DNA from: Limnohabitans sp.
GTDB taxonomy: Bacteria; Pseudomonadota; Gammaproteobacteria; Burkholderiales; Burkholderiaceae_C
NCBI GenBank assembly: GCA_024642215.1
Contig: JAHEBO010000006.1
Span: 1 to 41,960 of the forward strand
Length of the DNA: 41,960 nucleotides
Direction of reading: 5' to 3'
Every line of letters starts with the position of its first letter. The stretch's first letter is position 1. Made by a program: the position numbers and the translations under genes. Positions 1-41,960 of this stretch are shown here, piece by piece. A model generated the notes under the pieces. It made no database searches and was not told where the DNA came from. It saw only the letters and a program-made list of their open reading frames with translations.

Positions 1-244
1 ATTGCTCGCCTAGCTTGGCCGCAAAGGCTAGATCGGCAGCATCGCTACCGCCGAGTTGCAAAGCCACAGGGTGTTCTTCTGCGTTGAAGCGCAAGTGGCG
101 CTCTACGCTGCCATGCCGCAATGCTCCGGTCGTGACCATCTCGGTGTACAACAAGGTGTGTTGAGACAGCAAACGGTGGAAGAATCGACAGTGGCGGTCG
201 GTCCAGTCCATCATGGGGGCAACAGAGAGGCGCCAAGGACTCAT
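1..244 (-). CDS. dusA: tRNA-dihydrouridine synthase A, N-terminal part (runs off left edge)
   Basis: Reads on the minus strand from an ATG at 244 and is still open at base 1, so only about 81 N-terminal residues are present. The translation contains the DusA signature [15 protein letters not shown] followed by [10 protein letters not shown] and HPVALQLGG, the start of the FMN-binding TIM barrel. DusA enzymes reduce uridine to dihydrouridine at D-loop positions 20/20a of tRNA using NADPH; this is family knowledge. The start is uncertain: the frame stays open upstream and GTG codons at 268 and 271 are alternatives; no clear Shine-Dalgarno lies before 244. It sits 10 to 37 bases downstream of the helix-turn-helix gene on the same strand and may be co-transcribed with it. 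Confidence 0.9.
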
Positions 245-281
245 TGAATTTGTAGAAGAATCATTCACCACCCAATGATAA

Positions 282-806
282 TTAATAAATGAAAGGCTTC
301 ATGTCCTTGAGCAATTGCTTATTTAAATTGGGCAGGGATTTTGCTAAATTAAGCTGCTTGGTGAGCTGAGCCATTTGAAATTCGGATTCATTGACTTGAT
401 ATGCCATTTTTTCACGCAACCAGGTCAGCAGATCGGCCAAATGCCACATGACGGCTTTTCCCTCATGAACTGGTGCTGGAAATGTAGGGTGATGCTGCAG
501 CATGAGCTTGCGCAAATTCTGGCGGGTAACCCCAACCGAGTCGGCAACGTCAGACAAGCCAACAAAATCAGGTGCAGCCTCAATCAGAACAGCTTCTGGT
601 AAGGCCTTTCGAACATCTGCCAAGGCACTCAAAAGCGCAAGTTCTGCTGATTTTGCTTTACGAGAAAAGTTGAGTGCAATGCGACCTGGCTGACCTAAGC
701 CTAACAATGCATCATCGCAGCCCCCGCCTCCTAGCCGTTCTGCAATATCGTCTCCGCCATCATCAGCGTGGCTGATTTGATACTTCAAAGTGAAGTGGTA
801 TTCCAT
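282..806 (-). CDS. Small helix-turn-helix DNA-binding protein
   Basis: A 174-residue protein. The middle (about residues 81-132, beginning [21 protein letters not shown]) looks like a MerR/excisionase-type helix-turn-helix, with the tryptophan and leucine pattern of a short wing behind it. Residues 1-75 form an acidic N-terminal domain with a [17 protein letters not shown] stretch that I recognise from conserved proteobacterial DNA-binding proteins of unassigned role. The C-terminal 40 residues are predicted helical. A sigma70 promoter and a perfect 16-bp palindrome overlapping its -35 box lie just upstream (827-863), so autorepression is a reasonable inference. No toxin-like partner is visible; the next gene downstream is dusA. 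Function beyond DNA binding is unknown. Confidence 0.75.
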
Positions 807-826
807 GTTTAGCTCTTAAAGGTTTC

Positions 827-855
827 AGCGTACCCCGTTCGAGATAAGTTGTCAA
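827..855 (-). promoter_or_regulatory. Sigma70 promoter of the helix-turn-helix gene
   Basis: On the minus strand TTGACA (855-850) is followed after exactly 17 bases by TACGCT (832-827). The -35 box matches the consensus in all six positions. The predicted start of transcription, near 820, lies about 14 bases before the ATG at 806. Confidence 0.7.
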
Positions 856-863
856 TTGACAAC
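848..863. promoter_or_regulatory. Perfect 16-bp palindrome, candidate operator
   Basis: GTTGTCAATTGACAAC is its own reverse complement over all 16 bases. It completely covers the -35 hexamer of the promoter for the gene at 282-806. A dimeric repressor bound here would block RNA polymerase; that the neighbouring helix-turn-helix protein is this repressor is inference. Confidence 0.6.
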
Positions 864-888
864 CATTTATAAATTGAAAATATGGCCT

Positions 889-914
889 AAAAAAAACCCC
901 GCCGAAGCGGGGTT
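889..914 (-). terminator. Rho-independent terminator of the pha operon
   Basis: Stem AACCCCGC (895-902) / GCGGGGTT (907-914) with a CGAA tetraloop, followed on the minus strand by a run of T (complement of the eight A at 889-896). It lies 35 bases after the phaB stop codon. Confidence 0.92.
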
Positions 915-948
915 CTGTCACAAGGCAGCAAGTGCCAAGTGCAGATGA

Positions 949-1686
949 TCAACCCATGTGCAAACCGCCATTGACGGAGAAGTCTGCGCCAGTGGCGTAG
1001 CCACCTTCTTCAGACGCCAACCAAGCAATGATGGATGCAATTTCGCTGGGCTCGCCCAAACGCTTCACGGGCACAGTGGCCACAATTTTCTCCAGCACAT
1101 CAGGACGAATGGCCTTGACCATGTCGGTGCCAATGTAGCCAGGGCTTACCGTATTCACGGTCACACCTTTGGTAGCCAACTCTTGCGCCAAGGCCATTGA
1201 AAAACCGTGCATACCCGCTTTGGCAGCTGAGTAATTGGTTTGACCCGCTTGACCTTTTTCGCCGTTCACCGATGAAATGTTGACAATGCGGCCCCAACCT
1301 TTTTCAACCATGTCGGCAACCACTTGCTTGGTAACGTTGAACATGGAGTTGAGGTTGGTTTCAATCACAGCGTCCCAATCTTCGCGCGTCATTTTCAAGA
1401 ACATGCGGTCTTTGGTAATGCCAGCGTTGTTGACCAACACGTCGATGGTGCCGTGCTCTGCCTTGGCCTTGGTGAAGGCGTCAACGGTTGAATTCCAATC
1501 ACCCACATTGCCGACGGATGCGTAGAAGGTGTAGCCCAAAGCTTTTTGCTCATCCAACCACTTGGTGAAGTCTCGTGTAGGACCGCAGCCCGCAATGACT
1601 TTAAAACCTTCTTTGTGAAGGCGTTGGCAAATGGCGGTTCCGATACCGCCCATACCACCCGTGACGTAAGCTACTTTTTGACTCAT
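949..1686 (-). CDS. phaB: Acetoacetyl-CoA reductase (PHB pathway)
   Basis: A 245-residue short-chain dehydrogenase, the usual PhaB length. It reduces acetoacetyl-CoA to (R)-3-hydroxybutyryl-CoA with NADPH, the second step of polyhydroxybutyrate synthesis. Visible features: the Rossmann glycine motif TGGMGGIG at residues 9-16, NNAG at 86-89, and the catalytic triad Ser139, Tyr152 and Lys156 (YSAAK). The C terminus SVNGGLHMG is typical of PhaB. A strong AAGGAG Shine-Dalgarno lies 8 bases before the ATG. It is the last gene of phaC-phaA-phaB and is followed by a terminator at 889-914. Confidence 0.96.
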   Translation of the reverse strand: MSQKVAYVTGGMGGIGTAICQRLHKEGFKVIAGCGPTRDFTKWLDEQKALGYTFYASVGNVGDWNSTVDAFTKAKAEHGTIDVLVNNAGITKDRMFLKMTREDWDAVIETNLNSMFNVTKQVVADMVEKGWGRIVNISSVNGEKGQAGQTNYSAAKAGMHGFSMALAQELATKGVTVNTVSPGYIGTDMVKAIRPDVLEKIVATVPVKRLGEPSEIASIIAWLASEEGGYATGADFSVNGGLHMG

Positions 1687-1725
1687 GGTTTGTCTCCTTA
1701 AAAATGAGTTTTAGTTTTTGAAAAT

Positions 1726-2904
1726 TTATCTCTCGAGGGCCAATGACACGCCCATACCACCACCGATGCACAACGCGGCCAAGCCTTTCTTGGCATCACG
1801 GCGCTGCATTTCGTGCAGCAAGGTGACCAAAATACGGCAACCAGACGCACCAATGGGGTGACCAATGGCAATGGCCCCGCCATTGACATTGACGCGCGCA
1901 GGATCGATGTCCAAAGCTTTGTTGACGGCACAGGCTTGAGCCGCAAACGCTTCATTCAATTCAAACAAATCGACATCACTGGCTTTCCAACCTGCGCGTT
2001 GCAAGGCTTTTTGGGAGGCCGGCACGGGGCCCATGCCCATCATGGCGGGGTCCAAACCACTGGTGCCAAAAGCTGCAATGCGCGCCAAGGGCGTCAAGCC
2101 CAAAGCGGCTGCCTTCTTGGCAGACATGACCACCACGGCAGCTGCACCATCGTTAATGCCCGAGGCATTGCCAGCAGTCACAGAGCCTGCTTTGTCAAAT
2201 GCAGGACGCAAGCCAGCCAGCGCTTCGGCATTGGTTTTCTTGTTGATGAATTCGTCGGTGTTGAAAACAAGTGCATCGCCTTTGCGCTGTGGAATGAGCA
2301 CGTCCACAATTTCATCTTTGAACTTGCCGGCGTCTTGGGCGGCACTGGCTTTTTGCTGGCTACCCAACGCCAAGGCGTCTTGCATGTCACGGGTGATGCC
2401 ATTGGCTTTGGCCACGTTTTCGGCGGTAATGCCCATGTGGTATTGGTTGTAGACATCCCACAGGCCGTCCACAATCATGGTATCGACCATGTTCCAGTTG
2501 CCCATGCGCTGACCGTCGCGTGAACCCATCAAAACGTGCGGCGATGCGCTCATGTTTTCTTGACCGCCGGCCACCACAATGTCGCTGTCACCCCAAGCCA
2601 CCGCTTGGGCTGCCAACATAACCGCTTTCAAGCCAGAACCACATACGGCGTTGATGGTCAGTGCCGGCGTTTCCATCGCAACGCCAGCCTTCATCAAAGC
2701 TTGTCGTGCTGGGTTTTGACCCGCACCTGCGGCCAACACTTGGCCCATGATGACTTCGCCAATTTGGTCCATGCCAAGGCCAGCACGTGCAATGGCTTCC
2801 CGAATGGCAATGCTGCCCAACTCAGGCGCGGCCACTTTGGCCAATGAGCCTCCGAACTTGCCCACAGCCGTACGCGCTGCTGAAACGATGACGATGTCTT
2901 CCAT
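1726..2904 (-). CDS. phaA: Acetyl-CoA C-acetyltransferase (beta-ketothiolase)
   Basis: A 392-residue thiolase that condenses two acetyl-CoA into acetoacetyl-CoA, the first step of polyhydroxybutyrate synthesis. The acylated cysteine is Cys88 in NAVCGSG, and the second half carries GHPIGASG with His349 and CIGGGMG with Cys379, giving the complete Cys/His/Cys catalytic set. The family length is about 392, so it is full length. The Shine-Dalgarno AAGGAAG precedes the ATG. It lies between phaC (33 bases upstream) and phaB (39 bases downstream) on the same strand, which favours the biosynthetic PHB role over fatty-acid degradation. Confidence 0.95.
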   Translation of the reverse strand: MEDIVIVSAARTAVGKFGGSLAKVAAPELGSIAIREAIARAGLGMDQIGEVIMGQVLAAGAGQNPARQALMKAGVAMETPALTINAVCGSGLKAVMLAAQAVAWGDSDIVVAGGQENMSASPHVLMGSRDGQRMGNWNMVDTMIVDGLWDVYNQYHMGITAENVAKANGITRDMQDALALGSQQKASAAQDAGKFKDEIVDVLIPQRKGDALVFNTDEFINKKTNAEALAGLRPAFDKAGSVTAGNASGINDGAAAVVVMSAKKAAALGLTPLARIAAFGTSGLDPAMMGMGPVPASQKALQRAGWKASDVDLFELNEAFAAQACAVNKALDIDPARVNVNGGAIAIGHPIGASGCRILVTLLHEMQRRDAKKGLAALCIGGGMGVSLALER

Positions 2905-2937
2905 GATGTCTTCCTTTGTTATGAATGATTTGAAAAA

Positions 2938-4656
2938 TTAAGCACGTGCTTTGACGTAACGGCCTGGTGCCGCTTCGATGATTTTGGATTTGGCATCCTT
3001 GCCATAGTGCTTGGGTGCCGCAATTTGTTTGCCCGCATGCGTCTTGAGCCAATCGGACCAATCGGTCCACCAGCTGCCAGGCAACTCGGTGGCGCCAGCA
3101 ATCCACTCTTGCGCTGTGGCTGGGAACTTACCGTCTTCGCGCAACCAGTGGCTGCGCTTGTTGGCGGCGGGTGGGTTGATCACCCCCGCAATGTGGCCTG
3201 ATGCGCCCATCACAAAACGTTTTTTACCTGGCAAGTGCTGGGTGGAAGCATATGCACCGCCGATGGGCACGATATGGTCTTCGCGTGAGCCATAAATGTA
3301 GACCGGGATATTGACTTTGCCGAGGTCAATTTTTTCACCACAAACTGTAACTGCGCCGGGCGTGACAAACTTGTTTTCCAGATAGGTATTGCGCAGGTAC
3401 CACGCATAGAACGGTCCTGGCAAATTGGTCGAATCGCTGTTCCAGTAGAGCAAGTCAAAGGGGGGCGGCGACTCACCTTTGAGGTAATTGCCAACCACAT
3501 AGTTCCAAACCAAATCATTGGGGCGCAAAAAGCTAAAGGTAGACGCCAAGTCTTGTCCTTTGAGCAAGCCACCCTGCCCCATTTGCATTTCGCGAAACTT
3601 CACAAAGTTCTCGTCGATGAAAACATCTAACACACCCGTGTCTGTGAAGTCGATCAACGTGGTTAAGAACGTCGCACTTGCCACGGGCTTCTCACCCCGC
3701 GCTGCCAACACCGCCAGCGCGTTGCTCAAAATGGTGCCGCCAACACAGAAGCCCAATGCATTGATTTGCTTGGCGCCTGTGATGTCTTGAACTTGCGCAA
3801 TGGCTTTGATGGCCGCATGTTCAATGTAATCGTCCCATGACTTTTGCGCCATGGATTCATCTGGATTGCGCCAACTCACCACAAACGTGCGGTGACCTTG
3901 GCTGACCGCGTAGCGAATGAGCGAGTTGTTGGGTTGCAAATCCAAAATGTAAAACTTGTTGATGCAAGGCGGCACCAACAAAAACGGTTTTTCATAAACT
4001 TTGGCAGTGAGTGGCTTGTACTCAATTAATTGAAAATAGTCATTTTCAAAAACCACAGCACCCTCGGTAGTGGCCACGTTCTCACCCACCACAAACTTGC
4101 TTTCATCGGTCATGGACACATGTCCTTGCTGCATGTCGTGCAACAAGTTTTGGATGCCTTTGGCCAAGCTTTCGCCTTTGGTTTCAATGGCCTTTTTTTG
4201 CGCTTCCGCGTTGAAGGCTAAGAAGTTACTGGGGGCCGATGCTGCAACCCATTGCTCGACGGCAAATTTAATTTTGTTTTGCGTATGCTCATCTGCATCT
4301 ACGGCGTCTGCCAATCCCATCATGGTTTTGGCGTTGAGCAAATAAGCGCCTGCAGTGAACGCCGCCATCGGATTGCCGGTCCATGCATCACTTGAAAAGC
4401 GACGGTCTTTGAGCTGGTGCTTTGAATCAAGGCCATGGTTCCAAAGTGCCGTAGCCTCTTCTAGATAAGTTGCCTGTAAAGCCTTGAGTTTTTCTTGAGA
4501 AAAACTCAGTTGGGTTGCAGCTTTTTCTGCACCGGGCACAATACTGCCCAGGTCCATGGTTTGAAAAGTTTGCATGGCTTGACCCCAGCTCTTGGCAAGG
4601 TTCTGCTGAAACTCTTCACCCGCGCGAGACCAAAATTCATTGGGTGAATTTGTCAT
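2938..4656 (-). CDS. phaC: Class I polyhydroxyalkanoate synthase
   Basis: A 572-residue poly(3-hydroxyalkanoate) polymerase that joins (R)-3-hydroxyacyl-CoA monomers at the granule surface. The lipase-like box is GFCVG with catalytic Cys304; the other triad members are Asp460 in SREDHI and His488 in GASGHIAGV, an arrangement known from class I synthases. The N-terminal 200 residues are the variable domain found in PhaC proteins of this length. A GTG lies 6 bases further upstream, but AGGAG is only 2 bases from it and 8 bases from the ATG at 4656, so I chose the ATG. First gene of the phaC-phaA-phaB operon. No phaR repressor or phasin gene lies next to it, so granule coat functions must be elsewhere. 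Confidence 0.96.
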   Translation of the reverse strand: MTNSPNEFWSRAGEEFQQNLAKSWGQAMQTFQTMDLGSIVPGAEKAATQLSFSQEKLKALQATYLEEATALWNHGLDSKHQLKDRRFSSDAWTGNPMAAFTAGAYLLNAKTMMGLADAVDADEHTQNKIKFAVEQWVAASAPSNFLAFNAEAQKKAIETKGESLAKGIQNLLHDMQQGHVSMTDESKFVVGENVATTEGAVVFENDYFQLIEYKPLTAKVYEKPFLLVPPCINKFYILDLQPNNSLIRYAVSQGHRTFVVSWRNPDESMAQKSWDDYIEHAAIKAIAQVQDITGAKQINALGFCVGGTILSNALAVLAARGEKPVASATFLTTLIDFTDTGVLDVFIDENFVKFREMQMGQGGLLKGQDLASTFSFLRPNDLVWNYVVGNYLKGESPPPFDLLYWNSDSTNLPGPFYAWYLRNTYLENKFVTPGAVTVCGEKIDLGKVNIPVYIYGSREDHIVPIGGAYASTQHLPGKKRFVMGASGHIAGVINPPAANKRSHWLREDGKFPATAQEWIAGATELPGSWWTDWSDWLKTHAGKQIAAPKHYGKDAKSKIIEAAPGRYVKARA

Positions 4657-4689
4657 GTGCACTTCTCCTGTAATTGAGCATCTTTAAAT

Positions 4690-4935
4690 ATGTACATCGT
4701 TCCAATTGCCTGGCTTTACGTCGCACTCATGATGAGCGTGGCAGAAGCAACCAACACGAATGGGTCCATCCTTGGAGGCATTCTGACCTTCATTCTTTAC
4801 GGAATCCTTCCAACTTCCATCATGGTTTACGTGATGGGCACGCCTCACCGCAAAAAAGCCAGATTAGCACTGGAAAAGGCTCAAGCAGAGCCTACGCAGG
4901 TACAAAACGACAACAAAACAACACCTACGCTGTAA
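4690..4935 (+). CDS. Small conserved membrane protein, unknown function
   Basis: An 81-residue protein with two hydrophobic segments, about residues 3-18 (IVPIAWLYVALMMSV) and 27-49, and a polar, positively charged tail after GTPHRKK. I recognise it as a conserved hypothetical of Burkholderiales but know no function. It is divergent from phaC with only 33 bases between the two start codons, and its 3' end overlaps the 3' end of pgeF by 11 bases (tail to tail). No strong Shine-Dalgarno is visible. Real gene status rests on recognisable sequence and hydrophobic architecture. Confidence 0.75.
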   Translation: MYIVPIAWLYVALMMSVAEATNTNGSILGGILTFILYGILPTSIMVYVMGTPHRKKARLALEKAQAEPTQVQNDNKTTPTL

Positions 4936-5758
4936 TCCAGATGTAAGCCGCCATGCGGCCAGAGCCGCCTTTTGCCACAGCATCGCGCCTGTGGGAGTGA
5001 TAAACAGTGTCTTGTCGGTAGGTGCACCAAGGCAAGCTGCTGTCATTGCCATAAACAGCTTGAAAGCCCGCCTGTTTTAAGCGCGCTCTTGCCAATCCTG
5101 CCAAATTGGCAAAATATTTGTTGGCCGACGTAGGCACGAACAATTCATGGGGATGGCTGGCAAATTTGAGCAAACTTGCAAAGGCTGAATGGACGTCCTC
5201 GCCCACTTCAAAGGCCGTAGGCCCAATGCAGGGGCCTAACCAGACCAAGCAGTCTTGTGTTTCCAGGCCTTGTAACTTGGCAGCTTGCGCCAAGGTCTCT
5301 ACAACGCCATGCCCCTCAGTGCCCGCCAATCCACGCCAACCCGCATGTGCACCGGCCACCCACTTGGCTTTGGGGTGGCACACCAAAATTGGCAAGCAAT
5401 CGGCCGCCATGATGGCAAAAGCCAAACCGGATTGAGTGGTCCAAGCCACATCGGCTTCGGTGTTGGAAGGGGTGGACGGTTCAACGGCGATGCCGTGCGT
5501 GCCATGAACTTGGCGAAGGTAAACAGCAGGCACACCCAGCGACTGCCGAACCAATTCACGATTCTGCAAAACATCAGCGGGGTTGTCCCCGGACAAGAGC
5601 CCTAAATTGAGCTCATTCCAAGGCGCTTGCGAGACGCCCCCCCGTCGGGTGGTCATGAGAGCCTGCACAAACTCGGGGGCAGGCCAATCGGGCTGAAAAC
5701 CAAGCAATTCTTTACGCTGCATCGGGGCAAGCAGAGGGCTGCGCCATTTGGAAAGCAT
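4925..5758 (-). CDS. pgeF: Peptidoglycan editing factor PgeF / YfiH (laccase-domain protein)
   Basis: A 277-residue member of the YfiH/DUF152 family, formerly called polyphenol oxidase or multicopper oxidase-like. In E. coli PgeF removes muropeptides carrying L-Ser in place of L-Ala, which is family knowledge. The conserved metal-binding set is visible: QVHG (His85), AADC (Cys121) and HAGWRG (His138). The ORF start at 5758 overlaps the 3' end of maiA by 47 bases; an internal ATG at 5722 (residue 13) would cut the overlap to about 11 bases. Neither has a convincing Shine-Dalgarno, so the start is uncertain. Likely translated from the maiA transcript. Confidence 0.88.
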   Translation of the reverse strand: MLSKWRSPLLAPMQRKELLGFQPDWPAPEFVQALMTTRRGGVSQAPWNELNLGLLSGDNPADVLQNRELVRQSLGVPAVYLRQVHGTHGIAVEPSTPSNTEADVAWTTQSGLAFAIMAADCLPILVCHPKAKWVAGAHAGWRGLAGTEGHGVVETLAQAAKLQGLETQDCLVWLGPCIGPTAFEVGEDVHSAFASLLKFASHPHELFVPTSANKYFANLAGLARARLKQAGFQAVYGNDSSLPWCTYRQDTVYHSHRRDAVAKGGSGRMAAYIWITA

Positions 5759-6347
5759 CCAGCTTCATGCACGCGTCAAATGCCCCCATGGTGAGTGGCA
5801 GGCCATCAAAATTCACATCGAAACGTTTGCCGTTGAAAATTTGGGGCACCAAACAGCAGTCTGCAATGCTGGGCGTATCGCCATAGCAATAGGTTGACTT
5901 GGGGCCTTGTGCCAATTGGCGCTCAAAAGCTTCCAAACCTTCACGAACCCAGTGGCGGTACCACGTGTTTTTTTGGTCTTCGCTCAACGCCAAAGTATCA
6001 GACAAATATTTCAAAACACGCAGATTGTTGATGGGATGAATTTCACAAGCAATCGATTGCGCCAAGGCCCTGACGCGCGCACGACCCAGTGCATCCTTGG
6101 GCAACAAGGCTGGCGTGGGATGCGTTTCGTCCAAATACTCCATGATGGCCAAGGATTGGCTTAAATGCTCGCCGTCCACCACCAAGTTGGGCACCAAATT
6201 GTCTGCCGCCACTGCGCTGTAGCTGGGCAACTTGTGCTCGCCTTTGGCAATGTGAATTGGGATGTATTCGTAGGGCAAACCTTTCAGATGAAGCGCAATG
6301 CGGACACGAAAAGACGCAGAAGATCGGAAGTAGTTGTAAAGTTTCAT
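5712..6347 (-). CDS. maiA: Maleylacetoacetate isomerase (zeta-class glutathione transferase)
   Basis: A 211-residue GST-fold enzyme that isomerises maleylacetoacetate to fumarylacetoacetate with glutathione in tyrosine/homogentisate degradation. The zeta-class signature SSASFRVRIAL lies at residues 9-19, followed by the thioredoxin-fold and all-helical domains (NLVPNLVVDG, SLAIMEYLDE, ACEIHPINNLRVL). I start at the ATG at 6347 because MKLYNYFRSSASFR is the usual N terminus; the frame has two further ATG codons at 6353 and 6359. It is divergent from aat with 23 bases between starts. No other homogentisate-pathway gene is in the window, so a related isomerase or GST role is possible. Confidence 0.88.
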   Translation of the reverse strand: MKLYNYFRSSASFRVRIALHLKGLPYEYIPIHIAKGEHKLPSYSAVAADNLVPNLVVDGEHLSQSLAIMEYLDETHPTPALLPKDALGRARVRALAQSIACEIHPINNLRVLKYLSDTLALSEDQKNTWYRHWVREGLEAFERQLAQGPKSTYCYGDTPSIADCCLVPQIFNGKRFDVNFDGLPLTMGAFDACMKLDAFQMAQPSACPDAA

Positions 6348-6370
6348 AGGCATTAGCATAAACTGGAAAC

Positions 6371-7135
6371 ATGTCCACCGACCCCCCTGAACCTCACCTG
6401 CCTTGGATCGAAAGCCAAGACCCCCTGCCCCCGGTCGAAAACGCTTGGGGGGCAGACAGTGATGCGCCTGGTTTGTTGGCTGCAGGCACAGACCTGGGTG
6501 TCAATAGGCTCTTAGAAGCCTATGGCCAAGGTGTCTTTCCTTGGTTTAACCCAGATCAACCGGTGTTGTGGTGGAGTCCAGATCCGCGCATGGTCTTGAA
6601 AATTGCAGACTTCAAGCTTCACCGCTCGTTGCGCAAAACCCTCACCCGCTACGCGGCACATCCTCAGTTTGAGTTGTGCTTTGACCGCGCGTTTAACCAA
6701 GTGATTGAAGCTTGTTCAACAAGTCCGCGGGAAGGTCAAAACGGCACTTGGATCGTGCCAGCCATGGTTGAAGCCTATCAAGCATTGCACCGCGCAGGCC
6801 ATGCGCACAGTGTAGAAACTTGGTTGGATGGCAAGCTGGTGGCTGGACTTTATTTTGTTTGCATTGGCCGCGCAGTGTTTGGTGAATCGATGTTCAGCAC
6901 CGTCAGCGATGGCTCCAAAATGGCATTGGCGGCTTTGGTTCAAGTGTGTGAACGTCATGGCATCGAGGCCATCGATTGCCAACAAAATACGGCCCATTTG
7001 GCATCGATGGGCGCTCAAGAAATGACGCGCGCTGAATTTCTAAAGATCACCCACCAAGCAAAGCAAGCTGCCAGTCCCGACTGGCAAAACGCCGCCATTG
7101 ATTGGGACCTTTGGCGCAACGCCAAGACAACATGA
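6371..7135 (+). CDS. aat: Leucyl/phenylalanyl-tRNA-protein transferase
   Basis: A 254-residue Aat enzyme that transfers Leu or Phe from aminoacyl-tRNA onto N-terminal Lys or Arg, creating a ClpS/ClpAP degron in the cytoplasm. Diagnostic motifs are YGQGVFPWF (residues 51-59), LWWSPDPR (66-73), the central FGESMFS and the [15 protein letters not shown] stretch. Length is slightly above the usual 230-250 because of a proline-rich N terminus. The stop codon overlaps the bpt start in ATGA (7132-7135), so the two transferases are translationally coupled. Confidence 0.95.
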
Positions 7136-7899
7136 CGCACCTGAAAGACTTGCCCTTCAGTACGCTGCAGTTTTACGCCACTGCGGCCTATCCATGCAGT
7201 TACCTTGATGCCCGAGAAGCGCGGTCCCAAGTGGCAACGCCCAGCCATCTCATCCAAAACGAGGTCTATTCCGACTTGGTGGCCCGAGGCTTTAGGCGCA
7301 GTGGTTTGTTCACTTACAGACCTTATTGCGATGGTTGCCAAGCCTGTGTACCCCTGCGTGTTTTGTGTGAAGAATTCAAACCCGATCGCAGCCAAAAACG
7401 CGCTCTGAAAAAACACCAAAACCTGGTGGCCAGAGTCTCTCGACTGGGCTTTGAAACGGCGCACCACGACTTGTATTTACGCTACCAAAACAGCCGGCAC
7501 GAAGGTGGCGGCATGGACCAAGACAGCGTAGAACAGTACAAACAATTTTTGCTTCAAAGCCGAGTGAACTCTCGCTTGGTGGAGTTTCGCGAAGCCTCGT
7601 CCGAAGGAGGCTTGGGCGAACTCAAAATGGTCAGCATTGTGGATGTACTGAATGACGGTTTGTCTGCCGTCTACACCTTTTACGCCCCCGAAAAAGACGC
7701 CAGTTACGGCACCTATGGCGTGCTGTGGCAAATCAAACAAGCCCAATCCTTGGGCTTGCCCTATGTCTACTTGGGCTATTGGATAGGTGCCAGTCCCAAA
7801 ATGCAGTACAAAGAACGTTTTAACCCCCACGAGCGCTTGCGAGATGGCCTATGGCATCGCCATTTCAAAGCGATTGAAGATGATGCTTTCCAAAGCTAA
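7132..7899 (+). CDS. bpt: Aspartate/glutamate leucyltransferase (bacterial ATE-like)
   Basis: A 255-residue Bpt enzyme that attaches Leu from Leu-tRNA to N-terminal Asp or Glu, extending the N-degron rule to acidic residues. The conserved cysteines appear as PCSYL (Cys22) and CDGCQAC (66, 69, 72), and the C-terminal half has the GNAT-like [16 protein letters not shown] block. I chose the ATG at 7132 rather than a TTG 30 bases upstream because MTHLKDLPF is the family N terminus and the ATG overlaps the aat stop. With aat it forms a complete Leu-transferase pair. Confidence 0.94.
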
Positions 7900-7915
7900 T
7901 TTCATCTTGTAAAAT
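7887..7915 (+). promoter_or_regulatory. Candidate promoter of the IclR-type gene
   Basis: TTTCCA (7887-7892, four of six matches to the -35 consensus), 17 bases, then TAAAAT (7910-7915, five of six). Transcription would begin near 7922, just before the inverted repeat at 7928-7947. Confidence 0.4.
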
Positions 7916-7927
7916 CAAATTTCGCAA

Positions 7928-7947
7928 AGTCTTCCCCAAAGAAGACT
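7928..7947. repeat. Inverted repeat before the IclR-type gene
   Basis: AGTCTTC (7928-7934) and GAAGACT (7941-7947) form a perfect 7-bp inverted repeat with a 6-base spacer. It lies 33 bases before the ATG. IclR-family proteins commonly autoregulate through palindromes near their promoter, so this is a candidate operator; it could instead be a weak hairpin ending the aat-bpt transcript, but no T run follows it. Confidence 0.5.
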
Positions 7948-7980
7948 CCTTCGCTTTCAAAAAGACAGAGGTTCAGTCCC

Positions 7981-8757
7981 ATGAGAAAAGCTGAAGCACT
8001 AACGCCTGCCGTACCCACCATTCAAGTCATCGAGCGCCTTTTTTCTCTGATGGATGTTTTGGCGTCCAGAGAAGATGCCATTTCATTGAAAGAAATCAGC
8101 GAAAAAACCGGCTTGCATCCGTCCACCGCGCACCGCATTTTGAACGACCTCACCATTGGTCGTTTTGTCGATCGGCCCGAGCCTGGCAGCTATCGCTTAG
8201 GCATGCGTTTGCTCGAATTGGGCAACATGGTCAAAGCGCGTTTGAATGTGCGCGATGCAGCACTGGCACCGATGCGGGACTTGCACAAACTGATTCAGCA
8301 ACCCGTGAATCTCAGCATGCGTCAAGGCGACGAAATTGTGTACATCGAGCGCGCCTACAGCGAACGCTCTGGCATGCAAGTGGTTCGCGCCATTGGTGGG
8401 CGCGCCCCACTCCACCTCACCTCGGTTGGCAAACTTTTCTTGTCGGTTGATGAACCGATGAAGGTTCGCAGTTACGCCACCCGAACTGGTTTGAGTGGCC
8501 ACACAAAAAACAGCATCACACAATTGCCCGTATTGGAACGGGAACTTTCCAAAGTGCGCCAATACGGCATTGCGCGCGACAACGAAGAGCTTGAACTGGG
8601 CGTGCGTTGCATTGCAGCGGGCATCTATGATGACCAAGGCAAATTGTTGGCAGGTTTGTCAATCTCGGCGCCTGCTGATCGACTCGATGAGGCATGGCTG
8701 CCAAAGTTGCAAGCTACTGCGGAGGGAATTTCCCACGCACTCGGCTACCAAGCGTAA
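7981..8757 (+). CDS. IclR-family transcriptional regulator
   Basis: A 258-residue regulator. Residues about 15-78 form the N-terminal winged helix-turn-helix (RLFSLMDVLASREDAISLKEISEKT then GLHPSTAHRILNDL), followed by a linker helix and the IclR effector-binding domain with RQGDEIVYIERAYS and APLHLTSVGKLFLS. Family members sense small organic acids or aromatic metabolites and usually control a neighbouring catabolic operon, but no obvious catabolic target is adjacent here: upstream is aat-bpt and downstream a convergent peptidase. The effector and regulon cannot be told from sequence. Ends in a bidirectional terminator at 8759-8785. Confidence 0.9.
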   Translation: MRKAEALTPAVPTIQVIERLFSLMDVLASREDAISLKEISEKTGLHPSTAHRILNDLTIGRFVDRPEPGSYRLGMRLLELGNMVKARLNVRDAALAPMRDLHKLIQQPVNLSMRQGDEIVYIERAYSERSGMQVVRAIGGRAPLHLTSVGKLFLSVDEPMKVRSYATRTGLSGHTKNSITQLPVLERELSKVRQYGIARDNEELELGVRCIAAGIYDDQGKLLAGLSISAPADRLDEAWLPKLQATAEGISHALGYQA

Positions 8758-8758
8758 A

Positions 8759-8785
8759 AAAAAGCCCGTTCATCACGGGCTTTTT
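8759..8785. terminator. Bidirectional rho-independent terminator
   Basis: AAAAAGCCCGT (8759-8769) pairs with ACGGGCTTTTT (8775-8785) around a 5-base loop; A run on the left, T run on the right. It serves the IclR gene on the plus strand and pbpG on the minus strand. Confidence 0.93.
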
Positions 8786-8815
8786 GGGGGGACTCCAATG
8801 GGAGAAAGATTTTGA

Positions 8816-9865
8816 TTAGCCTGCAGTATTGGCAGCCGTCATGATGTGACGGGCATGATTGGTTTCAACCCATCGGCGAACACGTTCGGCATCGGCGATG
8901 CGGCTGAGTTTGCCCGCTGAATCCAAAAATACCATGATCAACTTGCGACCAGAAACTTTGGTCTGCATCACCAGACATTGGCCAGCTTCAGAGATGTAAC
9001 CTGTCTTTTGCAAACCGATGTCCCAGTTGGGGCTTTTAACCAATCGGTTGGTTGTGTTGTATTGCAAGGTACGACGGCCAACAGCCACTTCACGGCCTGG
9101 CGACGTTGAAAGCTCACGCAACAAGGGAACGTTGTAAGCCGCACCCACCAAAACAGCCAAGTCGGTTGCACTGGATTGGTTGCGACTAGAAAGTCCGGTT
9201 GGCTCGACATAGTTGGTAGAGGCCATGCCCAAACCGCGAGCGCGATCGTTCATGGCTTTGACAAACGTAGGCAAGCCACCTGGATAGGTGCGACCTAAAG
9301 CGTGTGCTGCCCGGTTTTCACTGGACATCAATGCCAAATGCAATAAATCGCCACGGCTTAAAACAGAACCAACCGCCAAGCGTGAGGAGCTGCCTTTTTC
9401 TGTGTCGACGTCTTCTTGGGTAATGGCGATCATTTCGCTGTGAGACAGATTGGCATCGCTGATGACCAATCCGGTCATGAGCTTGGTCAATGAGGCAATG
9501 GGCAATACAGCTTGATCGTTTTTGCGGAGCAAGACTTCGTGCGTATCTTGGTCGATGACCAAAGCCACGCTGGAACGCAAATCGAGGGCATCAGCGCTTT
9601 GATGCAAGCCAGCTGTACGGCCATAAGAAGGACGTGTGTCGACTTGTTTAGCTTTTGCTACTTTTCGTGCTTTGGGGGCTGGTTTGACCGCTTGCTGAGA
9701 GGCTTTGGCCGCATTGGCAGGTTTACGAACAGTGTCGCCGTCGGCCGCGTAAATTGAAACTGACATGAAGGCCATCAAGCACACAGGCAGGCAATGGCTC
9801 ATGAAACGGCGGAAAAACAGGCGATTTAGTGGAGTCAAAGCGATACTTTCAATGCCCAAAATCAT
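8816..9865 (-). CDS. pbpG: D-alanyl-D-alanine endopeptidase (PBP7-like serine peptidase S11)
   Basis: A 349-residue penicillin-binding serine peptidase that cuts D-Ala-mDAP crosslinks in the periplasm. The three active-site motifs are present: SLTK (Ser125-Lys128), SEN (182-184) and KTG (287-289). The N terminus has a basic segment and a hydrophobic stretch (CLPVCLMAFMSVSIYAADG), consistent with a Sec signal peptide; a start at the ATG at 9802 (residue 22) would give a more standard signal length. A lysine/alanine-rich linker of about 35 residues follows. No clear Shine-Dalgarno supports either start. It is convergent with the IclR gene. Confidence 0.9.
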   Translation of the reverse strand: MILGIESIALTPLNRLFFRRFMSHCLPVCLMAFMSVSIYAADGDTVRKPANAAKASQQAVKPAPKARKVAKAKQVDTRPSYGRTAGLHQSADALDLRSSVALVIDQDTHEVLLRKNDQAVLPIASLTKLMTGLVISDANLSHSEMIAITQEDVDTEKGSSSRLAVGSVLSRGDLLHLALMSSENRAAHALGRTYPGGLPTFVKAMNDRARGLGMASTNYVEPTGLSSRNQSSATDLAVLVGAAYNVPLLRELSTSPGREVAVGRRTLQYNTTNRLVKSPNWDIGLQKTGYISEAGQCLVMQTKVSGRKLIMVFLDSAGKLSRIADAERVRRWVETNHARHIMTAANTAG

Positions 9866-9912
9866 TCAGAATTTGGCGAGTGTAATAGAAACTTCGCATA
9901 GTGTACATAAAT

Positions 9913-9947
9913 AAAAAAAGTCGCGCAAGATCAATACCTTGCGCGAC
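9913..9947 (-). terminator. Rho-independent terminator after leuA
   Basis: On the minus strand GTCGCGCAAG (9947-9938) and CTTGCGCGAC (9929-9920) form a 10-bp stem with an 8-base loop, followed by seven T (9919-9913). It lies 40 bases beyond the leuA stop. Confidence 0.92.
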
Positions 9948-9986
9948 CTTCTTGAAGACGTTTTTCAGTCTTCTGGGATTTCAGCC

Positions 9987-11525
9987 TTAGCCTTGTGCCG
10001 CCACCCGATCGGCTTTGCTTTGAAGCTTGTTCAAAGCACTCAAATAGGCTTTGGCGGAGGCCACAATGATGTCCGGATCGGATCCCACACCATTCACCAC
10101 GCGACCGCTGTTTTGCAGTCGAACCGTGACTTCGCCTTGGCTTTCGGTCGATCCACTGATGGCGTTGACAGAATAAAGCACCATTTCAGCGCCACTTTCA
10201 ACAATCGATTCGATGGCTTTCAGGGATGCATCGACCGGGCCGTTGCCATCGGATTTGCCATGGACTTCTTTGCCATCGACTGTAAAAACGATAGTGGCTT
10301 GAGGACGCTCGCCAGTTTCGCTATGTTGCGCCAATGAGACAAAAGCATACTGCTCTTTGTCTTGCGTGACGCTTTCTTCACTGACCAAGGCCAAGATGTC
10401 CTCGTCAAAGATCTCGCTTTTGCGATCCGCAAGCTCTTTAAACCGTGTGAACGCAGCGTTCAATTCAGATTCACTTTCAAGCACCACACCCAACTCTTGC
10501 AGGCGTTGTTTGAAAGCGTTGCGGCCACTCAATTTTCCCAACACAATTTTGTTGGCAGACCAGCCCACATCTTCTGCACGCATGATCTCGTAGGTGTCAC
10601 GCGCTTTCAAAACGCCATCTTGGTGAATGCCTGAAGCGTGTGCAAAAGCATTGGCGCCAACCACCGCTTTGTTAGGCTGAACCACAAATCCGGTGGTTTG
10701 ACTGACCATGCGGCTGGCGGCCACGATGTGAATCGGATCGATGTTCATCTCTAAACCGAAATAGTCTTTGCGTGTTTTAACCGCCATGACAATTTCTTCC
10801 AATGAACAGTTACCAGCGCGTTCGCCCAAGCCATTGATGGTGCACTCCACTTGGCGAGCACCGCCAAGTTTGACACCCGCCAAACTGTTGGCCACCGCCA
10901 TGCCCAGGTCGTTGTGGCAATGCACGGACCAAATGGCTTTGTCGGAATTGGGAATGCGCTCGCGCAATGTTTTGATGAACTGGCCATACAACTCTGGCAC
11001 CGCATAGCCCACAGTGTCTGGCACGTTGATGGTGGTGGCACCTTCAGCAATGACGGCTTCGAGCACTTGGCACAAAAAGTCCATGTCGCTGCGGTAGCCG
11101 TCTTCAGGGCTGAACTCCACATCGGCCACCAAGTTGCGGGCAAAGCGGACAGATTGCTTGGCTTGCTCCAAAACCTGTTCGGGCGACATGCGCAGTTTCT
11201 TTTCCATGTGCAGGGGTGACGTGGCAATGAAGGTGTGAATGCGGCCATTGTTGGCACCCTTCAAAGCTTCAGCCGCCCTAGAAATATCGCGGTCATTGGC
11301 GCGCGACAATGAGCAAATGGTGGAATCTTTGATGGCATTGGCAATGGCTTGTACCGCTTCAAAGTCGCCGTTGGAGCTGGCTGCAAAACCGGCTTCAATC
11401 ACGTCCACGCGCAATCGTTCCAATTGACGCGCAATGCGCAGCTTTTCGTCACGGGTCATAGAGGCACCGGGTGATTGTTCACCGTCGCGCAATGTCGTGT
11501 CAAAAATAATCAATTTATCGGCCAT
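9987..11525 (-). CDS. leuA: 2-isopropylmalate synthase
   Basis: A 512-residue LeuA that condenses acetyl-CoA with 2-oxoisovalerate, the committed step of leucine synthesis. The catalytic TIM barrel starts with [13 protein letters not shown] (Arg13-Asp14) and carries the metal-binding HCHND at 202-206; the C-terminal roughly 130 residues form the LeuA regulatory domain that binds leucine. The Shine-Dalgarno CCAGGAGTG precedes the ATG. A leucine-rich leader ORF and a terminator hairpin lie in the 187 bases upstream (11570-11679), implying transcription attenuation in addition to feedback inhibition. It is last in the ilvB-ilvH-ilvC-pssA-leuA run of genes. Confidence 0.97.
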
Positions 11526-11569
11526 GTTTCACTCCTGGTTTGAAATCTTCAAAAAAGCAAATTGAAAAT

Positions 11570-11602
11570 AAAAAAAGCCCGCTGCGGTTGGCAAACGGGC
11601 TT
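11570..11602 (-). terminator. Attenuator terminator of the leuA leader
   Basis: On the minus strand AAGCCCG (11602-11596) pairs with CGGGCTT (11581-11575), with an extra TGC/GCA pairing inside the loop, followed by seven T (11576-11570). It stands 45 bases before the leuA ATG and 24 bases after the leader ORF stop, so it is an internal, conditional terminator for leuA. The same GCCCG arm can pair with CGGGC at 11641-11637 inside the leader ORF. Confidence 0.85.
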
Positions 11603-11625
11603 GATGGGAAATAGAACAGCGTGCG

Positions 11626-11679
11626 CTACATATCCCGCCCGAGGGGCGTCAGCAGTAGGGCTAGCAAATTCAATTTCAT
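11626..11679 (-). CDS. leuL: Leucine-rich leader peptide of leuA
   Basis: A short ORF on the minus strand encodes MKLNLLALLLTPLGRDM, then TAG. Seven of 17 residues are leucine, six of them in residues 5-13 (codons CTA, TTG, CTG and CTC). Such a run is the hallmark of an attenuator leader peptide: scarcity of charged Leu-tRNA stalls the ribosome here. Downstream, CGGGC (11641-11637), in codons 13-15, can pair either with GCCC upstream (11647-11644) or with the 5' arm of the terminator (11600-11596), giving the expected pause and antiterminator alternatives. No clear Shine-Dalgarno is seen. The peptide itself probably has no other function. Confidence 0.8.
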   Translation of the reverse strand: MKLNLLALLLTPLGRDM

Positions 11680-11703
11680 GAAAAGACTGTAACACAAGTT
11701 TTT

Positions 11704-11726
11704 AAAAACTGTTTACTGGTGTAAAC
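11704..11726 (-). terminator. Weak hairpin with T run at the pssA stop
   Basis: On the minus strand GTTTAC (11726-11721) and GTAAAC (11716-11711) pair around ACCA, followed by AGTTTTT. The stem includes the pssA stop codon. It is AT-rich and short, so it may be a weak terminator separating pssA from the leuA leader, or nothing. Confidence 0.3.
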
Positions 11727-12528
11727 CCCGTTCGTCGGGATCCTCGGTGGACGTGCTGATGACACTGGTTTGCTCACCCTTAAACCGACGCCAAGCGTAC
11801 AAGGCGTAGCCACTGAGGCCATATAAAACAAACAAACCAAAGAGTGCCATTGGCGGATGAATGTTGACGGCTGCAATGCCCAAGGCAATGAGCACAATGA
11901 CCACGAAGGGCACGCTTTGCTTCATGCTGACATCTTTGAAGCTGTAAAACGGCACATTGGTGACCATGGTAAGCCCCGCAAACAATGCCACAACAAACAT
12001 GGGCCACGCCATGCTGGCTGCAGAAACCTCGGCATCGGTCATGATGGAAATAAAGCCCATGACCAAAGCTGCGGCTGCCGGTGACGGTAAGCCCTGAAAA
12101 AATCGTTTGTCAACCACTGCGGTGTTGACGTTAAAACGTGCCAAGCGCAATGCCGCGCATGCACAGTAGACAAAGGCTGCTATCCAGCCCCAACGACCCA
12201 AGCCCTTGAGCGACCACTCGTAGGCAATGAGTGCAGGCGCAGCGCCAAAGGAGACCATGTCGGACAACGAGTCCATCTGTTCTCCAAAGGCACTTTGCGT
12301 GTTGGTCATGCGCGCCACTCGGCCATCCAAACTGTCGAGCACCATGGCACAAAAGACTCCCACAGCGGCCATGTCAAAGCGGCCATTCATGGCCATCACG
12401 ATGGCGTAAAAGCCACCGAACAGGGCTGCCAACGTGAACAGGTTGGGCAGCACATAAATGCCCTTGCGGGGCTTACGCACTTGACCACCCATTTCGGCGT
12501 CGTCAGAAGTTTCTATGCCATCGTGCAT
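11713..12528 (-). CDS. pssA: CDP-diacylglycerol-serine O-phosphatidyltransferase
   Basis: A multi-pass membrane enzyme (271 residues from the ATG at 12528) making phosphatidylserine, the precursor of phosphatidylethanolamine. The CDP-alcohol phosphatidyltransferase signature is complete: Asp65, Asp68-Gly69, Ala72-Arg73, Gly82, Asp86 and Asp90 (DSLDGRVAR then GEQMDSLSD). About seven hydrophobic helices follow. The frame extends upstream to 12600 and into ilvC, but the ATG at 12528 leaves a normal 34-base gap. It lies between ilvC and leuA, an arrangement I associate with Burkholderiales; why a phospholipid gene sits in a branched-chain amino acid block is not explained by the sequence. Confidence 0.92.
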   Translation of the reverse strand: MHDGIETSDDAEMGGQVRKPRKGIYVLPNLFTLAALFGGFYAIVMAMNGRFDMAAVGVFCAMVLDSLDGRVARMTNTQSAFGEQMDSLSDMVSFGAAPALIAYEWSLKGLGRWGWIAAFVYCACAALRLARFNVNTAVVDKRFFQGLPSPAAAALVMGFISIMTDAEVSAASMAWPMFVVALFAGLTMVTNVPFYSFKDVSMKQSVPFVVIVLIALGIAAVNIHPPMALFGLFVLYGLSGYALYAWRRFKGEQTSVISTSTEDPDERGLHQ

Positions 12529-12562
12529 GCGACAGTTCTTTCTAGTTAAGTGGCGAACAAAA

Positions 12563-13591
<1,029 letters not shown>

Positions 13592-13642
13592 TCAAAAATC
13601 GTTCAAAAAGTAAATGGGTTAAACGCGGAAATTCGCGCTGAG

Positions 13643-14134
13643 TTAGACGCGCAAAATGCGCTCACCCCGACCAATGCCACAGGCACCGGTGCGGACTGTT
13701 TCAAGAATGGCGCTGCGGTCGATGGCTTCCAAAAACGCATCGTTTTTGGATTGGTCGCCCGTCAGTTCCACGGTGTAGCTTTTGTCGGTGACATCAATCA
13801 CACGACCCCGGAAGATATCAGCCATGCGCTTCATCTCTTCACGTTCTTTGCCTACGGCGCGAACTTTGACCAGCATGAGTTCGCGCTCAGTGTAGGCACC
13901 TTCGGTTAAGTCAACCACTTTGACCACTTCAATGAGGCGGTTCAGGTGCTTGGTAATTTGTTCAATGACGTCGTCAGAGCCAGCCGTTTGGATGGTCATG
14001 CGCGACAAGCTTGGATCTTCGGTGGGCGCAACACTGAGAGACTCAATGTTGTAACCACGGGCTGAGAACAAGCCAACCACCCGAGACAATGCGCCGGGTT
14101 CGTTTTCTAGCAAGACTGCGATGATGTGTTTCAT
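13643..14134 (-). CDS. ilvH: Acetolactate synthase small (regulatory) subunit
   Basis: A 163-residue regulatory subunit that binds valine and activates the catalytic subunit IlvB. The N-terminal ACT domain (MKHIIAVLLENEPGALSRV onward, with ARGYNIESLSVAPTED) and the C-terminal domain (DRSAILETVRTGACGIGRG) are complete. The frame opens at 14170, but the ATG at 14134 has a GAGGA Shine-Dalgarno and the family's conserved first residues. A strong hairpin fills the gap to ilvB (14153-14191). Confidence 0.96.
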   Translation of the reverse strand: MKHIIAVLLENEPGALSRVVGLFSARGYNIESLSVAPTEDPSLSRMTIQTAGSDDVIEQITKHLNRLIEVVKVVDLTEGAYTERELMLVKVRAVGKEREEMKRMADIFRGRVIDVTDKSYTVELTGDQSKNDAFLEAIDRSAILETVRTGACGIGRGERILRV

Positions 14135-14152
14135 GTGCGATTCCTCTTTTCG

Positions 14153-14191
14153 CCGCCCTCCCCTGCACACGGTAATGTGCAGGCTTGGCGG
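14153..14191 (-). repeat. Intercistronic hairpin between ilvB and ilvH
   Basis: CCTGCACA (14162-14169) pairs perfectly with TGTGCAGG (14176-14183) around a 6-base loop, and an outer CCGCC (14153-14157) / GGCGG (14187-14191) extends it. No T run follows on the minus strand; the ilvH Shine-Dalgarno comes next. It could be a processing, stabilising or attenuating element that adjusts IlvB:IlvH ratios. Confidence 0.65.
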
Positions 14192-14233
14192 TCAATAGAT
14201 TCTTCTAAAGTTAATTCAAATGATGGGCGTGGT

Positions 14234-16024
14234 TCAGAGGTCTTCGGGGCTGAGCAACATTTCTGTAATGCCCTTGCCTGCTTGAACCATGGGGAACACG
14301 TTTTCGGTGGGGTCAGTCCGGAAGTCCATGAACACTGTGCGATCTTTGAGCTTGCGCGCTTCACGCAACGCAGGCTCGACGTCTTCCGGACGCTCAATGA
14401 GCATGCCCACATGGCCATAGGCTTCGGCCAACTTCACAAAGTTGGGCAAGGCGTCCATGTAACTGTGGCTGTAACGGCCTGAATATTCAATTTGTTGCCA
14501 CTGACGAACCATGCCCAAATAGCGGTTGTTCAAGGACAAAATTTTGATGGGCGTGTTGTATTGCAAGCAGGTAGAAAGTTCTTGAATGCACATCTGCACT
14601 GAGCCTTCACCCGTCACACAAAACACTTCAGATTCTGGTTTGGCCAACTTGATGCCCATGGCGTAAGGAATGCCCACGCCCATGGTGCCCAAGCCACCGG
14701 AGTTGATCCAGCGACGTGGCTCGTCAAACTTGTAGTACTGCGCGGCCCACATTTGGTGCTGGCCCACGTCGGACGTGATGTACGCATCGGCGTCTTTGGT
14801 CATGCCGTACAAAGTCTCAATGACTTTTTGGGGCTTGATGACTTGCGTGTTCTCGCTGTCGTACTTCATGCAGTTGCGTTGGCGCCAGCCGTCAATGGTG
14901 GACCACCAGGCACCCAAAGCATTGTTGTCGGGCTTCAAACCCGACTCTTTGATCATGGCGATGAGTTCAGTCAACACATCTTTGACGTCGCCCACAATAG
15001 GCACGTCGACCTTCACGCGCTTGGAAATGCTGGAAGGGTCGATGTCGATGTGGATGATCTTGCGTTCGTTTTGCGCAAAGTGTTTGGGGTTGCCAATGAC
15101 GCGGTCGTCAAAACGTGCGCCCACGGCCAACAACACGTCGCAGTGTTGCATGGCGTTGTTGGCTTCCCAGGTGCCGTGCATACCGAGCATGCCCAAGAAC
15201 TTGGGGTTGGTGGCGGGGAACGCACCCAAGCCCATGAGGGTGTTGGTGACGGGGTACCCCAACATTTCCACCAACTGGCGCAACTCGCCTGAGGCATTGC
15301 TCAGTAACACGCCACCGCCGGTGTAAATGTAAGGACGCTTGGCGGCCATCAACAGCTGAAGGGCTTTGCGAATCTGTCCGCTGTGGCCTTTGCGCACAGG
15401 GTTGTAAGAACGCATCTCAACAGTTTCGGGGTAGCCGGTGTAAGGCACCTTGTTGAAAGACACGTCTTTAGGAATGTCGACCACCACAGGGCCTGGACGG
15501 CCACTGCGAGCGATGTGAAATGCCTTTTTCATGATCTCCGCCATGTCGCGGGCATCTTTGACCAAGAAGTTGTGTTTGACGATGGGGCGCGTAATGCCCA
15601 CGGTGTCGCATTCTTGGAAAGCATCAAGGCCGATGGCAGCCGTTGGCACCTGGCCACTGATGATGACCATCGGAATGCTGTCCATGTAGGCAGTGGCAAT
15701 GCCCGTGACGGCATTGGTGAGTCCAGGGCCAGAGGTGACCAAGGCCACACCAACATCGCCTGTAGCGCGTGCATAGCCATCGGCTGCATGAACTGCAGCT
15801 TGTTCGTGGCGAACCAGCACGTGCTGAATGGTGTCTTGTTTGAAGAAGGCGTCGTAAATGTGCAGAACTGCACCACCAGGGTAGCCCCAGATGTATTTGA
15901 CGTTTTCGGCCTGGAGCGACTTAACGAGGATTTCGGCGCCACGCAAATCTGTTGCGGAAGCACTGGCAGCTGCGGCAGCAGCAACGTTGGCCGCATTGGC
16001 CATTTCAGCTTTGGAGATTTCCAT
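14234..16024 (-). CDS. ilvB: Acetolactate synthase large (catalytic) subunit
   Basis: A 596-residue thiamine-diphosphate enzyme producing acetolactate or acetohydroxybutyrate. Seen: the ThDP-domain glutamate in [31 protein letters not shown], the FAD-binding middle domain, and the ThDP/Mg motif [16 protein letters not shown] through SLNNRYLG near the C terminus. The N terminus carries an alanine-rich stretch before GAEILVKSL. The frame begins with TTG at 16030, but AAAGG is spaced correctly for the ATG at 16024. Divergent from the sigma-factor gene; the 225-base gap holds a TATAAT box and a candidate leader ORF. Confidence 0.97.
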
Positions 16025-16045
16025 ATTCAACCTTTGTGAATTTCT

Positions 16046-16129
16046 CTAACGAAAAACCTTGGGTGCTCTTTTGCGGGACTCTTGTGAAGTCGCATCAGAA
16101 CTTAAGACCACCAACATGAGCCTGCGCAT
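16046..16129 (-). CDS. Candidate ilvB leader ORF rich in branched-chain residues
   Basis: A 27-codon ORF beginning MRRLMLVVLSSDAT and ending in TAG 21 bases before ilvB. Codons 4-9 are Leu-Met-Leu-Val-Val-Leu, five of six branched-chain, as expected for a leader peptide sensing charged Leu/Val-tRNA. A start at the internal ATG (codon 5) has AGG four bases upstream. Against it: I see no GC-rich terminator with a T run between this ORF and ilvB, so any control would have to be translational or use a structure I cannot see. Confidence 0.4.
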   Translation of the reverse strand: MRRLMLVVLSSDATSQESRKRAPKVFR

Positions 16130-16184
16130 GTAAGCACTTTGGCCGGATGGTGATCCGTTTGCGTTTTTTCAATTGCAACCCAGC

Positions 16185-16190
16185 ATTATA
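16185..16190 (-). promoter_or_regulatory. ilvB: -10 box upstream of ilvB
   Basis: A perfect TATAAT on the minus strand (16190-16185). No good -35 hexamer stands 16-18 bases upstream, so an activator may be needed. Transcription would start near 16178, giving a leader of about 150 bases. Confidence 0.5.
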
Positions 16191-16249
16191 GGGCCCAGAA
16201 TGCCATAATCTCCCTCGCCCTGAACGGGTGCCGCATTTGGTGCATCACA

Positions 16250-16816
16250 TTGGCCACAGAACAAGAACTCTCAGATTTCCTCAAGAACACCGAAAAACGT
16301 GCCTTCAAGCGCACGCTTTACCACGTTCGCAATGAGGAGTCGGCGCTCGACATCCTGCAAGACAGCATGATCAAGCTGGCCACGCACTACGGCGACAAGC
16401 CTGCAGCGGAGCTGCCCATGCTCTTTCAGCGCATTTTGTCCAACACCACCCTCGATTGGTTCAGACGTCAAAAAACCCGAAACGCCTTGTTTTCAAACAT
16501 GAGCGACTTTGGTACTGACGCCGAAGGGGAAGATTTCGACTTTTTAGAGAATTTGGGCGGCATGGGTGAGCCAGGTCTGGGCGAAAGCACCGAGGACCAA
16601 ACCCACAGAAAACAGGTTTTTCACCAAATTGAGGCAGAAATTCAAGAATTGCCGCCACGTCAACGAGAAGCCTTCCTGCTGCGTTATTGGGAAGAGATGA
16701 ACCTTTCCGAAACGGCTGCGGCCATGGGCTGCACGGAAGGCAGTGTCAAAACTCACTGTTCTCGGGCTGTTCAGGCGCTGAGCAAAGCACTTCGCGCCAA
16801 AGGATTTAACACATGA
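16250..16816 (+). CDS. ECF-type RNA polymerase sigma factor
   Basis: A 188-residue sigma-70 family protein of the extracytoplasmic-function group. Region 2 is visible at about residues 12-80 (ALDILQDSMIKLA, LFQRILSNTTLDWFRRQKTRN) and region 4 at about 125-182 (ELPPRQREAFLLRYWEEMNLSETA then MGCTEGSVKTHCSRAVQAL). The only plausible start is TTG at 16250 (TTG GCC ACA GAA); no ATG occurs in the frame until well inside region 2. First gene of a six-gene plus-strand run with overlapping or near-abutting reading frames to 19421. Its stop overlaps the next ATG (ATGA). Which promoters it serves is unknown. Confidence 0.9.
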   Translation: MATEQELSDFLKNTEKRAFKRTLYHVRNEESALDILQDSMIKLATHYGDKPAAELPMLFQRILSNTTLDWFRRQKTRNALFSNMSDFGTDAEGEDFDFLENLGGMGEPGLGESTEDQTHRKQVFHQIEAEIQELPPRQREAFLLRYWEEMNLSETAAAMGCTEGSVKTHCSRAVQALSKALRAKGFNT

Positions 16817-17256
16817 AAACGCAAGCCAATCTCGACATGACACGCGTTGACCGGTTGGGTCAGGCGCTAGCGCGCCGTTTGAACGAGCACGCCACAGAAT
16901 TACCACACGACATTTCAGAACGCTTGCGCGTTGCGCGCATGCAGGCACTCGAACAACGTAAACGCGAACCTGTGAAGTTAACTGCACCGCAACTGGTCAT
17001 GGCCGGCGGCCCCAACATCAGCCCTTCTGACGAAGGCCTGAATCTTTGGAGTCGACTGGCCTCCGCCCTGCCTCTGATCGTCTTGATGATTGGCTTGGCC
17101 AGTATTCACGTCTTCCAAAACGAACACCGCACCAACGAAATTGCATCCCTCGACGCCGAATTGTTGACCGATGATTTGCCGCCAGATGCCTATACCGATC
17201 CAGGCTTCTTGATTTTCCTCAAGTCAAACCCGCTTCAGGCAAAGGTTGCGGATTGA
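16813..17256 (+). CDS. DUF3619 single-pass membrane protein, possible anti-sigma factor
   Basis: A 147-residue protein with a cytoplasm-sized N-terminal part rich in Arg and Glu (residues 1-78), one transmembrane helix at about 81-101 (RLASALPLIVLMIGLASIHVF) and a short acidic C-terminal domain with LLTDDLPPDAYTDPGF. I recognise it as DUF3619. Its ATG overlaps the sigma-factor stop, so the two are coupled. Position after an ECF sigma gene plus a soluble N-terminal domain and one membrane helix fits an anti-sigma factor, but the usual zinc-binding HxxxCxxC motif is absent, so this role is inference. Confidence 0.8.
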   Translation: MKTQANLDMTRVDRLGQALARRLNEHATELPHDISERLRVARMQALEQRKREPVKLTAPQLVMAGGPNISPSDEGLNLWSRLASALPLIVLMIGLASIHVFQNEHRTNEIASLDAELLTDDLPPDAYTDPGFLIFLKSNPLQAKVAD

Positions 17257-17879
17257 GACACCTGCGCATCTTTGCTTTGTTAACGGCCCCCCTGCTTTGC
17301 ATGGGTTGGGGCATTGCGACTGCGCAAAACACATCGACATCACCCACCTCGTCAATAGCGTCCGTGGCCACAACACAGCGGCCCACTGACGCGGGGTGGC
17401 AAAGCCTCACTGCCGAACAAAAAAAAGCCCTCGCGCCTTTGGCCCCTCATTGGGCACAAATCAGTGTGGCGCAAAAAAACAAGTGGCTGGCCATTTCCAA
17501 CAACTTCGATCACCTGTCATCCAAAGAGCAAGCCACTTTGCATGAGCGCATGGCAAATTGGGCCTCATTGAGCCCGCAGCAACGCGCACAAGCGCGTTTG
17601 ACTTTCAATGAAACCAAAAGCTTGGGCGCCGATGAGAAAAAAACGCAATGGGAAGCCTATCAAGCACTGAGTCCCGACGAGAAGAAAAAATTAGCGGCTC
17701 AACAAAAAACGGGCATTCAAGGCGCTGCCACAGCATCCCAAGCACCACCACCAGGCAAGGTCATTCGCCTGCCTGGCAAGTCAACACCTGCTGCCGAGTC
17801 GGGCAAGTCAACGCCTGCCATCGTGATTGACAAAAAGACGCTGCTACCCACCACAGTTGCAATTCCTGAAGGCACCTGA
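17253..17879 (+). CDS. DUF3106 exported protein
   Basis: A 208-residue protein starting at TTG 17253, which overlaps the previous stop (TTGA) and has AAAGG 7 bases upstream. Residues 1-25 are a Sec signal peptide ending in an ATA-Q cleavage site. The mature part has the DUF3106 repeats: short segments such as WQSLTAEQKKALAPLAPHW, WLAISNNFDHLSSKEQATL and WASLSPQQRAQAR, alternating tryptophan and charged helices. The C terminus is proline-rich with a duplicated GKSTPA element. Probably periplasmic. The fold resembles Spy/LTXXQ-like helical proteins in its pattern, but I cannot assign a function. Confidence 0.82.
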   Translation: MRHLRIFALLTAPLLCMGWGIATAQNTSTSPTSSIASVATTQRPTDAGWQSLTAEQKKALAPLAPHWAQISVAQKNKWLAISNNFDHLSSKEQATLHERMANWASLSPQQRAQARLTFNETKSLGADEKKTQWEAYQALSPDEKKKLAAQQKTGIQGAATASQAPPPGKVIRLPGKSTPAAESGKSTPAIVIDKKTLLPTTVAIPEGT

Positions 17880-17880
17880 G

Positions 17881-18444
17881 TTGAGCTACACGCCAGATAC
17901 ACCCGCGGATACCCAGACCCTTGTCGCCGCCAACGAAGCTGCACATTTATCGACACCTTCTTTGGGCCGACGAATGGCCTGTTGGCTTTATGAAGGCATG
18001 TTGTTGTTTGGCGTAGTCTTCATTTCTGGATATTTGTTTGGCACACTGAGCCAAACCAAACACGCGCTCGACAACCGACACGGCCTGCAAGCTTTCCTTT
18101 TTCTGGTGTTTGCCATGTACTTCACTTGGCTATGGTCCAAAGGGCAAACTTTGGCCATGAAAACTTGGCACATCCAAGTATTGGACAAATACGGTCGTCG
18201 CCTCTCACAAGCTCGCGCATTTTGGCGCTACTTGCTAAGCTGGGTATGGGTATTGCCCCCCATGCTGATCACGGCACCCCTCAATTTACCCGCCACTGAA
18301 GTTGCTGTGTTGGTGGTGGGATGGGTCATGATTTGGGCCGTCTTGAGCCGATTTCAATCGCGTGGACAATATTGGCATGATGTTTGGGCTGGAACGCAAT
18401 TGGTTGACGTTCAAAAAATGCCCTCACCTTCCACCTCATCCTAA
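17881..18444 (+). CDS. RDD-family membrane protein
   Basis: A 187-residue inner-membrane protein of the RDD family. After a hydrophilic N terminus, GRRMACWLYEGMLLFGVVFISGYL starts the first of about four hydrophobic segments; the charged pairs and SKGQTLAMKTWHIQVLD are typical of RDD proteins. The frame is open from 17827, but TTG at 17881, one base after the DUF3106 stop and preceded by GAAGG, is the likely start. RDD proteins have been linked to transport or membrane stress in a few bacteria; the role here is unknown. Same operon as the sigma factor. Confidence 0.82.
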   Translation: MSYTPDTPADTQTLVAANEAAHLSTPSLGRRMACWLYEGMLLFGVVFISGYLFGTLSQTKHALDNRHGLQAFLFLVFAMYFTWLWSKGQTLAMKTWHIQVLDKYGRRLSQARAFWRYLLSWVWVLPPMLITAPLNLPATEVAVLVVGWVMIWAVLSRFQSRGQYWHDVWAGTQLVDVQKMPSPSTSS

Positions 18445-18451
18445 ATCGCAC

Positions 18452-18841
18452 ATGACCGACCTCAACGTCAACCCGCAAAAAGCTCGCAAAGGTTTGTCTC
18501 GCATTTTTCATGCGGGTGGATACTCTATTGCAGGACTCAAAGCCGGTTGGGGCGAAACAGCATTTAGACAAGAGGCCATCTTGGCTTGTGTTTTATTGCC
18601 TGCGGCTTTTTGGCTGGGACAAACCTGGGTCGAAGTGGCTTTGCTGTGTGGCTCCGTTATCTTTGTGATGGTCGTCGAACTGTTGAACACAGGCATTGAG
18701 ACCGCCATTGATCGCATTGGCACCGAATGGCACGCCCTGTCAAAGCGCGCCAAAGACATGGGCAGTGCCGCTGTCCTTTTAAGTTTGCTGTTGTGTCTTG
18801 GCATTTGGGCCGCAGCCCTATGGAAACTCATTCATGGCTGA
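18452..18841 (+). CDS. dgkA: Diacylglycerol kinase (prokaryotic, membrane-embedded)
   Basis: A 129-residue integral-membrane kinase that phosphorylates diacylglycerol to phosphatidic acid, recycling lipid from envelope glycan synthesis. The active-site segment VVELLNTGIETAIDRI carries Glu76 and Glu83, and SKRAKDMGSAAV follows; three hydrophobic helices are visible. The upstream frame runs back to 18362 inside the RDD gene, but the ATG at 18452 lies 7 bases after the RDD stop. Its stop overlaps the start of the next gene by 8 bases. Confidence 0.93.
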   Translation: MTDLNVNPQKARKGLSRIFHAGGYSIAGLKAGWGETAFRQEAILACVLLPAAFWLGQTWVEVALLCGSVIFVMVVELLNTGIETAIDRIGTEWHALSKRAKDMGSAAVLLSLLLCLGIWAAALWKLIHG

Positions 18842-19421
18842 ACCCGCATTCTCCATTTGCGTTTACTGCGGCTCCAAGCCTGGCGACTTACCCGAATTTG
18901 CTGAATCGGCCCAACAGGTTGGCGAATGGATTGGACGGCACGGCGGTCAATTGGTTTACGGTGGGGGCAGGAACGGCCTGATGGGCATCGTGGCCAACGC
19001 CACATTGGCTGCCGGCGGCCGCGTTGTGGGTGTCATTCCAAGGGCTTTGGTTGAAAAAGAATGGGCGCACACCGAATGCACCGAGTTGCACATTGTTGAA
19101 ACCATGCACGAGCGCAAGCAAATGATGGCAGAACGAGCCGATGCTTTTTTGACCCTGCCTGGCGGCATCGGCACTTTTGAAGAGTTTTACGAAGTTTGGA
19201 CTTGGCGGCAGCTGGGCTATCACAACAAACCCATTGGACTGCTGAATTTGAACGGTTACTACGACCCTATGCTGAGCTTTTTGAATTCGGTGGTGTCACA
19301 TGAATTCATGGGCACTTGGCAAATGGACTTGATTCAAACCCATTCAGACGCCAAGCAACTTCTGCCCAACTTGGTCCAGACCGCTGCGCTGCCGATTGCA
19401 TTTCAAAGCGACGCCATTTAG
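18834..19421 (+). CDS. LOG-family protein (TIGR00730), nucleotide 5'-monophosphate phosphoribohydrolase
   Basis: A 196-residue Rossmann-type protein with CVYCGSKPG near the N terminus, VYGGGRNGLMG at 42-51 and the LOG motif PGGIGTFEE at 109-117. The family hydrolyses nucleoside 5'-monophosphates, releasing free base and ribose 5-phosphate; some members act on cytokinin ribotides, others on AMP. The substrate cannot be decided from this sequence. Start chosen at the ATG at 18834, which overlaps dgkA by 8 bases and has TGGAAAC upstream. Last gene of the sigma-factor operon; a terminator follows at 19453-19485. Confidence 0.9.
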   Translation: MAEPAFSICVYCGSKPGDLPEFAESAQQVGEWIGRHGGQLVYGGGRNGLMGIVANATLAAGGRVVGVIPRALVEKEWAHTECTELHIVETMHERKQMMAERADAFLTLPGGIGTFEEFYEVWTWRQLGYHNKPIGLLNLNGYYDPMLSFLNSVVSHEFMGTWQMDLIQTHSDAKQLLPNLVQTAALPIAFQSDAI

Positions 19422-19452
19422 TTCAATCGTTCAACTGTCAGCACATGGACTC

Positions 19453-19485
19453 AAAAAAAACGCCGCAGATTGCGGCGTTTTTTTT
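19453..19485. terminator. Bidirectional rho-independent terminator
   Basis: CGCCGCA (19461-19467) / TGCGGCG (19471-19477) with a GAT loop, flanked by eight A on the left and eight T on the right. Serves the LOG gene on the plus strand and glnB on the minus strand. Confidence 0.95.
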
Positions 19486-19501
19486 CTGATCGCTGTGATG
19501 T

Positions 19502-21536
<2,035 letters not shown>

Positions 21537-21540
21537 ACAG

Positions 21541-22710
21541 GTGCAGGAATTCAGTTCCAACAATTATGTCATTGCAGTGCAGGATTCCATGCGAAAAATC
21601 TCTGCGCTGGCATGGGATTCTTTGCTCTCCACGCAAACCGAACCCACGCCGTTCATGCGTCATGCCTACCTGTGCGCCATGGAGGACAGTGCGTCAGCCT
21701 GCCCCGAAACCGGGTGGACGCCTACCGTCATTTGCCTTCATTCACCCCACGCAGAAGGTGCCCCCTCTTTGGCCGCAGCCGCCGTCCTCTATGTCAAACC
21801 TCATTCGTATGGCGAATATGTATTTGATTGGGCCTGGGCAGATGCGTATCAACGGCACGGTTTGGATTACTACCCCAAGGCAGTGGGCGCTGTGCCTTTT
21901 ACCCCAGTGCCTGGTACCCGGCTGCTGGCAGATTCACCGGACAGCAAAGGGGCACTGATCGAGGCCATGGTGAGCCTGGCCCAGAAAGCGCAATGGTCTT
22001 CGGTGCATGTCTTGTTTTTGTCAGATGACGATCACATTGCAACCCTGGCTGCAGGCTGGCTTGAACGACACACCGTCCAATTTCATTGGCATAACGACAA
22101 GCACACCGACTTTGACCAGTTTCTCAGTTGCTTGAGTCAAGACAAGCGCAAGAAGATTCGCCAAGAACGCCGAAAAGTAAACGATGCGGGGGTGACTTTT
22201 CAAACACTTGAAGGCCAAGACATTCAAACCAGCGATTGGGATTTCTTCTACAAATGTTACGCCCAAACCTATTTTGAACACGGCAATGCGCCCTACCTAA
22301 GCCGGGACTTTTTTCAACGCATGCAAGACACCATGCCCGAAAACTGGGTGCTGTTCATTGCTGAGAAAGCAGGCCAACGCATGGCCTGCAGTTTGATTGC
22401 GGTGCAAGACCAAGTGGCGTATGGCCGCTACTGGGGCGCGTTAGAACGGGTTGACTGCCTGCATTTTGAAGCTTGTTACTACCAACCCATTGCGTGGTGC
22501 ATTGCCAACGGATTTGTTCGATTTGAAGGCGGCGCGCAAGGCGAACACAAAATGGCCCGCGCACTGCTGCCAGTCAAAGCAAGCAGTGCACATTGGCTGG
22601 CACACCCCGACTTTGCCGACGCGGTAGAACGGTATCTAGAAAAAGAAGGCCGCGGGGTTGCGGCCTATCTAGAGAACTTGGAAGCCAGGTCGCCTTTGAA
22701 AAAAGCATGA
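21541..22710 (+). CDS. GNAT/FemAB-like acyltransferase (DUF482 family)
   Basis: A 389-residue protein with two GNAT-like halves as in FemAB-type proteins. Recognisable blocks are PFMRHAYLCAMEDS near residue 38, DWAWADAYQRHGLDYYPK, DKRKKIRQERRKV, and near the end the conserved FEGGAQGEHKMARALLPV. I know this family as DUF482, often annotated peptidogalycan biosynthesis or N-acetyltransferase; the substrate is unknown. The frame starts with GTG at 21541; an ATG at 21589 has AGGA five bases upstream and is a good alternative. Divergent from nadE with a 4-base gap for the GTG start. Confidence 0.85.
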   Translation: MQEFSSNNYVIAVQDSMRKISALAWDSLLSTQTEPTPFMRHAYLCAMEDSASACPETGWTPTVICLHSPHAEGAPSLAAAAVLYVKPHSYGEYVFDWAWADAYQRHGLDYYPKAVGAVPFTPVPGTRLLADSPDSKGALIEAMVSLAQKAQWSSVHVLFLSDDDHIATLAAGWLERHTVQFHWHNDKHTDFDQFLSCLSQDKRKKIRQERRKVNDAGVTFQTLEGQDIQTSDWDFFYKCYAQTYFEHGNAPYLSRDFFQRMQDTMPENWVLFIAEKAGQRMACSLIAVQDQVAYGRYWGALERVDCLHFEACYYQPIAWCIANGFVRFEGGAQGEHKMARALLPVKASSAHWLAHPDFADAVERYLEKEGRGVAAYLENLEARSPLKKA

Positions 22711-22718
22711 CCCAGATC

Positions 22719-22743
22719 CACTGAACCCATAGCAGGTTCAGTG
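22719..22743. repeat. Inverted repeat between convergent genes
   Basis: CACTGAACC (22719-22727) and GGTTCAGTG (22735-22743) pair perfectly over 9 bp with a 7-base loop. It lies between the stops of the FemAB-like gene and ppa. No T run on either side, so if it is a terminator it is not a standard rho-independent one. Confidence 0.6.
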
Positions 22744-22750
22744 CAAAGTG

Positions 22751-23287
22751 TTAGGCGTTGGCCTTTTGGTAGTTGGCAATACCGTCCAAGATTTCTTTCT
22801 TGGCCGACTCGGGGCCTTCCCAACCCAAAATCTTGACCCATTTGCCCACTTCCAAGTCTTTGTAGTGCTCAAAGAAGTGCGCAATGGTTTTCAAACGCAA
22901 AGGATTCAGGTCCTCTGGCTTTTGCCATTGTGTGTAGATCGACAGAATTTTGTCGGTTGGCACCGCCAAAACTTTGCCGTCTTCGCCGGCTTCGTCTTCC
23001 ATTTTCAAAATACCAATGGCGCGGCATGGCACCACGACGCCCGGAATCAATGGAACGGGCGTGATGACCAGCACGTCCACGGGGTCACCGTCGCCACTGA
23101 TGGTTTTGGGCACATAGCCGTAGTTGGTGGGGTAATGCATGGCCGTGCTCATGAAGCGGTCCACAAAAATAGCGCCAGTGGCTTTGTCCACCTCGTATTT
23201 CACGGGGTCGGCGTTCATCGGAATTTCGATGATCACGTTAAATTGTTCAGGAACTTTGCTACCAGGGGTGACGTTGTCTAAGGACAT
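22751..23287 (-). CDS. ppa: Soluble inorganic pyrophosphatase (family I)
   Basis: A 178-residue cytoplasmic enzyme hydrolysing pyrophosphate to phosphate. The family I signature DGDPVDVLV begins at residue 66 with metal-binding Asp66, Asp68 and Asp71; YGYVPKTI precedes it and [14 protein letters not shown] follows with further metal ligands. Full length. Divergent from hppA: the two pyrophosphatases share a 209-base intergenic region with overlapping candidate promoters. Its product and the membrane H+-pyrophosphatase compete for the same substrate. Confidence 0.96.
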
Positions 23288-23342
23288 ATTTTCAAAAGTC
23301 TCAAGAGTTGATGTAAATCTATGAAGGTAAGGATTAACCCCG

Positions 23343-23372
23343 ATTTTACTTTCACAAGGCTTGCTTCTTCAA
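23343..23372 (-). promoter_or_regulatory. ppa: Candidate ppa promoter
   Basis: On the minus strand TTGAAG (23372-23367, four of six), 18 bases, TAAAAT (23348-23343, five of six). Predicted transcription start near 23336, about 49 bases before the ATG. Overlaps the divergent hppA -35 box. Confidence 0.45.
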
Positions 23373-23389
23373 AACATTGCCCTTTTAAT
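23361..23389 (+). promoter_or_regulatory. hppA: Candidate hppA promoter
   Basis: TTGCTT (23361-23366), 17 bases, TTTAAT (23384-23389, five of six). Predicted transcription start near 23396, leaving a structured leader of about 100 bases. The -35 box is weak. Confidence 0.4.
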
Positions 23390-23422
23390 GACTTTGTTGG
23401 CCAATCGACTCCTAGTTGGAGC

Positions 23423-23488
23423 GAGGAAGCAACGCCGGGAGGTGTTCCTCGAGCGTTGCACCTCCTTTCAGCGGTAACAACCAAGGAG
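23423..23488 (+). promoter_or_regulatory. Structured 5' UTR of hppA with alternative pairings
   Basis: Three complementary pairs are interleaved: GAGGAA (23423-23428) with TTCCTC (23445-23450); GCAACGC (23429-23435) with GCGTTGC (23453-23459); GGAGGTG (23438-23444) with CACCTCC (23459-23465). Because they cross, they form either alternatives or a pseudoknot. In addition CTCCTT (23462-23467) is complementary to the Shine-Dalgarno AAGGAG (23483-23488), so pairing of the CACCTCC strand upstream would free the ribosome site. It looks like a translational switch; ligand or trigger unknown. Confidence 0.5.
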
Positions 23489-23496
23489 AATGATTT

Positions 23497-25563
23497 ATGA
23501 CAGGCAATTCAGCGTTGATATTGGCGCTTGTTTGCGGACTGATCGCCGTAGCGTACGGCGTTTGGGCCCGTGGATGGATTCTGGCGCAAGACCCCGGCAA
23601 TGATCGAATGCAAGAAATTGCAGCAGCCATTCAAGCCGGTGCAGCAGCCTACTTGGCCAGACAGTACAAGACCATTGCCATTGTGGGCGTGGTTCTCGCC
23701 ATCTTGATGGGCGTCTTCCTTGACATGACCACAGCCATTGGCTTTGTCATTGGCGCGGTTTTATCAGGTGCATGCGGCTTCATTGGCATGAATGTTTCGG
23801 TTCGGGCCAACGTGCGAACAGCACAAGCTGCAACCAAAGGCATTGGCCCTGCACTAGACGTTGCATTCCGAGGCGGCGCCATCACTGGCATGCTGGTGGT
23901 GGGCTTGGGCCTTTTGGGCGTCACGGGTTTTTACTGGTTCCTGGCAGGCAACGGCAACCTTACACCCGATGTCAAGCTTTCCGTCATCCTGAACCCCCTC
24001 ATCGGCTTTGCCTTTGGCTCCTCCCTCATCTCTATCTTTGCCCGTTTGGGCGGCGGCATCTTTACCAAAGGTGCTGACGTGGGGGCCGACTTGGTCGGTA
24101 AGGTAGAAGCTGGCATTCCAGAAGACGACCCCCGCAACCCAGCAGTGATTGCCGACAACGTGGGAGATAACGTGGGCGACTGTGCAGGCATGGCCGCCGA
24201 CTTGTTTGAAACCTACGCTGTGACGCTGATTGCCACCATGGTGTTGGGCTCTTTGCTGGTGGCTGGCGCACCCGGTAACGCCGTGATGTACCCCCTCGCT
24301 TTGGGCGCAGTGTCCATCGTCGCCTCCATCATTGGTTGTTTCTTTGTCAAGGCATCGCCTGGCATGACCAACGTCATGCCAGCCCTTTACAAAGGTTTGG
24401 CCATTGCGGGCATTTTGTCCTTGGTGGCTTTCTACTTCGTCACGATGTGGATCATGCCGGACAACGCAATTGCTGCCAGCGGCAGTCAAATGAAATTGTT
24501 TGGCGCGTGTGCTGTGGGCTTGGTTTTGACGGCCGCTTTGGTATGGATCACTGAGTTCTATACCGGAACACAGTACAGCCCTGTGCAACACATTGCGCAG
24601 GCCTCCACCACGGGTCACGGCACCAACATCATTGCGGGCTTGGGCGTTTCCATGCGCTCTACGGCTTGGCCGGTGATTTTTGTGTGCATTGCGATTGTGG
24701 TGTCTTATGGCTTGGCAGGTTTGTACGGCATTGCCGTGGCCGCCATGTCCATGCTGTCGATGGCCGGCATTGTCGTAGCTTTGGACGCCTATGGCCCGAT
24801 CACTGACAACGCTGGCGGCATTGCAGAAATGGCCGAACTGCCCAGCAGCGTGCGTGACATCACCGACCCCCTGGATGCCGTGGGCAACACCACCAAAGCC
24901 GTGACCAAAGGCTATGCCATTGGCTCAGCAGGTTTGGCTTCTTTGGTTTTGTTTGCCGACTACACCCACAAGCTGGAAACCTATGGCAAAGCCATCACCT
25001 TTGACCTGTCCGACCCCTTGGTCATCGTGGGCTTGTTCATTGGCGGCCTGATTCCCTACTTGTTTGGTGCCATGGCCATGGAAGCCGTAGGCCGCGCAGC
25101 AGGCGCTGTCGTGGTGGAAGTTCGCCGTCAGTTCAGCGAGATCAAGGGCATCATGGAAGGCACTGCCAAGCCAGAATACGGCCGCGCTGTTGACATGCTG
25201 ACCACGGCCGCCATCAAAGAAATGGTCATCCCTAGCCTGTTGCCAGTGGTCGCACCCATCGTGGTGGGCCTGCTGCTTGGCCCCAAAGCCCTGGGCGGTT
25301 TGTTGATGGGAACCATCGTCACCGGACTGTTTGTGGCCATTTCCATGTGTACCGGCGGCGGTGCTTGGGACAATGCCAAGAAATACATCGAAGATGGACA
25401 CCACGGCGGCAAGGGTTCTGAAGCCCACAAAGCTGCTGTGACTGGCGACACCGTGGGCGACCCCTACAAGGACACGGCTGGCCCCGCCATCAATCCGCTG
25501 ATCAAAATCATCAACATTGTGGCCTTGCTCATTGTGCCGCTGGTGATGAAGTTCCACAGCTGA
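23497..25563 (+). CDS. hppA: Membrane-bound proton-translocating pyrophosphatase
   Basis: A 688-residue integral-membrane pump coupling pyrophosphate hydrolysis to ion export. The active-site loop includes [11 protein letters not shown] (194-204) and [23 protein letters not shown] (209-231). At residues 463-472 it reads [10 protein letters not shown]; in this family Lys rather than Ala after NTT marks the K+-independent H+ pumps, so Lys467 predicts K+ independence. About 15-16 hydrophobic helices. Shine-Dalgarno AAGGAG 8 bases before ATG. The leader carries a candidate regulatory structure. Terminator at 25614-25648. Confidence 0.96.
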
Positions 25564-25613
25564 TCCGTCATCCTGGGTGGCGACCTCTTGGAGGTGGGCC
25601 AAGCAAGTGACAC

Positions 25614-25648
25614 AAAGCCCGCGCATGGTCCTCATCGCGGGCTTTTTT
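25614..25648 (+). terminator. Rho-independent terminator after hppA
   Basis: AAGCCCGCG (25615-25623) pairs with CGCGGGCTT (25636-25644) around a 12-base loop, followed by T run to 25648. It ends only 18 bases before the next gene, which therefore needs its own promoter overlapping this region or some read-through. Confidence 0.92.
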
Positions 25649-25665
25649 ACGCGCAAAATAGCGTC

Positions 25666-27099
25666 ATGCAACTCAACTTCATTCACAACCAATCGGTGGC
25701 CAGTCAAAGTGGGCAAACATGGCCAGTGATTGACCCGTCAGATGGCCAAACTTTTGACCACATCCAACGCAGCAATCCGCATGACATTGACATGGCCGTC
25801 AAGTCTTCGCGCGAATGTTTCGAAGGACCTTGGTCCAAATTGAACGCTGCAGAACGAGGCCGATTGCTCATGGCTTTGTCTCGCAAAGTCACAGAACATG
25901 CAGACGAGTTGATGAAACTTGAACAGCGGGACTGCGGCAAGCCTACGCAACAAGCCATGGCCGATGCCAAAGCATTGGCGCGTTACTTTGAGTTCTATGC
26001 GGGCGCCTGCGACAAGTTTCATGGTGAAACCATTCCTTACCAAAACGGCTACAGCGTTTTGACATGGCGCGAACCACACGGCGTAACGGGTCATGTGGTG
26101 CCATGGAATTACCCCATGCAGATCTTTGGCAGGTGTGTGGGCGGTGCATTGGCTGCCGGCAACGTCTGTGTGGTCAAGCCCGCAGAAGATGCATGCTTGA
26201 GCTTGATCCGTGTTGCGCAATTGGCTGCAGAGGTGGGATTTCCGCCAGGTGCCATCAACATCGTGACGGGCTTGGGACATGAAGTAGGTGATGCACTGGC
26301 CAAGCACGCTGGCATTGACCACATCAGCTTTACGGGCAGCCCCACAGTCGGCACGCTCATTCAACAAGCCGCCGCGGCAAGGCACTGCCCTGTCACGTTG
26401 GAACTGGGTGGCAAAAGTCCGCAAATCATTTTTGCCGATGCGGACTTGGATGCAGCCATCCCCGTCATCATCAATGCCATTGTTCAAAACTCTGGGCAAA
26501 CTTGCAGTGCTGGCTCGCGTGTGCTCATTGAGAAAAGTATCTACGAGCCCTTGCTGGTTCGATTGGGAGAAGCCTTCTCAAAATTGCGCGTGGGACCTGC
26601 TGCGTCTGACTTGAATTTAGGACCACTTATCCGCTCGTCTCAAAAACAACGGGTTCAAGGCTTCCTCGAAGAAGCCAAGGCCGCCGGTATCCGCACTGTT
26701 GCACAAGGCAGTGTGGTGCCAGAGGCCCCTGAATCTGGTTTTTACCAAGCCCCCGTTTTGCTGCGGGACGTGCCGGTTGCGCACCGTGTGGCCCAAGAGG
26801 AAGTTTTTGGCCCCGTGCTGTCCGCCATGTGTTTTGAAGGTGAAGACCAGGCTATCGAGATGGCCAACGCCACCGCGTTCGGACTGGTTGCAGGCGTTTG
26901 GACACGAGACGGTGGCCGACAATTCAGAATGGCCAAGCGACTGCGCAGTGGGCAGGTCTTTATCAACAACTACGGCGCCGGTGGCGGTGTTGAATTACCC
27001 TTCGGCGGCGTGAAGTCTTCTGGCCACGGCCGTGAAAAAGGTTTCGAAGCCCTGTATGGTTTCACCACTTTGAAAACAGTGGCCATTCAACACGGTTAA
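25666..27099 (+). CDS. NAD(P)+-dependent aldehyde dehydrogenase
   Basis: A 477-residue aldehyde dehydrogenase superfamily enzyme that oxidises an aldehyde to the acid. Asn148 (VPWNYP), Lys171 (VVKPAE), Glu246 (LELGGKSP) and the nucleophile Cys280 (GQTCSAGS) are all present, and the C-terminal LPFGGVKSSGHGREKG is standard. Start set at the ATG at 25666, after the hppA terminator; the frame extends upstream through the terminator to 25588, which is unlikely to be coding. Followed 30 bases later by an SDR gene, suggesting an alcohol/aldehyde oxidation pair; betaine- or gamma-aminobutyraldehyde-type substrates are possible but not decided. Confidence 0.93.
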   Translation: MQLNFIHNQSVASQSGQTWPVIDPSDGQTFDHIQRSNPHDIDMAVKSSRECFEGPWSKLNAAERGRLLMALSRKVTEHADELMKLEQRDCGKPTQQAMADAKALARYFEFYAGACDKFHGETIPYQNGYSVLTWREPHGVTGHVVPWNYPMQIFGRCVGGALAAGNVCVVKPAEDACLSLIRVAQLAAEVGFPPGAINIVTGLGHEVGDALAKHAGIDHISFTGSPTVGTLIQQAAAARHCPVTLELGGKSPQIIFADADLDAAIPVIINAIVQNSGQTCSAGSRVLIEKSIYEPLLVRLGEAFSKLRVGPAASDLNLGPLIRSSQKQRVQGFLEEAKAAGIRTVAQGSVVPEAPESGFYQAPVLLRDVPVAHRVAQEEVFGPVLSAMCFEGEDQAIEMANATAFGLVAGVWTRDGGRQFRMAKRLRSGQVFINNYGAGGGVELPFGGVKSSGHGREKGFEALYGFTTLKTVAIQHG

Positions 27100-27129
27100 C
27101 CCCTCATTCAACTCACAACAGGATTTCCC

Positions 27130-27891
27130 ATGAACATCCATCAAAAAGTGGTCATCATCACAGGCTCAGGTGGCGGCATTGGCGAAGGCATTGCCAAACA
27201 TTTTGCAGCCCATGGCGCCAAGGTTTTGGTCAATGACATCAACCACGCTGCCGGTCAAAAAGTTGTGAAAGACATTCAGGCTGCTGGCGGTACTGCGGCA
27301 TTCTTTGCAGCCGATGTCACACGCTCAGATGACGTCAAAGCCATGGTGCAAGAAGCCGTCAAGCTTTGGGGCCACTTGGATGTGATGATCAACAACGCCG
27401 GCTGGACGCACCGCAACCGCCCGGCCCTTGAGGTGAGCGAAGAAGAGTTCGACAAATGCTTTGCGGTCAATATGAAAAGCATTTATTTGGCCACGGTTCA
27501 CGCAGTGCCCGAGTTTCGCAAAAACGGTGGCGGCTCTTTCATCAACATCGCGTCCACCGCAGGCATCCGCCCTCGCCCAGGTCTCACTTGGTACAACGGC
27601 TCTAAGGGTGCGGTCATCACCACCAGCAAATCACTGGCTGCCGAATTAGGCCCCGACAACATTCGCGTCAATTGCATCAATCCTGTGTTCAATCCCGACA
27701 CCGGCTTGTCTGCAGAATTTGCTGGCGGCCCTGTTGACGACGCGAAGCGCGCCAAGTTCATGGCCACCATTCCATTGGGCCGATTCTCCACATCTTTGGA
27801 TGTGGCCAATGCCGCTTTGTATTTGGCCAGCGATGAAGGCTCGTTCATCAGCGGCGTGTGCATTGAAGTGGATGGCGCGCGCTGTGTCTGA
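27130..27891 (+). CDS. Short-chain dehydrogenase/reductase
   Basis: A 253-residue classical SDR. The cofactor motif [10 protein letters not shown] lies at residues 11-20, with Asp36 after the second strand favouring NAD(H); NNAG is at 88-91 and the catalytic Ser142, Tyr155 and Lys159 (YNGSK) are present. The loop after catalysis ([10 protein letters not shown]) differs from the usual PG motif and bears on substrate choice, which I cannot name. Shine-Dalgarno CAGGA before the ATG. It lies between the aldehyde dehydrogenase and moaA, and moaA probably starts inside its last codons. Confidence 0.92.
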
Positions 27892-29044
27892 ACGCGTTAT
27901 TCCGATCATCAGCCAGCCGCTGGGGAATTTACCCATTCCGCAACAGGTTATGCGCAACCATGACGTATCCGGCCCAGCATTGGATACATTGAACAGGCCC
28001 TTGCGCGACCTGCGCATCAGCGTCACAGATCGTTGTAATTTCCGCTGCAGTTATTGCATGCCCAAAGAAATTTTCAACAATGACTACACCTATTTACCTC
28101 ACAGCGCGCTGCTGAGTTTTGAGGAAATCACGCGCACTGCGCAAAGTTTCGTTGCACTGGGCGTTGAAAAGATACGTCTGACGGGTGGCGAACCTTTGCT
28201 TCGTAAAAACTTGGAAGTGCTGATTGAACAACTGGCTGCTTTGAAAACAAACAAAGGCCAGGCGCTAGACATCACCTTAACCACCAATGGCTCCTTACTC
28301 GCGCGCAAAGCAAAAATCCTGAAAGATGCCGGCTTGAAACGTGTCACCATCAGCTTGGATGGCCTGGACGATGCGGTGTTCAAAAGCATGAACGATGTTG
28401 ATTTCCCTGTCAGCGATGTGTTGGAAGGCATTGCCGCCGCGCAAGCTGCAGGCCTTGGTCCCATCAAAGTCAACATGGTGGTGAAACGCGGCACCAACGA
28501 ACAAGAAATCTTGCCCATGGCACGCTACTTCAAAGGCACAGGCATTGCCCTGCGCTTCATTGAATACATGGACGTTGGCGCCACCAACGGATGGCGCATG
28601 AACGAAGTGGTGCCCAGTGCAGAAGTCTTGGCGTTGCTACAGACGGAACTGTCACTCACACCTTTGGCTGCGTCCCAAACTGGTGAAACTGCTGAGCGTT
28701 GGGCTTATCTCAACGGACAGGGACACCCCGATCCGCAACTCGGCGAAATTGGATTCATCAGCAGTGTGACCAAAGCGTTTTGCAGCGACTGCAATCGTGC
28801 GCGCTTGACCACTGAAGGGCAACTGTATTTGTGTTTGTTTGCCAGCCAGGGGTATGACTTGAAGTCCTTGGTCAGGGACAATCAAAACCCTGAAGCACTG
28901 ACACAAGCCATTGCCACCATTTGGTCCCAACGAACAGACCGATATTCTGAATTGAGGCAGCCAGAAAGCCAGGCCATGGCCTCGCTGAGTGACGATGCTG
29001 CGCTCAAGCGCCGTAAAGTTGAAATGAGTTACATCGGTGGCTAA
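27884..29044 (+). CDS. moaA: GTP 3',8-cyclase (molybdenum cofactor synthesis, radical SAM)
   Basis: A 386-residue radical SAM enzyme forming 3',8-cyclo-H2-GTP from GTP, the first step of molybdopterin synthesis. The N-terminal cluster is CNFRCSYC (Cys51, 55, 58), then LTGGEPLLR; the C-terminal cluster cysteines are 300, 303 and 317 ([15 protein letters not shown]), and the protein ends in the essential Gly-Gly. I start at GTG 27884 (Val-Ser-Glu-Arg-Val-Ile-Pro), giving an 8-base overlap with the SDR gene; ATG at 27872 is an alternative. Head of the moaA-mobA-moeA group. Confidence 0.94.
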
Positions 29045-29071
29045 GGCCATCCCTTTCTGAATGTCCCCATC

Positions 29072-29695
29072 ATGAATGAACAACGCATCACCGGTTTAAT
29101 TTTGGCAGGCGGCAAGGGTGCACGCATGGGCGGCATCGACAAAGGACTTCAAAATTTCAATGGCACGCCTTTGTGTCTGCACGCTTTGATGCGCCTGCAA
29201 ATGCAAGAGCACTCGCCGCTGTCTGAGGTCATGATTGTGGCCAATCGCAACTTGTCAGCCTACGAATCTTTAGGCGTCCAAGTGTGGCCAGACAGCACCG
29301 ATGGATTTGCTGGCCCACTGGCTGGCTTTCTCACAGGACTTGAGCGTTGTGAAACAGAGCTTCTTCTGACGGTTCCTTGCGACAGCCCCCTCTTCCCCTT
29401 GAATTTGGCATCGCAATTACAAGACGCATTGGTGCAAGAAGATGCAGACATTGCTGTCGCTGCGGCCAGAGAAGAAGACGGCAGCATCAGGCCTCAACCC
29501 GTTTTCAGTTTGATGCGCGTCCACTTACTCGAAAGCTTGGTCAAGTTCATGCAAGCGGGTGGCCGAAAAATTGACGCATGGACCGCACAACACAAATGTG
29601 TGCTGGTGCCTTTTGACACACCCGGCATCGATCCTCGTGCCTTTTTCAACGCCAACACACTTGAAGAGTTGCACCGCCTCGAAAAAACCACATGA
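29072..29695 (+). CDS. mobA: Molybdenum cofactor guanylyltransferase
   Basis: A 207-residue nucleotidyltransferase that attaches GMP to molybdopterin, giving the dinucleotide cofactor used by DMSO-reductase-family enzymes. The GTP-binding motif LAGGKGARMGGIDKG spans residues 11-25; PDSTDGFAGPLAG and TVPCDSPLFP follow. 27 bases after moaA; its stop overlaps the moeA start (ATGA), so the two are coupled. Confidence 0.95.
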   Translation: MNEQRITGLILAGGKGARMGGIDKGLQNFNGTPLCLHALMRLQMQEHSPLSEVMIVANRNLSAYESLGVQVWPDSTDGFAGPLAGFLTGLERCETELLLTVPCDSPLFPLNLASQLQDALVQEDADIAVAAAREEDGSIRPQPVFSLMRVHLLESLVKFMQAGGRKIDAWTAQHKCVLVPFDTPGIDPRAFFNANTLEELHRLEKTT

Positions 29696-30966
29696 CACAC
29701 CCCAAGTCACTGGCAGAAATTGCTGCCAATTTACAAGGCTACGACCCGCAAGCTCTACCAGCCAGCGACGTCTTGAAGTTTCTCAGTCAATTGGTCACGC
29801 CTGTCACCGAGCTCGAAGAGGTGCCAATCTTTGATGCTTTGAATCGCGTCATTGGCACCGATGTCATCAGCCCTGTCGATGTTCCGCCTCACGACAATTC
29901 AGCCATGGATGGCTACGCCTTCCAAGGCGCGCAACTCGAAGGCCAACAAGAACTGAGCTTGAAAGTGGTTGGCACCGCTTTGGCTGGCAAAGCTTGGCAA
30001 GGCAAGGTCAAAGACGGTGAGTGCGTCAAAATCATGACGGGCGCCATCATGCCCACAGGCTTGGACACTGTGGCGCCGCAGGAATTGTGCACCGTCATGC
30101 CAGACAACATTCGCATACCTGCCAAGATGCTTCGTGCAGGCGACAACCGCCGGCATTGTGGTGAAGACTTGAAAAAAAATAGCCCTGCCATTGGAAAAGG
30201 TGCATGGGCCACTCCCGCCGCAGTGGGCCTGTTGGCCAGTTTGGGACAACCTTCGGTCAAAGTTGTCAGACGCTTGAAGGTGGCTTACTTCTCCACCGGC
30301 GATGAAATTCTCAGTTTGGGCGAAGCCCCTCGCGAAGGCGCGGTGTACGACAGCAACCGGTATACCGTATTTGGCATGTTGCAACACTTAGGTTGCGACA
30401 TGATTGACATGGGCGTTGTGCGAGACGAGCCTGCGCTGTTAGAACAAGCTTTTACGAAAGCAGCGCAAGTGGCCGACGCAGTCATCACCAGTGGCGGCGT
30501 CAGCGTCGGTGAAGCAGATTTCACCAAAGCCATGATGAAAAAATTGGGTGATGTGGTGTTTTGGAAAATTGCCATGCGCCCAGGCCGGCCCATGGCTGTT
30601 GGCCGACTGACACAAAACAATCGCTCTGCCATATTGTTTGGTTTGCCTGGCAACCCAGTGGCCGTGATGGTGACGTTCTTGGCATTTGTAAAGCCTGCAT
30701 TGCAAACCATGATGGGCTTGACCGACACGCCGCCGCCCATGGGACGTGCAAAAACTCTCGAAATTTTGCGCAAAAAACCAGGGCGTACAGAATATCAACG
30801 CGGCATTGCCACACGCAACGAGCAAGGCGAATGGCTAGTGCGAACAACTGGCAATCAAGGCTCTGGGGTTTTGAGTTCTATGGTCCAGGCCAACTGCTTG
30901 ATTGTGTTGTCTCATACCCAGTCTACCGCGCAGGTCGGTGACTGGGTTGATGTCTTGATGTTTTGA
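29692..30966 (+). CDS. moeA: Molybdopterin molybdenumtransferase
   Basis: A 424-residue MoeA that inserts molybdate into adenylylated molybdopterin. Family segments seen: DVPPHDNSAMDGYAF, IMTGAIMPTGLDTVAPQE, YFSTGDEI, YDSNRY and SGGVSVGEADFTK, ending in the small C-terminal beta domain. Full length. The ATG overlaps the mobA stop. Convergent with the efflux permease gene with a single base between the two stop codons and no visible terminator. Confidence 0.95.
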   Translation: MTHPKSLAEIAANLQGYDPQALPASDVLKFLSQLVTPVTELEEVPIFDALNRVIGTDVISPVDVPPHDNSAMDGYAFQGAQLEGQQELSLKVVGTALAGKAWQGKVKDGECVKIMTGAIMPTGLDTVAPQELCTVMPDNIRIPAKMLRAGDNRRHCGEDLKKNSPAIGKGAWATPAAVGLLASLGQPSVKVVRRLKVAYFSTGDEILSLGEAPREGAVYDSNRYTVFGMLQHLGCDMIDMGVVRDEPALLEQAFTKAAQVADAVITSGGVSVGEADFTKAMMKKLGDVVFWKIAMRPGRPMAVGRLTQNNRSAILFGLPGNPVAVMVTFLAFVKPALQTMMGLTDTPPPMGRAKTLEILRKKPGRTEYQRGIATRNEQGEWLVRTTGNQGSGVLSSMVQANCLIVLSHTQSTAQVGDWVDVLMF

Positions 30967-30967
30967 C

Positions 30968-33900
30968 TTAAGGATGTGCGTGACTTGCTGCAGAAGGCGA
31001 GTCAATCACATCTTGCTTGTTGGGGCCTGGCACCGCTTTGCGTGCAAACAAACTGTACATGGTGGGCACCACAAACACGGTGAGCAAGGTACCAAAGCTC
31101 ATGCCACCAACAATGACCCATCCAATTTGAATTCGGCTTTCAGCACCAGCGCCCTTGGCCAAGGCCAAAGGCAATGCACCCAACACCATCGCACCCGTGG
31201 TCATCAAAATGGGGCGCAAACGCTGTCCTGAGGCCTTAACGATGGCCTCAAAGGTGTCAACACCCTGCTCTCGCAATTGGTTGGTAAATTCCACAATCAA
31301 AATGCCGTGTTTGGTAATCAAGCCAACCAATGTGATCAATCCAATTTGGGAATACACATTGAGTGTGCCGCCTGTGAGTTTGAGGGTCATCAAGGCACCA
31401 AACATGGACAAGGGCACAGACAACATGATCACAAAAGGATCGATGAAACTCTCAAATTGTGCCGCCAACACCAAGAAGATGAAAAACAAGGCCAACACAA
31501 AAACAATCACAAGCGCTCCCTGCGAGTTGCGGAACTCACGCGAGGTGCCATTCAATTCGGTGGTGTAACCCGTCTTCAAAATGCCTGCAGCCGTGGCATC
31601 TAAAAACTTCAACGCATCGCCCAAAGCATAGTCAGGCGCCAAGTTGGATGTGATGGACACAGAGCGGCGTTGACCGAAGTGGTTCAATTCACGGGGTGAC
31701 ACACTCTCACGCACTTTGACCAAGGCAGACAGGGGAATGACCGTGTCATTGCGACCGCGTACATAAATATTGTCAATGTCATCCGGAGAATTGCGGCCTG
31801 TGGCTTGGGTTTGAACAATCACATCGTATTGCTCCGCATCTCGCTTGTAACGTGTCACAGATCGGCCACCCAACATGGTTTCAATGGCGCGTGCCACGAC
31901 ATCAACGCTAACGCCAAGTTCGGTGGCTTTGACACGGTCAACATCGATGCGAAGTTCTGGCTTGTTCAAGCGCAGGTCGACGTCTGGCGCAATGAATCCC
32001 GGGTTTTTGGCAATGGCATCCAACATTTGACGTGTGACGGCATTCAGGTTTTGATAGCTGTCTGACGTTTGAATCACAAAGTTGACGGGCCGCTCGCGAA
32101 AACCTTGACCCAGCGATGGCGGCGTGATGGGGAATGCATTGATGCCCGCAATGCCATTGAATTTACCCTGTAACTCACGGGCAATTTCGAGCGTGGTGCG
32201 TTTGCGCTCATCCCAATCGACAGCGCGATAAATCACACTGCCCTGCGCCACAGTGGGGTTGCCCAAGTTGGCAAAAATACGGTCGAACTCAGGATAGGCA
32301 CTGCCAATTTTTTCGAGCGACTTGGCGTATTTGTCGGTGTAATCCAAAGTGGACCCATCCGGTGCTGTCACGGTGGCCAGAATGGTGCCGCGGTCCTCTA
32401 AAGGCGACAGTTCTTGCTTCATGGTGGGGTACACCAACACGATGCCGACACCGCAAGATGCCATGATCAATACCACCAGCCAACGCGCTTTTTTGAGCAC
32501 GATGCGGAGCAAATTCTCGTAGCCATTTGACAGCCCTGTCAGGATTTTCTCCATGAACACGTCAAAGCGATTGGGGTTGGGGTTGTGACGCAACAGCAAA
32601 GAACTCATCATGGGCGATAAGGTGAGCGCAACCAAGCACGAAACCAACACCGCACCCGCCAAGGCCAATGCAAACTCGCTGAACAGTTTGCCAGTCCGTC
32701 CAGGCGTAAATGCCAAGGGTGCGAAAACGGCCGCCAATGTCAAAGACATGGCCACAATGGCGAAGCCAATTTCTTTGGCGCCTTTGATGGCTGCAGAGAA
32801 AGGATCCAGTCCTTCCTCAATGTGCCGGAAAATATTTTCCAACATCACAATGGCATCGTCCACCACCAAACCAATGGCCAAGACCAAGGCCAACAAAGTC
32901 AATGTATTGATGGTAAAACCGGCCAAGGCCATCATGGCAAACGTGCCGATCAAACTGACGGGGATGGTAATGATGGGAATGATGGAGGCGCGCAGGGTTC
33001 GCAGAAAAACGAAGATGACCAAGGCCACCAAAATGACCGCTTCCAAAATGGTTTGGAACACACTTTTAATGGATTTATCGATGAAGACCGAGTTGTCATT
33101 GGCAACATCAATAATCACATCGCCAGGCAAATCTTGCTGCAAGCGCGGCATCATGTCGCGAACACCTTTGGACAATTCCAAAGGATTGGCTGTGGCCTGA
33201 CGGATCACACCCGCAGAAATAGACGCTTTGCCGTTCAGGCGAACGCGACTGCGATCGTCTGCTGCGCCCTCCTCGACTTTGGCAACATCGCGAATTTTGA
33301 TGGGAAAACCATTGACGTTGCGAATGGTGATGTCGCCAAACTGTGCGGCCTTGATCAAATCCGTTTGCGATGTGACGCTGAATTCGCGCTGCTGCGACTC
33401 AATGCGTCCAGCAGGCAATTCCAAATTGCTGCGGCGAATGGCGTCTTCAACATCTTGGGACGTTAAACGATATGCGGCCATGCGACCTGCATCCAACCAT
33501 ACGCGCATGGCGTATTTGCGCTCGCCGTAAATGCGAACATCGGCCACACCCGTGACCGTTTGCAAACGGGGTTTGACCACACGGTTGATCAAATCGTTGA
33601 TCTGAAGCGGCGACAAAGTGTCGCTTGAAAAAGCCAGCCAGATGACGGGAAAGGCATCAGCTTCCACTTTGGCAATGACAGGCTCTTCGATGGCTTGCGG
33701 CAATCGACCGCGAATGCGGGAGGTGCGATCGCGGACTTCGGCAGCGGCCGTGTCGGCATCTTTTTCTAAGCGGAAACGAACCGTAATTTGCGACTGATCT
33801 GCACGACTGATGGAGGTGATCACATCAACCGCGTCAATGCCTGCAATGGAATCCTCAAGAGGCTTGGTCACCTGTGACTCGATCACCTCCGCGGAAGCAC

Positions 33901-34057
33901 CCGGGTACTTCACACTGACTGTGACTGTAGGTTCGTCGATCTTGGGATATTCGCGCAGTGACAGTCGATTGAAACTGACCGCTCCAATTAACAAAATCAG
34001 CAGCGACAAAACGGTCGCAAAGACCGGTCTGCGAATGGAGGTTTCAGCGAGTTGCAT
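30968..34057 (-). CDS. RND multidrug efflux permease (HAE-1 type)
   Basis: A 1029-residue inner-membrane RND transporter. Twelve transmembrane helices arranged 1+5 and 1+5 around two large periplasmic loops can be traced; the proton-relay pair Asp400-Asp401 (GLVVDDAIVMLENI) aligns with Asp407/408 of AcrB, and GLITKHGILIVEFTNQ in the second half carries the conserved Lys. The N terminus RRPVFATVLSLLILLIGAVSF is typical. Its start codon overlaps the 3' end of the adaptor gene by 14 bases, so both form one operon. The transported drugs cannot be inferred, and no outer-membrane TolC/OprM partner lies in the window. Confidence 0.95.
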   Translation of the reverse strand: MQLAETSIRRPVFATVLSLLILLIGAVSFNRLSLREYPKIDEPTVTVSVKYPGASAEVIESQVTKPLEDSIAGIDAVDVITSISRADQSQITVRFRLEKDADTAAAEVRDRTSRIRGRLPQAIEEPVIAKVEADAFPVIWLAFSSDTLSPLQINDLINRVVKPRLQTVTGVADVRIYGERKYAMRVWLDAGRMAAYRLTSQDVEDAIRRSNLELPAGRIESQQREFSVTSQTDLIKAAQFGDITIRNVNGFPIKIRDVAKVEEGAADDRSRVRLNGKASISAGVIRQATANPLELSKGVRDMMPRLQQDLPGDVIIDVANDNSVFIDKSIKSVFQTILEAVILVALVIFVFLRTLRASIIPIITIPVSLIGTFAMMALAGFTINTLTLLALVLAIGLVVDDAIVMLENIFRHIEEGLDPFSAAIKGAKEIGFAIVAMSLTLAAVFAPLAFTPGRTGKLFSEFALALAGAVLVSCLVALTLSPMMSSLLLRHNPNPNRFDVFMEKILTGLSNGYENLLRIVLKKARWLVVLIMASCGVGIVLVYPTMKQELSPLEDRGTILATVTAPDGSTLDYTDKYAKSLEKIGSAYPEFDRIFANLGNPTVAQGSVIYRAVDWDERKRTTLEIARELQGKFNGIAGINAFPITPPSLGQGFRERPVNFVIQTSDSYQNLNAVTRQMLDAIAKNPGFIAPDVDLRLNKPELRIDVDRVKATELGVSVDVVARAIETMLGGRSVTRYKRDAEQYDVIVQTQATGRNSPDDIDNIYVRGRNDTVIPLSALVKVRESVSPRELNHFGQRRSVSITSNLAPDYALGDALKFLDATAAGILKTGYTTELNGTSREFRNSQGALVIVFVLALFFIFLVLAAQFESFIDPFVIMLSVPLSMFGALMTLKLTGGTLNVYSQIGLITLVGLITKHGILIVEFTNQLREQGVDTFEAIVKASGQRLRPILMTTGAMVLGALPLALAKGAGAESRIQIGWVIVGGMSFGTLLTVFVVPTMYSLFARKAVPGPNKQDVIDSPSAASHAHP

Positions 34058-35405
34058 TCAGACCTCGTAAGCAGGGATTCTCACCAGAAACGGCTGGCAT
34101 TTTGCCATTGCCTTTGGCGCTGTCTTTGGAGGCGGCTGTCGAAGGCTTTGCACTTGAATTTGCATTTGCCTCTGCAGGCTTGCCAGTCGCGGCACCGCCC
34201 GGCGCAGCGGGTGCACCGTTAGCGGCCCCAGCTTGTCCTTTTGACATGTCCACAATGCGCACCAAAGTGCCGTCTTTTTGCAAACGCTGCTGACCGGCCA
34301 CAACCACCGAATCACCTAAAGCAAGGCCTTCGAGAATCTCAACTTTGCCGGGTTGGCGCAAACCGATCTTGACGGTGACGCGCTCGGAAATGAGCTCATC
34401 CTTATTGGCACCCGGCACAATTTTCACCACAAATGCGCGGCCACCTTGGGGCACGATGGCCTCTTCTGGAATCACCATGGCATCTTGGCGTTCACCAAAA
34501 ACGGCATTCACCCGCGCAAACATGCCCGGGCGCAATTGCATCTGACGGTTGTCGATGCAACCCCGAATGCCAACAGATCTACCATTGGCGTCGATCAAGG
34601 GGTCAATCGCTTGGATGATGGCTGTGAATTGACGGCCTGGCAATGCGTCAAAACTCACCTGCGCTTTTTGACCAGGTTTGACTTTGGTTTGGAACCGTTC
34701 GGCCAGACGGAAATCCAACAGCACAGCATCGATGTCCTCGACGTTGACCATGTCGGTGCCGTCTTTCAAATAATCGCCGACGTTGATTTGTCGAAGCCCT
34801 GCAACGCCATCAAAGGGCGCCACAACTTTCAAGCGCTGCAGCGTGGCTTGCGCCAAGGCCAACTTGGCCTGCGCCACTTGCAAGGCCGCTTCGCTTTCAT
34901 CCAGCGAACGTTTGCTGATGAAATTTTGCGCAACCAATTCTTGGTTTCGTGTGTGATTGGCCTGTGCAATGGACATTTCGGCCTTGGCTTGCATGACTTG
35001 CGCAGCAGGCAACTGATCGTCAAACTGCACCAGGACCTGCCCTTTTTTGACACGCTGGCCGTCTTTGAACAAAACTTGGCTGACCCGCCCACCCACTTCG
35101 GGGCGAAGCACCACCCCTTGATTGGAGCGCAAACTTCCCACCGATTGTGTTTCGTCCACCAACTTGGCTTTTTCAACTTTGGCAATCTCAACAGCAGTGG
35201 GCTTTGCAGGTCCACCCGCAGCTGGACTTCCCGCAGCGGGTGCAGCAGCGCCACCGGCACTGGTTGGCGACGCAACTGGATTGGCACCCGTCGCAGCCAT
35301 TTCAGTGGCTGTGGAGGTGGGTTTGTGTTGCAGCCACCAAGCGGCCCCTGAGGCTGCGGCCACACCGACCAGAGCAATTGCGAGATATGGTTTTTTGAAA
35401 GACAT
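34044..35405 (-). CDS. RND efflux periplasmic adaptor subunit (membrane fusion protein)
   Basis: A 453-residue adaptor. Residues about 7-27 form an N-terminal membrane anchor (YLAIALVGVAAASGAAWWL), followed by an Ala/Pro/Gly-rich linker, the barrel-sandwich hybrid domain (GVVLRPEVGGRVSQVLFKDG), a coiled-coil hairpin, and PFDGVAGLRQINVGDYL. The C-terminal 60 residues are low-complexity (Ala, Lys, Gly, Ser), unusual for adaptors, and overlap the permease start. The frame begins with TTG at 35408, but the adjacent ATG at 35405 is preferred. It lies directly before its permease. Confidence 0.94.
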   Translation of the reverse strand: MSFKKPYLAIALVGVAAASGAAWWLQHKPTSTATEMAATGANPVASPTSAGGAAAPAAGSPAAGGPAKPTAVEIAKVEKAKLVDETQSVGSLRSNQGVVLRPEVGGRVSQVLFKDGQRVKKGQVLVQFDDQLPAAQVMQAKAEMSIAQANHTRNQELVAQNFISKRSLDESEAALQVAQAKLALAQATLQRLKVVAPFDGVAGLRQINVGDYLKDGTDMVNVEDIDAVLLDFRLAERFQTKVKPGQKAQVSFDALPGRQFTAIIQAIDPLIDANGRSVGIRGCIDNRQMQLRPGMFARVNAVFGERQDAMVIPEEAIVPQGGRAFVVKIVPGANKDELISERVTVKIGLRQPGKVEILEGLALGDSVVVAGQQRLQKDGTLVRIVDMSKGQAGAANGAPAAPGGAATGKPAEANANSSAKPSTAASKDSAKGNGKMPAVSGENPCLRGLNATR

Positions 35406-35561
35406 CAATGTTTCCGAACGGGACCTAAAACAGTTTTGAAATGTAACAGCAGTTGGCAGCGCACTGCATCGGCAAAAACCTCAGGTCAACTGTCGGAAAA
35501 CTCTTGCTTTACCTGGCCTTTACAAACACAAGGACTGCAGCAGAAATCGTGAACGTGGCAA

Positions 35562-36014
35562 TTAGCGTTTCAGAGCCTGCTCTACGCCCAAATTGGCCAG
35601 GGCATCTGCTCGCTCATTGCCAGGATCCCCCGCATGACCCTTCACCCAGCGCCAATCGATCTGATGCCCCGAATTGGCGACCAAAGCATCCAGTTTTTGC
35701 CATAAGTCAGCATTTTTAACAGGTTGTTTGGCTGCGGTTCGCCAGCCCTTGGCCTTCCAGCCGTGGATCCACTCCGTGATGCCTTTGCGCACATACTCAC
35801 TGTCCAAGTACAGCGTGACCTTGCAAGGCCGCTTGAGTGCTATGAAGGCCTCAATGACCGCTGTCAACTCCATTCGGTTGTTGGTGGTGTCGAGTTCACC
35901 ACCAAAAATTTCTCGAACATTCTCCCCCGAACGCATCAAAGCGCCCCATCCGCCCGGACCGGGATTGCCCTTGCAAGCGCCGTCTGTGTGTATTTCAACG
36001 TGATTCACATTCAT
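35562..36014 (-). CDS. rnhA: Ribonuclease HI
   Basis: A 150-residue RNase H that cleaves the RNA strand of RNA:DNA hybrids. All catalytic carboxylates are seen: Asp11 ([16 protein letters not shown]), Glu49 (NRMEL), Asp71 (YLDSEYV) and Asp137 (GNERADALA), with the His of VKGHAG. Full length. Its 5' end overlaps the 3' end of the methyltransferase gene by 20 bases, so it is probably translated from that message. The 147 bases between this gene and the adaptor show nothing I can name. Confidence 0.96.
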
Positions 36015-36825
36015 TCTTTCTTTGAAGACTTTTGTCGGTCCGAGGGCCTACCTGCCTTTGTGCAATGCCAACGACCGCCTTTGTTGGGGAACGCTGCTGC
36101 TTCCACCGGGCCCCCACAATGCGGGCTCCATGAACTTTCTTAACGGCAACAATGACGTAGGAGCCCCCAAAAATCGGCCACCACTGTGCACCCAGTCGGT
36201 CCATCCAGGACCACCGGTGCAGCCATTTGGCGTTGTCCAACGCAGGACGCCAGCAGCCAAACTGACTGACTTTGACTTCAAAGCCAAGCAAACGCAGCCA
36301 ATCTCTGAGGCGCCAATAAGCAATCATTTCCTCGCAGGGGGGTGCGCTCAGTCCGTCATAACCCAAGCGTTGGTACCATTTCGATCTTTTGTGACGCCAG
36401 CCCCAAAGGCTGGTGGGGTTGAGTCCCGTGATCACCACATGCCCTTCTGGCACCAAGACCCGATGGGCTTCGCGCAAACTGGCGTGCGCATCCAAACTAA
36501 GTTCCAGGCTGTGAGGCATGACCAACAAGTCCAAACTGTCGGCCTGAAAAGGCAAGGCCACACTGTGCGCGGCAAAATCAAGCGCCCTTTCTGCCACAGA
36601 AGGATCGAACTCTGATGAAGCCAGCCATTGGTGAGGCATGCGATTGGTTCGCAGACCCTGAAGCTCTGGCATGCCCAATTGCAGTGCATGGTAGCCAAAG
36701 AGGTCAGCCACCAATTCGTCGAGTTGGGCTTGCTCCCATTCCAGCAAATAGACGCCAGCTGGCGTACTCAACCATTGACGCCATGCCTGCGTCAGTGAGC
36801 TGCTTTCTATAATAGGATGAGTCAT
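35995..36825 (-). CDS. Class I SAM-dependent methyltransferase, unknown substrate
   Basis: A 276-residue protein with a methyltransferase domain. The classical first glycine motif is poorly conserved ([10 protein letters not shown]), but the downstream blocks [41 protein letters not shown] and [15 protein letters not shown] match a conserved proteobacterial group encoded between gloB and rnhA. The last 40 residues are a basic tail. Its ATG (36825-36823) shares two bases with the divergent gloB ATG. Substrate unknown. Confidence 0.82.
36808..36813 (+). promoter_or_regulatory. gloB: -10 box of gloB
   Basis: A perfect TATAAT that ends 10 bases before the gloB ATG. Transcription would begin near 36820, giving an almost leaderless message, although AGGA (36815-36818) is also placed as a Shine-Dalgarno for longer transcripts. 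No good -35 box at 16-18 bases. Confidence 0.4.
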
Positions 36826-37597
36826 GAAACTTATTCCCCTGCCCGCATTCTCTGATAACTACATTTGGTTGTTGCAACACCAAGGCCGCGCCTTGGTGGT
36901 CGATCCAGGAGAGACGGAACCCGTCACACGCTGGCTTGCAGAGAATCAACATCAATTGGACTGCATTTTAGTCACCCATCACCACGGTGATCACACGGGG
37001 GGCGTTGCCAGCTTGCAAAAGCAAACTGGCGCCAAAGTGTATGGCCCTGCCAGCGAGAAACTCCCCTTCGATTACCAAGCTTTAAAACAAGGCGACCTGT
37101 TCAACTGGGCTGATTTGACATTCCAAACTTTGGATGTTCCGGGTCACACAGCGGGTCACATCGCCTATTGGACCAGCTTGGCGTTACAAGACCCCATTTT
37201 GTTTTGCGGCGATACCTTGTTTTCTGGTGGCTGCGGTCGCATCTTTGAAGGAACGCCCGCTCAAATGCTCAAAGCGATGGACACATTGGCCGCACTGCCA
37301 GGCAATACACGCGTATGCTGTGCCCACGAGTACACCCTGAGCAACTTAAAGTTTGCAAGGGCTGTCGAGCCCGAGAATTTGGCGCTCCAAAATTACATGC
37401 ACCATTGTGAAGAGCTCAGGCGTCAAAACTTGCCGACACTGCCAGCACAACTGGCCAATGAATTGAAAATCAACCCATTTTTGCGTAGCCGTCAAAGTAC
37501 CGTCATCCAAGCGGTCAAGGCGTTTGCACCCCAAACCTCCAACCAAGAAGTCGACGTTTTTGCCAACTTGCGTTCTTGGAAAAACGATTTCAGATGA
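36824..37597 (+). CDS. gloB: Hydroxyacylglutathione hydrolase (glyoxalase II)
   Basis: A 257-residue metallo-beta-lactamase-fold enzyme that hydrolyses S-D-lactoylglutathione, finishing methylglyoxal detoxification. The binuclear metal site THHHGDH is at residues 51-57; VPGHTAGHIAYW, FCGDTLFSGGCGRIFEG and CCAHEYTLSNLKFA supply the remaining ligands and glutathione site. Full length. AGGA stands 6 bases before the ATG. Its stop overlaps the next ATG (ATGA at 37594), coupling it to the transglycosylase gene. Confidence 0.96.
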   Translation: MKLIPLPAFSDNYIWLLQHQGRALVVDPGETEPVTRWLAENQHQLDCILVTHHHGDHTGGVASLQKQTGAKVYGPASEKLPFDYQALKQGDLFNWADLTFQTLDVPGHTAGHIAYWTSLALQDPILFCGDTLFSGGCGRIFEGTPAQMLKAMDTLAALPGNTRVCCAHEYTLSNLKFARAVEPENLALQNYMHHCEELRRQNLPTLPAQLANELKINPFLRSRQSTVIQAVKAFAPQTSNQEVDVFANLRSWKNDFR

Positions 37598-39132
37598 ACT
37601 TCACTCTTTCACGAACTGTAACAAGCTGGCTGAGCTGTGCCAGCTTGCTCTTCATGCTGTCAGGCTGCGCCAACCTTGAGGCGCAACCTGAAGCCAGCAA
37701 ACAAGCCGCAGAAACCCCGAGCGTCGAGACGACGCCCAGCAAACCTGTCAAGCTTGCAAGCGTCAAACGAAAGACAGAAGTTCCCAGTGAACCCCCTGCC
37801 GACATTTGGGTCCGCATTCGGCAAGGTTTTGCCATGCCCGACCTCGAGAATGACCTCGTCAAAGATCGAGAAGAATGGTACGCAGCACGTCCAGATTACA
37901 TGGTCCGAATGACAGAGCGATCGCGCAAGTATTTGTTCCACATTGTTGAAGAACTTGAGCGTCGCAACATGCCCACAGAATTGGCCTTGTTGCCATTCAT
38001 TGAGTCAGCATTTAATCCCGAAGCAGTTTCTTCTGCCAAAGCGGCAGGCATGTGGCAATTCATGCCTGCCACAGGCAAATACTTTGAACTCAAACAAAAC
38101 ATGTTCCGCGACGAACGACGGGGCGTGGTTGAGTCGACACGCGCAGCCTTGGACTATTTGCAAAAACTGTATGGCATGTTTGGTGACTGGCACTTGGCTC
38201 TGGCAGCATACAACTGGGGCGAAGGCAGTGTCAGCCGCGCTTTGGCCAAAAACAAAGCTGCAGGTTTGGGGCTGAGCTATTCAGATTTGAACATGCCCAA
38301 TGAAACACGCTATTACGTGCCCAAGCTGCAAGCGGTCAAAAACATCATTGCGCAGCCCGAGAATTTCAATGCACGTTTGCCTTTGATTCAAAACCACCCC
38401 TACTTCCGCTCCGTCAGTATCACGCGTGACATCGATGTCAAATTGGCCGCCAATTTTGCAGGCATTAGCTTGGAAGACTTCAAAGCACTCAACCCTTCCA
38501 TGAGCCGTCCAGTTATTTTGGCCGCAGGCACGCCTGAAATTTTGCTGCCATGGGACAGTGCGGATCGTTTTATGGCGCGCATCGAAGAACATGCCCATAA
38601 ACCATTGGCCAGTTGGACCGCATGGTCTGTACCCAAAACCATGAAGGTTGCCGATGTGAGTAAATTGGTGAACATGACAGAGGCTGAGTTGCGAAACATC
38701 AATCCCATTCCCAACGGAATGCAAGTCAAGCAAGGCTCCACCTTGTTGGTGGCTCGGCAAGGTGCCCTGGACTCCGACGTCACCGAGCATTTGGCCGATA
38801 ACGCCCAAATCTCATTCGCACCCGAGGTGGTGTTACGCCGCATCATGGTCACGGCATTGAAAGGCGATACATTGACCGCTTTGGCCAATCGCCATGATGT
38901 CTCACCCGAAAGCATTGCGGCTTGGAACAAATTGAAAATGCCGGTGGCTCTAAAGCCAGGTCAATCGATCGCTATCTTGGTGCCCACCACGGCCAGCTCC
39001 AAGGGCAGCAAAGTCACGGCCAAAAAGTCCAGCATGAACACCGGCGTCAAGCAAGCGGCCAAGACAAAGGGGAAAACGAACGGCAACGGCAACAGCAAGG
39101 GCAAGGCAAAGGGCAACGTTCAAACACCCTGA
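37594..39132 (+). CDS. mltD: Membrane-bound lytic murein transglycosylase (MltD-like lipoprotein)
   Basis: A 512-residue enzyme cutting glycan strands of peptidoglycan with 1,6-anhydro formation. The signal peptide ends in lipobox LSGC with Cys25, so it is a lipoprotein. The SLT domain has catalytic Glu137 (LPFIESAFNPEAVSSAKAAG), MWQFMPATG and LAAYNWGEGSV. At least one LysM repeat lies at about residues 415-465 (ALKGDTLTALANRHDVSPESI), with a weaker one before it. The tail is rich in Lys, Gly and Asn. Start at 37594 overlaps gloB's stop; an upstream frame to 37576 is unlikely. Confidence 0.93.
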   Translation: MNFTLSRTVTSWLSCASLLFMLSGCANLEAQPEASKQAAETPSVETTPSKPVKLASVKRKTEVPSEPPADIWVRIRQGFAMPDLENDLVKDREEWYAARPDYMVRMTERSRKYLFHIVEELERRNMPTELALLPFIESAFNPEAVSSAKAAGMWQFMPATGKYFELKQNMFRDERRGVVESTRAALDYLQKLYGMFGDWHLALAAYNWGEGSVSRALAKNKAAGLGLSYSDLNMPNETRYYVPKLQAVKNIIAQPENFNARLPLIQNHPYFRSVSITRDIDVKLAANFAGISLEDFKALNPSMSRPVILAAGTPEILLPWDSADRFMARIEEHAHKPLASWTAWSVPKTMKVADVSKLVNMTEAELRNINPIPNGMQVKQGSTLLVARQGALDSDVTEHLADNAQISFAPEVVLRRIMVTALKGDTLTALANRHDVSPESIAAWNKLKMPVALKPGQSIAILVPTTASSKGSKVTAKKSSMNTGVKQAAKTKGKTNGNGNSKGKAKGNVQTP

Positions 39133-39134
39133 AC

Positions 39135-40172
39135 TCAGGTACTGAGTTTGCGTTTTGCCAGTGCTGCCAATTGATTGGTGTAACTGCGCTCTAAGGCGAC
39201 CATTTTGCCCACCTTGATGCCCAAGCGCATGGCGCGTGCTCGGCCAGCTGTCTGAACCGCTTCGCGGCCAAACACACCGTCCAAACTGTAACTTTCGCGC
39301 ACCTTGTCTAGGGCCCCCAAATAAAGAGCTCGATCTCCCATCCAATGGTGCGATGGAACTGTTTTGAGGATGTCGGTGGGACCGGCTGTTTTGAGCCAAT
39401 TCAAGGCACGAACAACGCCCGTTGTCAGGGCCAGCGCGACATCTTTTTTGCGTTGAAGAAAGTCCATGCGACCGAACAAGCATGCAGACGCCAAGGCACC
39501 GCCATACATGCGCTGCGTACTTGAAAGGGTGCGCGTGTCTGCAAGGATGCGCAAGTCATTCTTTTGCTCTAAATAGTGAAGAATGGGGTCGACATGACAC
39601 AAGCCATCCACTGCGCCAGCACGCATGGCTTCCATCACGGTCACGGTGCCTCCGCCCAACTCGACAAAATGAACCGCGTCGATTGAAAACCCTACTTGTT
39701 TGAGCCAGTGCTGCGCAACCCAATGCGTGGCTGAGCCCAATGATGAAATGCCAAGCTTCAAAGACTTGAGCTCCGTGATGTGCTTCATGCCTGCCGCACG
39801 GCGACTGGCCAATCCCACACTGATTTGAGGTGCCCGCGATTGCAATACAAATGCCCCATAAGGCATGCCCGCAGCCTGCAAATCCAGCACGTGCTCAAAG
39901 GCACCTGAGACAACATCGGCTTGGCCGCTCAAGGCCATTTGAAGCGCTTGGCTGCCAGAATCACAATCCACCCAATCGACTTGAAGGCCCTCTGCTTTGA
40001 AAAAACCAAGTTGATCTGCCAGCACCAGAGGCAAGTGATAAAGACTACTGCGCGCTGCCAATGCGATGTTGACGCGATGGGGTGTATTGGCAGCAAGGAT
40101 GGCGACAGGCGCACTGAGCAAACTGGCCGCAGCCATGGCTGTGAAGTTGCGTCGCCCTAAGCTGTCAAACAC
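39135..40172 (-). CDS. ABC-type solute-binding protein, NMT1/SsuA-like, orphan
   Basis: A 345-residue periplasmic binding protein of the nitrate/sulfonate/taurine or thiamine-precursor type: LPLVLADQLGFFKAEGLQVDWV, GQADVVSGAFEHVL and LGISSLGSATHWVAQHWL match the family. The frame opens at 40250, but GTG at 40172 follows AAGGGG by 7 bases and yields a signal peptide with twin arginines (LGRRNFTAMAAASLL), consistent with Tat export. No permease or ATPase gene is adjacent, so its transporter is elsewhere or it serves a sensory role. Ligand unknown. Convergent with mltD, two bases apart. Confidence 0.87.
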   Translation of the reverse strand: MFDSLGRRNFTAMAAASLLSAPVAILAANTPHRVNIALAARSSLYHLPLVLADQLGFFKAEGLQVDWVDCDSGSQALQMALSGQADVVSGAFEHVLDLQAAGMPYGAFVLQSRAPQISVGLASRRAAGMKHITELKSLKLGISSLGSATHWVAQHWLKQVGFSIDAVHFVELGGGTVTVMEAMRAGAVDGLCHVDPILHYLEQKNDLRILADTRTLSSTQRMYGGALASACLFGRMDFLQRKKDVALALTTGVVRALNWLKTAGPTDILKTVPSHHWMGDRALYLGALDKVRESYSLDGVFGREAVQTAGRARAMRLGIKVGKMVALERSYTNQLAALAKRKLST

Positions 40173-40239
40173 CACAATACCCCTTGAATAGTTCCCATGA
40201 AAGATGGGTTCAGCATACAAAGGTATCTGTGTTTGCACA

Positions 40240-40255
40240 TTGGGACACATCCCAA
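40240..40255. repeat. Short inverted repeat between recR and the binding-protein gene
   Basis: TTGGGA (40240-40245) and TCCCAA (40250-40255) around CACA. No T run follows on either strand. It may end the dnaX-ybaB-recR message or be a regulator site for the binding-protein gene; neither can be decided. Confidence 0.35.
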
Positions 40256-40300
40256 GCGGGTAATTACGTAATGCGTAACACCCATCCCTTGGTGAATTGG

Positions 40301-40897
40301 CTAACGCCTGTCGCCCAAGGCATGGGCTATGGTGCCCAAATCGACGTACTCCAACTCACTGCCTGCAGGTACACCGCGAGCCAAACGCGTTACGCGCAGG
40401 CCTCGCTTTTTCAGCATTTCGGCAATGACATGCGCGGTGGCTTCTCCTTCACCTGTGAAGTTGGTGGCCAAGATCACCTCTTGGACCAAGCCATCCCCAC
40501 AACGCTCAGACAATTTGGCAAAACCTAAGTCGTTGGGGCCGACACCGTCCAACGGACTGAGTTTGCCCATCAAGACAAAGTAGAGGCCGCGAAAAGTAGA
40601 AGTTCTTTCAATCGCAGCTTGATCGGCGGGAGTTTCAACCACACACAACTGCGTGCGGTCCCTCTCGGGGTCTGTACACATGGTGCAGATTTCCGATTCT
40701 GTCAGGGTGTGACAAATGGTGCAGTGCCGCACATGATCGCAAGCGTGTGCCAGTGCCTTGGAAAGTTGCAGCGCCGCACCGCGCTCATGCTGCATCAAAT
40801 GAAATGCCATGCGCGAGGCCGACTTTGCGCCCACACCAGGCAACACGCGCAGCGCTTGGATCAGCACATCAAGGGCGTGAGGGGTTTGCTTTTGCAT
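40301..40897 (-). CDS. recR: Recombination mediator RecR
   Basis: A 198-residue RecR that with RecF/RecO loads RecA at gaps. Order of elements: helix-hairpin-helix [16 protein letters not shown] (19-34), C4 zinc finger Cys59, 62, 71 and 74, then the Toprim domain ([30 protein letters not shown]). Full length. Third gene of dnaX-ybaB-recR, 30 bases after ybaB. Confidence 0.96.
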
Positions 40898-40927
40898 GGC
40901 GATGCGTTGGTGTCAAAAAGACCAGAT

Positions 40928-41251
40928 TTAGAAAGGCAACTTCATGCCGGGCGGCAGGCCTGCCGTCAATTTGCCCATTTTTTGTTGAGAGACTTCTTCG
41001 GCGTGGCGCACAGCATCGTTGAATGCAGCCGCCACCAAGTCCTCCAACATGTCTTTGTCGTCGGCCAACAGGCTGGGATCGATGGTGACGCGTTTAACCG
41101 CATGTTTGCAGGTCATCAAAACTTTGACCATGCCACTGCCAGAGGAACCCTCCACTTCGACGAATGCCAATTCGTCTTGTGCTTTTTTGAGGTTGTCTTG
41201 CATGGCTTGCGCTTGCTTCATTAAACCTGCGAGTTGACCTTTGTTGAACAT
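40928..41251 (-). CDS. ybaB: Nucleoid-associated protein, YbaB/EbfC family
   Basis: A 107-residue homodimeric DNA-binding protein. [22 protein letters not shown] is the N-terminal helix; [29 protein letters not shown] is the central sheet. AAGGAAG stands before the ATG. It lies 19 bases after dnaX and before recR, the usual conserved order. Confidence 0.96.
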
Positions 41252-41270
41252 GTTCTTCCTTCAATGAAAA

Positions 41271-41960
41271 TTATGAGATGAGCTTGATGCTGCCTGGCAC
41301 AACTTTGGCGCCGAAATCTTGAACCATGGCTTGTACCAGGGGATCGGCGTGGATCAATTCTTCGGCTGCTTTTTGTTTCTCCGCCAAGGCAGCAGCATTT
41401 CTTTGTGCGGGTGAATCCGATACTTTACCAATTTCGATCACCAACTTCACTGCATGCCCCGCAGCCTGCAATGCCGCCTGAAGGCGATCCCGTGCAACAC
41501 CTTGATTGAGCGATTCGCTTTCAATACGCAGGTGCCATTGGTCGGTGTCACGTGCAATCAATTGCGACTGCAATGCCAACTCGCGAACCAAGGCCGTGAT
41601 GGCTTCTGCACTGATCAGGGCACGCACAGTTTGCGTCCAAAAATCCCCTTCTTCAGTGGCCACCAAGGTGCGTGGAGCGGTTCTTTCGGAGGGCTCACTG
41701 GCTTCCCTGACCGCCAAGGTTTGAACCCGCAAGGGTGCCGTTGCGACGGGGACTTGCTGCGCCGCTTGCACAGACACAGGATGCGCCATGGCGACTGGCT
41801 GGATTTCGGCGCTGATGGCCGGCTCAGTGGCCGGCTCAGTGGCCGGCTCAGTGGTTGGCTCAGTGGTTGGCTCTTGAGTTAGCTCAGTCGTTTGCTCAGT
41901 CGCTGTCGATTGGGCTGTTGTTAGAGTTTTTTTTTCAGCCATTGGCGCGTGGCCTGATGC
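41271..41960 (-). CDS. dnaX: DNA polymerase III subunit tau/gamma, C-terminal part (5' end outside window)
   Basis: The frame is open through base 41960, so this is the 3' part of dnaX; the AAA+ clamp-loader ATPase lies beyond the right edge. The visible 229 residues are a Thr/Glu/Pro/Ala repeat linker followed by the tau C-terminal domain (DFWTQTVRALISAEAITALVRELAL onward), which binds the polymerase alpha subunit. The ATG at 41942 inside the frame is not a gene start. Nine consecutive A lie just after it, a possible slippage site for making the short gamma form. Assignment relies on the ybaB-recR neighbourhood and the recognisable tau domain. Confidence 0.9.
   Translation of the reverse strand, partial: ASGHAPMAEKKTLTTAQSTATEQTTELTQEPTTEPTTEPATEPATEPAISAEIQPVAMAHPVSVQAAQQVPVATAPLRVQTLAVREASEPSERTAPRTLVATEEGDFWTQTVRALISAEAITALVRELALQSQLIARDTDQWHLRIESESLNQGVARDRLQAALQAAGHAVKLVIEIGKVSDSPAQRNAAALAEKQKAAEELIHADPLVQAMVQDFGAKVVPGSIKLIS
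41818..41901. repeat. 12-bp tandem repeats in the dnaX linker
   Basis: Seven degenerate copies of a 12-base unit, plus-strand form GCCGGCTCAGTG or GTTGGCTCAGTG. The first three (41818-41853) are identical. On the coding strand they encode repeated Thr-Glu-Pro-(Ala/Thr) units of the flexible linker. Copy number is likely to vary between strains. Confidence 0.85.
41927..41935 (-). promoter_or_regulatory. A9 run in dnaX, candidate slippage site
   Basis: The coding strand reads GCT GAA AAA AAA ACT, nine A in a row. A one-base deletion on the message leads to CTC TAA (stop at 41923-41921); a one-base insertion leads to a TGA at 41898-41896 after 11 codons. The site is about 219 residues from the end of tau, close to the position of the E. 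coli frameshift site (about 213 codons from the end). Confidence 0.55.

Follow-up and report, generated by a model that had tools for sequence, protein, structure and literature searches.

A predicted leaderless leucine attenuator before leuA in Limnohabitans sp. and related bacteria

In the stretch of 41,960 nucleotides of Limnohabitans sp. DNA analyzed here, referred to as the window, leuA is in all likelihood controlled by a ribosome-mediated transcription attenuator, the leader peptide of which would be translated from a leaderless transcript. The gene (positions 9987 to 11525, minus strand, with its ATG at 11525 and an SD-like AGGAG) encodes 2-isopropylmalate synthase according to NCBIfam model TIGR00973 (702 bits, above the cut-off). 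A pssA-like open reading frame (ORF) upstream of the leader ends at 11713, and ilvC, ilvH, and ilvB follow further upstream. As claimed in the original prediction, a 17-codon ORF with seven Leu codons is located in front of leuA, extending from the ATG at 11679 to a TAG stop codon at 11626 (11626 to 11679, minus strand) and encoding MKLNLLALLLTPLGRDM. The intrinsic terminator (11570 to 11602, minus strand) likewise has the described form, with the arms AAGCCCG (11602 to 11596) and CGGGCTT (11581 to 11575) and a T7 tract at 11576 to 11570, corresponding to U7 in the RNA. The region thus holds the three components by which attenuators are recognized, i.e., an ORF rich in codons for the end product before the gene, a terminator between the two, and a predicted antiterminator sharing a strand with the terminator. 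According to the proposed mechanism, a ribosome provided with sufficient charged tRNA-Leu would reach the stop codon and cover a segment termed region 2, allowing the terminator to form and halting transcription before leuA, whereas a shortage of leucine would stall the ribosome at the CUA/CUG run, leaving region 2 free to capture the 5' arm of the terminator, and leuA would be transcribed. When the interval from 11526 to 11712 was compared with shuffled sequences, its predicted fold was more stable (z = -2.20), 5 of 200 shuffles being equally good.

For comparison, related candidate loci were collected with a LeuA scan, and the best 80 of 582 were kept. They represent Limnohabitans, Acidovorax, Polaromonas, Variovorax, and other Comamonadaceae; the nearest LeuA among the matches listed, 99% identical, is that of a Limnohabitans MAG. 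A leader of 16 to 20 codons lies directly before leuA in 47 of these best 80 of 582 loci, which together with the window gives a set of 48. The leaders were scored for their number of Leu codons, a start at ATG, a length close to 17 codons, and GR close to the end; in this set Leu richness and partly the G-R motif are present by construction, whereas the -10 element, the CUA codons, and the terminator were not among the criteria. Two ORFs (L047 and L076) were dropped as false, and two starts (L009 and L066) were corrected manually in knowledge of the -10 position.

The leader stands out in the window by its composition, being the only one of 407 ATG ORFs of 12 to 28 codons (both strands, nested starts included) with at least 40% Leu. 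Its Leu codons are, in order, TTG, TTG, CTA, CTA, CTG, CTG, and CTC, and those in the putative control position are CTA at codons 6 and 8 and CTG at codons 9 and 10 (11650 to 11664, minus strand). The bias toward CTA extends over all 48 loci: this codon accounts for 114 of 225 leader Leu codons (51%) compared with 186 of 8711 (2.1%) in neighboring ORFs, which were mechanically picked at a length of at least 200 amino acids from the same 48 loci, and each of the 48 leaders contains at least one. At least four Leu codons are present in 47 of the 48 leaders, L052 having two, and outside the Leu codons the peptide varies among the relatives. A GGG codon occurs near the end of every leader (48/48), followed directly by CGG in 41 of 48. 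Counted from this GGG, CTA is found six codons ahead in 35 and four codons ahead in 37 of the 48 leaders (L063 entered these codon-position counts and the mean fold energies given below with the wrong GGG codon, and the swap and ribosome-state tests with the right one); the window leader has CTG four codons ahead and its two CTA codons six and eight codons ahead. The codon preceding GGG is CAC, AAC, or GAC in 38 of the 48 leaders, and the resulting peptide motif, H/N/D-G-R, corresponds to ACGGGCGG, which repeats the 3' arm of the terminator. The window has CTC as the preceding codon, which leaves only CGGGC.

A simple terminator scan of the region yielded one site against 0.9 expected by chance, and the weight of the argument therefore rests on conservation. 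A hairpin of the form GCCCG...CGGG follows the leader stop codon in all 48 loci (47 relatives and the window), its pairing holds in 97.2% of the alignment cells, and compensatory changes are seen, from AU to CG in 8 rows and from GC to AU in 12 rows of the 48. A terminator that merely closes the pssA operon, accompanied by a chance Leu-rich ORF and involving no leucine sensing, would look alike, and about one terminator-like site in the region is what chance would provide; such a coincidence is nevertheless extremely improbable, as the Leu-rich ORF recurs in 47 of the best 80 of 582 loci, each time with CUA and with an otherwise variable peptide, and as the 3' end of the ORF repeats the terminator arm.

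The attenuator model further calls for an antiterminator. Its 5' strand, region 2, is formed by CGGGCGGGA within codons 13 to 16 (11633 to 11641, minus strand), the portion of the leader that includes the conserved GGG and the CGG next to it. In the predicted fold, its 3' strand, region 3 (11596 to 11609, minus strand), combines UCCC with GCCCG, the latter being also part of the terminator 5' arm. The pairing of CGGGC (11641 to 11637) with the GCCCG of the terminator, put forward in the original prediction, is present, but the helix given there was too short, as the predicted 2:3 helix is extended by GGGA (11636 to 11633) pairing with UCCC (11609 to 11606). The core ACGGGC/GCCCGU is paired in 96.2% of the cells; across the 48 rows its columns are nearly invariant, and no covariation was found in it. 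The fold prediction places the stop codon and the conserved GCGCACGC that follows (11618 to 11628, minus strand; conserved columns) in a small hairpin at the apex of the antiterminator, for which the register of the family pairs in 78.5% of the cells with no compensatory change, while the window folds in another register. Mean predicted energies, with L063 treated as stated above, were -18.4 kcal/mol for the terminator, -17.4 kcal/mol for the antiterminator, and -6.4 kcal/mol for a hairpin between region 2 and an upstream region 1 (1:2 hairpin). The antiterminator formed by native leader and spacer was better than that of swapped combinations in 36 of 48 loci, by a mean of 1.6 kcal/mol, with kinship among the loci ignored. 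The 1:2 hairpin fared differently: the GCCC (11647 to 11644) with which CGGGC had been proposed to pair is there and the hairpin is predicted by folding, yet native sequences surpassed swapped ones in just 20 of 48 loci and the mean z score against shuffles was -0.31, so that this part of the scheme does not rise above shuffled or swapped sequence.

The effect of ribosome position was predicted for the stage before the terminator 3' arm is made. Under an assumed ribosome footprint, region 2 was predicted to occupy region 3 with a mean probability over the 48 loci of 0.96 for a ribosome on the fourth codon ahead of GGG, 0.00 for one on the stop codon, and 0.22 in the absence of a ribosome. At equilibrium, the terminator was favored in all ribosome states tried; consequently, the attenuation model must be kinetic, as is also the case for classical attenuators. 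The Leu codons, region 2, region 3, and the terminator recur in the relatives in the geometry that the model needs, and the Leu codons and the terminator, the conservation of which the original prediction had named as the comparative check, are both conserved.

The start of the leader suggests an RNA with no 5' untranslated region (UTR). An extended -10 promoter element, TGTTACAGT, is located at 11686 to 11694 (minus strand), with no good -35 element, and is separated by 6 nt from the leader ATG. As a rule, transcription starts about 7 nt after the -10, and the predicted start in the window is the A of this ATG. In all 48 loci, TAnnnT ends 6 nt (31 rows), 7 nt (16 rows), or 8 nt (1 row) before the leader ATG, each time with TG one base upstream; L039 has a second TAnnnT match at 11 nt. 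A pyrimidine (C or T) directly precedes the ATG in 46 of 48 leaders, in keeping with a pyrimidine-purine start. An SD-like 4-mer (AGGA, GGAG, GAGG, or AAGG at -18 to -5) is found at none of the 48 leaders compared with 46 of the 48 leuA starts. As judged from the sequence, a promoter placed for an AUG start is here combined with the lack of an SD motif; an RNA start at the leader AUG is strongly predicted, and the element of the window is very probably leaderless. Another 37 leaders, found with a covariance model and absent from its training set, show -10 distances of 6 (9 leaders), 7 (13), 8 (3), 9 (1), and 10 nt (11), i.e., 6 to 8 nt in 25 of them. Nine of the 11 leaders with a distance of 10 nt are from Variovorax, and with a distance of 9 to 10 nt the RNA would have a 5' UTR a few bases long. 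The leader stop codon is TAG in 44 of the 48 aligned loci and in 35 of these 37 leaders.

The leader ATG lies just 33 bases past the pssA stop codon, a proximity that would also suit an ordinary attenuator with its RNA start further upstream, e.g., through read-through from ilv-pssA, the -10 by the ATG being fortuitous. We consider this improbable in view of the spacing of 6 to 8 nt in 48 of 48 loci and of the missing SD-like 4-mers at all 48 leaders. The same spacing, measured to the farthest in-frame ATG, is found in 34 of 44 leaders from other families of the order that were picked by their 3' end alone (described below) compared with at most 1.6% of 427 other ATGs. For the leaderless attenuator, the predicted promoter between pssA and leuA makes it plausible that leuA is regulated separately from ilv-pssA, as originally proposed.

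Among the best 80 of 582 loci, the 33 remaining ones comprise 24 that match the covariance model, 7 with no match, and 2 (L018 and L062) that are incomplete. The 7 loci in the fetched stretch of which no leader was found (L022, L033, L037, L043, L045, L047, and L075) have leuA 16 to 122 nt behind pssA, which suggests that leuA has joined the ilv-pssA transcript there. One of the 24 matches (L064) lies at a contig end, and the other 23 precede an additional gene that separates pssA from the short leuA and was named long-form leuA by eye from N-terminal or C-terminal sequence. In these 23 of the best 80 of 582 loci (L071, L049, L079, L036, L051, and 18 others), the leader is situated about 1.6 to 1.9 kb before the short leuA, and the two synthase forms may share one leader. 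In L054, from position 1378, the leader is present and the spacer continues directly with an internal portion of the long leuA; the terminator and the gene start seem to be deleted or misassembled. A match to the model with an E value of 1e-8 or better was obtained for 89 of 150 genomes in the window's family (G698 over half the model only), the other 61 giving none at this threshold. In a search of 399 genomes of the order, E values below 1e-9 were reached only in the window's family and in genus g18 of family f10; in the latter, the leader precedes a long-form leuA in the three loci that were read in plus orientation. The N-terminal 60 residues taken from a similar gene of f10 match PRK03739 and leuA_yeast. 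The leader is hence kept before two forms of leuA, the long form belonging to a different NCBIfam subfamily. Inspection of 23 model matches obtained with strict filters in the order identified 14 as leaders, with E values of 1.7e-10 or better. The nine weaker matches (2.4e-7 or worse) resembled, on visual inspection, ordinary terminators or other loci and were rejected.

Other families of the order also carry Leu-rich leaders before leuA, the 3' end of which is of a different kind. LeuA was found in 170 of 200 sampled genomes, and 80 upstream regions from 40 families were picked by hand, L160 comprising only 91 bases. A score including Leu content, 3' motif, and -10 spacing called a leader in 49 of the 80 regions; these leaders, being partly picked on the -10 spacing, were kept out of the spacing statistic. 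With a 3' end reading CTGCTGCG...stop as the sole criterion, an ATG leader was obtained in 35 of the 80 regions, representing 21 families, and 9 pattern-match loci brought this set to the 44 leaders used above; L164 (motif, no ATG) and L231 (chance match) were left out. An SD-like 4-mer is present at 1 of the 44 leaders compared with 28 of 35 leuA starts. The stop codon of these leaders is TAA in 29 of 44. CTA makes up 2.7% of the Leu codons in these leaders, and the rare-codon trait is not one that they have in common with the window's family. In the 30 nt past the stop codon, C is at least twice as frequent as G in 41 of the 44 leaders and in none of them (0/44) in the next 30 nt; as C also exceeds G past the stop in the window's family (0.40 versus 0.21), the contrast is one of degree. 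Of the 49 score-called leaders, 4 showed a U-rich stretch behind their best hairpin according to a detector that misses some real terminators, e.g., those of L146 and L153. The pattern CTGCTGCGCNNNGCGCGCTRA was found in 45 of 300 genomes of the order (46 places), where its backwards control matched a single time; of a class sample of 274 genomes, 3 of them from the window's family, one contained the pattern. It was absent from all nine genomes of the window's family in the order sample. Inspection of 10 of the 46 places, mostly with no leuA assigned, showed nine to precede leuA and one to be due to chance; behind three of these nine leaders (L222, L223, and L224) lies a long-form leuA.

Many other families of the order thus seem to share the leaderless type of Leu leader before leuA, but not the terminator. 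For families with no U run, Rho-dependent termination is the simplest proposal, hinted at by the C-rich, G-poor tract after the stop codon and by the rarity of detected U-run hairpins; as a Rho site, 30 nt of C-rich sequence are no more than suggestive. In such a version, the almost invariant ORF end CTGCTGCTGCGC-NNN-GCGCGC-stop would lead directly into about 30 nt of C-rich, G-poor sequence serving as a Rho loading site; completion of the leader would expose this site and allow Rho to end transcription, and a stalled ribosome would prevent this. The proposed homology of the two leader types is based on position, Leu content, and the spacing of the promoter rather than on an alignment; at the 3' end the two types differ. 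A tentative scenario, somewhat more doubtful than probable, is that a leaderless leuA leader was ancestral to this order of betaproteobacteria and, in many families, was ended by Rho after CTGCTGCTGCGC-NNN-GCGCGC-stop; in the window's family, in which the leader also stands before long-form leuA, a compact intrinsic terminator together with rare CUA codons would have taken the place of the Rho arrangement. The predicted leaderless start and the leaders of the wider order with their different 3' end are points that go beyond the original prediction.

Leu attenuators as a kind are already known. The leader of the enterobacterial leu operon (leuL) has a Leu-rich leader ORF, mutually exclusive antiterminator and terminator structures, and rare CUA codons. 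The leader in the window shares these features but is shorter and predicted to be leaderless. A comparative study of proteobacterial attenuators reportedly appeared in 2004. Searches with the Rfam leader families gave no match at the gathering score in the leader-leuA region. The sole Rfam match at this score in the window is the ilvH RNA (RF02993, 92.9 bits, 14138 to 14205, minus strand), a second conserved RNA element of this gene cluster, located where ilvH begins. In Epsilonproteobacteria, the LeuL ORF before leuABCD is described as short, with rare Leu codons (CUA, CUC, and CUG) near its end and with an RNA that ends shortly after the stop codon; as the search for those ORFs required a ribosome binding site, they are leadered, in contrast to the predicted leaderless leader of the window, and the likeness is one by description (PMC3847290). 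The trpL attenuator of Sinorhizobium meliloti resembles the element predicted here in that its RNA begins at the leader ATG and that an antiterminator competes with a terminator, but it senses tryptophan, and its terminated RNA and peptide act in trans (PMC7298713). For Corynebacterium glutamicum leuA, a leader peptide is mentioned in PMC3890552. In the accessible part of PMC2965389, the word leu is absent and the sole mention of Betaproteobacteria concerns a transposon.

Actinobacterial leuA, too, is preceded by a Leu-rich upstream ORF (uORF), for which PMC1262725 proposes a LEU element with a pseudoknot and a base stem between the Leu codon run and the SD sequence. By analogy with this known proposal for leuA leaders, the Leu codon run might hide the leuA ribosome site and exert translational control. 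Such pairing was not supported by 35 leaders taken from other families of the order, i.e., from outside the window's family, where the native Leu-run/SD combination was better than swapped ones in 17 of 35 and better than a shuffled SD in 15 of 35; the window, moreover, has a U-run terminator instead, and we regard translational control as very unlikely there. For transcription attenuation from a leaderless RNA, no description of this element in betaproteobacteria was recognized in the open-licence literature searched, nor was the combination of features itself.

The leader before leuA thus constitutes a defined, testable regulatory element of leucine synthesis in a large group of bacteria. 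Its relatives form a series in which similar leaderless leaders are seemingly wired to different termination machinery, and this opens the questions of how attenuation operates without a Shine-Dalgarno site and of how one type of attenuator becomes another.
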